DNA of 64,000 nt from assembly GCA_905181705.1 (NCBI GenBank), contig CAJIYP010000003.1:1-64000 (forward strand), in the 5' to 3' direction. Both the position numbers and the translations under genes were made by a program. Under the pieces are notes generated by a model that saw only the letters and a program-made list of their open reading frames with translations, was not told the origin of the DNA and searched no databases. This document shows, in pieces, positions 1-64,000 of the stretch. This DNA is from Cryomorphaceae bacterium BACL29 MAG-121220-bin8. Its GTDB lineage: Bacteria > Bacteroidota > Bacteroidia > Flavobacteriales > Flavobacteriaceae. Numbering within the stretch: position 1 is the stretch's first letter; each line of letters begins with the position of its first letter.

Positions 1-1140
1 CATATTAGTAACATTACCAACTTTCCATTTAGTTATATCAAAATCAAAATTTTTACCTCCAAAAAAACCACTCAAATCTGTAACTTTACTTACATCCCAA
101 TTTGATAAATCCCCAAATACCCATTTATTTTCAGGATCGTTTCCCCCTGCAGCAAACATACCAGACATATCAGTTACTTTACTTACATCCCAATTACTTA
201 AATCTCCCATACTGATGATGCTTCCGGAATAAGTAGTAAACCCTTGAAAAGTCGTAACATTACTTACATCCCACTTACTTATATCAATGTTAATTTTCTC
301 ATCAGATCCTAATCCTGTTCCTGCAAACAAAAAACTCATATTAGTCACATTACTCATGTCCCAAGTGCTAATATTAGATCCGAATCTTCCTTTATTCATA
401 GCGACACGAAAATATGAACGCAGAACGAGACTATTTGAATCTGCAGAAATAAAATCATCATCTTTTATAAGAGTAGTAACTATCTTAGTAACATCTGTTT
501 CGGAGTTTTCTAACATATCTTTTAACTTATCTTTATCTACAGCGGTATAAGTGACTCCATCTAATTCTCCCGTAGTTCCTGCTGTAACCCAGTCATAAGC
601 TTTTATTGTAACCCCATTCTCATCTAAATAAAAAGGGATTAATGTCTCAAAAACTGCAGTTACTGTTTTAGGTTTATCAATAGTAATTTCCTTTGGATTC
701 TCTGTTCCTGTCAAATCTCCATTCCATTGCTTGAATTTCCATCCAGCAGAGGGTGTTGCTGTTAATTCCACTACCGTTCCACTATTGTAATCCGTAGCAG
801 CACCTGCTTTTATTATCTTCTCTGTGATTGTTCCTTCTCCTTCAACAGCTGTGGTTAAAGCATATTTCTTTTTAACAAAGTTTGCAACCACCGTTTTATC
901 AGAATTCATTACAACAGTTGTTTCTGAACCGCCCATAGCTCCTGTCCAGTTTTTGAATTCATATTCTGCAGCTGCGGTAGCAGTTAAGTTGGCCGTGTCT
1001 CCTTCATTATACTGCCTTGTGTCTGGCAAGACTGTTCCGGCTTCCACAGGATTAGAAGAGGTGGTTAAGGTAAATTTTATTGTTTCCTTGGTACAAGAAA
1101 ATAAAAATAATACCGATAATAGAAGGATGAATTTTTTCAT
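1..1140 (-). CDS. DUF285/BspA-like surface lipoprotein with two InlB-type B-repeat-like domains (C-terminus truncated by window edge)
   Basis: Reverse-strand reading frame open from ATG at 1138-1140 ([35 protein letters not shown]...) to the window edge. Lipobox LFSC, then repeats of the form ISKWDVSNVTxMxGxF. Absent from the ORF track because it has no stop in the window. Near-identical N-terminal half to the gene at 28068. Confidence 0.85.
   Translation of the reverse strand, partial: MKKFILLLSVLFLFSCTKETIKFTLTTSSNPVEAGTVLPDTRQYNEGDTANLTATAAAEYEFKNWTGAMGGSETTVVMNSDKTVVANFVKKKYALTTAVEGEGTITEKIIKAGAATDYNSGTVVELTATPSAGWKFKQWNGDLTGTENPKEITIDKPKTVTAVFETLIPFYLDENGVTIKAYDWVTAGTTGELDGVTYTAVDKDKLKDMLENSETDVTKIVTTLIKDDDFISADSNSLVLRSYFRVAMNKGRFGSNISTWDMSNVTNMSFLFAGTGLGSDEKINIDISKWDVSNVTTFQGFTTYSGSIISMGDLSNWDVSKVTDMSGMFAAGGNDPENKWVFGDLSNWDVSKVTDLSGFFGGKNFDFDITKWKVGNVTNM
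540..1140. repeat. Near-identical direct repeat, copy 1 (N-terminal coding region of DUF285 lipoprotein)
   Basis: Aligns at offset 26928 with 27468-28068 with only scattered substitutions. Confidence 0.88.
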
Positions 1141-1322
1141 AATCACAAAAGTAATAAAAACATTCATATACAAAGGTTAGTTCATAATAATTATATAAAC
1201 CTGCTTACGAGAATTAAAATTAGCTTGTCTTTGTTTATAATTAAAAATGTAAATTGGTTAAATAATTTCTAATTTGAAATCATGTTTTACATCATAACAT
1301 TTGGAAAAAAAACTTTTCCATT

Positions 1323-1409
1323 CAGATTTTATGTAGCGATGCTTCAAGTTTTATTACTGGGATAGTTTTAACTATTGATGGTGGGTTTAGCGCTTACAGC
1401 GGAGTATAA
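1323..1409 (+). pseudogene. C-terminal relic of a short-chain dehydrogenase/reductase gene
   Basis: In-frame QILCSDASSFITGIVLTIDGGFSAYSGV-stop (stop 1407-1409), the typical SDR C-terminal motif (SDxSSFxTGxxxxIDGGFxAYSGV). No SDR body upstream. Confidence 0.75.
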
Positions 1410-1426
1410 TTATTAAACTATTAAAA

Positions 1427-2806
1427 ATGAAAATATTAATGAAAATTAAATTATTAACTCAGATATTATTTTTTATTCCATTAATCGGTTTTTCTCAATC
1501 AAATTGGACACAACTTTTTAACGGAAAGAATTTTGATGGATGGGAAATAAAGCAAGGTCAGGCTGACTTTGAAATTTTAAATGATGGTATAATTCAAGCA
1601 ACATCAATATTAAACTCTCCAAGCACTTATATGGGTACTGTAAATCACTACGATGATTTTATTTTAGAATATGATGTTTTTGTTACACCAGGTTTAAACT
1701 CTGGAGTGCAATTTAGAAGTTTAGTTTCAAAAAAAGGTCAAGTTTATGGGTATCAATGTGAGCTTGATACTGATGAATTCAGATCGTGGACAGGTGGAGT
1801 TTATGATCAGTCACGAAGATCTCTATTTCTTTATCCACTTACTAGAAACGAAAAAGGCAAAAATGCTTTTAAAAATGGTGTTTGGAATAAAGTTAGAATT
1901 GAAGCAGTGGGTAATTCTACAAGAACTTGGGTTAATGGAATTCAATGTTCTAATCTAATTGATGATACCTCAAAAAGTGGTTTTATTGCAATGCAAATAC
2001 ACTCTATTAAGTCAACTGAAAACGAAGGTAAAGTTGTTAAATGGAAAAATATTAGAATTTCAACATCAGATATTGAAAGAAATAGATGGCCGGTAGAAAG
2101 TTATGCTACAGAAATTAATAATATTGATAATTTCCTCTCTGAAGATCAAATATCTAAGGGTTGGAGATTTTTGTGGGATGGTAAAACAACAAAAGGATGG
2201 AGAGGAGCGAAATTAAAAACTTTTCCAACAGAGGGTTGGTTAATTCAAGATGGTTTATTGAAAGTCGTTGCTAATGGAGGATTGGAGTCAGCAGGAGGTG
2301 GTGATATAGTGACAGAAAAAAAGTTTAGTAATTTTGAGCTTGAGTTGGACTTTAAAATTACAAAGGGTGCCAACAGTGGAATAAAATATTTTGTTGATAC
2401 TGAAATGAATAAAGGTGAAGGTTCTTCAATTGGATTAGAGTTTCAGATTTTAGATGATAAAAATCATATTGATGCTAAAAAAGGTGTATTGGGAAATAGA
2501 AAAGTAGCTTCTTTATATGACCTAATTACAGCTCAAAACTTACAAGAATCTAGAGGTAAAAGAGATGTCAAGCCATATACTTGGCACAGGGCTAGAATAA
2601 TAGTAAATGGTAGTCATGTAGAACATTGGTTAGATAATATTAAAATGCTTGAATTTAATAGACATTCTCAGACTTTTAATTCATTAGTGAACTATAGTAA
2701 GTATCAAAAATGGCCTGGATTTGGTCAGGCTGATTCTGGTCATATTTTATTACAAGAACATGGAGATGAAGTGCATTTTAAAAATATTAAAATAAGAGAG
2801 TTTTAA
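1427..2806 (+). CDS. Secreted DUF1080 (3-keto-disaccharide hydrolase-like) protein with two domains
   Basis: Signal peptide, then two WxxLFNGKNFDGW / WRFLWDGKTTKGW domain starts, each ending VKWKNIRI / VHFKNIKIREF. Confidence 0.8.
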   Translation: MKILMKIKLLTQILFFIPLIGFSQSNWTQLFNGKNFDGWEIKQGQADFEILNDGIIQATSILNSPSTYMGTVNHYDDFILEYDVFVTPGLNSGVQFRSLVSKKGQVYGYQCELDTDEFRSWTGGVYDQSRRSLFLYPLTRNEKGKNAFKNGVWNKVRIEAVGNSTRTWVNGIQCSNLIDDTSKSGFIAMQIHSIKSTENEGKVVKWKNIRISTSDIERNRWPVESYATEINNIDNFLSEDQISKGWRFLWDGKTTKGWRGAKLKTFPTEGWLIQDGLLKVVANGGLESAGGGDIVTEKKFSNFELELDFKITKGANSGIKYFVDTEMNKGEGSSIGLEFQILDDKNHIDAKKGVLGNRKVASLYDLITAQNLQESRGKRDVKPYTWHRARIIVNGSHVEHWLDNIKMLEFNRHSQTFNSLVNYSKYQKWPGFGQADSGHILLQEHGDEVHFKNIKIREF

Positions 2807-2866
2807 TATCTTACAATAAATATTTATTAAAATAAAGTGATTATCTCGTTATAAAAATTAAAATAA

Positions 2867-4228
2867 ATGAAAAATAAAAGAAGAAATTTCCTAAAAAAAA
2901 CATCGCTAGTTTCCTTAGGAGTTTTAACTGCTAATGAAAGTTTGTATGCATCACCCAATAAACTTTCTGCAAAAAGTTATTCAAGAATTATTGGAGCTAA
3001 TGAGAGAATTAGTTTTGCTTTTCAAGGATTAGGGAGACGTTTACCAGGTTTGTTAAGATCATCTGTGAAATTAAAAAATGTTGATATTTTATATTTCTGT
3101 GATGTTATGCAAAATCAAATGGTTAAGGCTAATAAACAATTTAATAAGCTCACAGGCTTAACAGCAAAAAGTGAAGTAGATATTCATAAAATTCTAGAAG
3201 ATAAAAATGTAGATGCAATTATTATGGCTACACCTGATCACTGGCACGCATATGGATCATGTAAAGCTATGGAATCTGGAAAACACGTTTATTTAGAAAA
3301 ACCCTGTAGTCACAATATGGAAGAGAGTGATTTAATAGTAAATCATCAGAAATATTTTAATAAAGTTGTCCAAATGGGGAATCAACAGAGGTCATCGGGG
3401 CACACACAAAATATTATTAAAAAAATTCACCAAGGTGTAATCGGAGAAGCTTACAATGCCGTTGCATTTTATAATAATAGCAGAGGGAAAGTACCAAACC
3501 AACTTGTCATGGATGCTCCAAAAGGATTAAACTGGGATCTGTTTCAAGGTCCAGCACCAAGAAGAAATTATACTCATGACACTTGGGACTATAATTGGAG
3601 ATGGTATGGATGGGATTATGGTACTGGAGAAGCTGGAAATAATGCTACTCATGAACTAGATATTGCTAGATGGGCACTAGATGTTGATTATCCTAATGGT
3701 GTGAAAGTCTATGCTCAAAAAAATCATTTTTTGGATGATGGTTGGGAAATGTACGATAATATGGAAGCAAAATTTACATTTTCAAAAAACAAATCAATTA
3801 ACTGGAACGGACGAAGTAGAAATGCTTTTGGAAAAACAACAGATGGAGGTAGAGGAACTGTTGTATATGGAACTGAAGGCTCTGTTTTTGTTAATAGAAA
3901 GGAATACATACTTTATGATTTGAAAGGAAATATTATCGAAAACGTTAAGTCAAATGATAATGAATCTGGAGTTTCTTTAGGTGGAGGTGGTGATATGACC
4001 ACAAGACATATGCAAAACTTTATAGATGCAATAAAAAATAATGTTCTGTTAAATTCTCCAATTGAAGATGCTGTGATTAGCCAAAGTATGGTTCACTACG
4101 CAAATATTTCTTATCGAGCAGATACATCATTTTCTATTGATGAAAAAAGCGGAAAAACAAAAAATAAAAAAGCAAATAAATTTTGGTCAAGAACTTATGA
4201 ATCAGGTTGGAAGATTAAAATGAAATAG
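2867..4228 (+). CDS. Gfo/Idh/MocA family oxidoreductase with Tat-like leader
   Basis: NKRRNFLKKTSLVSLG leader; AIIMATPDHWHAYGSCKAMESGKHVYLEKPCSHN motif. Confidence 0.9.
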   Translation: MKNKRRNFLKKTSLVSLGVLTANESLYASPNKLSAKSYSRIIGANERISFAFQGLGRRLPGLLRSSVKLKNVDILYFCDVMQNQMVKANKQFNKLTGLTAKSEVDIHKILEDKNVDAIIMATPDHWHAYGSCKAMESGKHVYLEKPCSHNMEESDLIVNHQKYFNKVVQMGNQQRSSGHTQNIIKKIHQGVIGEAYNAVAFYNNSRGKVPNQLVMDAPKGLNWDLFQGPAPRRNYTHDTWDYNWRWYGWDYGTGEAGNNATHELDIARWALDVDYPNGVKVYAQKNHFLDDGWEMYDNMEAKFTFSKNKSINWNGRSRNAFGKTTDGGRGTVVYGTEGSVFVNRKEYILYDLKGNIIENVKSNDNESGVSLGGGGDMTTRHMQNFIDAIKNNVLLNSPIEDAVISQSMVHYANISYRADTSFSIDEKSGKTKNKKANKFWSRTYESGWKIKMK

Positions 4229-4346
4229 TATTAAACTTATATATCTTTGTAATAAAAAAATATATAAATTTATTACTGATTGTGTTGGTATTACTTATTT
4301 AACTGCAATACTTTAAGGATTAATAAATAGAGTTTAAAATATAATT

Positions 4347-5372
4347 TTGATTAAAAACAATATAGTAGCGTACGGAGAAATGCTCTTAAGATTAACACCA
4401 TTAAGTCATGGAGGTTTAATTGATCAATCTTCTTCGCTTAATATGTCATTTGCAGGAGCAGAAAGCAACATAATTTCAAGTCTTTCTAATTTAGGTCACC
4501 ATACATCCATGATTACTTCACTTCCAAATAATTCTTTAGGAAAATCAGCATGTAGATTTCTAAAGAGTTTTGGAGTAAACACAGATTATATAAAATTTAA
4601 AGATGGTAGAATTGGTTCTTATTATATAGAGCACGGAGCTTCTATAAGAGGAGGAAAAGTTATTTATGACAGATTAGACAGTTGTTTTTCTTCTGAAAAT
4701 ATAGCAGAATCAATTTGGGTAAAAGCTTTTAAAGATTCTGACTTTTATGTTTTAACTGGAATAACCCCTGCACTTTCAAAAGAATGTCAAAAAAACATTC
4801 TTAAATCTATCAAAATTGCTAAATCAAATAACGTAAAGATTATTTTTGATTTGAATTACAGGCGTAATTTATGGTCAGGAAAAGAAGCTTTAAAGTTTTT
4901 TTCTAAAATCATTAATGATGTTGATATTTTGATTGCAAATATTGGATCTGTTTCGGATGTTTTTGGTTTTGAATACAAGAGTTCTAATGATTTTAAAGAA
5001 TTAGAATTAATTACTAAGAGTGCGTGTGAGTTTATTTCAAATAAATATTCTTTTGACATGATAGGGATGACTATAAGAAACCAAATACATGCAACTCATA
5101 ATCAATTAGGAGGAGTTATTAGGGTTAATGAAAAATACTATTATGGAAAATCTTATGATTTGGAAATTATTGATAGACTTGGTGGTGGAGATGCCTTTGT
5201 TTCGGGACTTTTACATGGCCTAATTAATAATTATAAAAATGATCAAATAATAAACTTTGCTAATGCTTGTTTTGCATTAACACAAACCATTAAGGGAGAT
5301 GTGAATTATTTTGAAGAAGATGATATCATTGACTTTTCCTCAAAAAATTATTCAGGTTATATAAAAAGATAA
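4347..5372 (+). CDS. kdgK: PfkB-family sugar kinase, probable 2-keto-3-deoxygluconate kinase (TTG start)
   Basis: PfkB features (GEMLLRLTP, FAGAESNIISSLSNLG, DRLGGGDAFVSGLLHG); followed immediately by a KDPG-aldolase gene. Confidence 0.8.
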   Translation: MIKNNIVAYGEMLLRLTPLSHGGLIDQSSSLNMSFAGAESNIISSLSNLGHHTSMITSLPNNSLGKSACRFLKSFGVNTDYIKFKDGRIGSYYIEHGASIRGGKVIYDRLDSCFSSENIAESIWVKAFKDSDFYVLTGITPALSKECQKNILKSIKIAKSNNVKIIFDLNYRRNLWSGKEALKFFSKIINDVDILIANIGSVSDVFGFEYKSSNDFKELELITKSACEFISNKYSFDMIGMTIRNQIHATHNQLGGVIRVNEKYYYGKSYDLEIIDRLGGGDAFVSGLLHGLINNYKNDQIINFANACFALTQTIKGDVNYFEEDDIIDFSSKNYSGYIKR

Positions 5373-5376
5373 AGGA

Positions 5377-6009
5377 ATGCATGAAGTTTTTAAAAAAATA
5401 AAAAAACATAAGATTATTGCAGTTTTAGAAATTGATTGTTTAGAGAATGTTATTCCTCTATGTGAAACTTTATTAAGTTCTGGGATTAATGTTATTGAGC
5501 TTGCTTTGAGGACTGAGGTTGCGCAAAAAGCTACTGAATTAATTCTAAAAAAATTTCCTCAAATGATTGTAGGTTTAGGAACTGTTTTAAATGAGAATCA
5601 AGTCAAATTTGCTATAGATTCAGGTGTTAGTTTTGCTGTTGCACCTGGCTGTAATCCTAAAATTATTGATCTAGCAAAAAAAAATAATTTATTGTTTTCA
5701 CCTGGAATTTGTAGTCCTACAGATATTGAAATTTCATTAGATTACGGATGTAATGTTTTAAAGTTTTTTCCAGCCGAGTATAGTGGAGGTGTAAAATATT
5801 TAAATTCGATTAATAACCCATACAAACATTTAGATTTAAATTATATTCCTTTAGGTGGAATAAATATTTTAAACGTAAAAAACTATTTAGACTCAGATTT
5901 AGTATTAGCTATTGGAGGAAGTTGGCTGGCTCCAAAACATCTAATTAATTCAAAAAAATGGGATATAATTTTCTCTAACTGTAAAGAAATTAACAGTCTT
6001 ATAACCTAG
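5377..6009 (+). CDS. eda: Bifunctional 4-hydroxy-2-oxoglutarate / KDPG aldolase
   Basis: Eda-family motifs GLGTVLN, AVAPGCNP, LKFFPAEYSGGVKYL, IPLGGIN. Confidence 0.85.
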   Translation: MHEVFKKIKKHKIIAVLEIDCLENVIPLCETLLSSGINVIELALRTEVAQKATELILKKFPQMIVGLGTVLNENQVKFAIDSGVSFAVAPGCNPKIIDLAKKNNLLFSPGICSPTDIEISLDYGCNVLKFFPAEYSGGVKYLNSINNPYKHLDLNYIPLGGINILNVKNYLDSDLVLAIGGSWLAPKHLINSKKWDIIFSNCKEINSLIT

Positions 6010-6214
6010 TTTTTAAATTAATTTATAAAAAAGTTTTGATTACAAAAAAAAAAAAATCATATTTGACATGTGAATATGTTTAAATACTTAAAATCTAATA
6101 TTTCTAATCGCGTTTCTCTTCGCTTCCGCCCTGTTGGGTCATTCTCTATTTAAGAAACTAGGTGTGTCCAGTTTCATTTCAATTCAATCTTAGTTAATTT
6201 ATTATTTAAACATC

Positions 6215-6742
6215 GTGGATATACTTATTGCTTCATCAAAGCATATTAAATATTGTAATGTCATCTCAAAAGCTATTAGTTCTTCTGCTAAAGTTAGAGG
6301 AACTGGTATTGCTCTTAGATCATCAGAATACATCAAAACTAAAATTGAAAATAATAATGCCATCATAGCTGTCAACAACAATGAGTTTGCAGGATTTTGT
6401 TATATAGAAGTTTGGGGGCATGGAAAATATGTAGCTCATTCTGGGTTAATAGTCTCACCAGAGTACAGAGGCAAAGGATTAGCAAAAAAAATAAAAACAC
6501 TAACCTTCAATCATTCAAAAAATAAATATCCAGATGCTAAAATATTCGGAATAACCACTGGGCTTCCAGTTATGAAAATTAATTATGAATTAGGGTATAA
6601 GCCTGTTACTTTTTCAGAATTAACTGATGATAATGAATTCTGGAAAGGATGTTCCACATGTAAAAATTATGATGTACTGAACAGGACTAACAGGGAAATG
6701 TGCCTTTGCACAGGCATGCTTTATGAACCACAAAAAAAATGA
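6215..6742 (+). CDS. GNAT family N-acetyltransferase heading the arginine operon (GTG start)
   Basis: GLIVSPEYRGKGLAKKIK acetyl-CoA-binding motif; Cys-rich C-terminus CSTCKNYDVLNRTNREMCLCTGM; directly upstream of argG. Confidence 0.75.
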   Translation: MDILIASSKHIKYCNVISKAISSSAKVRGTGIALRSSEYIKTKIENNNAIIAVNNNEFAGFCYIEVWGHGKYVAHSGLIVSPEYRGKGLAKKIKTLTFNHSKNKYPDAKIFGITTGLPVMKINYELGYKPVTFSELTDDNEFWKGCSTCKNYDVLNRTNREMCLCTGMLYEPQKK

Positions 6743-6746
6743 AAAA

Positions 6747-7930
6747 ATGAAAAAAATTATATTAGCTTATAGTGGAGGTTTAGACACTTCATATTGCCTC
6801 AAAAAACTTTCAAGTAAAGGAAATGAAGTTCATGCAGTTTGTATTAATACAGGTGGATTTAAAAAGTCTGAACTTAAAACAAACGAAAATAAAGCATTGA
6901 AATTAGGGGCATTTAAATATAAGACCATTGATGCTGTAGAAATTTATTATAATAAAATAATAAAATATTTAATTTACGGAAATGTCTTAAGAAATAACAC
7001 CTACCCTCTTTCAGTAAGTGCAGAAAGAACGATTCAAGCATTAGAAATAATAAATTATGCTAAGAATAATGATGCTACTCATATTGCTCATGGAAGTACA
7101 GGAGCTGGTAATGATCAAGTAAGGTTTGATATGCTTTTCCAAATTATAGCTCCTGAAATAGAAATTATTACTCCAATACGAGATAATAATTTGACAAGAG
7201 AAGATGAAACAACATTTTTACAAAATAATGGAGTTAATATTGAATGGGAGAAAGCAAAATACTCAATTAATAAAGGTTTGTGGGGAACTAGCGTTGGTGG
7301 TGATGAAACCTTAACTTCAGATAAAAAATTACCAAATAGTGCTTTCCCTAGTCAACTAAATACTAATAAAATGAAGAATTGTCTTTAACATTTAAAAATG
7401 GAGAAATCTGTGGAATTAATGGTAAAAAATACGATTCTGTGACAGCAATAGAGCTGATTTCAGAAAAATGTAATAACTACTGTATTGGAAGAGATATTCA
7501 CGTAGGAGACACAATTATTGGAATAAAAGGAAGAGTGGGATTTGAAGCTGGTGGACCAATTGTAATTTTAAAAGCTCATCACCTACTAGAAAAACATACT
7601 TTAACTAAATGGCAGCAGTATCAAAAAGAACAATTGTCTAATTTTTTTGGTATGCATCTTCACGAGGGACACTTTTTAGATCCAGTAATGAGAGACATTG
7701 AAGCTTTTTTAGAAAGTAGCCAGAAAAATGTTAATGGAGAAGTTTATGTAACTCTTCATCCCTACAGGTTTGAATTAAATGGAATTAAATCAAATAATGA
7801 TTTAATGGATAATGGATTTGGATCTTATGGGGAATCAAATAAGAAATGGACAGCAGAAGATGCAAAAGGATTTATTAAAATCATTTCTAATCAAAATAAA
7901 ATATATCATCATGTCAATAAATCAAAGTAA
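6747..7930 (+). CDS. argG: Argininosuccinate synthase, split by one frameshift near 7368-7374
   Basis: N-terminal part (track ORF 6723-7388): ILAYSGGLDTSYCLKKL, ARGININOSUCCINATE SYNTHASE-like AHGSTGAGNDQVRFD. C-terminal part (7379-7930): GEICGINGKKYDSVTAIELI, LHEGHFLDPVMRDIEAF. Adding one A to the taaaatg run joins the frames as NKNEELSLTFKNGE. Confidence 0.85.
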
Positions 7931-8909
7931 AATTAAAGTCGGAATTGTTGGTTCTTCCGGATACACAGGGGGCGAACTGATAAGATTAATCATCAACCAT
8001 CCTAATTGTGAATTGATTTTTGCTAATAGTAAGATTAATAATGGAAAGATGATTTCAGACATACACAAGGATTTGGAAGGAGAGATTGAAATGAAATTCT
8101 CAGAACAAATCAATAACGATATTGATGTTTTATTTCTATGCTTAGGACACGGTAACTCAATAGATTTTCTTGAGACTAACAAATTAGAAAAAGAAATTAA
8201 AATTATTGATTTAAGTCAAGATTTTAGACTTGAAAATTCATTTTCAAACCTTAACCAAAATAGAGATTTTACTTATGGATTGCCAGAACTTCAAAAAGAA
8301 AAAATTATAAATTCAAAAAACATTGCTAATCCTGGATGTTTTGCAACTGCTATTCAGCTTGGACTGATTCCATTAATAGAAAAGGGATTAATTGATGAGG
8401 AAATTCATACTAGTGCCATAACAGGAAGCACTGGAGCAGGGATAAAACCTAGTTCCACATCACACTTTAGTTGGAGGAACAACAATATCTCTTGGTATAA
8501 ACCATTTACTCATCAACACTTAAATGAAATAAATTATTCTTTTAAAAACTTAAGTAACAAAAAAAATAAAATTAATTTTCTTCCAATAAGAGGAGACTTT
8601 ACTAGAGGAATTTTTTGTACAAGTTATTTTAAAAGCTCCTTAAAATTATCAGATTTAGAAATAATTTATAATGAATATTACAAGAGAGATCCTTTTACGT
8701 TTGTATCTAAAAATGAGATTCATTTAAAACAAGTAATTAACACAAATAAATGTTTAATTCATTTACATCAAAATAAAGACATAATTATGGTGACCTCAAT
8801 AATAGACAATCTTATTAAAGGTGCCTCAGGGCAAGCAGTTCAAAATATGAATTTAATGTTTGGCTTAAAAGAGGAGACAGGGCTAAAATTAAAAAGCTCA
8901 ATATTTTAA
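7911..8909 (+). CDS. argC: N-acetyl-gamma-glutamyl-phosphate reductase
   Basis: MSINQSKIKVGIVGSSGYTGGELIRLI; NPGCFATAIQLGLIPL. The annotated 7812 start is an upstream extension; the internal ATG at 7911 fits the family. Confidence 0.9.
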   Translation: MSINQSKIKVGIVGSSGYTGGELIRLIINHPNCELIFANSKINNGKMISDIHKDLEGEIEMKFSEQINNDIDVLFLCLGHGNSIDFLETNKLEKEIKIIDLSQDFRLENSFSNLNQNRDFTYGLPELQKEKIINSKNIANPGCFATAIQLGLIPLIEKGLIDEEIHTSAITGSTGAGIKPSSTSHFSWRNNNISWYKPFTHQHLNEINYSFKNLSNKKNKINFLPIRGDFTRGIFCTSYFKSSLKLSDLEIIYNEYYKRDPFTFVSKNEIHLKQVINTNKCLIHLHQNKDIIMVTSIIDNLIKGASGQAVQNMNLMFGLKEETGLKLKSSIF

Positions 8910-8938
8910 AAAATGAATAATGTTTTAAACAATAATCA

Positions 8939-10066
8939 ATGAGTCTATTCAAAGTTTACCCACTATACAACATAAACCCTTTACAGGCAAAAGGATGTTA
9001 TGTGTATGACAACAAAGGAAAAAAATATTTAGATCTATATGGAGGTCACGCTGTAATATCTATAGGTCATGGCCACCCTAATTATATAAAAAGCTTATCT
9101 AATCAATTAAATAAAATTGGGTTTTATTCAAACTATATAATCAATGATTTACAAAAGGAAGTTGCTGAAAAAATCATCAAACAATCTAGTTGTAAAGATT
9201 ATGAATTGTTCATGTGCAGCTCTGGTGCTGAAGCAAATGAAAATGCTCTTCAAATAGCATCATTTCATAACAACAAGTCAAGAATAATTGCATTTAAAAA
9301 TTCTTTTCACGGAAGAAGTAATGCTGCTTTAAGCGCTACAGATAATCAAAACATAAAATCAAAATTAAATACTAAAATTGATGTTACTTTTTTAAAGTTT
9401 AATGATAGAGAGTCATTAATAAAAGAAGTATCAAAAAGTGATGTTAGCTCCATAATATTTGAATCCATTCAAGGTGTTGGAGGACTGGATGAGCCGGATT
9501 CAGGATTTGTAAAGTTTCTAAGAGAAACATGTGATAAGTATAATATTTGTTTAATTGCCGATGAAGTTCAATCAGGTTTTGGTAGAACAGGAGATTTTTT
9601 TGCATTTCAAAAACATAATATAAAACCTGATATCATTCCAATGGCTAAAGGAATGGGTAATGGATTCCCAGTTGGAGGAGTTTTAATAAATAAAAAAATT
9701 AAATCAAAATTTGGGATGTTAGGAACAACCTTTGGGGGAAATCATTTAGCATGTTCAGCAGTTTTATCCGTTCTAAAAACAATAGAGGAAGAGAATTTAT
9801 TAAAAAACAGTAAAAATTTAGAGGTTTATTTTAAAAACAAATTATCAAAAATTAAATCAATTAAAAAAATAAAAGGAAGAGGTTTAATGCTAGGTTTAGA
9901 GTTTGACTTTGACGCAGGAGAACTTAGAAAAAATTTAATTTTTAAACATAATATTTTTACTGGGGGAAGTGCTAATAAAAAATTACTAAGAATTCTTCCT
10001 CCTTTAAATATTAAAACAAAACATATAGACATGCTTTATAAAGCATTAAAAAATGAATTAAAATGA
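8939..10066 (+). CDS. argD: Acetylornithine/succinylornithine aminotransferase
   Basis: Class-III aminotransferase motifs FHGRSNAALSAT, IADEVQSGFGRTG, PMAKGMGNGFPVGG; position in arg operon. Confidence 0.9.
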   Translation: MSLFKVYPLYNINPLQAKGCYVYDNKGKKYLDLYGGHAVISIGHGHPNYIKSLSNQLNKIGFYSNYIINDLQKEVAEKIIKQSSCKDYELFMCSSGAEANENALQIASFHNNKSRIIAFKNSFHGRSNAALSATDNQNIKSKLNTKIDVTFLKFNDRESLIKEVSKSDVSSIIFESIQGVGGLDEPDSGFVKFLRETCDKYNICLIADEVQSGFGRTGDFFAFQKHNIKPDIIPMAKGMGNGFPVGGVLINKKIKSKFGMLGTTFGGNHLACSAVLSVLKTIEEENLLKNSKNLEVYFKNKLSKIKSIKKIKGRGLMLGLEFDFDAGELRKNLIFKHNIFTGGSANKKLLRILPPLNIKTKHIDMLYKALKNELK

Positions 10067-11013
10067 AAAATTTTATAAACATTAATGATATAGTTGACTA
10101 TAAATCAATTGTTAAAGAGGCTATAGAGCTCAAAAAAGACCCTTATACATTAAAAAATATTGGACAAAAAAAAACTTTAGGATTAATTTTTTTTAATTCT
10201 AGTTTAAGAACAAGATTGAGCACATTAAAAGCAGCTAAAATGTTAGGAATGGAGACTTTAACAATGAATTTCAAAAGTGAAGGTTGGCAACTTGAATTTG
10301 AAGAAAATACCATAATGTTAAATAATTCGGCAGAACATATTAAAGAAGCTGCTCAAGTTATTTCACAGTATTGTGATATCATTGGAATTAGGGCATTTGC
10401 TCAATTAAAAAGCAAAGAAGATGATGAAAAAGAAAAAGTAATAAATTCTTTTTTAAAATATGCTTCAGTGCCAATTTTAAATATGGAAAGCTGCTGTGCT
10501 CACCCACTCCAAGCATTAGCTGATGCAATTACAATTGAGGAAAATAAGAAAATATCTAATCCTAAGATAGTTCTTAGTTGGGCTCCTCACCCAAAAGCTC
10601 TTCCACATGCAGTAGCAAATTCATTTGTCAACATGGCAAAAATTAATGATTATAATATTATTATAACAAACCCTATTGGATATGACTTAAATCCAAAAAT
10701 AACTGGGGGAATCAAAATAATTCACAATCAAGAAGAAGCGTTTGAAAAAGCAGATTTTATATATACAAAAAACTGGTCAAGCTATAATAGCTATGGAAAG
10801 ATTTTAGTTAATGATAATTCATGGAAAATTAATAAAACAAAAATGGAACTTACAAATAATGCTAAATTCATGCATTGTTTACCTGTTAGAAGAAACGTGA
10901 TTGTGGACGACAGTGTATTAGACTCAAACTCTTCTTTAGTAATCAATCAGGCTAACAACAGGACATACGCTGCCCAAACTGTATTAAAAAAAATAATTTT
11001 AAATGAAAAATAA
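10063..11013 (+). CDS. argF': N-acetyl/N-succinyl-ornithine carbamoyltransferase (Bacteroidetes argF' type)
   Basis: FFNSSLRTRLST, CCAHPLQALADA, MHCLPVRRNVIVDD; diverges from canonical OTCase STRTR motif as in Bacteroides argF'. Confidence 0.85.
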   Translation: MKNFININDIVDYKSIVKEAIELKKDPYTLKNIGQKKTLGLIFFNSSLRTRLSTLKAAKMLGMETLTMNFKSEGWQLEFEENTIMLNNSAEHIKEAAQVISQYCDIIGIRAFAQLKSKEDDEKEKVINSFLKYASVPILNMESCCAHPLQALADAITIEENKKISNPKIVLSWAPHPKALPHAVANSFVNMAKINDYNIIITNPIGYDLNPKITGGIKIIHNQEEAFEKADFIYTKNWSSYNSYGKILVNDNSWKINKTKMELTNNAKFMHCLPVRRNVIVDDSVLDSNSSLVINQANNRTYAAQTVLKKIILNEK

Positions 11014-11782
11014 TTTAATCATAATTAAAGTTGGTGGTGGAATATTAAATGACAACAGATTATTTAAAATTTTTTTAGAAAATTTTTCTAAAATAAAAGA
11101 AACTAAAATATTGATTCACGGGGGAGGTATAATAGCATCTAATTACATGACAAGACTCGGTATTCCTCCAAAATTAATAAATGGAAGAAGAATTACAGAT
11201 GAAAAAACTTTAGATGTTGTGATTATGAGCTATGCTGGTTTAATAAATAAAAAAATAATATCCGTTCTTCAAAAATTTAAATGTAAATCGCTTGGTCTTT
11301 CTGGTGTGGACTGTAATCTAATAAGGGCAAAAAGGAGAGAAGTTAAAGAAATTGATTTTGGATTTGTAGGAGACATACAAGAAATTAATACCGATTTCAT
11401 TGAGGAATTAATCAAATTAAACATCACACCTGTTATTTGTTCCTTATCTCATGACGGGAATGGTCAAATATTAAACACAAATGCAGATACTATAGCATCA
11501 AAGATAGCAGTAGATTTATCAAAAAAATATGATGTGACTTTAAAGTATTGTTTAGAAACAGATGGTGTGTTAACTGATAAATACAATCCTAAATCCTTAA
11601 AAAAAACCATAAATTTTAAAGAATACAAAGTTTTAGTAAAGCAAAATATCATCACTGACGGAATGATTCCAAAAATTGAAAACTGCTTTATTGCGATGAA
11701 AAAAGGGGTGAAAAATATTTTTATAGGAAATCACAATATTATTAAAAATGAAAATGATTGTACCAAATTAACAATAGAGTAA
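11003..11782 (+). CDS. argB: Acetylglutamate kinase
   Basis: IIIKVGGGILND, LIHGGGIIASNYM, NADTIASKIAVDL; operon position. Confidence 0.88.
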   Translation: MKNNLIIIKVGGGILNDNRLFKIFLENFSKIKETKILIHGGGIIASNYMTRLGIPPKLINGRRITDEKTLDVVIMSYAGLINKKIISVLQKFKCKSLGLSGVDCNLIRAKRREVKEIDFGFVGDIQEINTDFIEELIKLNITPVICSLSHDGNGQILNTNADTIASKIAVDLSKKYDVTLKYCLETDGVLTDKYNPKSLKKTINFKEYKVLVKQNIITDGMIPKIENCFIAMKKGVKNIFIGNHNIIKNENDCTKLTIE

Positions 11783-12837
11783 TGGAAAAATTAACTAATA
11801 GTTCAATTGAATTACTTAAAGATTTAATTTCAATAGAATCTTTTTCTTTTAATGAGCATAACACTGCAAATAGAATTGAAGACTGGTTTAAAACTCAAAA
11901 CATACTTTTTAAAAGGGTTAAAAATAATGTGTTTGCCTACAATAAATTTTTTGACAACAACAAGCCTACGATTCTTTTAAATTCACATCACGATACTGTT
12001 AGACCCAATAAAGGATATACATTAGATCCTTTTTTAAGTAAAATTAAAAGTGGTAAACTTTATGGACTTGGAAGTAATGATGCTGGAGGAGCACTAGTTT
12101 CTCTAATAGCAGTTTTCACTTATTTTTATATGAGGGAAAATTTAAAATACAATATAATAATATTAGCATCTGCAGAAGAAGAATGCTCCGGGGAAAATGG
12201 AATTAGTTCGATTATACCTTTATTACCAAAAATCAATTTTGCAATAATTGGGGAACCAACATTGATGAATATGGCAGTTGCTGAAAAAGGTCTTATTGTT
12301 TTTGATTTAATCATAAAAGGAACGGCAAGTCATGCAGCACATGAAAATAATAACAATCCAATAATTAAATCTATTGAGGTTTTAAAATGGATTGAAAACT
12401 TAAGTTTTAAAAGAAAATCAAACCTTTTAGGAAATACAAAAGCAACTGTTACTCAAATTAATTCAGGAAATCAACATAACGTAGTACCATCAGAACTTAA
12501 TATGGTTTTGGACGTAAGAGTTAATGACAAGTATAGTAACAAAGAGATCTATGAAAAATTAAAGAAATATGCACCTTGTGAAATAATACCAAGATCATTA
12601 AATCTAAATTCATCCTCGATAGACCTGAACAGCCCAATTGTTAAATCTGGAGAAAGCTTAAAAATTAAAACATACGGATCTCCTACTCTATCAGATCAAT
12701 CAAAAATATCATTTCCATCAATTAAAATTGGACCAGGAGATTCAAAAAGATCTCACACGGCAGATGAATTTATATATATTGATGAAATAAAAAAAGCAAT
12801 TCCACTATACATTAATCTATTAAAAAATATAATATAA
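11782..12837 (+). CDS. argE: M20-family acetylornithine deacetylase
   Basis: LNSHHDTVRPNKGYTLDPF, YGLGSNDAGGALVSL, SAEEECSGENG. TAATG overlap with argB; ATG at 11782 preferred over 11758. Confidence 0.85.
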   Translation: MEKLTNSSIELLKDLISIESFSFNEHNTANRIEDWFKTQNILFKRVKNNVFAYNKFFDNNKPTILLNSHHDTVRPNKGYTLDPFLSKIKSGKLYGLGSNDAGGALVSLIAVFTYFYMRENLKYNIIILASAEEECSGENGISSIIPLLPKINFAIIGEPTLMNMAVAEKGLIVFDLIIKGTASHAAHENNNNPIIKSIEVLKWIENLSFKRKSNLLGNTKATVTQINSGNQHNVVPSELNMVLDVRVNDKYSNKEIYEKLKKYAPCEIIPRSLNLNSSSIDLNSPIVKSGESLKIKTYGSPTLSDQSKISFPSIKIGPGDSKRSHTADEFIYIDEIKKAIPLYINLLKNII

Positions 12838-12847
12838 ATCAACAAAT

Positions 12848-14131
12848 ATGAAACTTTGGAATAAGAAAGATATATTAAATAAAAAAATCGAACAATTTAC
12901 TATTGGAAAAGATAGAATTTATGATTTGTATATAGCAAAATATGACATAATAGCTTCAATTGCTCATGCGAAAATGTTATATAAATCAGAAATAATATCA
13001 GAAAATGAAATGAATTTATTAACTAATGAATTAAATAAAATAAAAAATAAAATCTTAAAGGATGATTTTATAATTGAGGAACAGTTTGAAGACATTCATT
13101 CAAAAATTGAATTTTTACTAATAGATAAATTAGGGGATATTGGTAAGAAAATTCACACAGGTAGATCAAGAAATGATCAGGTTCTTGTTGCAACTCAACT
13201 CTATCTAAAAGATGAAATAAGTGAAATTAAAACTAATATTAAAGAATTATTTGACACTTTATTGGTCTTAGCAGAAAAAAATAAAAACCACTTACTTCCT
13301 GGATATACTCATTTACAAGTAGCAATGCCATCATCTTTTGGACTTTGGTTTTCTGCTTATGCAGAATGTTTGATTGACGATATTTTGTACTTAAATACAG
13401 CTTATAAAATAAATGATCAAAACCCGTTAGGAAGTGCAGCTGGATACGGAAGTTCATTTAAAATAGATAGAATTTATACTACAAAAGAATTGGAATTTGA
13501 AACCTTAAAGTATAACGTAGTTGCCGCTCAGATGAACAGGGGAAGGGTTGAAAAATCAGTTTCTATTGCGATTTCTTGTATAGCAAGCACCTTATCAAAA
13601 CTTTCTTCAGACATTTGTTTTTATATGACACAAGAGTTAAATTTTATTTTATTTCCAGACGAAGTAACAACTGGTTCCAGTATTATGCCTCATAAAAAAA
13701 ATCCAGATGTATTTGAACTTATTAGAGCTAAATGTAATTCTCTTCAATCATTAACCAACGAACTAAATATTATATCATCAAATTTAACAAGTGGTTACCA
13801 CAGAGATATGCAACTTTTTAAAGAAAAAATAATAGAAGCAATAAATGAAATTAAATATTGTATTGAAGTAACAAATTATACAATTAAAAAAGTCAATATA
13901 AGAGAAAAAATACTTGACAACCCCAATTACAAATATATTTATACAGTTGAAAATCTAAATGAATTAGTTAATGGTGGAATGTCTTTTAGGGATGCCTATG
14001 TTAAGGTCTCTGAATCAATAAAACAAAAGAATTATGTTCCTAAAAAAAATAATAAACATACTCTAGTAGGAAGTATTAATAATTTATGTTTAAATGAGAT
14101 AAAAAATAAAATGAAAATTAATTTTAATTGA
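12848..14131 (+). CDS. argH: Argininosuccinate lyase
   Basis: HTGRSRNDQVLVATQLYLK and GSSIMPHKKNPDVFELIR signatures. Confidence 0.92.
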   Translation: MKLWNKKDILNKKIEQFTIGKDRIYDLYIAKYDIIASIAHAKMLYKSEIISENEMNLLTNELNKIKNKILKDDFIIEEQFEDIHSKIEFLLIDKLGDIGKKIHTGRSRNDQVLVATQLYLKDEISEIKTNIKELFDTLLVLAEKNKNHLLPGYTHLQVAMPSSFGLWFSAYAECLIDDILYLNTAYKINDQNPLGSAAGYGSSFKIDRIYTTKELEFETLKYNVVAAQMNRGRVEKSVSIAISCIASTLSKLSSDICFYMTQELNFILFPDEVTTGSSIMPHKKNPDVFELIRAKCNSLQSLTNELNIISSNLTSGYHRDMQLFKEKIIEAINEIKYCIEVTNYTIKKVNIREKILDNPNYKYIYTVENLNELVNGGMSFRDAYVKVSESIKQKNYVPKKNNKHTLVGSINNLCLNEIKNKMKINFN

Positions 14132-14158
14132 AATTTTATAGAATAGTTTTTTTATAAT

Positions 14159-15604
14159 TTATTTAACTTGTGTTGAACCAAAATTCATTTTATTAATTAT
14201 TTTTTTTAGAACAAATTCCTTTGTTATTCCAGTTTTATTTTCATTATAATCAATATTGAAATTTTTGATTTTGTAGGAAAACTCATTGTTGTTAAAATAG
14301 ATATCCTTTACCCCATTTAACTCAATTCCAAAGTCATCTTCAAAATAAAAAATATTATTTTCAAATAATGTGTTTATAGGCCAAGGTCCACCCCAATTAT
14401 CAATTCTAATTAAGGTTTTATCAATATTAGCTTCTCTCTTAGGAAGAATTATAATATTATTATATATATATGAACCTTCTACTGGACCAGTTATATGGAA
14501 AATTGGAGAAAAAACACCTTTTAACTCAGTTGGATAAGGTCTAATACCATCATTAACACTTATATTATTTCTAATAATTGTGTTTTTAGTTCCTATATTA
14601 ATTTTCGTATTGTAAGATTTTCCTGAATTACAAATCAATAAAAAACCTCCATAATTATCGTGACTATAATTGTTCTGAATAATAGTTCCATTACTATTCC
14701 AATCAGAATCATAACCTTGCCCATCCCTTTTTGCACGGTGTCCACTTACTTCATTGAATTGAACTAAGGTATTGTCTGAACTCCAAGGCCAAATTCCGGC
14801 TGCAGGTTCGCTGTGAGGTAAAATATCAGGGAAATCTCTTAAAGTATTATATTCTACCAAAGCTCCATCACATCCAACTATAACAATACCATCACCAGGT
14901 ACTTTTTCAATTAAATTATTTCTTACTATAACATTTAAATTAGGAAACCAACCTTCCCTATTGGGAGCAGCTCTAAAATTTATTGCGTTTCTTTCAGTAT
15001 TATAAATATGACAGTTAATTATATGTAATCCGTCAAATTTTGATGGGATATTTATATCGGATTTTCTAATCAAAATCCCAGAACCTCCTCCCTCTTGTTT
15101 AATCAAACTTCCATTAACATCACGAACAACTAAATTTTTAATAATTATATTATGTAATACCCCTGAATCTTCAGCTAAAATAGTTAGACCAGTTCTTTTT
15201 TCTTTTCTTGCTTTTCCATTATTGGTTATTTCAAAACCATCTAACTCCCAATATTCTACATTACGTAACATCACTGTAAAACTTTCTTTTCCATTACCAT
15301 TAATGATTGGCTTGTCACCCTTCCCAAAAGAAGTCATTACAATTGGATTGTTCAAAGACCCACTATCATTAAATTCTAAGTTATCATTAAAAACAGAACC
15401 TGATTTTAATAAAATATTATCACCTGGATATAATTTTAAAAGTTTTAAATTTTCAAAAGTCTTCCAAGGATAATTAATTTCAATACCATTATTATTATCA
15501 TCTCCGTTATTTGAATCAATGTAATATTGCGATGAAACAAAATCGCTTTGACCAACTAATACGTTAGAAAAAAGAATAAGTAAAAAGAAAAATATATTTT
15601 TCAT
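14159..15604 (-). CDS. Secreted right-handed parallel beta-helix protein
   Basis: Signal peptide; YYIDSNNGDDNNNGIEINYPWKTFENL start and repeated Asn-ladder segments (IIQNNYSHDN, IIRNNISVND). Confidence 0.7.
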   Translation of the reverse strand: MKNIFFFLLILFSNVLVGQSDFVSSQYYIDSNNGDDNNNGIEINYPWKTFENLKLLKLYPGDNILLKSGSVFNDNLEFNDSGSLNNPIVMTSFGKGDKPIINGNGKESFTVMLRNVEYWELDGFEITNNGKARKEKRTGLTILAEDSGVLHNIIIKNLVVRDVNGSLIKQEGGGSGILIRKSDINIPSKFDGLHIINCHIYNTERNAINFRAAPNREGWFPNLNVIVRNNLIEKVPGDGIVIVGCDGALVEYNTLRDFPDILPHSEPAAGIWPWSSDNTLVQFNEVSGHRAKRDGQGYDSDWNSNGTIIQNNYSHDNYGGFLLICNSGKSYNTKINIGTKNTIIRNNISVNDGIRPYPTELKGVFSPIFHITGPVEGSYIYNNIIILPKREANIDKTLIRIDNWGGPWPINTLFENNIFYFEDDFGIELNGVKDIYFNNNEFSYKIKNFNIDYNENKTGITKEFVLKKIINKMNFGSTQVK

Positions 15605-15874
15605 AAAATAAAATTACAGTGATTTTAACAAAAAGTAATCTAATTTAAGAACATAATAAATTCACAGAATTTCAAGATTCTTAAAAGAAATGTTTATCGA
15701 TAATTTTAATTTACTTTATTAAAATACAAATTTCGGACTCTACCATTTGAAACTTTACAGCCATATCCAAAAAACATGAATTGAAAAAGAAAAATTTGAA
15801 GAAACTTATTCATGCTTTAAATAAACTATTTAGCAGGTTTTAAACATACATGGTTCCTTCACTTATCAATGCCA

Positions 15875-16852
15875 TTAATCTTGTAATTTTATTCGTGTCA
15901 AATATTGATGAGAGGTCATATACAAATATTCATATTTATCATCAAAAGTACAATTTGCAGTTCTAACTTCCGTTCTAACTGTTCCGATATGGTTACCGTT
16001 ACTTTTAATGAGTAAAACTCCACCGGGGCCAGTTGCAAAAACAGTTCCTGATGGATGAATTTTTAAACCATCAAATAATCCTTTATCTTTTTTTGATAAA
16101 AAAGAACCATCAAAAAACACTTCAGGATTTTTCACTCCCTCATCAGAGATTTGATATTTCATAATCACTGGGTTATTCAAATCAGAGTTAGCAACATATA
16201 GTAATTTTTCATCTCCAGAAATAGCAATACCATTTGGTCGTGATAAATTTTTAATTAAAACACTTAATTTACCATTGGAAGTAAGTTTAAAAACTCCATT
16301 ATAATCTAGTTCTTTTAACTTATCATTATCTCCACCTTTTAATCCATATGGGGGGTCAGTAAAAAACAAATCTTTATTACTGTTATAAACTAAATCATTG
16401 GGGCTATTTAATAGTTTGTTATTAAATGATGTAGCTAAAGGAACGAATTCATTATTATTCCAGTCTTTTAGTTTTACTATTCTTCTATCACCATGCATAC
16501 AAATTATTAAGTTTCCTTCATTATCTATTGTCAAACCATTTGTGCCAGCTTTTTTTAGGTTAGGAACAACTCCAGAGTATCCGATATTGTCTAAAAAAAT
16601 TTCTAAACCATTTTTTTCATCCCATTTATATATAACATTGTTGGGTACATCAGAAAAAAGAACAGCGTTTAGTTTTTTAGACCATACTGGTCCTTCTGAC
16701 CAAGAAAAACCGTTAGCAATAATTTCAATTTTTGAATCTTTAGAGAAAAATTCATCTATTTCACTAGAAAACCTCTCGACAGAACCTATAAAATCATTTT
16801 GACCAAAAAAAATAAGTGGAATAAATAATAATAGAAGAGTGATTTTTTTCAT
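15875..16852 (-). CDS. SMP-30/gluconolactonase/LRE family protein
   Basis: GFSWSEGPVWSKKLNAVLFSDVPNNVIYKWDE, NGLTIDNEGNLIICMHGDRRIVKL, SPNDLVYNSNKDLFFTDPPYGL. Confidence 0.88.
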   Translation of the reverse strand: MKKITLLLLFIPLIFFGQNDFIGSVERFSSEIDEFFSKDSKIEIIANGFSWSEGPVWSKKLNAVLFSDVPNNVIYKWDEKNGLEIFLDNIGYSGVVPNLKKAGTNGLTIDNEGNLIICMHGDRRIVKLKDWNNNEFVPLATSFNNKLLNSPNDLVYNSNKDLFFTDPPYGLKGGDNDKLKELDYNGVFKLTSNGKLSVLIKNLSRPNGIAISGDEKLLYVANSDLNNPVIMKYQISDEGVKNPEVFFDGSFLSKKDKGLFDGLKIHPSGTVFATGPGGVLLIKSNGNHIGTVRTEVRTANCTFDDKYEYLYMTSHQYLTRIKLQD

Positions 16853-16875
16853 TAATCTATATTAACTAATAAAAT

Positions 16876-18036
16876 TTAATTATCTAAATATTTTGGTGTA
16901 GTATTTTTATTTTTTAATGTACTTTTTAATAAATCCACAGCTTTTTTTGGATTTAGATTTGAGTCATAAATGTATTTATACTGGTGTTCTGATACCTCAT
17001 TTTTGTCGTACACTCCCCATGTATTGAAAGTTACAACACCACTATCTCTTTTAGCAATTAAAGCTTTTAAAATATTAGAATATCCATTAGCTTGTCTTTC
17101 ATACTCTGAACTAGTAGGCGGATCACCTGTCATTTTATAATCAATTTCTGTTACATGAAAATCTAAATCATTTTGGTGTGCCCAATCGATTAAGGACATC
17201 AAATAATCTATATTTTCTTTATTTAAAGACATAATTACGTTGTCTCTTAAATGTGATTGCCAACCTAAACCATCAATTTTTAATCCTTTATTTTTTAAAT
17301 ACAAAATAGTCTCTTTAACTTTATCCCACATTACAGGTTGCATCCCTTGATGTTGATTAAAAACTAAACTAACATTAGGAGCATATTCTTTTGCAATTTC
17401 AAAAGATCTAATTATATATAATGGAATACCATCTTCATTATTTCCTATTTGAGTCCATGGATTTTGATAATCAGTACCCATTTTTTCAATAGTCCATTTA
17501 CCTTCTTTATCAATAGTCTCATTAACTACATCCATCCATTTAACATTTTCCTCACTATTAATTTTCTTACAAAGTTCAGTCAAAAATTCCTCGTAATTTT
17601 TAATAAGTTCATCTTTAGTTCTGGAATCAGTTTTTGCCCAATTAGATGACTGAGGACCAATTGGACCATGAACACGTAATTGAAGGTTGTTTTTATTAGC
17701 AAAATCAAGAAAAGCATCAGCTCTTTCCCAATTCCAAACATTGGGTTCTGGGTGGACTATTGTTTGTTTAAAGGAATTTTCTGCAACTAAGTAATCAAAT
17801 TCTTTTAAAAAAAGTGTTTCAACATTAGTGTTGAACTGAAAAAAATTAAGAGTTGCTCCAAATTTAAAAGTATCTGTATTATAACCCTCAGAAATTAATT
17901 TTTTAAAAGGATCTGTAATTTTAACTGGAATTGGATCAGGATCAGGATCTTTAGTTACGATTGTTGAATCCTCAGAATCACCAGAACATGATGTAAATAA
18001 AAGAACAATTAGAAACTTTGTTAATAGATTTTTCAT
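16876..18036 (-). CDS. GH10-family endo-beta-1,4-xylanase-like lipoprotein
   Basis: Lipobox FTSC; catalytic-type motifs WMDVVNETID (acid/base) and FHVTEIDYKM (nucleophile); KAVDLL C-terminal region. Confidence 0.85.
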   Translation of the reverse strand: MKNLLTKFLIVLLFTSCSGDSEDSTIVTKDPDPDPIPVKITDPFKKLISEGYNTDTFKFGATLNFFQFNTNVETLFLKEFDYLVAENSFKQTIVHPEPNVWNWERADAFLDFANKNNLQLRVHGPIGPQSSNWAKTDSRTKDELIKNYEEFLTELCKKINSEENVKWMDVVNETIDKEGKWTIEKMGTDYQNPWTQIGNNEDGIPLYIIRSFEIAKEYAPNVSLVFNQHQGMQPVMWDKVKETILYLKNKGLKIDGLGWQSHLRDNVIMSLNKENIDYLMSLIDWAHQNDLDFHVTEIDYKMTGDPPTSSEYERQANGYSNILKALIAKRDSGVVTFNTWGVYDKNEVSEHQYKYIYDSNLNPKKAVDLLKSTLKNKNTTPKYLDN

Positions 18037-18149
18037 TTATTTTAATTTAAACCAATTTATAATTAAATATCAAAGTTAATATAAATTAATAAGTCATTTA
18101 CCATATACAATAAGGTCATATAAATAATGGGCAGGGTAAAGTTTAATCA

Positions 18150-18659
18150 TTATAAATACTTTTCCTTTACGACATTAATGTGATGAAGAGGATGGCCAAA
18201 AATTATATACAATATTGCTTTAACAGTGAAGGTTTTTAAACCAGCAGTACCCTTTTTGTTTAAATCTTTCTCTGTAAAAGTATTAAACATAAGATTATTA
18301 CTCTCTCTTAATAGTTTCCATTCCATAATCAAATCATCAATATTTCTGTTTGTTGCATGACCAAAATTCGCATAATCATCTTGATTAAACTCATTAAGGT
18401 TTTGTTTCTCACCTCTAACAATACAAAGAGCTCTATATGATAGTATTCTCTCTGTATCTATAACATGCTGAAGCACTTGTTTTAGAGTCCATTTACCTTG
18501 AGCATATGAGTATGTCCATTTATCAAAAGAAATTGTATTCCAGAATTTTAATATTTTTTGATTATGATTTAATTTAATTTCGTCGATGGATTCACCAATA
18601 ACCAAAGATATATATCCTTTAAAATAAGAGTTGTATTCATTCACTTTTGGTCTTGACAT
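18150..18659 (-). CDS. DinB-like superfamily protein
   Basis: WTYSYAQGKWTLKQVLQHVIDTERILSYRAL and HPLHHINVVKEKYL, typical His-containing DinB_2 pattern. Confidence 0.8.
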   Translation of the reverse strand: MSRPKVNEYNSYFKGYISLVIGESIDEIKLNHNQKILKFWNTISFDKWTYSYAQGKWTLKQVLQHVIDTERILSYRALCIVRGEKQNLNEFNQDDYANFGHATNRNIDDLIMEWKLLRESNNLMFNTFTEKDLNKKGTAGLKTFTVKAILYIIFGHPLHHINVVKEKYL

Positions 18660-18672
18660 ATTATTTATTTTG

Positions 18673-21486
18673 CTATTTATTTAATAAAATAGGATCTCCA
18701 AATCCAAGTTTTTTCATTCTTTCTAACTGAGTATCTGCATCTCCAACAACCAACCAGATCATTTTATTTGGATTCACATATTTATTTGCTAATTCTTTAA
18801 TACTACTAATAGTCATGTCTTCTACAATTTGCTCTCTTTCTTTTATATAATCAGCTTTCCAATCAAAATTACTGATTGTAGATAGCATTCTTAACTTTGC
18901 ATTTGCAGTTTCAAAAGCTCTAGCATTACTTTTAATTAAAAAGCTTTTGGAGGTTTGTAAATCTTTTTCAGAAAACGTGTTAGGATAATCTGTTAAAATT
19001 TTCTTTACCAATAATGAAGATTCCAACGTAACATTACTTCTAACTCCACTTGAAATTATGAAAACACCTTTATCTTTTGATCCTGAAAATCTAGAACTAA
19101 CGCCGTAAGTATACCCCTTCCCTTCTCTTAATTCTTGTGTTAATCTAGAGGCAAAACCACCACCACCTAGAATATAATTCATTACTGTCGCTGGATAATA
19201 GTCTTTATCTGTTGCCGCCAATGCAGGTGCGCCAAATTGTAAAATAGATTGTTTTGAATCAGGAATATCATAAAAATATACTGAAGATTTATTTGGAACT
19301 TCAGGGATTTCATATTTAGGTATCGTAACTGTTTTTGGTTTCCAATTTAAATCTAATGAACTTAAAGAATTGAGAACTTCACTTTTTTTGATATTTCCAA
19401 CTACTAACATTTTAGAGACAGAGGGTGAAATGTATTTAGTATAAAACAATTTTACATCCTCTATAGTAATTAGTTCCAAAGAATTTAAGGTTCCTAAAAT
19501 ATTTTTTGAACGAATGTTATCATTACCGTATATCAATTTATTAAAAATATTTCTTGCAACCGAATTAGGATTGGCTTCTTGCTGGCGAATATTTGAGATA
19601 GTTGCTTTTTTTAATAAATCAAATTCTTGTTTATCAAACCTTGGCTGTAACAACATTTCCTGAGCTAACAATAAAGTGGCTTTATAGTTTTTAGAAAGAG
19701 TTGTTCCTGAAATGTTAATACTTTCTGAGTTAGAGGACACATAAATAGAAGCTCCAAGTTCTTGTATAGCTTCCTCTAGTTCTTTAACCGTTTTGTCTCT
19801 CGTTCCTTTATTTAACAATTGTGCAGTTAAATAAGAGAGACCTAGTTTATCCATAGATTCTAATAACTGACCTCCTTCAATAATTAAGTTAAAACTCACT
19901 AGGGGGACTTCACTGTTTTTTATTCCATAAACCTTTAGTCCATTATCTAAATCAGTTTGATAGACTTCTGGGACATTTAAAGAAGGAATGTCTCCGTAAT
20001 CAGGTTCTTTACTTCTATCAAAGCTAGATGATGTTTTTTTATATTCGGATGAAACATTTGGATTAAAGGTTGATTCAGCTCCAATAACAATTTTTTCTTC
20101 AACTACATTAGCCAACTTAGAACCCTTTAAAGCAAGTTCTGGACTGTTTTTTGGAACAAAACTTGTAGTAATATAATTTTTATCTTTGATATAATGATTA
20201 TATACCCGCATTACATCTTTACTATTAACAGCTAAAGTGTTTTTAATATCCTGAGTTACAAAGCCAGGATTGCCAGTGTAAATATTGTATGAAGCTAAAT
20301 TTGTTCCTTTCCCCAAAACACTAGATAAACTTCTGTAAAAGTTTGTTTCTTGACCTGCTTTAATTCTACTTAAATCTTTTTCTGAAATACCTTCATTTTC
20401 AAATTTTTCAAATGCATTTAAAATGCCGGTCTTAACTTTCTCCAAATTCACATTATTAAAAGCTCTTACAGACAACTGCATATTACCAGCTAGTTCGTAT
20501 GAATAATTATACATTCTTGTGTTGGAAGTAACTTTTAATTCATCTATTAAAACCTGGTTTAAAGGAGCTGATTTACCATCTGATAAATACTGAGTTAAAA
20601 CCTCTAAAGCATAGGAATCAGGATGGTAATTCGCCACACTTGGCCAAACCATAGTTAACTGAGGAACTTTTGCAAAATTATCTTCATAATAAAGGTTCTT
20701 TTTTTCTAATAACAATCCTGGTCTTTTCACCATTGGAATGATTTGATCTCCTCTTGGGATTTCATCAAAATATTTATAAACCCATTTCTTTGCTTGATCA
20801 ACATCAATATCTCCAGATAAAACTAAAGTTGCATTGTTAGGAACATACCACTTTTTAAAAAAAGATTTAACATCATCCAAAGTTGCATTTTGCAAATCTT
20901 CTAATGAACCTATAACCTGCCAGTTATATGGATGATCTTTTGGATATAAGTTTTTGTCAATTACATATTGGTTGTGGCCGTAAGGCCTGTTGTCATAAGA
21001 CTGTCTTTTTTCATTTTTAACTACTTGCTTTTCTTTCTCTAAAACAGGGATAGTGACTGTATTAATAAACCAACCTAATTTATCTGCTTCTGCCCAAATC
21101 ATTTTTTCCAAAGCATCTTTAGGGACTGTCTGTAAATAATTTGTTCGATCAGGAGAAGTAGAACCATTTGCTCCTGATCCTCCTATTCTTGCACTCATTT
21201 TATCTAATCCACCTTTGCCTAAATTTTCAGATTCTAAAAAAAGTAAGTGTTCAAATAAATGAGCAAAACCCGTTCTACCTTGAGTTTCTCTTGCAGAACC
21301 AACATGAACCATTAACTCAACAGCTACAACAGGATCTGATTTATCTACATGAAAAATAACATCCAATCCATTATCTAACTCTATTTTTTCGAAATCAATA
21401 TTTAATTCTTTATTTTTTTGATTGTTAATATTAGAACAACTTGAGAGAAGGACTATAAATAGTAAAAGGAGGAATTTATTTTTCAT
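18673..21486 (-). CDS. M16-family zinc peptidase, two-domain lipoprotein
   Basis: Lipobox LSSC; inverted zinc motif GFAHLFEHLLFLES (HxxEH); second M16 half with GGGGFASRLTQELREGKGYTYGVSS. Confidence 0.92.
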   Translation of the reverse strand: MKNKFLLLLFIVLLSSCSNINNQKNKELNIDFEKIELDNGLDVIFHVDKSDPVVAVELMVHVGSARETQGRTGFAHLFEHLLFLESENLGKGGLDKMSARIGGSGANGSTSPDRTNYLQTVPKDALEKMIWAEADKLGWFINTVTIPVLEKEKQVVKNEKRQSYDNRPYGHNQYVIDKNLYPKDHPYNWQVIGSLEDLQNATLDDVKSFFKKWYVPNNATLVLSGDIDVDQAKKWVYKYFDEIPRGDQIIPMVKRPGLLLEKKNLYYEDNFAKVPQLTMVWPSVANYHPDSYALEVLTQYLSDGKSAPLNQVLIDELKVTSNTRMYNYSYELAGNMQLSVRAFNNVNLEKVKTGILNAFEKFENEGISEKDLSRIKAGQETNFYRSLSSVLGKGTNLASYNIYTGNPGFVTQDIKNTLAVNSKDVMRVYNHYIKDKNYITTSFVPKNSPELALKGSKLANVVEEKIVIGAESTFNPNVSSEYKKTSSSFDRSKEPDYGDIPSLNVPEVYQTDLDNGLKVYGIKNSEVPLVSFNLIIEGGQLLESMDKLGLSYLTAQLLNKGTRDKTVKELEEAIQELGASIYVSSNSESINISGTTLSKNYKATLLLAQEMLLQPRFDKQEFDLLKKATISNIRQQEANPNSVARNIFNKLIYGNDNIRSKNILGTLNSLELITIEDVKLFYTKYISPSVSKMLVVGNIKKSEVLNSLSSLDLNWKPKTVTIPKYEIPEVPNKSSVYFYDIPDSKQSILQFGAPALAATDKDYYPATVMNYILGGGGFASRLTQELREGKGYTYGVSSRFSGSKDKGVFIISSGVRSNVTLESSLLVKKILTDYPNTFSEKDLQTSKSFLIKSNARAFETANAKLRMLSTISNFDWKADYIKEREQIVEDMTISSIKELANKYVNPNKMIWLVVGDADTQLERMKKLGFGDPILLNK

Positions 21487-21628
21487 TGTTTTTATTTATT
21501 ACAGTTAAATTACAAAATTAAGAATGATAAGTGTTTAATTGTAAACTTGAATAAGTTTGTAACACTATTATTATAAAAACTCTGTATTAAATTGGATTAA
21601 ATTGTTTGTAGATTTAAATAAAAATTAA

Positions 21629-22087
21629 ATGGGATTTAATATTGTACTTGTTGAACCAGAAATACCTATGAATACTGGAAATATCGGCCGTCTTAGTTTG
21701 GCGTCAGGATCAGTTTTACATTTAGTCAAACCATTTGGATTTGAATTAAATGATTCTAGATTAAAAAGAGCTGGACTGGATTATTGGAAACATATTTCGT
21801 TAAAAATTCATGAAAATATAGATGAGTTTTTATTGGCAAATAAAGATAAAAACATGGTTTATCTTTCAAGCTCCGGTAAAAAGAATTATTGTTCAATAGA
21901 GTATAAGGATAATATGTTCCTGGTTTTTGGAAAAGAATCAGTGGGACTATCCAAAACTATAATTACTAACAGTCAAGATAAAATATATAAAATTCCTATA
22001 TACAGCAGTCATATTAGAAGTTTAAACTTAGCAAATGCTGTTAGTATAGTAGTTTATGAGGGACTGAGAAATATTAATCTTATTTAA
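21629..22087 (+). CDS. trmL: tRNA (cytidine(34)-2'-O)-methyltransferase, SPOUT family
   Basis: [51 protein letters not shown]. Confidence 0.92.
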
Positions 22088-23408
22088 TATAATTAAACAA
22101 TATATTTTCAATTAATTCTTGTTTGCCACTTTTTAGAGGAATCTCACCATTTTTAATTGCTAAAATGTACAAGTCTTCTAATTTAAGTTTACCATTTTCA
22201 AATTTCCTACCATCCCCTGAATCAAATGATTCGTACCTCTTTTTAAGCATTGATGTTAATGGAGAATCAGTTAAAAGTCTGTCTGCAATTAAAAGTGCTC
22301 TTGCAAAAGTATCTGCTCCTCCAATATGAGCTATAAACAAATCTTCAGGATCAGTAGAATTTCTTCTTAATTTGGCATCAAAATTAACTCCTCCACCTTG
22401 CAATCCACCTGACTTTAATAAAACCAACATAGCCTCTGTGGTTTCTTGAATATTTGTAGGAAATTGATCTGTATCCCATCCGTTTTGATAATCTCCTCTG
22501 TTGGCATCTATACTTCCTAACATACCTGCCTTTGCGGCTACAGTTAATTCGTGTTGAAAAGTGTGCTGAGCAAGAGTTGCATGGTTGACTTCAATATTTA
22601 TTTTAAAATCATTCTGTAAACCATATTCTTTCAAAAAACCAATAGCAGTTGCAGTATCAAAATCATATTGATGTTTTGAGGGTTCCATTGGTTTTGGTTC
22701 AATAAAAAAGGTACCATTAAAACCTTTACTACGAGCATAATCCCTACACATTTTTAAAAATTCAGCCATGTGATCCAGTTCTCTTCCCATATCAGTATTT
22801 AAAAGAGACGTATAACCTTCTCTCCCTCCCCAAAAAACATAATTTTCCCCTTTTAAAGCAATAGTCGCATCGAGAGCTAATTTAATTTGTCCTCCTGCCC
22901 TAGCCACAACATCAAAATCAGGGTTTGTAGCAGCTCCGTTCATGTAACGTGGATTTGAAAAACAATTTGCTGTACCCCAAAGCAATTTGATTCCAGACTG
23001 ATTTTTCTTTTCTTTTATATATTCCGTTATTTCTAATAATCTTTGTTCGGATTCTTGAAAAGTAGAAGCCTCTTGGACTAAATCAAAATCATGAAAACAA
23101 AAATAATCAAAACCCATTTTTGAAATAAATTCAAATGCAGCATCTGCTTTGTCTTTTGCAGCTATTAAAGGATTATTTGACTTATCCCAAGGGAAATTTT
23201 GAGTACCTAATCCGAATGGGTCTGCTCCTTGTCCACAGAATGAATGCCAGTATGCTACAGCAAACTTAAAATGATTTCTCATTGGTTTACCAGCTACTAT
23301 TTGATCAGGATTATAATATTTAAATGATAGTGGGTTTTTTGAACTAGATCCTTCAAATTTAATATCATTTATTCCTTTAAAAAATTCTTTTTTTCCTATG
23401 ATAGCCAT
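22080..23408 (-). CDS. xylA: Xylose isomerase
   Basis: [64 protein letters not shown]. Confidence 0.97.
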
Positions 23409-23415
23409 TAATTAT

Positions 23416-24894
23416 TTATTTTAAAATTGAATTTAATTTATGTTTCCACTTTTCATACGCTTCGATATACTGATCATTATTTTTTAATGGAATATGTGTT
23501 TTAATAAAGTCGTTTCTAGAAACATTTTCAGAAAAACTTTTAAAATCACCAGTTTCACATCCTACCGCTCTAGCAGCTCCATATGCTCCAGAAACATCGT
23601 GTATTTCAATATCCTTATTTAGTACGCTACTAATTGTGTTCGAAAAAATATTTGACTGAAATAAATTATCGTTACCCGCTCTTATTAAAGAAGGATTAAA
23701 ATTGTCATTGATTAAAATTTCCATTCCATAAATTAATGAAAAAGCGATTCCTTCCAGAGATGCTCTCAAAATATGTGACTTTGTATGAATATTAAAATCT
23801 AAATTAGTTATTGAACTTCCTATGTTTTTATTTTCAAAAATTCTTTCCGCGCCATTTCCAAAAGGAAAAACAAACAAACCTTCACTTCCCACATTAACAT
23901 TAGCGGCATTTTGGTTCATATAATCATATGAATTATTTGCTGTTAAATTTTTAATCCACTTATATTGAATACCTGCTCCATTTATACATAACAACTTTCC
24001 TAAAAGTCTATTTTTGTTAGAATAATTAACATGTGCAAAGTTATTTATCCTCATAGTTTCTTCAGAATTTAAAACATCAGTTATAGCATACAAAACACCT
24101 GATGTTCCACCGGTCGCTGCAACTTCTCCAGAATTCATAATATTCAATGACATGGCATTGTTGGGCTGATCTCCAGCCCTATATCTAATTGGAATACCTT
24201 TAGGTAGTCCAGTTTCATTTGAAGCAGCCTTATTAATATAACCTTGATCAGTAAAATTATCAACAAGTGAAGGAGTTAAGCTATTATCAATTGCAAAGTA
24301 ATCCAGTAACCAATTAGCTACATTGTTTTCTTTAAAATCCCAAAGCATAGCTTCAGACAAACCATTTGAAGTGGTTGACATTTCGCCTGTTAACTTAAAT
24401 CCTAAGAAATCACCTGGCAACATAAATTTAAATACCTTTTCATACAGCTCAGGTTCATTATTTTTAACCCAAGCTAATTTGGAGATTGTAAAGTTTCCGG
24501 GAGAATTAAGCAAATGTTCGCTACATTTTTTTTTACCATTTTCTAGAAATGCTTTGTTTCCAATTTCAACTGCTCGATCGTCACACCAAATAATTGAATT
24601 TCTAAGTGAATTTCCGTTTTTATCTAATAAAACTAGTCCATGCATTTGATATGAAATTCCCACTCCTAAAATTTCATATGAATTTATGTTTGCTTCCTTA
24701 ATTATTCTTTTAGTTCCTTTACAAAAACATTTCCACCAATAATTTGGATCTTGTTCAGCCCATCCTCTATTAGGAGAAATAATATCCATTTCATTCTCAG
24801 GTTCTTGAACTAATAAAATTTTCTCACCCGTGCTGGCATTAGTTAATGCAACTTTCAGAGAAGAACTTCCTAAATCATAACCTATATAGTACAT
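23416..24894 (-). CDS. xylB: Xylulokinase (FGGY family)
   Basis: [43 protein letters not shown]; adjacent to xylA. Confidence 0.92.
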
Positions 24895-24980
24895 GAAATT
24901 CTTTTTATTAATGGATTGTTTTTAGAATTATTTAAATAATATAATAATATTTAGTTTAAGAGGCATTTTTTTAAGCATTT

Positions 24981-25523
24981 TTACTGAACAGAATCAATAG
25001 CATAAAGTTTCCAATTATTATTTATTCTCTTGTAAAAATAAAGTCCCTGTCCAGTGTAGATTTTATTATAATTAGTATTATATCTACTATACGTAGCTTT
25101 TACAAGACAGGTATTCTGGGACAATTGAAAAAACTCATAATCTTCTAAAAGAGAATACCTATAACCAACTTGCATATTCGCTTCTCTAACAACCTTATAC
25201 CTTTCTACTAATTCCGATTTATTATTTAAAACCACTGGGCTGGTTGAAATACCAAAAACTGAGGGAAAAGAAAAATATGAAGCTAATTTTTCATAATCTT
25301 TATATTCAAAAGCTTTACTGTAATTTTTCCATAAAGAGATGATGTTTTTTTCAATATCATTATTAGAATTTTTATCTACTTTATCTTTAAAATCTATATC
25401 GATATTACCAACTAATTTTTCAGCTTGTTTCAATAAGTTTTGTAAACCGTTTTTTTTATTAGAATCGTCCTGGCTTACAGAAAATAAAGGAATGAATAAA
25501 AGTATAAGGAATAGCTTTTTCAT
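24981..25523 (-). CDS. Secreted hypothetical protein, NTF2/SnoaL-like
   Basis: Signal peptide; IISLWKNYSKAFEYKDYEKLASYFSFPSVF... ends NNNWKLYAIDSVQ, a typical NTF2-like end. Confidence 0.5.
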   Translation of the reverse strand: MKKLFLILLFIPLFSVSQDDSNKKNGLQNLLKQAEKLVGNIDIDFKDKVDKNSNNDIEKNIISLWKNYSKAFEYKDYEKLASYFSFPSVFGISTSPVVLNNKSELVERYKVVREANMQVGYRYSLLEDYEFFQLSQNTCLVKATYSRYNTNYNKIYTGQGLYFYKRINNNWKLYAIDSVQ

Positions 25524-25547
25524 ATTATAAATTTAAGAATTTGGAGT

Positions 25548-28068
25548 TTATTTTGTGCTTCTTTCGTAAGCAAAACCGCCTTTCTCACCCTGTGACCAAG
25601 ATGTAAATTTAACTGTTAAATACACATCGTCTTTTTCCAAATACATCACTAAATTTTTACCAACAACATTTTTAGGTTTTCCAACTGCTGCTCTAAATTT
25701 TTTAAATGTTAACGTTTCTATTTGATCAATTGTTCCAACTGCCCATTTAGTTCCTACAGGACTATTGTTTTCATCGGGTTTACTTTCTTCTTTAATATTA
25801 TATATTTGTCCATACCCGTTTTTACCATCTTCTTTTTTGTTTGGTCTAGTAATCCAAACGTTATCTGTAATTCTATCTTGATTGGACTCCAAAGTGGGAT
25901 CAGATTGATCGCCTTTAGTAAATGTCATATTAGTTCCTGTCCAAATATTACTTCCAGAGGATGGGCATGTCCCCCAAACTGGTTTATTAGCATCTGTTAA
26001 AGCTGATGATTGGCTAAAGAAACTTGGTTCTGAAGTAAATTTGGTTACACACCATTTAGTTAAATCTTGATTAAAAGCAGAAGCATATCTAAACATACCA
26101 TCTATATTAGTCACATTACTCACATCCCAAGAACTTATATCTTGATTGAAAGCAGAAGCAAAAACATACTACTCATATTATTCACATTACTCACATCCCA
26201 ACTTCCAATGTATTGGTTAAAAGCAGTTGCACCAGAAAACATTGAATATCATTGTAAGCACATTACTCACATCCCAAGAACTTATATCTTTATTAAATAA
26301 TTTAGCACCAGAAAACATCTCTTCCATAGAAAAAACTTTACTAGTATCCCAGTTACTAATATCTCCATTAAAATTATTAGCAAACTTAAACATCATTTCC
26401 ATATTAATCCCCTTGCTTGGAGCCCAACTACCAATATCTTGATTAAAAGATTGAGCTCCATAAAACATGCGACTCATATCTGTCACATTGCTAACATCCC
26501 AACTCCCAATATATTGATTAAATGATCTATTGTAACTAAACATAGCAGACATATCAGTCACATTGCTGACATTCCAACCTGAAATATCTTGATTAAAAGT
26601 TGAATATTGAAACATCAAAGCCATATTAGTCACATTGTTAACATCCCAACCTGAAATATCCTGATTAAAAACACCAGCAACATTTTGACCTCCAGCAAAC
26701 ATTAAATACATTGTAGTCACATTGCTAACATCCCAACCTGAAATATCCTGATTAAAAACACCTTCAGCAAACATTTTACTCATATCTTTCACGTTGCTAA
26801 CATCCCAACCTGAAATATCCGAATTAAAAGCATTATTAGTAGAAAACATTTGCGACATATTAGTCACATTACTAACATCCCAACTACTGAGATTTTGGTT
26901 AAAAGAATTTGCTCCATAAAACATAAAACTCATATCAGTAACTTTACTTACATCCCATTTGTTTATATCCTGATTGAAAGCAGTACGAGCAAACATAGTG
27001 TTCATATCAGTCACTTTACTCACATCCCAACCTGAAATATCTTGATTAAATGAACGGACATTCAGAAAACATACTACCCATATTAGTCACATTACTCACA
27101 TCCCAAGAACTTAAATCTTGGTTAAAAGAACTGGCAGCAGAAAACATACTACCCATATTAGTCACATTACTCACATCCCAAGAACTTAAATCTTGGTTAA
27201 AAGAATTGGCAGCAGAAAACATAGCTGACATATCAGTCACATTACTTACATCCCAGCGTCCAATGTCTTGGTTGAATTTTGAACCGTTATACGATCCCAA
27301 AAAAATACCCGACATATCTGTCACGTTACTTACATCCCAACTGGAAATGTCTTGATTGAAATCTTCTTTTGCTTCAAAAAGAATTTTCATACCAGTGACA
27401 AGTGTAGTTACAACTTTTGTTACATCTTCATCATTGTCTGCCATTGATTTTAAGATAGTATTATCCACAGCAGTATAAGTGACACCTCCTAACTCTCCCT
27501 TAGTTCCTGCCGTTACCCAATCATAAGCTTTTATAGTAACCCCATTCTCATCTAAATAAAAAGGGATTAATGTCTCAAAAACTGCAGTTACTGTTTTAGG
27601 TTTATCAATAGTAATTTCCTTTGGATTCTCTGTTCCTGTCAAATCTCCACTCCATTGCTTGAATTTCCATCCAGCAGAGGGTGTTGCTGTTAATTCCACT
27701 ACCGTTCCACTATTGTAATCCGTAGCAGCACCTGCTTTTATTATCTTCTCTGTGATTGTTCCTTCTCCTTCAACAGCTGTGGTTAAAGCATATTTCTTTT
27801 TAACAAAGTTTGCAACCACTGTTTTATCAGAATTCATTACAACAGTTGTTTCTGAACCGCCCATAGCTCCTGTCCAGTTTTTGAATTCATATTCTGCAGC
27901 TGCGGTAGCAGTTAAGTTAGCCGTGTCTCCTTCATTATACTGCCTTGTGTCTGGCAAGACTGTTCCGGCTTCCACAGGATTAGAAGAGGTGGTTAAGGTA
28001 AATTTTATTGTTTCCTTGGTACAAGAAAATAAAAATAATACCGATAAAAATAAAATGAATTTTTTCAT
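25548..28068 (-). CDS. DUF285/BspA-like surface lipoprotein with a C-terminal uncharacterised domain; broken into three ORFs by frameshifts
   Basis: ORFs 27046-28068, 26217-27023 and 25548-26123 carry a continuous [20 protein letters not shown] repeat series; the repeat reading continues in other frames across ~27046-27066 and ~26160-26250. Lipoprotein signal LFSC at the 28068 end. Confidence 0.8.
27468..28068. repeat. Near-identical direct repeat, copy 2
   Basis: See copy 1. Confidence 0.88.
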
Positions 28069-28116
28069 AATTAATATATAAAATAGTAAGAGTTAAAATT
28101 GTGTTGGACTAACACT

Positions 28117-28587
28117 CTATTTGGTACTTCTTTCGTAAGCAAAACCGCCTTTTTTACCCTCAGACCAAGACGTGATTTTTACACTTAAGTACGTGTCATC
28201 ATCAACTAAATACATCACTAGATTTTTACCAATAGCATCTTTTGGTTTACTAACTGCTGTTCTGAATTTTGTAAATGAAAGAGTTTCGATTTGACTTAAT
28301 GTACCAATAGCCCATTTAGTACCAACGGGACTATTTGTTTTATCAGCGACGCTTTCTTTTACAATGTTATAAAATTGACCGCCATCATTTCCTCTGGTAA
28401 TCCATACATTAGATGTTAATCGGTCTTGATTGGCCTGAGCGGTAGGATCTGAACCCTCTGATTTGGTAAATGTTATAGTTGCTCCATTCCAAATAGTTGC
28501 AGAATTTGTGAAAGTGTTTTCACCTTCGTCACTGGAGGAACAAGAAATAATTAATAGGCTTATTAAAAGTAGTTTTATTTTATTCAT
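28117..28587 (-). CDS. Small lipoprotein consisting of the same domain found at the C-terminus of the adjacent DUF285 gene
   Basis: Lipobox LIISC; IWNGATITFTKSEGSDPTAQANQDRLTSNVWITRG...YNIVKES...[32 protein letters not shown]...GFAYERSTK aligns end to end with the C-terminus of 25548-26123. Confidence 0.75.
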   Translation of the reverse strand: MNKIKLLLISLLIISCSSSDEGENTFTNSATIWNGATITFTKSEGSDPTAQANQDRLTSNVWITRGNDGGQFYNIVKESVADKTNSPVGTKWAIGTLSQIETLSFTKFRTAVSKPKDAIGKNLVMYLVDDDTYLSVKITSWSEGKKGGFAYERSTK

Positions 28588-28730
28588 AGTTGTAAAAGTA
28601 AAGAAAACATCCTAATTGAAATCTTATTAAAAGTTTTATTTATAAATTATAAGTATTTATTATTTAGAATTGAAATATTTTTCTTTTAATACTTGAACTT
28701 CTGGTATATATTTGTGTATATAATTCATAA

Positions 28731-30902
<2,172 letters not shown>

Positions 30903-30935
30903 TGACGATTAACATGTTAATTATAAAATATATTT

Positions 30936-30967
30936 AAGAAAAACCAGCTATTAAGCTGGTTTTTCTT
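30936..30967 (+). terminator. Intrinsic terminator after katG
   Basis: AAAAACCAGCT-ATTA-AGCTGGTTTTTCTT hairpin followed by T-rich tract. Confidence 0.8.
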
Positions 30968-30981
30968 TTAAAAATTAATTT

Positions 30982-31737
30982 TTAATTTATTTGAGTACTT
31001 AATTCCATATTTAAATGGTGTCTCTCTGTTGTTCTACTATACATTTCAAGAGCATCATTATATAATCCCGCATCTCTTCTGTATGCTTCCCAACCAAACA
31101 TATCATTGTATAGTTCTTCTTCACTTTTTTCACTATCAGGATAGCTTCCTGACTCACCATAACTATTGAAACCTTCACAAATAATGTATTCATTTGTATT
31201 TCCTCCAGACATTACTCTAAATACTCCGACAATGCCAGAAAAATTATTTTTTTCCTGAACCATTTTTAATCTTCTTAAGAAATTTATAACATCTTGGTCT
31301 TTTCCAGGTTTAATAATTCTTTTATTTACCAGCATATACTTAAATTGATTTTCTGGTTTCCAATTATAAGAAATCCAATCAAGTCTTCTCCAGACTTTCC
31401 AGCCTGTTGATTCTTCAATAAATGGGTCCACTTTTTCACTCCAGTATTTTAATTCATCACTTCTATCATCCTGAGAATTCATAAAGTCCCAATCTTTCCA
31501 TCCAATAACTCTAGAATACATACCTTGATTTTCACCATCCATTATATTAAAAGTATACATAGCTGTTTCTGTTGAATTATTAAATTTTTTCATTTTTTTT
31601 GCTGCAGCAGCCTCAAATTCTTCATTCATACCTTTTTTAACTTTGAGCTCATAGGTCATCCAAATTTCTGGACCATCTTGAGCGGACAAAATAATAGTAA
31701 AAAGCATAGTAAAAACAAATAAAATTGATTTTTTCAT
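30982..31737 (-). CDS. Secreted hypothetical protein, possible dimeric alpha/beta barrel (ABM-like)
   Basis: Signal peptide MKKSILFVFTMLFTIILSAQ; two similar halves WMTYELKVKKGMNEEFEAA and YMLVNKRIIKPGKDQDVINFL. Confidence 0.5.
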   Translation of the reverse strand: MKKSILFVFTMLFTIILSAQDGPEIWMTYELKVKKGMNEEFEAAAAKKMKKFNNSTETAMYTFNIMDGENQGMYSRVIGWKDWDFMNSQDDRSDELKYWSEKVDPFIEESTGWKVWRRLDWISYNWKPENQFKYMLVNKRIIKPGKDQDVINFLRRLKMVQEKNNFSGIVGVFRVMSGGNTNEYIICEGFNSYGESGSYPDSEKSEEELYNDMFGWEAYRRDAGLYNDALEMYSRTTERHHLNMELSTQIN

Positions 31738-31832
31738 AATATATATTTTTTTAAAATTAATAACTTAAATATATAAAAAATACTTTATAGAATGTTTTAA
31801 ATTAGTGATAATAAATAATATTGATTAATAAA

Positions 31833-32651
31833 TTACATTTTAAATGTAGAAATTACTGGATGGTGATCAGAAGCCCATCTATCAAAATTTGTTTTCAAAT
31901 GAACATGACTGGAATTTAATAGTCTTATGTTTTTTTTAAAAATATAATCTATTCTCTTTGTAGAATTAGATTTTAAATCAAAACCATTATATGTACCGTA
32001 TAATTTATTTTCTTTAGCCATTTCTATATTAACATCATTAAACGATTTTTGAAGTTTTTTAATTGGATTTGAATCATCTGATAGGTTAAAGTCTCCAGTA
32101 ATAATTATTGGATTTTCCTTATTCGTTATTTGAGTAATTTTATTAATAATTAAATCCACTGACTTTTCTCTAGCTATCTCACCAATGTGATCAAAATGTG
32201 TATTAAATATCCATATTTTATTTTTGGAATTTATCTGTTCAAACAATGCATAAGTACATATTCTTTCCATTGCTGCGTCCCATCCTATTGAAATTTGTTC
32301 TGGTGTTTCAGATAACCAAAATGTATTGGATTTAACTAAATTAAATTTTGATTTATTATAAAAAATTGGACTATACTCACCCTTAGTTTTTCCATCATCA
32401 CGTCCTACTCCAACAAAATCATAATCTGAAAGTTCAGAGTTTAAGTATTGAAGTTGTTGATGAGTAACTTCTTGAAATCCTATAAAATCAGGACTTTGAT
32501 TAAAAACAAAACTTATAATTTCTGTTCTTCTATTTTCCCAAATATCCTTCCCATCATTGGGGTTATTATATCTGATGTTATAAGAAATTACTTTTATTTC
32601 ATTAGAAAATAAAATGGTAAAAATCAAATAAGAATATAGAAGAATTTTCAT
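31833..32651 (-). CDS. Secreted endonuclease/exonuclease/phosphatase family protein
   Basis: VISYNIRYNNPNDGKDIWENRR, DFIGFQEVTHQQL, IITGDFNLSDDS, ASDHHPVIS. Confidence 0.9.
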   Translation of the reverse strand: MKILLYSYLIFTILFSNEIKVISYNIRYNNPNDGKDIWENRRTEIISFVFNQSPDFIGFQEVTHQQLQYLNSELSDYDFVGVGRDDGKTKGEYSPIFYNKSKFNLVKSNTFWLSETPEQISIGWDAAMERICTYALFEQINSKNKIWIFNTHFDHIGEIAREKSVDLIINKITQITNKENPIIITGDFNLSDDSNPIKKLQKSFNDVNIEMAKENKLYGTYNGFDLKSNSTKRIDYIFKKNIRLLNSSHVHLKTNFDRWASDHHPVISTFKM

Positions 32652-32711
32652 TTTTGTTTAATAACATTATTTATATCAGGTAAAATACTAATACATTTTA
32701 TATATTGTTAA

Positions 32712-33812
32712 TTGATGAAGATTTTTTTTCTATATTTTTTTATTTTATTTTTTTTAAGCTGTAGCAATACTAAAACAATTAAAATTGATTTAGAAAATGA
32801 AATTATTATTCCAAAAACCTACAACGTTTTCAAAACATCTGAAAAAATTATAATTGATGGTAAGGACAATGAGGATAGTTGGAAAAAATCTATATTCTCT
32901 GAAGATTTTATTGATATAGAGGGAGTAATTAAACCTAAGCAAAAAACAAATATGAAAATGATGTGGGATGAAAAATTCCTATATATTTTTGCAAAATTAG
33001 AAGAAAATCATATTTGGGGAGATATTACTGAAAGAGACAAGATTATTTATTACAATAATGATTTTGAAGTTTTTATTAATCCAAATAATCATGTGTTTAG
33101 TTATGGTGAAATTGAAATTAATGCATTAGGAACAGAATGGGATTTATTTTTAAACAAACCTTACAGACTAAAAGGAAAAGCAGATAGTAAATGGAATATT
33201 AAAGAATTAAAATCTGCAGTTTTCATAAATGGAACCATTAATAATCCTAATGACATCGACAATTATTGGACGGTAGAAATGGCAATTCCTATTAAAGAAA
33301 TCTCACAGCTCAAAGATCCTTTTGATTACCATTACCCAAAATCAAATGACATATGGAGGATTAATTTTTCAAGAGTTAATTGGGATTATGAACTAAATAA
33401 AGGTAAATATTCAAGAAAGAAAAAAAACGGAAAATATCTACCTGAATACAATTGGGTTTGGTCTTCTCAAGGATTAATAAATATGCATGTTCCTGAAAAT
33501 TGGGGTTTTCTTGTTTTTTCAGAAAAAAATTTGGGATCTAATATAAGTTTTAACCATTCAAAAAAATTAATAGTTGAACAAACGCTTTATGCTTTATTTA
33601 GAAAAGTTTCTTTTAAAGAATTTAGATACTTAAAGGATTTAAAAAATAATAGTCAAATTAACTTTGAAAATATAGTTTATAACAATAGAGAAATTTCATG
33701 TAATTTTCTCAAAACAGAAACTGGATTTATTATTAATGCTTATGATTATAACAATAATATTAAATTATCTATTTCTGAAAATGGATTAATTAAAAATTTA
33801 ACAAATGATTAA
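32712..33812 (+). CDS. Lipoprotein with carbohydrate-binding family 9-like domain
   Basis: Lipobox LSC; EKIIIDGKDNEDSWKKS, MMWDEKFLYIFAKLEENHIW, NDFEVFINPNN, EMAIPIKEI. Confidence 0.8.
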   Translation: MMKIFFLYFFILFFLSCSNTKTIKIDLENEIIIPKTYNVFKTSEKIIIDGKDNEDSWKKSIFSEDFIDIEGVIKPKQKTNMKMMWDEKFLYIFAKLEENHIWGDITERDKIIYYNNDFEVFINPNNHVFSYGEIEINALGTEWDLFLNKPYRLKGKADSKWNIKELKSAVFINGTINNPNDIDNYWTVEMAIPIKEISQLKDPFDYHYPKSNDIWRINFSRVNWDYELNKGKYSRKKKNGKYLPEYNWVWSSQGLINMHVPENWGFLVFSEKNLGSNISFNHSKKLIVEQTLYALFRKVSFKEFRYLKDLKNNSQINFENIVYNNREISCNFLKTETGFIINAYDYNNNIKLSISENGLIKNLTND

Positions 33813-34863
33813 AAAAATTGTTTTTTCAATTTGTGTTCTATTTTGTCTTTCATGTTCAAATCGGGAAAAAAATAAAGTATTTACTTTTAGTACTTGGACT
33901 GGAGCTGGCAAAGATTTTGATAAAAAAACTTGGGAGAAGAAAATTAGTTTTTATGATTCTCTAGGAATAAGTGAAATTCTTGTTAGTGGCTCCCCCTCTG
34001 TTTTAGAAAAAATTATTCCAATTGCAAATGAAAAAAATATAAAAGTTCATGGTTGGATGTGGACTGTAAATCGTCCTGGAGACACAATAGCTAACAAAAA
34101 TCCTGAATGGTATTCTGTAAATAGAAACGGAGACAATTCTTTAGAATATAGAGCTTATGTGGATTATTATCAATGGTTAAGCCCTTTTCATCCAGATGCT
34201 AGACAGCACATAATTAACAATGCAAAAAAACTAATGAATGTAAAAGGTTTAGCTTCTATTCACCTAGACTATGTAAGGTATCCAGATGTGATTCTTGGGG
34301 CTGACCTGCAACCAAAATATAATATTGTGCAAGAAAATGAAATGCCCCAATACGACTATGGGTACCATCCAATTGCAAGAAAAAAATTCAAAGAAATTTT
34401 CAACAAAGATCCAATAGATTTTAAAAATCCAGAATTGTCAACAGAATGGAGACAATTTAGATTAAATGCAATAACTACACTTGTAAATGAGATTATTGAT
34501 ATTGCGCACTCTAAAAATAAAAAAGTGACTGCTGCTGTTTTTCCTTTTCCTGAAATGTCTAGACAAATGGTTAGACAAGCGTGGGATGATTGGAATTTAG
34601 ATGCTGCATACCCTATGTTGTATCAAAACTTTTATAGAGAAAATATAAACTGGATTGGGTTTGCTACAAAACAAGGTGTAAACGACGTTAATTTTCCGAT
34701 ATTTTCAGGTTTATACGTTGGTGCTTTAAAAGAATCAAATGATTTTGAAGAAGCTATTATTATTTCAAAAGAAAATGGTGCTAGTGGAATCTCTATTTTC
34801 ACAGCTGATGGATTAAATAAAGAACAACAAGCAGTTTTAGTGAAACTAAAAAACAAACTCTAA
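33805..34863 (+). CDS. Lipoprotein, putative glycoside hydrolase of the GHL10-like (TIM-barrel) type
   Basis: Lipobox LSC; VHGWMWTVNRPGD, WLSPFHPDARQHIINNAKKLMNVKGLASIHLDYVRYPD, WDDWNLDAAYPMLYQNF. Confidence 0.7.
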   Translation: MIKKIVFSICVLFCLSCSNREKNKVFTFSTWTGAGKDFDKKTWEKKISFYDSLGISEILVSGSPSVLEKIIPIANEKNIKVHGWMWTVNRPGDTIANKNPEWYSVNRNGDNSLEYRAYVDYYQWLSPFHPDARQHIINNAKKLMNVKGLASIHLDYVRYPDVILGADLQPKYNIVQENEMPQYDYGYHPIARKKFKEIFNKDPIDFKNPELSTEWRQFRLNAITTLVNEIIDIAHSKNKKVTAAVFPFPEMSRQMVRQAWDDWNLDAAYPMLYQNFYRENINWIGFATKQGVNDVNFPIFSGLYVGALKESNDFEEAIIISKENGASGISIFTADGLNKEQQAVLVKLKNKL

Positions 34864-34926
34864 TTCAAATATTTTAATATTAATTTTCGAAAAACTTTTC
34901 ATTAACTTGTTGTTAATAAAAATGTT

Positions 34927-35550
34927 ATGAACTTATGTAACTTAAGCTCTGATGAATTATGGATAGCAACAAGACTTTATTTTTTTGCTCTATCTCCTAT
35001 TTGTTTGTCAATTTATTATTTGAAAAATAAAAAAGTTTCTATTAGCATAGCTCTAACACTTTGCTTTTCTTTTTTAATAGCAGCTATAGGCTGGGAAATA
35101 TGGATTAATTATGGTCTTTCTGGGGGTCTCCCTGTTAGTGAAAGAAGATCTGAAATGTTGAATTGTGCTATTCCACAAGACATAAATTGGCTATTAAATT
35201 CTCTGGGGGATGTTCTAGTTGTATGGGTAGGTTTGTTTTTAATAAAAAAATTATTTAAAGCCAAATCTCCATTAAAAAAATGGAATTGGTCAGCTTTTGT
35301 AGTGTTATTTATTTGGTTTATTGGTCAAAACATATATGTAGAAGCTTTTTTCTATCATTTACAATTAGGAAATAATGGAGACCTTTCTTGGGCCCCATTT
35401 AATCCTCTTGGATCTTATTATAACCCAATTTTATTTGAAATAATGAATAGACCTATTACTTTTCAATCACAAAGTACGTGGGTATTAATGAGTCCTGTGG
35501 TGTATTATATTGCAATATATTTTAATAACAAATTTGACAAAACATTTTAA
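34927..35550 (+). CDS. Integral membrane protein of unknown function
   Basis: Several hydrophobic segments, intact ORF. Confidence 0.55.
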   Translation: MNLCNLSSDELWIATRLYFFALSPICLSIYYLKNKKVSISIALTLCFSFLIAAIGWEIWINYGLSGGLPVSERRSEMLNCAIPQDINWLLNSLGDVLVVWVGLFLIKKLFKAKSPLKKWNWSAFVVLFIWFIGQNIYVEAFFYHLQLGNNGDLSWAPFNPLGSYYNPILFEIMNRPITFQSQSTWVLMSPVVYYIAIYFNNKFDKTF

Positions 35551-35610
35551 AGTTTTCATTAAAACATTTTTTAATCAAATTCTTAATGTACTAAATTATA
35601 AAAATTAATT

Positions 35611-36348
35611 ATGAAATTATTTTTAAGCTTTTTGTTCATATTTTTTAGTTCAATAACTCAATCTGATCAATTAGTAATTGGTCATAGAGGGGCAAAAGGT
35701 CATATAGCAGAAAACACATTAGTATCTATCAAAAAAGCTATTGAACTTGGAGCAGACGGAATTGAAATTGATGTATTTCTTTGTAAGTCTGGAGAAATAG
35801 TAGTATTTCACGATAAAAAGTTAGATTATTTAACAAATGGAAAAGGACTTATTGAAAGCAAAACTTTGAGTGAATTAAAAAAACTGAGAGTACTTGGAAC
35901 TAATGAGCAAATCCCTACTTTAAATGAAGTTTTTGATATTATTGATAAAAATACTTTTTTAAACATCGAACTAAAAGGTTCAAATACTGCAAAATCATCT
36001 TTAGATATTGTCAAGGAGCAATTAAATAATAATAAGGTTTCATATAATAATATTTTGTTTTCTAGTTTCAACTGGGAGGAATTACAAGACCTAAGAGATT
36101 TAGATTCTAAAATAAAGATAGCTCTTGTTACTGGAAAAGATCCATTGATGGCGATAGGTCCAGCTTTGAAACTTGGTGCAATAGCTATTAATCCAACTTA
36201 TAAAAAATTAAATAAAAAAGTTATTGAAGAAATATTTAAAGCAGGACTTAAAGTATATACTTGGACAGTAAACGACAAAGAGGATATTAAAAGAATGAAA
36301 AAATTAGGAGTAAATGGAATAATAACTGATTTTCCAGAAAGAATATAG
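35611..36348 (+). CDS. Glycerophosphodiester phosphodiesterase, secreted
   Basis: VIGHRGAKGHIAENTLVSIKKAIELGADGIEIDVFLCKSGEIVVFHD; VYTWTVND; GVNGIITDFPERI. Confidence 0.93.
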   Translation: MKLFLSFLFIFFSSITQSDQLVIGHRGAKGHIAENTLVSIKKAIELGADGIEIDVFLCKSGEIVVFHDKKLDYLTNGKGLIESKTLSELKKLRVLGTNEQIPTLNEVFDIIDKNTFLNIELKGSNTAKSSLDIVKEQLNNNKVSYNNILFSSFNWEELQDLRDLDSKIKIALVTGKDPLMAIGPALKLGAIAINPTYKKLNKKVIEEIFKAGLKVYTWTVNDKEDIKRMKKLGVNGIITDFPERI

Positions 36349-36362
36349 TCTAGATTTTAACT

Positions 36363-37320
36363 TTAAAGTAGAGTTTTAGTCATAAACTCTTTTGCAAAAA
36401 GAAAAGAATTCTTTCTAGCTTCTTTATTTCCACCGATAGTTACCCCTCTAGTTGTGCAGAACAAAAATCCAATTTTCTGTAGAAATGAATTGGACATTGG
36501 AATATTTAAGTAATTCATTAAAACATAACCATCATCAGTCAATTTAAAAATACAATCTTTGAAACTATATCCATTTTCATTAGTTTCTATTTTTCCATCT
36601 CTGTCGAAACCATGGTGTGAGTCTTTGTAAATGGTAAGGCCAATGTTTGATTTAATTTTAAGTTTATCTACTAAATTATTACAAGAATCCGAAGGAGTCC
36701 AATCATCTAATTCACCAATTAAAATATGAATTGGAGAATTAGTAAAATCTAAATTTTCTGGTTCAAAAAAACAGGGGGGATAAAAAGCTAAGTGTGATGC
36801 AAACTGAAGATCTTTATTGATAGCATTTTTCAAAGGAATCCATGCAGAAAAAAATGTAACTGCTCCTCCTAAACTCCAGCCAGTAATAGAAATTTTATTT
36901 TTTATAATATTGGGATGATCTGATAATATTTCCAAGTGCTCTGTAGGCATCTAGAATCATGGCAGCTGTAGTCACTTGAGTTTGGTCTCCTACTGTTGAT
37001 TCTATACTTCTACTTTTAAAACTATTTAATTCAAATGTGGCAAAACCTAAATTTTGATACATTGTTAGATATTCGTAGTGATGATTTTTCCAGCCTAAAC
37101 TGCCCGCAACTCCAAGAACCAAAGGATATTTTTTATCGGGATTTAAAGAATCATATGGAATAACTAGTTCACCATAAACCTCTTGTTTTTCTTGATTTTC
37201 TAAATCAATAATGACATCATGAAAAGAAAAAGGATTAGCACTTTGAAAAGTAATCTTCTCAACTAAGTTTTGACTATTTAAACCTAAAGAGATAAATAAC
37301 ATGAATATAATTATTTTCAT
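36363..37320 (-). CDS. Secreted alpha/beta hydrolase (dienelactone-hydrolase-like), split by one frameshift near 36935-36945
   Basis: ORF 36895-37320 gives ...AAMILDAYRAL; ORF 36363-36950 continues LEILSDHPNIIKNKISITGWSLGGAVTFFSAW (GxSxGG nucleophile elbow) and HILIGELDDWTPSDSC, DSHHGFD. Confidence 0.8.
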
Positions 37321-37330
37321 AGATTAATTT

Positions 37331-38116
37331 TTATAACGATTTTATAAGACCTCCATCAATTGGTATGTTAGCTCCATTAATATAGGCAGCATTTTCGGAA
37401 GCTAAAAAAGTTACTAAATATGAAAACTCTTTTGGGTCTCCTATTCTTTTTAACGGTACTAGTTCTTTCATAGCATTGTAAACCTCATTTACACCAATAT
37501 TTAATTTTTTTGCTTTATCAGAGTTAAGTTCATTAATTCGTTCTGTATTAAAATATCCAGTTAGAATATTATTTACGGTTATATTATATCCACCTAAGTC
37601 GTTTGAAAGAGTTTTTCCCCAAGTTGTAACAGCAGATCTAATAGAATTGGATAGGGCCAAATAACTTAAAGGCTCTTTAACTGACATTGAAGCCATATTA
37701 ATAATTCTTCCCCATTTCTTTTTTTTCATATTTTCTAAAGCAATCATGGTAGTGAATACTACACTTTTGAATAATAAATCAAATGATTTTTGATAATCCT
37801 CGATAGAAACATTCATAACATCACCTCCTTTAGGTCCTTGAGTGTTATTGATCAAAATATCTATTGAGTTAGTATCTAAATATTCTTTTATTATTTTTTG
37901 ATATTCTTCAAAATTATTATAGTCAACCACTAAGTAATCATGATTAAGTCCTGTTTTGTCTCTTAAATCATCAACAGTTTTAATTAGTCTTTTTTCGTTA
38001 CTAGAAACTAAGGTGACAGAAGCTCCTGAATTGGCTAATTGATAAGCCACCGCATTTCCCAAACCTTTGCTGCTTCCTCCAACAAGGGCTTTTTTTGATT
38101 TTAAAGATATATTCAT
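37331..38116 (-). CDS. SDR family oxidoreductase
   Basis: KKALVGGSSKGLGNAVAYQLANSGA; SYLALSNSIRSAV; YINGANIPIDGGL. Confidence 0.92.
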   Translation of the reverse strand: MNISLKSKKALVGGSSKGLGNAVAYQLANSGASVTLVSSNEKRLIKTVDDLRDKTGLNHDYLVVDYNNFEEYQKIIKEYLDTNSIDILINNTQGPKGGDVMNVSIEDYQKSFDLLFKSVVFTTMIALENMKKKKWGRIINMASMSVKEPLSYLALSNSIRSAVTTWGKTLSNDLGGYNITVNNILTGYFNTERINELNSDKAKKLNIGVNEVYNAMKELVPLKRIGDPKEFSYLVTFLASENAAYINGANIPIDGGLIKSL

Positions 38117-38424
38117 CTATATTCTTCTCTAACTGGACTAAAAACATCCATTAATTTACAATTAGTTAAAGCTTTTCCTGAGTGAGGAATATTGGAGGGA
38201 ATTACAACGACATCTCCGTTTGAATATTTTTTAGTTTTCCTATCTAAAGTAAACTCAAACTCTCCCTCAACTACATGCATTATTTGTTCGTGTATATGAT
38301 TATGTTTTTCTACTACTGAACCTTTTTTAACATCCCAAAAGACCCAACTAATTTTATCTCCATGAACAAACTTTCCTTTTAAACCAGGAAAAATTTCTTT
38401 TTCTTTTATTTCTGCTAAATTCAT
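38113..38424 (-). CDS. Cupin-domain protein
   Basis: VVEKHNHIHEQIMHVVEGEFEFTL...DVVVIPSNIPHSGKAL. Confidence 0.9.
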   Translation of the reverse strand: MNLAEIKEKEIFPGLKGKFVHGDKISWVFWDVKKGSVVEKHNHIHEQIMHVVEGEFEFTLDRKTKKYSNGDVVVIPSNIPHSGKALTNCKLMDVFSPVREEYR

Positions 38425-38527
38425 ATAAACTTTATTTACTCTAAGTTATATAAATAATTTTCAAAACCAGTTATGAAACATACTTATAAGAATTTTATAT
38501 ATTTAAGACTAATTAAAAAAATTTAAA

Positions 38528-39310
38528 ATGAAAAAATTATTATTATTATTTTCAATTACTATTCTTTTTAGTAGTTGTAACACAAACCCAGAGTTTGCTA
38601 AGAATTTAGCAACTGCTCAAAAATTCTTCGATTTACACGGAGAAGAAGATATCGATGCTCAATTAGCTCTTGTTAATAAAGACATTGAACTAAACACTTC
38701 GATGTATGGTTCTGAAACTGTAGGTTACGATCAATATGTAACTATGTTAGAAGGTTACCATGCTGCTTTTGACAACATTAAATATACCGCCAACAACTGG
38801 CTTCCAGGGACTGGTCCTGAGGGTAATTTGGATGGAAGTGTTAGAACTTATGGAACATGGACAGGAACAAATATTTCAACCGGAAAAGAATTAAATCTTA
38901 AAGGTTACTGGTATATGAATTTTGATACAGATGGTAAGATTATTGCTCAGGGAGATTTCTTTGATTTTGGAGGAATGTATGATGCTGTTTATCCCAAAAC
39001 TAAAATATTTGCTAAAATTGATGTTAAAAAAGGAAAAGCTCAAGAAATGTTAGACGTTTTAAATAGCGAAAATGGTTTACCAGCAACTAGAGCTTATGAT
39101 GGTTGTAATTCTGCTGAAATGATTTATAATAAAGAAACAAACTCAGTTTGGGTTATTTCTGACTGGGTAAGTAACGACCATTACTTAACTTACTTAGATT
39201 GGAGAATGAATGAAGATGATTTTGTACCTAAAAAAATGATTCCTTTAATGTTGGGAGGAGAAAAAGGTTTATCAATTGCTCATACCAATAGCAACTACAC
39301 TATTTTCTAA
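38528..39310 (+). CDS. Lipoprotein with NTF2/SnoaL-like N-terminal and ABM-like C-terminal parts
   Basis: Lipobox FSSC; NTF2-like AQKFFDLHGEEDIDAQLALVNKDIELN...; then TKIFAKIDVKKGKAQEMLDVLNSENGLPATRAYDGCNSAEMIYNKETNSVWVISDW. Confidence 0.55.
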   Translation: MKKLLLLFSITILFSSCNTNPEFAKNLATAQKFFDLHGEEDIDAQLALVNKDIELNTSMYGSETVGYDQYVTMLEGYHAAFDNIKYTANNWLPGTGPEGNLDGSVRTYGTWTGTNISTGKELNLKGYWYMNFDTDGKIIAQGDFFDFGGMYDAVYPKTKIFAKIDVKKGKAQEMLDVLNSENGLPATRAYDGCNSAEMIYNKETNSVWVISDWVSNDHYLTYLDWRMNEDDFVPKKMIPLMLGGEKGLSIAHTNSNYTIF

Positions 39311-39331
39311 AAAATTGATATTTATTATTAA

Positions 39332-39369
39332 CAAAAAAAAGGGTTGAAACAATTTCAACCCTTTTTTTG
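39332..39369. terminator. Bidirectional intrinsic terminator between convergent genes
   Basis: AAAAAAAAGGGTTGAAA-CAA-TTTCAACCCTTTTTTT. Confidence 0.8.
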
Positions 39370-39370
39370 T

Positions 39371-40603
39371 TTAGTTAAGGTAAACCGCTTGTTTAAATTT
39401 TTTCTTTATTGAAAAGTCAAATTCAATGGCTCTCGACATAAATAAGCCATAAGTTTTATTTTGAGGATCTATCCAAAAATGGGTATTGTGATAACCGGAC
39501 CAACCATAAGTACCTTTTCCAGCGCCTGAACCATCAATTTCAGGGTTTTCAGAAACCACAAAAGTAAATCCCATATAATTACCCTCATAATCTGGAAATG
39601 CATTAGGCTCATTTGGATCAGGGTATCCATTTGTATATTTATCAGTCATGATTTTTATACTTTTTTTTGAAATAATTTGTTGGTTATTATAAAGTCCATT
39701 ATTAACAAGCATTTCACAAAATTTAGAAAAATCACTCATTGTGGATACCAAACCTTCTCCTCCAAAATGTGCTTTATTTTTTTCATCATAAGAGTATCCA
39801 TCTAATGCAGCGGTATACCCATCCAAATTATAATCTGTTTGATTAAATGCAGATTTTGATTTAATATTTACTCTTAAGGGTTGAAACCTTGTTCTTTCTT
39901 CCACTGTTAAATGAAATTTAGTATCATTCATTCCAAGTTGATCAAAGATATTTTCTTTCAAAAATTCATAAAAGCTTTGATTTGAAATTACCTCAATTAA
40001 TCTTCCTAGTAAAGCTTGATTTAATCCATAAGCATACATTGATCCAGGTTCAAAATCTAAAGCTTGATTGGCCACAGCCTTTGAAAAATCGTCTAGATTA
40101 TTAAACCTACTTGTATTAATGAAATCTGGATACAGGTCGGTATGAGTACTTGCTAACCAATTAGCACCATTTTTAGCATAATATGTAAAACCAGACCTAT
40201 GAGTTAACAGATCTATCACCTTAATTTTATTTTCACAAGGATAAACCCCGTCAGGTCCTTTACAATTCATATTTTTAAATTCTGGTAAATATTTAGAAAG
40301 TTGATCGTTCAAATCAAACATTTCTCTATCTAACAATATCATCATAGCAACTGTCGTAACTGTTTTGGACATGGAATGAATAGCAAAAATCGTATTTTCA
40401 GTTATGTCTGCATCTCCAACAGCACCAGAGTTAACTATTTCATTATAAATAATTTTACCGTCTTTATAAACCATCGCAGTGTTAGAGCCAGTAACACCAT
40501 TTTCAACTAGATTTTTTTGAAAATCTAAAATTGGATTTTCAGATTTAACTTCAGAGTTACAACTGAAAAAAACCAAAGAAATAAAAATTATTATTTTTTT
40601 CAT
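39371..40603 (-). CDS. Serine hydrolase, class C beta-lactamase family
   Basis: FAIHSMSKTVTTVAMMILLDREMFDLNDQLSKYLPEF (SxxK), VIDLLTHRSGF, YAYGLNQALLGRLIE. Confidence 0.9.
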   Translation of the reverse strand: MKKIIIFISLVFFSCNSEVKSENPILDFQKNLVENGVTGSNTAMVYKDGKIIYNEIVNSGAVGDADITENTIFAIHSMSKTVTTVAMMILLDREMFDLNDQLSKYLPEFKNMNCKGPDGVYPCENKIKVIDLLTHRSGFTYYAKNGANWLASTHTDLYPDFINTSRFNNLDDFSKAVANQALDFEPGSMYAYGLNQALLGRLIEVISNQSFYEFLKENIFDQLGMNDTKFHLTVEERTRFQPLRVNIKSKSAFNQTDYNLDGYTAALDGYSYDEKNKAHFGGEGLVSTMSDFSKFCEMLVNNGLYNNQQIISKKSIKIMTDKYTNGYPDPNEPNAFPDYEGNYMGFTFVVSENPEIDGSGAGKGTYGWSGYHNTHFWIDPQNKTYGLFMSRAIEFDFSIKKKFKQAVYLN

Positions 40604-40692
40604 ATTTATTTATTTAAGTGAATAATTTTAATTAGAATTGAGATAACAAAAAGGGGATAAATAATTAACCTTTTTTTAATTAAATGGTTTTA

Positions 40693-41382
40693 TTATTGGT
40701 ATCTCTTTAATACTTCAATCATAAAGTCGTGAACATTTTCAACTTTTCCCCTGTTTTCAAAATATTGATTCATAGCCTTGGAATAATTTTTTTCAAGATT
40801 ATCAAGCATACTTAAATGACCATTTGTGTCTTTTTCTCCGATAACAACCCAATGAGTAGCCCCGTTAGGTCTGTTGATATCATAAGTGCCATAACCAACA
40901 ACTCTTCCTTCAAAAACATCTGATGCATCTTCAACAATTTTATCATGAGCCTTTTTAAATGCAACAGGATCCTCTGGCTTGATATCCCATAAATGTCCAT
41001 AAGGAAATTTACTAACGTCCCCATCTTTCCAACTTAAAAATCTACCAGAATTATGTTTTCCCCAAGTCTCTACATAATTATTCATTTCGGCCCAGAAAGC
41101 ATCATTTTTAAATTTGATTTCTTCTCCTTCAACACCACCATTTCCTAACTCCCAAACCCAAACAAATCTATGAGTATTTCCGTTTTCTCTTCCTTGCCAA
41201 AGTCTTTCAAGGAAAATTCCGCCTGACTTAAATTTTGCATCAGCATAATGTTTTTCATATAACTCAGCTATATCATTTTGAGAATTTTCATGAGCTTTAA
41301 AATGTACAGTTGTAAATGCCATTTGTTGAGATGACAAACTAAAAGAAATAAAGGTAAACAGTGTAAATAATAATTTTTTCAT
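40693..41382 (-). CDS. Secreted hypothetical protein, possible ABM-like
   Basis: Signal peptide; FTTVHFKAHENSQNDIAELYEKHY, FKKAHDKIVEDASDVFEGRVVGYGTYD. Confidence 0.45.
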   Translation of the reverse strand: MKKLLFTLFTFISFSLSSQQMAFTTVHFKAHENSQNDIAELYEKHYADAKFKSGGIFLERLWQGRENGNTHRFVWVWELGNGGVEGEEIKFKNDAFWAEMNNYVETWGKHNSGRFLSWKDGDVSKFPYGHLWDIKPEDPVAFKKAHDKIVEDASDVFEGRVVGYGTYDINRPNGATHWVVIGEKDTNGHLSMLDNLEKNYSKAMNQYFENRGKVENVHDFMIEVLKRYQ

Positions 41383-41492
41383 TTTTAATATATTTTGTGA
41401 TTAATAGCTATAAATATAATAAAATTCTTTTAGGGATGTTTTATTAGATAAATCATATAAGCAATAAAAAAGATGTGTTAAAAGCTAACTAA

Positions 41493-41521
41493 TTGAAAAC
41501 CAGATAATTTTCATATATTTG
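41493..41521 (+). promoter_or_regulatory. Bacteroidetes-type promoter (TTG ... TAnnTTTG) for the 9-aa repeat gene
   Basis: TTG at 41493-41495, 18 bp spacer, TATATTTG at 41514-41521, ~70 nt leader to ATG 41594. Confidence 0.6.
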
Positions 41522-41593
41522 AATCACTAACTGTAGTGGTTAGGATTTACAACTTGTTTAAGTTGTTTGGGAAGTAATTAAATACAAATAATT

Positions 41594-42820
41594 ATGAGTA
41601 AACACACGAACAAAGTCCACGGTAAATTAAATTTCTTAATTGTGGCGGTTGTATTAGTAATAGGTGCAGTAGCATTCTTACTAATTCAATCAGAAACGAT
41701 TGATTTTAATCCTTCAGACCTTTCAGGTTCAGGGAATAAAGCAATCAAAGGCGGTAAAAAAGCCGTTAAATATGACAACAGAAATGAAGTCGTAGTTAAT
41801 CTTGACGGTGAAGAAGCACAAGAACTTCTTAACAATCAAGATTTTCAAAAGATGATCGCAAATCCAGAATTTGCAAAATTAATGTCATCACCTGAGTTTC
41901 AAAACATGGTAGCATCACCTGAGTTTAGAATGATGGCTGCTTCTCCAGATTTTGGGAAAATGATGGCCTCTCCTGAGTTTAGAATGATGGCTGCGTCTCC
42001 AGATTTTGGAAAGATGATGGCGGCTCCTGAATTTGGAAAAATGATGGCTGCTCCAGATTTTGGAAAAATGATGGCTTCACCTAAATTTGGAAAATTGGCT
42101 CTTTCAGCTGATTTTGGGAAAATGTTAGCTGCACCTGAATTTAAAATGTTAGCCCTTTCTCCTGACTTTGGAAAAATGTTAGCTGCACCAGAATTTAGAA
42201 TGCTGGCTCTTTCTCCTGACTTTGGAAAAATGTTAGCTGCACCTGAATTTAGAATGATGGCTGCATCTCCAGATTTTGGAAAAATGTTGGTTGGACCTGA
42301 ATTTGGAAAGTTAGCTATGTCAGCAGACTTTGGAAAAATGTTAGCTACACCTGAATTTAGAATGCTAGCTCTTTCTCCTGACTTTGGAAAAATGTTAGCT
42401 GCACCTGAATTTAGAATGATGGCTGCATCTCCAGATTTTGGAAAAATGCTTGCATCTCCTGAATTTGGAAAAATGATGGCTGCTCCAGATTTTGGAAAAA
42501 TGATGGCCTCTCCGGAATTTGGAAAATTGGCTCTTTCAGCTGATTTTGGGAAAATGTTAGCTGCACCTGAATTTAAAATGCTAGCTCTTTCTCCTGACTT
42601 TGGAAAAATGATGGCTGCACCAGAATTTAGAATGCTGGCTCTTTCTTCTGATTTTGGAAAAATGCTAGCGTCACCAATTTTTGGAAAAATGATGTCTTCC
42701 TCTGATTTTGGAAAAATGATGGCTTCACCTGAATTTCAAAAATTATCAATTTCTGGTGATTTTGGAAAGATGTTAGCTTCTCCTGATTTTGGAAAAGCTG
42801 CTGGATTTGGTGAATTTTAA
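41594..42820 (+). CDS. Membrane-anchored (single N-terminal TM) protein made of ~36 tandem 9-residue repeats, consensus FGKM(M/L)A(A/S)P(E/D)
   Basis: TM segment FLIVAVVLVIGAVAFLLI; ~60-residue linker; repeats from 41843 to the C-terminus, in strict 27-bp register. Confidence 0.9.
   Translation: MSKHTNKVHGKLNFLIVAVVLVIGAVAFLLIQSETIDFNPSDLSGSGNKAIKGGKKAVKYDNRNEVVVNLDGEEAQELLNNQDFQKMIANPEFAKLMSSPEFQNMVASPEFRMMAASPDFGKMMASPEFRMMAASPDFGKMMAAPEFGKMMAAPDFGKMMASPKFGKLALSADFGKMLAAPEFKMLALSPDFGKMLAAPEFRMLALSPDFGKMLAAPEFRMMAASPDFGKMLVGPEFGKLAMSADFGKMLATPEFRMLALSPDFGKMLAAPEFRMMAASPDFGKMLASPEFGKMMAAPDFGKMMASPEFGKLALSADFGKMLAAPEFKMLALSPDFGKMMAAPEFRMLALSSDFGKMLASPIFGKMMSSSDFGKMMASPEFQKLSISGDFGKMLASPDFGKAAGFGEF
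41843..42817 (+). repeat. 27-bp coding tandem repeat array with 216-bp (8-unit) super-period
   Basis: Units start at 41843+27(n-1), checked at units 8 (42032) and 24 (42464). Marker units FGKLALSAD / FGKLAMSAD / FGKLALSAD / FQKLSISGD occur at n=10, 18, 26, 34. Confidence 0.92.
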
Positions 42821-42840
42821 AAATATATTATTTAATAGAA

Positions 42841-42876
42841 AAAAAGGAGAAAAATTATTTTCTCCTTTTTTTTTTG
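42841..42876 (+). terminator. Intrinsic terminator after the repeat gene
   Basis: AAAAAGGAGAAAA-TTA-TTTTCTCCTTTTTTTTTT. Confidence 0.8.
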
Positions 42877-42900
42877 AACAAAAACCCATAAATTCCAATA

Positions 42901-45900
42901 TGATAAAAAAAATTAGTTTATTAATATTTATATCCTTTTCAATTAACCTTACTTTTTCACAGTTTAAAAAAAAAGAAACAAAAGATTTTAATATTATTAG
43001 CGTTGATCCACAATTTGATTATGTATTAAATCATGCTATTAGATGTACTCACAACGCTTTAGATTTTCATAGAAATTTATTTGATTACAATCCAAGAGAA
43101 AAAATATTTGTAATGTTTCAAGATTTTGGAGATTATGGAAATGGTGGAGCTACATCTCTTCCCAAAAATTTTATTTCTACATGCATTGCACCGATGAATT
43201 ATTCTTTTGAGTCTAGTGTGGCAGGTGAAAGAGTTTTCTCAATAATGAATCATGAACTTGTACATATAGCCGCATTAGATAATGCCACTAAAAGTGACAT
43301 CTTATATCAAAAACTATTTAATGGCAAAGTTAGGAGTTCTAACGATCATCCTATATCGATGTTCTACAGTTACCTCACTAATCCAAGATATTATTCACCT
43401 AGATGGTTACATGAAGGCATTGCTGTTTTTGTTGAAACATGGATGGACGGAGGAAAAGGAAATGCTCTTGGTAATTACGATGAGATGTTTTTTAGAACGA
43501 GAGTTTTAGAAAATAGCAGAATATATTCGCCTTTAGGGTTAGCCTCTGCAGGCACATCAGCAGATTTCATGTCTAAAGCAAATTATTACTATTATGGAAC
43601 TAGATTTGTTAGTTACCTAGCTTACCAATATGGACCCGATAAACTTATAAATTGGATTAAAAGAAATGAAGGAAGTAAAAGAGGGTTTGCCGCTAGTTTT
43701 AAACAGATTTTTGACATACCTATTTTAGATTCATGGAATAATTGGATTGAATTCGAAAAAGAGTTTCAAAAAAAGAATATTGATAATTTAAACAAAACTG
43801 CAACTAATAGAGAAGAATTAATTTCCGATAAAGCATTGGGGGGTGTTTCTCATGCTTATCTCGATAAAAAAAGAAATAAAATATATGTTGCTGTAAATTA
43901 CCCTGGTAAAATTCCACACTTGGCAGAACTAGATGTTGAAACTGGAGAGATTAAAAGACTTCACGATGTAAAAGGACCCACTCTTTTTAATGTAACATCA
44001 TTAATTTATGATAAAAATAATGATTTATTATTTTATACAACTGATAATGATAGTAAGAGAGATTTAAATTCATATAACTTAAAAACTGGTAAATCAAAAT
44101 TACTTTACAAAGACTCAAGAATTGGTGATTTAGCATTTAACAAATTGGATGAGTCTATTTGGGGGGTAAGACATCTAAATGGTAAAAGCACACTAATTAA
44201 AATAAATAAAATAAATCCTGAAAATCCTGAAAAGTTGTATACTGATTGGGAACAAAAATACACTTTACCTTTTGGGCATGATATGTTTGATTTAGATATA
44301 TCCCCTGATGGTTTGAGTATGAGCGCATCAGTGACTGATTTGAATGGAAACCAATTTCTTAATATTTACGAACTAAATTCTTTCAATCCTTTTGAAAAAG
44401 AGAGTATTAAATTTAAAGAAGTATTTGAATTTGATGTGGCCTCTCCACAAAGTTTTAAATATTCCGAAGATGGAACGTTTTTATTAGGATCTTCCTATTA
44501 CTCTGGTGTAAGTAACATTTTTAAGGTTGACACGAAAACTTTAGATATAGAATTTTTAACAAATGCTGTTACCGGATACTTTAGACCTATTCCAATTGAC
44601 AAGGAAAAGATTTTCTCATTCAAATATACAAGTAATGGATTTATGCCAGTCTATGTTTTTTTAGAAAAAGATATAGATGTTTCCAACATAGAGTTTCTAG
44701 GAAATAAAACAGTTGAAAAATTTCCTAAACTTAGAGATTGGACTATAGATGTACCTAACATTTCTAATTTTGATGAAAGTAATAAAATTGAAACCAAAGA
44801 AAGTGTTTACATTCCAAAAAAAGAAGTTAAATTAAATTACTCGTATCCAATTGTTGTGGGATATAAGAACAAGGTTGGAATTGGTTATAAGTTCAAATAT
44901 CAAGATCCTTTAGGACTCAAGGCATTAGATTTATCCTTTTCCTATACTCCAAATGATTGGAAAAACACCATGGACAGTTCTACAAGTGATATTGAAAAAG
45001 AAGAAGAATTTCATGCTTCTATAAACTATTCTTCTTCAGTACTTACTGGTGGTAAATATAATTTTTATGCGTCTTATAACAATGCGGATTTTTATGACTT
45101 ATTTGGACCTACAAAAAGATCTAGAAAAGGATTAAATTTTGGAGTTGATTACAATAGGTCTATTATTTATGATCCACCAAGAAATTTTGATCTGAATTTA
45201 GGTCTTAGCGGATATTACGGCTTAAATCAATCGCCAGAATTTCAACAAATTAATTTTGATAACAAAGATTTTAATACTGATCTATTTTACAACTTATATA
45301 CCTCCTTTTCTTATAAAAGCTTAAAGGGATCTGTTGGGGCAGTAGATGCTGAAAAAGGAATTAAATCTAATCTTACTTTGTCCACAGCAATGACAGAAGG
45401 AAACTTGTTTCCAAAAATCAACGGAAATCTAGACTTTGGAATACAATTACCAATAGACCACACTTCCTTATGGCTAAGAAATTCTTTTGGTAATTCTTTT
45501 GCAAAAAAAGTTAATCCATTTACAAGGTTTGGTTTTGCATCCTTTGGAAATAATTATATTGACAATGCCTCTTCAAAAATGTATAGAGGATCTTTTTCTT
45601 TCGCTGGGTTGAGTTACGACTCTGAGAAAAGTATTATTGCAAAAAGTTTTTACAAAACCACTTTAGAGTTGCTTTTACCAGCCATAAGATATAGAAAGTT
45701 AGGTTTTTTCAATCTATTTGCAACTTACTCCCACCCTACTATTTTTGCAGGAAGTTTATTTACAAAAAACTATGAAGAATTTGAGGGTAAATTAATAGAT
45801 TCAGGAAAAATAGGTAAAGAATACAGCGAAACTTTTAGAAATATAGGATTTCAAATAGACACAAAACTCGTGATGTTCTCTCACTTGTCTTCTACTATTT

Positions 45901-45980
45901 CATTTGGATGGGCTCGCGCATTTTCACAGGGTAAAGATTACAAAGAATATGATGAGTGGATGGTTTCATTAAAGTTTTAA
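42901..45980 (+). CDS. Secreted gluzincin-like metallopeptidase with beta-propeller-like middle and beta-barrel-like C-terminal region
   Basis: Signal peptide from ATG 42901 (MIKKISLLIFISFSINLTFSQ); the 42789 start lies before the terminator. NHELVHIAALDNA (HExxH) with downstream WLHEGIAVFVETW; C-terminal half rich in alternating aromatic beta-strands, ending in an aromatic-rich DEWMVSLKF. Confidence 0.75.
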
Positions 45981-45991
45981 TTTTTTGATTT

Positions 45992-46768
45992 ATGTCTAAA
46001 CTTTTAAAAAATAGTTTTGGTGCTTCTGTGATAATAACAGCTCTTTATTTATCCCTTTTTTATCCATTAATCTTAATAAATAAATTTGACTTGTTTGATT
46101 TGGTTTTAGTAACCTTATCTATTTCTCCAGGGATTTTTATTATGGTATTAATTTATAATCTGGATGAATACGACAAAGAACCTTTATGGCTTCTTTCTAT
46201 AGCTTTCATATTTGGAGCTATGAACCTACATCTTGATGTCGATATTTTAGATTATTTATATAGTTTAATTAATACAGAAAACAATCTGATCAGAGTTGGA
46301 GAAGAAGCTCTTTCTGTTGGTATAACAGAAGAACTTTTGAAATTTCTTGTTGTAATATTGATTATATATCCCAATAAAAATTTTGATGAGCCATTTGATG
46401 GAATAGTCTATGCAGTTTTTGTTGGAATGGGATTTGCAACGGCTGAAAACTTAGCTTTTGTAATGAACGGATCTGCCTCTCTGGCAATAATGAGGATGCT
46501 TTCTGCTGTTCCAGCACATTTTGTTTTTGCTGTAATTATGGGTTATTATTTAGGTAAAGCTAAAACAAACAAAAAATCGAAATTTTTGTATATAGTTTTA
46601 TCACTTATTATCCCAATATTCTTTCATTCACTTTATGATTACTTTTTGTTTTTAGAAAATATTCCTTTCATATGGGTTGGAGGGTTTGTGACACTGTTAA
46701 TTGCTTTCTTTATAGCTAAAAATTCAATTATTGAACATCTAGGAGCCTCACCATTTAGAAAAAAATAA
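45992..46768 (+). CDS. PrsW-like intramembrane protease
   Basis: Multi-TM; EEALSVGITEELLKFLVV, FDEPFDGIVYAVFVGMGFATAENLAFVM, PAHFVFAVIMGYYLG, FHSLYDYFLF. Confidence 0.85.
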   Translation: MSKLLKNSFGASVIITALYLSLFYPLILINKFDLFDLVLVTLSISPGIFIMVLIYNLDEYDKEPLWLLSIAFIFGAMNLHLDVDILDYLYSLINTENNLIRVGEEALSVGITEELLKFLVVILIIYPNKNFDEPFDGIVYAVFVGMGFATAENLAFVMNGSASLAIMRMLSAVPAHFVFAVIMGYYLGKAKTNKKSKFLYIVLSLIIPIFFHSLYDYFLFLENIPFIWVGGFVTLLIAFFIAKNSIIEHLGASPFRKK

Positions 46769-46853
46769 TTGTTATTAATTAAAGGTTTAAACAATAGTGT
46801 TTTTTTATTATATATAATGAATGTATTTTTGTTAAATAATTATTACACCTTTT

Positions 46854-49800
46854 ATGAAGCTTAGGATTCTATTTCTTTTGTTGCCGATATTAATTTTTTC
46901 TCAAAAAATAAATTGGCAATCTAAAGTAGAACTTAACACTGATGATAAGTACCATTTTGAATCTTCATTTGAAAATTTTGAAAGCTCATTTTTACAACAA
47001 AATAAAATTCAAGTAAACCTTCCTGTAGACAGTTCTAATTTCGAAAATTTTGTTTTTTATAAGCAAAATCCTTTTTCTGAAAAATTATATGAAAAATTTA
47101 AAGAAGTAAAGGTATTTAGAGGTAAATCTTTAGATAGTGATAAAATATCTTTCATCTCTTTTGTTGGAGAAAGATTAAACATCTCTATCCTTGATGATAA
47201 CAAAAAGTCAATAATCATAAACTCTAAAAATAAAAATATTTTTATTTTAAAAAATAATATACAGGTTGACGATATTAAAAAATCTGATTTAACAAATGAT
47301 CTAATTGACAATACTAATACTTTTAAAAAAAAAAGTATTAGAGAACAAGCTCTAAACACTATTTCTTTTAGTCCCAAAGTAAAAAAATACAGAATTGCTA
47401 TTATTACTACAGCGGAATGGTCAAACTATTTTATCGACCTATATGATGCAAAAAATCTAGAGGATAAAGAGAAAAGAGCTGTTGTACTTTCAGAAATAGG
47501 AATTGCAATTTCAGCGTTAAACGGAGTTACTGAAAGAGATTTAGGAATAACTTTTGAACTTGTTGATGGTTGTGATGATTTGATTGAATTTGATACAAAT
47601 AGTGATGGTTTGACCAATGACGATAAATTCAAAACAATTTATGAAGGTGCACAAATTATCAATAGTAGAATTGGCTTAGCTAATTTTGATATAGGGCATT
47701 CTTTTTATAACGGAGGTGGAGGTTTAGCTGGAGGAGCATTGTGCGGTGGAAGTGGAAAAGCGAGAGGAACATCGGGTGGGTTAACAGGTATAGGGTTTCA
47801 TTTTGTCTTTGCTCATGAAATCGGTCATATGTTAGGTGCTCCACATACATTTAATAATGCAGAAGGATTTGGAGCTGGTGGTAATATGGTAGAATCTGCT
47901 GCTGGTGCCACTATAATGGGATATGGAGAAAGGAAAGAAAGAAATTTATATTACCATGCCCTTTCTATAAAAGAAATGAGTCAAACCATTAAAAATGCAA
48001 GCTGTGGAACTTTTTTAACAGAAAATACTAACGAATCTCCTAAGTATGTTTCTGAGCCTGAAAAAAAATCTTTTACAATTCCAGCAGGCACTCCTTTTTT
48101 ATTAGGTGAAAATTTTGAAATAAATGACAACAATAATAAGTATACAGATTTATTATTTAATTGGGATCAAATGAACGCTTATGAAATCACTGTTAATCCT
48201 CCATTAAACACTAGTTTAAAAGGACCTACATTCATTTCTTTATTTCCTGACAATAATAAAATTAGATATTTTCCTGACATTGAAACTATTCTATCTGGAA
48301 AAACTGAAAGCGAATGGGAGGTTGTCCCTCAACTTAGTAGGAATTTAAAATTTACTTTTACCGTTAGAGATGATAATAAAAATGGAGGAAGTGTTTTACA
48401 AGATGACTTTACTGTTCAAACAAAATATTCTGAAGATGGTGTATTTATGGTTTTAAGTCAACATGTAAAAGATTTAAAATATCATCAGAAAAAAGAAATA
48501 GAAATTAGATGGAATCATTTAGCTGCAAAGGATACAGAAAATGTTAATATTGAATTATCTTACGACGGAGGATATACCTTTCCAGTAAAACTTTCAGGAG
48601 CTACAAAAAACGATGGATTTGAAAAAGTAACTATCCCTCTAATCAGTAAAAGTAAAAAGGCCCGAATTCGTGTTAAACCAACTGACAATATTTTCTTTTC
48701 AATTAATCCTCATAATTTTGAAATTCTAGATCCAGAATTCAAAATGAATGTTTCTAATCCTGAAGAAATTATATGTTTTGGAGATATTAGTGAAATTTCA
48801 ATTAATCCAACTGGGGGGGCTGGACCACCATACAAAATTAAATGGGAAAAATTATCTGAACAGAATACTTGGATTGAATTAAGTGATAGTGATAACGATC
48901 CTAAAGTTTTATCCAATTTAAAAGCTGGAAAATATAAAACGTCTGTTACTGACATTGATAACAATATTTTTGAATCTGACCCAATTACAGTGTCTGGACC
49001 ACTAACAGAATTATTTGTTCAGTTAGAAAATGATATTAACAAAGAAATTTCATGTGTTGGAAATAATGATGGTTATTTAAATATTTCAACTAGTGGGGGT
49101 TCTCCACCATACACACTTTTTTTAAATAATCAAGTTATAAAAACTAATCTTAAAGAGAATGAATCCTTTAAAATAAATAATCTTAAAGCTGGTGATTTTT
49201 CATTGAGAGTAATTGATGATAATGGTTGCAAATCAAATGTTTTAAACGAAAAAATAACCGAACCAGAAAACGCACTTAATTTAAAAAACTTTAGTATCAC
49301 TAACCCAAGTGAGGGACTAAGTGATGGGGCAATTGATATTGAAATAGAAGGTGGAACAAAAGATTACAATTATAGCTGGACTAGTTTAAATTTTAGCAGT
49401 TCTGATGAAGACTTAACTGGTTTAAGTGTTGGTACTTATTTACTTACAGTAACAGATGGAAAGGGATGCGAACTTAAAAAAGAATTTATTTTAGAACTGA
49501 GTACTGATTTTAATTACAATATTTCAATCACACAAATTAATTGTTTCGGGGAATCTAGCGGAATAATCGAAACAAAACCAAAAGGTGGTTCTGGAGCTCC
49601 CTATAAAATAGAATGGTACGACTCAAATGATATATTAATATCGACGAGCTCTAAATTAAATAATATTAAAGCTGGAACTTATAAATTACAAATTACTGAT
49701 TCTGAAAACAACGTTTATCCAATCAAAACTATTGAACTTACAGAACCTCCTAGTTCAATAAATATTAATCTTGAATCTAAAACGGATATAAAATGTAAAA

Positions 49801-52800
49801 ATGATAAGACAGGTGAATTCAATATTTCAATTGTAGGTGGAATTGCTCCCTATAATTATTTTGTTAATAATGAGCTTGTAAAAGCTAACTCCGGAAATAC
49901 AGAAAATAATAAAGACGAATTAGTACAAAGTAATTTAAAAGCTGGATTATATAATATTACAGTTATTGATGCGAAAAACTGTTCCACAAACTTTCAAGTA
50001 TCTATTTCTGAACCAGAATTTTTGATTAATATTTTTAGTGAAAAAATCACTAACATATCAAAATACAATACTAATGATGGTTCCATAGAGATTATTGTTG
50101 AGGGAGGATTGTTAGCACAAGACAGCAACTATAGTTTTAACTGGACTGGTCCAAATGATTATTCTTCTACAAATCAAAATTTAACTGATTTAGCTGCAGG
50201 TAAATATATCTTAGTAATTACAGATGATAACAGTTGTTCATTAACAAAAGAATTTAATATTAAAACTCCAACTGACTTTTCATTTACTTCAATTTCAACT
50301 ACTATGCCTAAATGTTATGGCGGAAATGATGGAACTATTTCTGTTAGTTTTGAAGGTGGATATGGTGAACCATACACTGTTAACTGGTTCCAAAAAAATG
50401 CATCTGGTGACTTTGTCGCAGTTAGTGCTATTTCAGATACAAGCACAAGTATAATTACAAAATCAGGTGTCTATAAAGTTGAAGTTATAGATAATGAAAA
50501 TATAAAGTATATGTATGGAACTGAAATTATTGTAGATTCAGTTTCAGAATTTATCATTGACTCTCCGTTCAATGTTATTCCAGAAACATGTCCTGGTGAC
50601 AAAGACGGTTCATTTAATATAAAAGTAGCTGGTGGAACTGGACCTTACTCTTACTATTTAAATGATAATCAAATTGCAACTGGTAGAGGAAATGCAGTTG
50701 ATAATAATGATGAGTTTAAAGTTGAAAAATTAGAGAAAAAAGGATACTCTTTCTATGCAATTGATTCGAACGGATGTGTATCTAACCCTGTTATTATAGG
50801 AGTTGGAGGAAATGATCCAATTCAAATAACTAATCCTGAGACTGTTCTTCAAAACATTAAATGTTACGGAGACAGCACTGGTTACATTAAACCAGTGCTA
50901 ACTGGAGGAGATGGAACTGGTGTTTTTACATACAGTTGGTTGGGGCCAAATGGCTTTACAAGTAACCAAAAAGATATCGAAAATATAGGGGATGCTGGAA
51001 AATACAGCCTAACAGTTTCTCAAGGAGTATGCTCTCAAAAATTTGATTATGATGTTTTAGAACCTAACGAAATGTCTGCATCGTTAGAAAGTATAACAAA
51101 TAATATTTGTTATGGTGATGCAAAAGGAAGAGTTAATATTTCAATTAAGGGAGGAACAGCTCCTTATAAAGTGAAAATAAATGATTCTGGTGATTTTTTA
51201 TATTTTGGTAGAAAGGGAATAAATTTAAAAACGATTTCGAAATTAAGACTCCCAGCCGGAAAGGTTAAGTTTGAAATTACTGATTTTTATGACTGTAAAA
51301 CTATAATTCTTGAGCCTGAAGTTTTACAGCCCAAATCTAAATTAGTTCTTGATTATAATATAATTGGAGATTGTGAAGCTGAAAACAGTGTATTAAAACT
51401 AAAATTAAGTGCTGGAGATACATTTTTAAATGATGAAATAAAGGAATATTATAAAGTTAATATTACATCGTCAAACTTCAATGGTTCCTATGAAATGATT
51501 AAAAATGAAGAGTTTACTATTGAAAATTTAAAAGATGGTAATTACCTCATCAAAGTAACACAAAGAGATTTTCAAGAAAGCAATGATTCTCAGGAAATAG
51601 GATGTGTCGTTGAACAACAAATTTACATCTCTAATAAAGTTATTTGGGACAATAAAACAATTCAAAATATCACTTGTGTAAATGAAGACATACCAACCGA
51701 TGATGGGTCTATTATTTATAAAAATATTAGAGGAGGAACACCATTTGTCTTAGGTAATAAAACATATAAATATGAACTTTTACTAAACGAAATAATAATT
51801 GAACAAGGGACAATTAATCAGGACTCTGACTTGTTACTAAATAATTTAAAAAAAGGTAAATACTCAATTAACTTTATTGGAAACAATGAGAAATGTATAC
51901 AAACTGATGAATTCGAAATTACTCAACCTGTTCCAATTGATTTTAAAGTTGAAGAAATTTTTGACTCATGTAAAAATGCTCTTCTTGACGAATCAAAAGG
52001 TGCCATAAAAATTAATATAAAGCATGGTACTGCTCCTTACAAAGTTTATGTCATTGATCAAAATAATATTATAACAAACACTGGCATAAAAGGAGGGAAT
52101 CTTATTGACCAAGGCGGAATAGGATTCACAAGTACTGTTACTGGATTAGGAAAAGGAAAGTATAAAATTAAAATTATTGATTCTAATGATTGTGAATTTA
52201 TTTCTAATGAGATTAGTGTAGGTGAATTAGATGAATTTGTAGTTTCCAATATTTTATTTTATGATGTGGAATGCTTTGGAGGGAAAAACGGAAGCATAGA
52301 TATTGGTGAAATTAAAGGAGGACAGGCTCCCTACTCAGTTCTGTTAGAGGGAACAAACTATAAATTTGAAAGAAATTTAACAAAAGCCGTTGATAATTAC
52401 ATTATCGATGGATTAGAAAAAAACAATTATAAGCTAACTATAAAAGACAAAAATGGATGGTGTGGTACGTTTCAAAAAGAATTTTCAATAAGAGAACCAG
52501 AACTAGTTAAAATAAATATTTTAAATATCGAAAATCAAAAATGTTATGATTTTGATGATGGTAAAATAAAAATTGATTTACAAGGTGGGATGCTTACTGG
52601 AAATGAAGCGTCATACCTTACTAAATGGTATAAAAATGATGTTTTAGTCCCTCAATGGAACGACAAACTTGAAATTGATAATCTGGGCTTTGGTTTTTTT
52701 AGAATTGATGCTATTGCTAAATCTATTGTAAACGGAAAGGAAGTTTCTTGTCCAACTTCCAAATCATTTGAAATTAAAAGAGAAGACAGAATAATAGCAT

Positions 52801-55619
52801 CTGAAAATATTGCAAAACATGTAGACATAAGCTGTAATGGTGGGAATGATGGACAGTTTGAAGTGTTTTTTACTGGAGGAGCCCCACCTTATAAAGTGAT
52901 TTCTAATGGAAGCGTTATTGAAGATAATTTAACTAATAATGTTTACTTATTTAAAGAAATGCTTGCTGGAGATTATGAAATTGATATTGCTGATGCTAAT
53001 GATTGTAAATTTTCTGAATCTATCAATGATGCTACAACTCAAGTCAATGGTGTTATTAAAGTAAAAATTCAGCAACCAGAAAAACTTTTAGATGTAAAAG
53101 CAGCAATTATTAATGCAAGCTGCACTGGAAGTGAGGATGGAGAGATAATAATAAATGTATCTGGTGGAAAACCCCCATATTCAATTAATTGGAATTTAAA
53201 CAGACCTTACAAAGAACTTGAATCTAACCCTAATACAGGATATTTTAAAATTAGTACTGGAAAAGGAAGTGTATTCCCAACTGTTACTGATGTTACTAAT
53301 TTTTGCGGATCTATTTCATCAAATCTTGTAATTGATGAACCTCTAGAATTGAAAATTACTGAAATAACAAAAAAAGATAATGTATGTGTTGAAGGTCAAA
53401 CAGGTGAATATGAAATTTATCCAAATGGATTATTTGAAAGTATATATAGTAATGAAAAAATAAATTGGTTTAAAATTGAAGGGAATATTAAAAAATCTGT
53501 TATTGGATTAAACAATATAAAAATAAGCGATAGTGGACTGAAAGCTACCAACCTTCCAAAAGGTAATTATCAAATTGAAATTAAAGCGAATCACTTTAGA
53601 AATTTTAATGATGGTGAGATAGTTGAATGTTTAATCAATCATAAATTTGAAATTAAAGATCCTAAACCATTAATTTTAAATGAAGTAATTGAAAAACATC
53701 AAAACATAGTTTGTGAGTCCTCAACAGGAAGTATTGTTCTTAATATAAAAAATGGTTCCACCCCATACAGGGTACAAATAAATGATAATTTATCTCAAGA
53801 AATTACATTAGATTCAGACGGTAATTATAAAATTGAAAATTTAACAAAAGGGGAGTATAAAATAATTGTATTTGATAATTTAAACTGCAAAAGCGCAGAG
53901 GTCTCTACCGAAATATTAGAAATTGCTCCAGTATTTGATATATCTAATATATCAACATTAGACTCAAATAGTAATAATATTATTGAGGGGAACAAACCAG
54001 AATGTTACAATGGATTAGGTAGTTTTTATTTTGAAATATCTGAAAACCAGTCCTCTTTACCATTAAAATTTTATTTGGATAACATTGAAATTTTTATTGA
54101 TAATGAAATCTCTTTTGAAGGAAATGGCTACTTAATAAAAAATATTTCTTTGGGTAAGAAAGAACTTAAAGTAGTTGATGAAAATGGTGCCTGTAGAATA
54201 ATCAATTTTGAAATTTTAAATCAAGAAAAAATCAGATTAAAAAGTAGTGATAAGTTAAATTATATAAAAAAATATATTGCTTGCTCCGACGAGCAAGATA
54301 ATACAGACCTAAATTTGGGTATAATAGACGTAACAAATGGAATTATTGGAGGTCAAAAGTTTTTAAATTTAGATTATGAATACAAATTCAATTGGACTGG
54401 CCCAAATTTTTCAAGTAAAGAAACTAGAATTGAGGTAACCGAACCGGGTATTTATAATTTGGTAGTTACTGATTCTTTTGGTTGTGAAAGCGAAAAGTTA
54501 GATTTTGATTTAAGTATAGAACCTATAACAGCAAACCCTACTATTGTAAACTATTCTTGTGATGGAGAACTTGGGAGTATATCAATAGATCCAAAAGGTG
54601 GAACAGCCCCTTATTTAGTACAGTGGTACAAATCTAACAAAGAAGGTAAGTTATTAGAATTTATAAATGGACAATTAAAAATTGACAAACTAAATCCTGG
54701 GTATTATTCAACAATAATTGTAGACAATAATGGATGTCAAAAGATTGAAAATCATAAATTAATAAGTGAAGAATTATTTATCATTGAAGAACCGGTTATA
54801 GACGATGAGCTTTGTCTTCAAAAAACTGGGTATTTAGACATAAAGATAAATAACCCATGGGATACAAAATTAATTTTCTTGTACGACAATAAAGAACTTA
54901 CTTATACCAAAAACAATGTAACAGAAGATTACGTTTTATATCATGTTAAAATTGAAGAACCTCTGGGCGATGCTGATTTTTATGTTAAAAATGAGTACGA
55001 TTGTACGTATAAATTAAATCTTAATTTAGGGGTAGGAATCCCTGGCTTCTCGATTTTTGATAATAAAGGTCTGGAAATAGAAGATTTTGGAAAAGTTCCT
55101 TTTAATAGAGAGTTAACTATAAAAAATAATTCTATTGGAAAATATTTCTCTGTAAGTTATGATTTAGGTGATGGATCTGGTGAACAAGCATTTTTAAGAG
55201 AAGATGACCAAGGAATTAACATCAATTATAAGGAAGAGGGATATTATAATATCTCGTTAAAGTTATTTAATCCAGAAGGTTGCTTTAAAGAAATTAGAAA
55301 AACAATTTTAGTTGGTAAAGGGTACTGGTTTAAGGTTCCTAATGCATTTACACCAAATAACGATGGAATTAACGATGTCTTTAGACCAATAATAAGAGGG
55401 TTTGTCAAAGGAAAATTCAATGTTTTTTCAATATCTGGCATACAATTGCATGAGGAAACTTTTGATGTTGGTCAAGATTACAGAAAAATTGTAACATTAG
55501 ATGGATGGAGGGGAGATAATAGAATTAACTCTGATAAAGTTTATTATTACTTATTTGAAGGAACCACACTTGATGAAGAAAAAATAAGTAAATCAGGATA
55601 TTTTAAAGTATTAGAATAA
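46854..55619 (+). CDS. Giant (2921 aa) T9SS type-B secreted protein: reprolysin-like metzincin domain plus ~20 SprB-type repeats plus gliding-motility-associated C-terminal domain
   Basis: FAHEIGHMLGAPHTF (HExxHxxGxxH) with Met-turn ATIMGYG; many CxGxxDGxIxIxxxGGxxPYxxxW repeats; C-terminus VPNAFTPNNDGINDVFRPIIRG. Confidence 0.92.
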   Translation: MKLRILFLLLPILIFSQKINWQSKVELNTDDKYHFESSFENFESSFLQQNKIQVNLPVDSSNFENFVFYKQNPFSEKLYEKFKEVKVFRGKSLDSDKISFISFVGERLNISILDDNKKSIIINSKNKNIFILKNNIQVDDIKKSDLTNDLIDNTNTFKKKSIREQALNTISFSPKVKKYRIAIITTAEWSNYFIDLYDAKNLEDKEKRAVVLSEIGIAISALNGVTERDLGITFELVDGCDDLIEFDTNSDGLTNDDKFKTIYEGAQIINSRIGLANFDIGHSFYNGGGGLAGGALCGGSGKARGTSGGLTGIGFHFVFAHEIGHMLGAPHTFNNAEGFGAGGNMVESAAGATIMGYGERKERNLYYHALSIKEMSQTIKNASCGTFLTENTNESPKYVSEPEKKSFTIPAGTPFLLGENFEINDNNNKYTDLLFNWDQMNAYEITVNPPLNTSLKGPTFISLFPDNNKIRYFPDIETILSGKTESEWEVVPQLSRNLKFTFTVRDDNKNGGSVLQDDFTVQTKYSEDGVFMVLSQHVKDLKYHQKKEIEIRWNHLAAKDTENVNIELSYDGGYTFPVKLSGATKNDGFEKVTIPLISKSKKARIRVKPTDNIFFSINPHNFEILDPEFKMNVSNPEEIICFGDISEISINPTGGAGPPYKIKWEKLSEQNTWIELSDSDNDPKVLSNLKAGKYKTSVTDIDNNIFESDPITVSGPLTELFVQLENDINKEISCVGNNDGYLNISTSGGSPPYTLFLNNQVIKTNLKENESFKINNLKAGDFSLRVIDDNGCKSNVLNEKITEPENALNLKNFSITNPSEGLSDGAIDIEIEGGTKDYNYSWTSLNFSSSDEDLTGLSVGTYLLTVTDGKGCELKKEFILELSTDFNYNISITQINCFGESSGIIETKPKGGSGAPYKIEWYDSNDILISTSSKLNNIKAGTYKLQITDSENNVYPIKTIELTEPPSSININLESKTDIKCKNDKTGEFNISIVGGIAPYNYFVNNELVKANSGNTENNKDELVQSNLKAGLYNITVIDAKNCSTNFQVSISEPEFLINIFSEKITNISKYNTNDGSIEIIVEGGLLAQDSNYSFNWTGPNDYSSTNQNLTDLAAGKYILVITDDNSCSLTKEFNIKTPTDFSFTSISTTMPKCYGGNDGTISVSFEGGYGEPYTVNWFQKNASGDFVAVSAISDTSTSIITKSGVYKVEVIDNENIKYMYGTEIIVDSVSEFIIDSPFNVIPETCPGDKDGSFNIKVAGGTGPYSYYLNDNQIATGRGNAVDNNDEFKVEKLEKKGYSFYAIDSNGCVSNPVIIGVGGNDPIQITNPETVLQNIKCYGDSTGYIKPVLTGGDGTGVFTYSWLGPNGFTSNQKDIENIGDAGKYSLTVSQGVCSQKFDYDVLEPNEMSASLESITNNICYGDAKGRVNISIKGGTAPYKVKINDSGDFLYFGRKGINLKTISKLRLPAGKVKFEITDFYDCKTIILEPEVLQPKSKLVLDYNIIGDCEAENSVLKLKLSAGDTFLNDEIKEYYKVNITSSNFNGSYEMIKNEEFTIENLKDGNYLIKVTQRDFQESNDSQEIGCVVEQQIYISNKVIWDNKTIQNITCVNEDIPTDDGSIIYKNIRGGTPFVLGNKTYKYELLLNEIIIEQGTINQDSDLLLNNLKKGKYSINFIGNNEKCIQTDEFEITQPVPIDFKVEEIFDSCKNALLDESKGAIKINIKHGTAPYKVYVIDQNNIITNTGIKGGNLIDQGGIGFTSTVTGLGKGKYKIKIIDSNDCEFISNEISVGELDEFVVSNILFYDVECFGGKNGSIDIGEIKGGQAPYSVLLEGTNYKFERNLTKAVDNYIIDGLEKNNYKLTIKDKNGWCGTFQKEFSIREPELVKINILNIENQKCYDFDDGKIKIDLQGGMLTGNEASYLTKWYKNDVLVPQWNDKLEIDNLGFGFFRIDAIAKSIVNGKEVSCPTSKSFEIKREDRIIASENIAKHVDISCNGGNDGQFEVFFTGGAPPYKVISNGSVIEDNLTNNVYLFKEMLAGDYEIDIADANDCKFSESINDATTQVNGVIKVKIQQPEKLLDVKAAIINASCTGSEDGEIIINVSGGKPPYSINWNLNRPYKELESNPNTGYFKISTGKGSVFPTVTDVTNFCGSISSNLVIDEPLELKITEITKKDNVCVEGQTGEYEIYPNGLFESIYSNEKINWFKIEGNIKKSVIGLNNIKISDSGLKATNLPKGNYQIEIKANHFRNFNDGEIVECLINHKFEIKDPKPLILNEVIEKHQNIVCESSTGSIVLNIKNGSTPYRVQINDNLSQEITLDSDGNYKIENLTKGEYKIIVFDNLNCKSAEVSTEILEIAPVFDISNISTLDSNSNNIIEGNKPECYNGLGSFYFEISENQSSLPLKFYLDNIEIFIDNEISFEGNGYLIKNISLGKKELKVVDENGACRIINFEILNQEKIRLKSSDKLNYIKKYIACSDEQDNTDLNLGIIDVTNGIIGGQKFLNLDYEYKFNWTGPNFSSKETRIEVTEPGIYNLVVTDSFGCESEKLDFDLSIEPITANPTIVNYSCDGELGSISIDPKGGTAPYLVQWYKSNKEGKLLEFINGQLKIDKLNPGYYSTIIVDNNGCQKIENHKLISEELFIIEEPVIDDELCLQKTGYLDIKINNPWDTKLIFLYDNKELTYTKNNVTEDYVLYHVKIEEPLGDADFYVKNEYDCTYKLNLNLGVGIPGFSIFDNKGLEIEDFGKVPFNRELTIKNNSIGKYFSVSYDLGDGSGEQAFLREDDQGININYKEEGYYNISLKLFNPEGCFKEIRKTILVGKGYWFKVPNAFTPNNDGINDVFRPIIRGFVKGKFNVFSISGIQLHEETFDVGQDYRKIVTLDGWRGDNRINSDKVYYYLFEGTTLDEEKISKSGYFKVLE

Positions 55620-56615
55620 ATGAATATTAATAGAAATAAAATATTGTTAATACTATTCTCGTTTATGAGTACTAGCATTTATACGCAAAATGCATCAAAA
55701 ATTTTTTATTCCTATTTATTAGAACTAAACAATCCTAGTCTTGCTGGTTTGACAGAAGTTAGTCATCTAACTTTAGTTTCTAATCAGACATATGATTTAA
55801 ATAAAAGGTCTTACGGATACGAGAATTTTCTTGGAACCTATTTTTTTGAAGAAAATAATTTTTTTCTAGGATCTAAGATATCCTCTAATCATTTTTCAGA
55901 TATTGGATTAAATAGCATGAGTGTTGACGTTTCCTACACTCACAAGCTTAAACTTAGTGATCAATTTTTTGCTAAAAACATCACACTCTATCCGCACATT
56001 ACTGCTAGTTATTCATTTCCTATTTCTCTATCTGATGTATTACTTGAAGATGAAATACTTAGTGGATCCCCCAGTTTAGATCCTTTATATCAACTTAATA
56101 ACTCAATAGGTTATTTAGATTTTAACGCAGGTTTCCTATTGAAAAATCAAAACTACATGTTAGGGTTAACAATAAATAATTTAAGGCAAGCTAACACTGC
56201 AACAGATGAAGAAAATATTGCTAGAATTTCAAGAAGCGGGGATTTAATATTTGGATACCAAAGAGAATTTAACAGTTTTGGAATATTTGTATTAGGATCT
56301 TACTTTCACAGGCCGTCAATAAATAAAGAAATTACTTTTTCAAGCTTTAGATTAGACCAAGAGTTTATGTTTAATTCATTTAGAATTAATGTGTTTGAAG
56401 AATTTAACATGAATACATTTCAAACTGGTTTAAGAAATATTGGACTTTCCCTGAGGTATACTTTAGAGGAATTTGATTTTGGAATTGGTTATAGATCCCC
56501 TATTGGGACCAATTCCTTTAATAATGAAAATAGTTTTGAAGCTTTCTTTAGATACAACTTTGATTTTCTTGGGTTCCTATCAAACAAAAGGTGGGAGGAC
56601 GATAGTTTCTTTTAA
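55620..56615 (+). CDS. PorP/SprF family outer-membrane protein
   Basis: Starts at the first base after the stop of the giant T9SS protein; SKIFYSYLLELNNPSLAGLTEVSHLTL, FGIGYRSPIGTN. Confidence 0.85.
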   Translation: MNINRNKILLILFSFMSTSIYTQNASKIFYSYLLELNNPSLAGLTEVSHLTLVSNQTYDLNKRSYGYENFLGTYFFEENNFFLGSKISSNHFSDIGLNSMSVDVSYTHKLKLSDQFFAKNITLYPHITASYSFPISLSDVLLEDEILSGSPSLDPLYQLNNSIGYLDFNAGFLLKNQNYMLGLTINNLRQANTATDEENIARISRSGDLIFGYQREFNSFGIFVLGSYFHRPSINKEITFSSFRLDQEFMFNSFRINVFEEFNMNTFQTGLRNIGLSLRYTLEEFDFGIGYRSPIGTNSFNNENSFEAFFRYNFDFLGFLSNKRWEDDSFF

Positions 56616-56650
56616 GAATAATTAGAATTTTATATCTGTTAGAATATCCT

Positions 56651-58531
56651 TTAATTTAAGGAAATAGATATTTTCTCCCATTTTTCCATTAAATCCTCTA
56701 ATTCATTTTTCTTTTTTTCATAGTTTGGAAAAAAATTTTCTTTTGCAATTGTTTTTTCATAGTCGTTCAACAAGTCCTTATCGATATTTGCAATCTCCTT
56801 TTCTAATCTTGAAATTTTACTTTCGATATTATCTAATTTTTTCTTCGATGTATTGTCGTGAATTTTTAAAGATTTTTTTTTATTGACTTTAACTTTCTCT
56901 TTCTTTTCAATTGCTCTGAAATCATCTACTTTTCTTTGATTTAAATAATAATCAATATCACCAAGGTGTTCCTTTATTTTTTGATCTTTAAATTCATAAA
57001 CTTTATTGGTTAAACCTTGAAGGAAATCCCTGTCATGAGATACTACAATTAAGGTGCCATCAAAATTCTTCAAAGCTTGTTTTAATACATTTTTTGACTT
57101 AATATCTAGATGGTTTGTAGGTTCGTCCATAACTAGAACGTTTAGAGGCTGAAGAAGCATTTTAGCTAAAGCCAAACGATTTCTTTCTCCTCCAGAAAGA
57201 ACCCTAACAAACTTGTCAACTTCCTCTCCTTGAAATAAAAATGAACCTAAGATATCCCTTACCTTACTTCTATTTTTTTCATTAGCAGCATCTATCATGG
57301 TATCCAACACAGTTCTTGTACCGTCTAAATATTCTGCTTGATTTTGAGCAAAATATCCAATTTGAACATTATGACCTAGCTTAATTAGTCCAGTTCCTTT
57401 CAATTCTCCTACTATCATTTTTGCTAAAGTGGATTTACCCTGTCCATTTTGCCCCACAAAGGCAATTTTACTTTCTCTCTCAATTAGTAAATTAATATTA
57501 GAAAGAACATGATTTGAACCATAACTTTTTGATAAACTTTCGATCTCAGTAACAACTTTTCCAGGTCTAACAGAAATTGGAAAACGTAATTTCATCACAC
57601 TGTTATCGTCCTTATCAACCTGAATTCTTTCAATTTTATCAATTTTTTTAATTAAAGATTGAGCCATTGATGCTTTGGAAGCTTTTGCTCTAAATTTTTC
57701 GATTAGCCTTTCAGTTTGTTGAATTTGTTTTTCTTGATTTTTTTGAGCACTTAATTGTTGTTCTTTAATTTCATTTCTAAGAACTAGATATTTTGAGTAA
57801 GGTTTATTAAAATCATATATTCTACCTAGCGATATCTCAATTGTTCTGTTGGTTACATTATTTAAAAACATTTTATCATGAGAAACTATAACTACTGCAC
57901 CAGGAAAGGTCTTTAAAAACTGTTCTAACCATATAATCGATTCAATATCGAGGTGATTTGTAGGTTCATCTAAGAGTAAAAGATCATTACTTTGAAGAAG
58001 AAGTTTAGCTAATTCAATTCTCATTCTCCAACCCCCAGAAAATGTTTCCGTTTTTTTATTAAAATCTTCTCTTTTAAAACCTAAACCTTGTAATATTTTT
58101 TCTGTTTGACCTTGATAATTATAACCTCCTATTAATTCATACCTGTCAGTTGTATCACCTAGCTCGTTTATCAAGTTCAAATAAGAATCACTTTCATAAT
58201 CTGTTCTCTCCTCTAGTTCTTTATTAATATGGTTTTGTTTAATCTCTAAGGTTTTAATTTCTTCAAAAGCTTGATAAGCTTCTTCTAAAACTGATCTACC
58301 TTTATCAAAATCAATATCCTGTCTTAAAAAACCAGTCTTTACATCTTTTTCAAATGCAATAGAACCTGAATCTAGTTCCATATCTTTTGATAAAAGTTTT
58401 AATAATGTGGACTTTCCCGCACCATTCTTTCCAATAAGACCTACCCTATCTCCAGAAATAAGCTTAAAAGATATTTCTTCAAACAAATATTCTCCAGAAA
58501 AAGAAACCGAAAGATTATGAATATTTAGCAT
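56651..58531 (-). CDS. ABC-F family ATP-binding protein (two ABC domains)
   Basis: GLIGKNGAGKSTLLKLL, FSGGWRMRIELAKLLL, LLLDEPTNHLDIESI, GQNGQGKSTLAKMI, LSGGERNRLALAKMLL, MDEPTNHLDIKS. Confidence 0.95.
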   Translation of the reverse strand: MLNIHNLSVSFSGEYLFEEISFKLISGDRVGLIGKNGAGKSTLLKLLSKDMELDSGSIAFEKDVKTGFLRQDIDFDKGRSVLEEAYQAFEEIKTLEIKQNHINKELEERTDYESDSYLNLINELGDTTDRYELIGGYNYQGQTEKILQGLGFKREDFNKKTETFSGGWRMRIELAKLLLQSNDLLLLDEPTNHLDIESIIWLEQFLKTFPGAVVIVSHDKMFLNNVTNRTIEISLGRIYDFNKPYSKYLVLRNEIKEQQLSAQKNQEKQIQQTERLIEKFRAKASKASMAQSLIKKIDKIERIQVDKDDNSVMKLRFPISVRPGKVVTEIESLSKSYGSNHVLSNINLLIERESKIAFVGQNGQGKSTLAKMIVGELKGTGLIKLGHNVQIGYFAQNQAEYLDGTRTVLDTMIDAANEKNRSKVRDILGSFLFQGEEVDKFVRVLSGGERNRLALAKMLLQPLNVLVMDEPTNHLDIKSKNVLKQALKNFDGTLIVVSHDRDFLQGLTNKVYEFKDQKIKEHLGDIDYYLNQRKVDDFRAIEKKEKVKVNKKKSLKIHDNTSKKKLDNIESKISRLEKEIANIDKDLLNDYEKTIAKENFFPNYEKKKNELEDLMEKWEKISISLN

Positions 58532-58551
58532 TAAATAAAAGCATTTTTAAG

Positions 58552-59251
58552 TCCCGCGAAGTTAAAAGAAAATTGGGATTGAAAAGTTTTAAGAAGAATA
58601 TTTTTTTACCAAGCCCGCAATAAACTAAAATGACCTTTAAACTCCCTTCCATCCTCAAGAATAACTTTAAACCAATAATCCGTTTGTGGCATTGGTTTGC
58701 CTATAAAGTTTCCGTCCCAACCCTCAGAAAGAGGATCTAGTTCTTTTAGAAGCTTTTCAAATCTGTCAAAAATATAAATCTTGGTCTTAGGTAAATTATC
58801 TTTTGTTATCCCTATCAAATTCCATTTGTCAGTATATCCATCTCCATTTGGTGTAAAGAACTTCTTGTAACCAATTACAAACAAAGGCATCTTAGCAATT
58901 CCACAATCATTTTTATCTCTCACATAAACTGTGTGACTTCCAGGTCTAACCTTTTCAAATATAGGCTCGTCTTGGTAAGGGCCTGTAATGTCATCAATAG
59001 CATACTCATAGTCTCCTATTCCTAGAGTTGCTGTTAATATTTCTATAGAATTATTAGGTCCGGCTTTTAGTTCTTTTATTACAATATCCTTTTTCTCTAA
59101 AGCAGCAATACTAGATTCTTTCATTTGAATGGTCATGGTCTTAGAACAATTTGTTCCATCTGTAGTAGTGGCAGTAACAATGTATTCTCCTCCAAGTCCG
59201 ATTAAAATACTAGAATCTATTCCAGCTATATTGGGAGCAAAAGCAGTTCCA
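58552..59251. repeat. 700-bp direct repeat, copy A (C-terminal coding + 3' flank)
   Basis: Matches 63301-64000 at offset 4749; one substitution noted (58749 G vs 63498 T). Confidence 0.9.
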
Positions 59252-62200
59252 TTTCTAGTCCATGTATAACTATAAGTTCTACTGTCTTTTGAAGCTACTC
59301 CAATAGTAACTGGATCTAAATTGGAACAAACACTTTTAATGTCTTCTATTCTATCGAAAACAGGAACAGTATTCACTTGAAAATCTATAGTTTGAGTTCC
59401 TACACAACTTCCATTTATTTTGCTGATAAATTTAACAGAAACTGTCTGTGAAGCAGAGTATAAAGGATTAGGAAGTGTTGCCTTTGTTATATTAGCTGAT
59501 GTAGTATCATCAAAATAAGTAAACTCAATATCATATAACTTCTCGTCTTGTACCACTCCAGTACTAGGGTTTTTAAGAAGCGTGTTTAATATAGTAGAGG
59601 TATCAAAATTAACTTTCCCATTACTATCGTCCTTATCAACAGCATCGTCACATACTTCTAATTTAGGAACAGCATAAGCTACTGGTGGATCACTCGCTAT
59701 AATCTCTACTTCAATAATTTCTTCGTACTTAGGTTCTTGAACCACCTTAAATATAACTTTGTGTTTTCCTGCAGGTAAACCTGTAATCTTAGCGGTTTTG
59801 TTAGGAGATACAATAGTTGCCAACTCTCCTATTCCTTCAATACTAATTTTATAGGTAATTGGAATATCTGGACCTGAAGCAGTTTTTTTGTAAGACGTAG
59901 CGGCTACTTCAATATCTAAAATCCCAAAATCAGAACCCTTACATGTCTCAGTTGGTGTGATGGTGTAATTATTTGGAAGTACTAAAACAAACTCCTTAAT
60001 GTTAATGGTAACTTGTGAATCTTCCCTTAATCCACTTACCTTATCGGTACTGTCTGCCTTTCCATCGTTGAGCTTGAAATTGTATTTGTCCTGACCATAA
60101 AAACCAGGGTTTGGTACATAGGTGGCATCCGTTCCTTTTAATGTAAAGGGAAGTTCAGCAGGTGTAATTGTCGTGCTCCCCTCCTTTAAAATACCATTGG
60201 ATGGGTAAGTCGTGATTATATAAGAAAGATTTAAAATATTAAAAACTTTAGTCATACCATTATGACCTCCTATTGCTAAAACTTTGCCATTAGAAGACAT
60301 GTCTAAACTTTCTCCTTCAAGACTAGGAGAGACTATATCCAATCCTAATTGATTCCATGCAGTTCCATCCCAATCAAAAACTCCTGTTTTTGCTCCAGCT
60401 CCATTCATACCATATATTGGAATAGCTACTCTATTTCCATCGTCTGACATTGAAATAGCTCTCCAAGCAGCATTATTACCATAATTTATATCTGAACCAA
60501 CTTGGGTCGCATTGGATCCAGAAAGATCATATACTCTTGCTGAGCCTGCTCCATTCACACCAACAACAATCTTTTTTCCATCTCTTGAAATACTTAGAGT
60601 ATTACCAAACTTATCTCCTGACTTTTCCCATCAATTGCTTCGTATTGATTCCATGTATTAGTACCATCCCAATCAAATATTTTTACTTGACCTTTTGAAC
60701 TACTAAAAGTAGATGTTCCAATTGCTAACCTATTTCCATTATTAGACAAGGATACTTGACCATCTGCAATCCCTGTTGAAGTTTGAATAGGAATATTTGC
60801 GGTTTGATTCCAATTCGTTCCATCCCACTTGTAAGTATTTAAATATCCTGCTTTAAAAGAAACTCCAGCAATTACATTTCCATCTCCAGAAATATGTACA
60901 CCTCTAAACCCAAAAGTATCATTCGAACTATTTCCATCCAAATCATTTCCTAATTGCGTCCATTTTGTTCCATTCCACTCAAAACTCTTAATAAACCTTT
61001 TTCCCCATCATGCTTTGGCGCTGCAACAACTATCCTTTTTCCGTCACTGGAAATAGAAACAAACTCGCCAAAAGTATCTCCTGATTCTCCATCAATATCA
61101 CTCCCTAATTGTACCCAAGAATTGGTACTATACTTAAATACTTTTACTTTACTATTTGTCCAACCACCAATTACCATTGTCTCACCATCAGCAGAAACTT
61201 CTAAGTACTCTGACCAGTTTTTAGGAAGACTAATATCAGCTCCCATCTGAGTGTGAACTGTGAATACTTTTACTAAATCTTTGTCTCTTCCAACATGAGT
61301 AATGTCTACAGCTACGTCCTCGTCGGTATCAACAGTCTGAGGGTCTGATTCTGGTAGGTCGTTTACAGGGTCTATAGTAATGGAGACTTTAGCAACATTA
61401 CTTTCTTCACATGGAACAATGTAAGCTTCAACCGTTAGATCAGCATCTAAACCTCCAGGGCCTCCACCACCATTTTGATTTCCAATTAAAAGATTAAATC
61501 CAGCCTCGCAATCGTAAGTGAAGCTAGAAGCTAATGCCCAATCAGCAACAGTCTGATCCATAAAAGGCAATGCATCTTCTCGACCTCCGTCTTTAGTATC
61601 TACCATTAACTTTATTTTTCCTGTGGCAATTTCTAATTTTGGATTTCCTTCACCATTCCATGGCTTCCACATACCATCAGATAATACAAATCTTCCACTA
61701 CCATTAAATTCAGTTGCATTTCCACCAAGAGCACTATCCCAATGCTTTTGTTGAAAATTTAAAAGATTAACACCATCTATAGTGAATTGTAACCCATCAT
61801 CAAAGCTTCTTACATCTAATTTAATTTCGCAACTCTGAAATATATCCCCTTCTCCAACAGAAAACTTTATATCTACCTTTGCTTGATTTACACTTTCAGT
61901 TCCTTTGATGGTTTGAGGAGAAATAATCATAGGATTACTTCCAGAAGCTGAGGCTGTAAAATCACCTGTTACAGTAAGAGTTGATTTATTTGTGTTAGGA
62001 CAATTTTTATCTTTTGCATAAAAAGTAAAAGATTCATTTCCATTGTAATCCACATTAGGCTGGTATTTCAAAGTGTTTGCTGGCAAAGTTTTTGGCAAAT
62101 CATCTGCAGCAATAACTGTGGTGTCGATTAATAAATCTCCGTTAGTTGGCAAGGATTTAATTACATAAACCATATCTAGAACACCCTCTGGATCGGTTGC

Positions 62201-63243
62201 TTTAAGTGTTATATCTAAAGGAACCTCCTCCTGCGTTTTTAAATTTTGATCCTCTGCTATAGGAGGATCGTTAACTGACTCAACTTCAATAGAAATAGTA
62301 GCTACATTACTGTCAGTACTATCATTTATAGAAAATTCAAACACAGGCCATGATTGCGCATTACCAATCGACATGTCGTTCCATTGAATTCCGTTTGTTC
62401 CATTACTACTAAATTCAAATTGAGCATAGTCTTCGGCTCCAGCTTGATTTGGTTCTGATGGATAATTATACCAATTGTGATACCCTCTATCTTTTAGAGT
62501 AACTCCATCTACCCAAGTCCATCCTCCCCAATTTTGACTCTCTAAACCAGGCTCTGCATAATCTGGAGATGTTTTGTCTTGATACAAACCAAGCCAATAG
62601 TATAGCCCACTCTGACCTGTAAGACCCATTGATTTTAGTCCGTTCCATACTAAAAGTTCCATTTCAGCATTCAAAACAACGTACATCATTGCTCCTTCAA
62701 TAGTATTTGTTAAATCACGAGCTGTAGTCCAATCTATAGGTGATCCTGAAACACCTGTTTCTTCCTGAATTAAGAAATAAGTTTTTCCTTCTGGTTTTTG
62801 ATAAGTTACTGGAACTCCATCTTGAGCTATATATTTTAAGCCGTTGGCTTTTGTAAAAGAGTTTAGAAAATTAGCATTGATTATAAAATCAAATGAGTCA
62901 TCACCAACAAAATTGCATTAGGAACGTAAGTAAGAGAATCTGCTGGTAATAATTTAGGAAGTTCAGAGGCTAAAATCGTGTTAGCGCCCTCTTTTAATAT
63001 TCCATTAGTTGGCAGTGTTTTAATTAAATATGTTAAAGGATCATCTTCAGGATCACTTCCTGTTAATTTAATTTTTAAAGGAGTTTCTTCGTCTGTTTTT
63101 AAACTTTGATCATTAGCAATAGGAGGATCATTTACAGATTTAGATGTAATAGTTTCATTGGATATATCCCATGGTGTAGGATTTGTTAGAGCAAAAACAA
63201 ATACATGAGATAAAAAAAATAATGAAAACAAAACCTTTCTCAT
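58606..63243 (-). CDS. Large T9SS type-B surface protein (cadherin/Ig-like repeats, C-type-lectin-like segment, propeller-like repeats), interrupted by three frameshifts
   Basis: ORFs 62881-63243, 60950-62689, 60594-60941 and 58606-60558 are continuations of one another in shifted frames. NDPPIAxDQxLKTxEExPLxIxLxxxDPE repeats; FFTPNGDGYTDKWNLIGI C-terminal signal. Confidence 0.8.
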
Positions 63244-63300
63244 TTTATAAAGATAATATGATTATTGAAATTTAGGGTATAAACCACGCAAGAAAATTAT

Positions 63301-64000
63301 TCCCGCGAAGTTAAAAGAAAATTGGGATTGAAAAGTTTTAAGAAGAATATTTTTTTACCAAGCCCGCAATAAACTAAAATGACCTTTAAACTCCCTTCCA
63401 TCCTCAAGAATAACTTTAAACCAATAATCCGTTTGTGGCATTGGTTTGCCTATAAAGTTTCCGTCCCAACCCTCAGAAAGAGGATCTAGTTCTTTTATAA
63501 GCTTTTCAAATCTGTCAAAAATATAAATCTTGGTCTTAGGTAAATTATCTTTTGTTATCCCTATCAAATTCCATTTGTCAGTATATCCATCTCCATTTGG
63601 TGTAAAGAACTTCTTGTAACCAATTACAAACAAAGGCATCTTAGCAATTCCACAATCATTTTTATCTCTCACATAAACTGTGTGACTTCCAGGTCTAACC
63701 TTTTCAAATATAGGCTCGTCTTGGTAAGGGCCTGTAATGTCATCAATAGCATACTCATAGTCTCCTATTCCTAGAGTTGCTGTTAATATTTCTATAGAAT
63801 TATTAGGTCCGGCTTTTAGTTCTTTTATTACAATATCCTTTTTCTCTAAAGCAGCAATACTAGATTCTTTCATTTGAATGGTCATGGTCTTAGAACAATT
63901 TGTTCCATCTGTAGTAGTGGCAGTAACAATGTATTCTCCTCCAAGTCCGATTAAAATACTAGAATCTATTCCAGCTATATTGGGAGCAAAAGCAGTTCCA
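63301..64000. repeat. 700-bp direct repeat, copy B (continues off the window)
   Basis: As copy A. Confidence 0.9.
63355..64000 (-). CDS. C-terminal part of a paralogous T9SS type-B surface protein (N-terminus beyond window)
   Basis: 176 aa in track, identical to the C-terminus of 58606-60558 except L/I at FEKL(L/I)KELDP. Confidence 0.85.
   Translation of the reverse strand, partial: GTAFAPNIAGIDSSILIGLGGEYIVTATTTDGTNCSKTMTIQMKESSIAALEKKDIVIKELKAGPNNSIEILTATLGIGDYEYAIDDITGPYQDEPIFEKVRPGSHTVYVRDKNDCGIAKMPLFVIGYKKFFTPNGDGYTDKWNLIGITKDNLPKTKIYIFDRFEKLIKELDPLSEGWDGNFIGKPMPQTDYWFKVILEDGREFKGHFSLLRAW

Follow-up and report, generated by a model that had tools for sequence, protein, structure and literature searches.

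What is a protein that, beyond one membrane helix and a linker, consists of a single nine-residue unit repeated 36 times, and what do the genes that follow it do with it? The question is raised by a gene of the window (the whole 64-kb stretch of DNA analyzed here) that lies upstream of a peptidase and an intramembrane protease. To place this locus among its relatives, we searched for the family in sampled genomes of the window's own phylum, in plasmids and in a first scan of genome contigs. The features on which the analysis rests are the following.

41594..42820, plus strand: array protein gene, an ORF from ATG to TAA (408 aa) encoding an N-in TM anchor and 36 nine-residue units
41630..41692, plus strand: single TM helix, approximately residues 13-33 (hydropathy; AlphaFold2 helix 8-32)
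41711..41842, plus strand: conserved linker, residues 40-83 (alignments), with a KAxKY motif at 41759-41773 and LDGEExQxLLNNQDFQ
41843..42814, plus strand: 36 gap-free nine-residue units, residues 84-407 (unit table); AlphaFold2 models each as two helical turns with [SAN]P[ED] as the cap
42839..42875, plus strand: terminator-like hairpin and T-run between the array and partner genes (pattern detection)
42900..45980, plus strand: partner, 1026 aa, with a signal peptide, an HExxH peptidase (Peptidase_MA-like, HELVH at 43251), a TolB/lactonase-like beta-propeller and a C-terminal barrel
45992..46768, plus strand: PrsW-family intramembrane protease (PF13367, E 5e-35; NF033739, E 5e-44)

A strictly periodic array behind a single membrane helix

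The architecture that a preliminary description had read from the DNA alone holds in full: a reading frame of 408 residues, one N-terminal TM helix on which hydropathy and AlphaFold2 agree, and a gap-free series of 36 units, each of exactly nine residues with zero indels. The helix is preceded by a basic, K/H-rich tail of 12 residues that, by the positive-inside rule, would be cytosolic, and the linker motif corresponds in alignments to GVxKAERYRxxQ of distant relatives. Across the 36 units, position 1 is always F (36/36), followed by G, R, Q or K at position 2, K or M at position 3, M or L at position 4 (35/36), A, M or L at position 5, A or L at position 6, S or A at position 7, P at position 8 (29/36) and E or D at position 9 (34/36). 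The shorthand proposed for them, 36 copies of FGKMMAAPE/D, is right in number, but the first units (FQKMIANPE, FAKLMSSPE) deviate from that consensus.

Identity autocorrelation is higher at lag 18 (z = 34.5) than at lag 9 (z = 19.8), and TRF finds periods of 27, 54 and 216 bp in the array DNA. The alternation of units ending in PE and PD, which had been noticed by eye, is far from random: D and E switch at 28 of 35 steps, against a mean of 16 and a maximum of 25 in 2000 shuffles. Between the window and three relatives dN/dS of the array is ~0.1-0.2, and about half of the synonymous sites differ between units inside the window array, which argues for an old period under purifying selection, with no recent expansion. 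An assembly artefact, the objection that the preliminary description had raised against itself, is rejected, as independent MAGs carry the array.

A peptidase-barrel partner and a PrsW protease share the cassette

Among aligned partners, the HExxH and EGxA columns are invariant, giving the HExxH motif and downstream Glu that define Zn gluzincins; the window partner scores below the cut-off of PF13485. The barrel, whose C terminus reads SLKF with F as the terminal residue, matches the Omp85-type family PF19143 at E 0.002, below cut-off and in 2 of 8 members, and family scans of the eight members recognized no POTRA or TPS domain. These features weakly suggest an outer-membrane, Omp85-like barrel. 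The classes of G634 and G849 contain numerous partner-like proteins with weaker scores (20-60 bits; mostly ~1000-1150 aa), which suggest a larger family of candidate peptidase/propeller/barrel proteins.

The third gene belongs to the PrsW family: it scores 121 bits against a PF13367 cut-off of 23.5, and the residues of its EExxK motif (E113, E114 and K117) are invariant in the alignment. With NF033739 it reaches 150.5 bits, less than that model's 225-bit cut-off.

Pattern searches detect a hairpin of this kind behind the array gene at 25 of 29 loci, compared with 23 of 1160 shuffles, and different lineages have different hairpin sequences. The T-run of the window hairpin stops ~24 nt short of the partner start codon (ATG at 42900), so that a separate partner promoter would hardly fit in between. 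A terminator-like element at this position probably means that more array than partner is produced. A standard terminator scan did not list the window hairpin, perhaps since its stem continues into the T-run.

PADLOC returned no defense-system match, and we found no published description of the array/partner/PrsW cassette in the literature searched. Two-partner secretion (TpsA/TpsB) resembles it in that a repeat-rich polypeptide adjoins a dedicated barrel protein, and PlpD in that an enzyme domain is fused to an (Omp85) barrel, as in the window partner. Unlike either, the putative barrel here has weak family membership, carries a peptidase and a propeller, and lacks a recognized POTRA or TPS domain; the TM anchor and PrsW of the window cassette are also absent from two-partner secretion.

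Array and partner travel together while the repeat unit changes

Full-score matches of the N-terminus profile and of the partner profile fall in the same 7 genomes among 301 from Flavobacteriaceae. In the class sample the only full-length match is G358, which has both array and partner, and the other partner matches there are fragments with E > 1e-4. In two other classes an array-type gene adjoins full-length partners wherever upstream DNA sufficed; for the partly masked array gene of L143 the visible part was read, and a contig end cuts that of L147. Synteny with the downstream peptidase, which the preliminary description had singled out as worth checking, is thus conserved, the array-partner order being kept in relatives and the order array, partner, PrsW across three classes. 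The plasmid search returned no relative of the partner or the N terminus, and its one weak array match is a Bacillus collagen-like-repeat protein. Two N-terminus matches (L093, L094) were discarded as spurious. One assembly (G104) carries two cassettes, L063 and L064, with a 36-unit array in each.

Most counted members with 9-mers have arrays of 24-44 units, an approximately two-fold spread. The nine-residue period is kept in relatives whose units read FGKLMASPD, FQKMMATPD, FIALAKNPS, DARFAELAK, NEDFLKALR, SPDFSRLMA or RDENLVAAL. The period is 16 in L145-L148 and 12 in L159; periods are weak or different in L139, L140, L157 and L158, and no repeat stands out clearly in L141. In the array protein of L007, a Gly/Ser-rich insert precedes a degenerate LQKFMKSDN array. 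Nearly all members, whether they begin with a TM helix or a signal peptide, retain some version of the linker motif GVxKAxRYRxxQ.

The head of the protein varies together with PrsW. Among the 29 TM-anchored loci for which sufficient downstream DNA is available, 28 have PrsW in the locus, and the genome of the 29th (G642) encodes a cassette-type PrsW elsewhere (366 bits). In four divergent relatives (L143, L145, L146, L148), in which a 16-residue repeat was noted, a signal peptide replaces the TM helix; array and partner are retained, there is no PrsW nearby, and the genomes hold only distant PrsW paralogues (<= 93 bits). The association of TM anchor and cassette-type PrsW is suggestive, given that the loci share ancestry and that the signal-peptide relatives number just four and are related to one another. 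Judged from gene content and alignments, what the members minimally share is a head motif, a tail and the partner; PrsW accompanies heads that are TM helices, and some lineages add sigma/anti-sigma genes. G358 also has a further PrsW similar to the cassette type (L166, 318 bits), located away from the cassette on contig 11.

Relatives fuse the array to an anti-sigma domain

In 14 loci of the two other classes (L092, L135-L140, L149-L151, L153-L156), a single ORF encodes an anti-sigma domain, the TM helix, the linker and the tail. An ECF sigma gene lies beside 13 of these, the exception being L137, where the contig ends; L090, L091, L141 and L157-L159 encode the anti-sigma in a gene of its own. 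The profile of the domain matches B. subtilis RsiW over its full length (5wuq_C, E 5.5e-5), and NCBIfam anti-sigma models match it, weakly, in 10-11 of 15 members. A lectin match ranked above RsiW was rejected as an artefact of the repeats, none of its stretches being significant singly.

The fused protein of the relatives thus has the makings of an RsiW-type anti-sigma factor, with an RsiW-like domain, one TM helix, an ECF sigma neighbor and putative sigma binding. The window protein is not of this type, its 12-residue N-tail leaving no room for the domain, and no sigma or anti-sigma gene was matched within the 64-kb window. In B. subtilis, RsiW is cut by PrsW (PMC5358783), and for polymorphic toxins it has been proposed that PrsW is linked to the release of other proteins (PMC3482391). 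The relatives are reminiscent of the SigW/RsiW/PrsW system in that an ECF sigma adjoins a single-TM, RsiW-like anti-sigma, with PrsW in the cassette. The differences are that here a repeat array forms the extracytoplasmic domain, that the cassette includes a predicted outer-membrane peptidase/barrel and that the window version has neither a sigma factor nor an anti-sigma domain.

A proposed released envelope polypeptide and a possible periplasmic sensor

Our best explanation, to which we give a probability of about 0.48, is that the array is an abundant envelope repeat polypeptide that is held in the inner membrane, freed by PrsW and handled by the outer-membrane partner. Some 36 short amphipathic helices on a string would face the periplasm, anchored in the inner membrane by the one TM helix, and we infer that they are made in excess of the partner. 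The PrsW-type protease, encoded two genes downstream, would cut the array free, and the HExxH-peptidase/propeller/barrel protein in the outer membrane would bind it, trim it and/or pass it on. In the relatives, cleavage would also free the ECF sigma from the RsiW-like domain, reporting the amount of array in use; the window lineage would represent a three-gene core without this signaling head. Against our explanation, the fused anti-sigma domain suits a sensor equally, and the handled thing would not be the 9-mer as such, because the units are replaced or unclear in L139-L141 and L157-L159. The shared ancestry of the loci, the weak Omp85 assignment of the barrel and the detection of the hairpins by pattern also count against it.

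A sensor is the serious rival. An inner-membrane-anchored array would span the periplasm to the partner, and a change in this contact would expose the array to PrsW, in the relatives freeing sigma. The pairing of an inner-membrane anchor with a barrel partner, the RsiW-like domain, ECF sigma and PrsW of the relatives, and the elongated structure that helical repeats could form in the AlphaFold2 models are all consistent with such a tether. There is also a precedent in TAM, where a long inner-membrane-anchored protein (TamB) is bound to an Omp85-type barrel (TamA; PMC11014939), although the window array consists of predicted helical 9-mers with no TamB match in family scans, and its partner has a peptidase. 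We nevertheless consider the tether less likely: the signal-peptide relatives keep array and partner without an anchor, the N-tail of the window protein is too short for an anti-sigma domain, the hairpin suggests more array than partner, and an array whose size varies about two-fold among relatives is ill-suited as a fixed periplasmic ruler. As far as gene content can tell, the pattern would suit a partner-handled, PrsW-released polypeptide better than a fixed tether.

More tentatively, the released polypeptide may be the core of a new envelope system in which the head stays constant (the KAxRYR linker behind an anchor or a signal peptide) and the tandem-repeat tail is lineage-specific. A dedicated intramembrane protease would release the polypeptide, a dedicated outer-membrane peptidase/barrel would process and export it, and in some lineages a fused anti-sigma domain would let it report its own consumption. 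The cassette unites three things not described together in the literature searched: a strictly periodic polypeptide of predicted helical repeats, a signaling module of the RsiW/PrsW type in a Gram-negative phylum and a putative outer-membrane peptidase/barrel. The anti-sigma fusion makes the PrsW substrate predictable and testable, and the cassette as a whole points to a possible new link, open to direct testing, between the outer and inner membranes. The swapping of repeat units beside the same partner raises the question of what the array must be to work.

No known family or fold accounts for the array

The repeat had gone unrecognized in the preliminary description, and no curated family accounts for it: Pfam, NCBIfam and PDB sequence searches gave only weak or summed matches, and no individual stretch held up as significant. 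Matches to spermidine synthase, ubiquilin and coagulation factor V were rejected, as they arise from period and composition. The factor V B-domain, with its own 9-mers, matches at E 1.5e-48 but is an unrelated protein in an unrelated context. RTX nonapeptide repeats share the nine-residue period and are Gly/Asp-rich, calcium-binding beta-rolls (PMC6891781); membership was rejected, as the unit table holds neither GGxGxDxUx nonapeptides nor Gly-Gly-x-Gly-x-Asp, and helices are predicted. The Pfam and NCBIfam scans gave no TPR family match in the array proteins. NF047558 (TPR_END_plus), a domain that follows TPR units, scores 48.8 against a cut-off of 32 in L061, covering profile positions 25-56 only, and 28.4, below cut-off, in the window protein.

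AlphaFold2 gave a pLDDT of 51.6 and a pTM of 0.39 for the whole array protein, and 59.9 and 0.40 for 12 units with 15 alignment rows made of non-overlapping repeat copies. Both runs produced, at low confidence, a chain of two-turn helices in which each unit is a 7-residue helix and a 2-residue break, [SAN]P[ED] being the predicted helix cap. Foldseek found no matching fold in the PDB (best TM 0.20). At such low confidence, the solenoid, filament or rod envisaged in the preliminary description is one candidate shape, and a loose string is another.

A flexible, low-complexity string, acting as bulk or an entropic linker with helices that form transiently, would fit the low confidence of both runs, the freedom with which lineages swap unit sequences and the match of the factor V 9-mers by period alone. 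This is improbable, as zero indels in 36 units, an invariant F1 and a dN/dS of ~0.1-0.2 amount to more constraint than a spacer needs.

PF17830 (STI1-HOP_DP) matches 10 of 10 scanned members (best E 1.4e-9). The window protein reaches 14.3 bits against a gathering score of 29.1, and in L092 and L149 the whole-protein score exceeds gathering by repeat summing alone. STI1/HOP DP and ubiquilin resemble the array in their successive short amphipathic helices and NPxF-like starts, but the array keeps a strict nine-residue period over hundreds of residues, and with no single stretch for the 55-residue domain above gathering score, membership was rejected. Least probable of all is a holdase whose Met/Phe-rich helices, with their regular F..[LM] face, would form an STI1-type groove in which hydrophobic clients are held before being passed to the outer-membrane partner, since these scores are summed over repeats, unrelated families score alike and the F/M face is not conserved in relatives with RDENLVAAL, 12-mer or 16-mer units.

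Two other repeat-bearing stretches lie in the window. At 26060-27255, TRF finds 75-bp tandem repeats whose minus-strand consensus by eye resembles the BspA/DUF285 type. Downstream of the cassette, at 46854-55619, a 2921-aa ORF looks, by eye, metalloprotease-like at its start and of the gliding-motility type at its C terminus, and it contains many SprB-like repeats.
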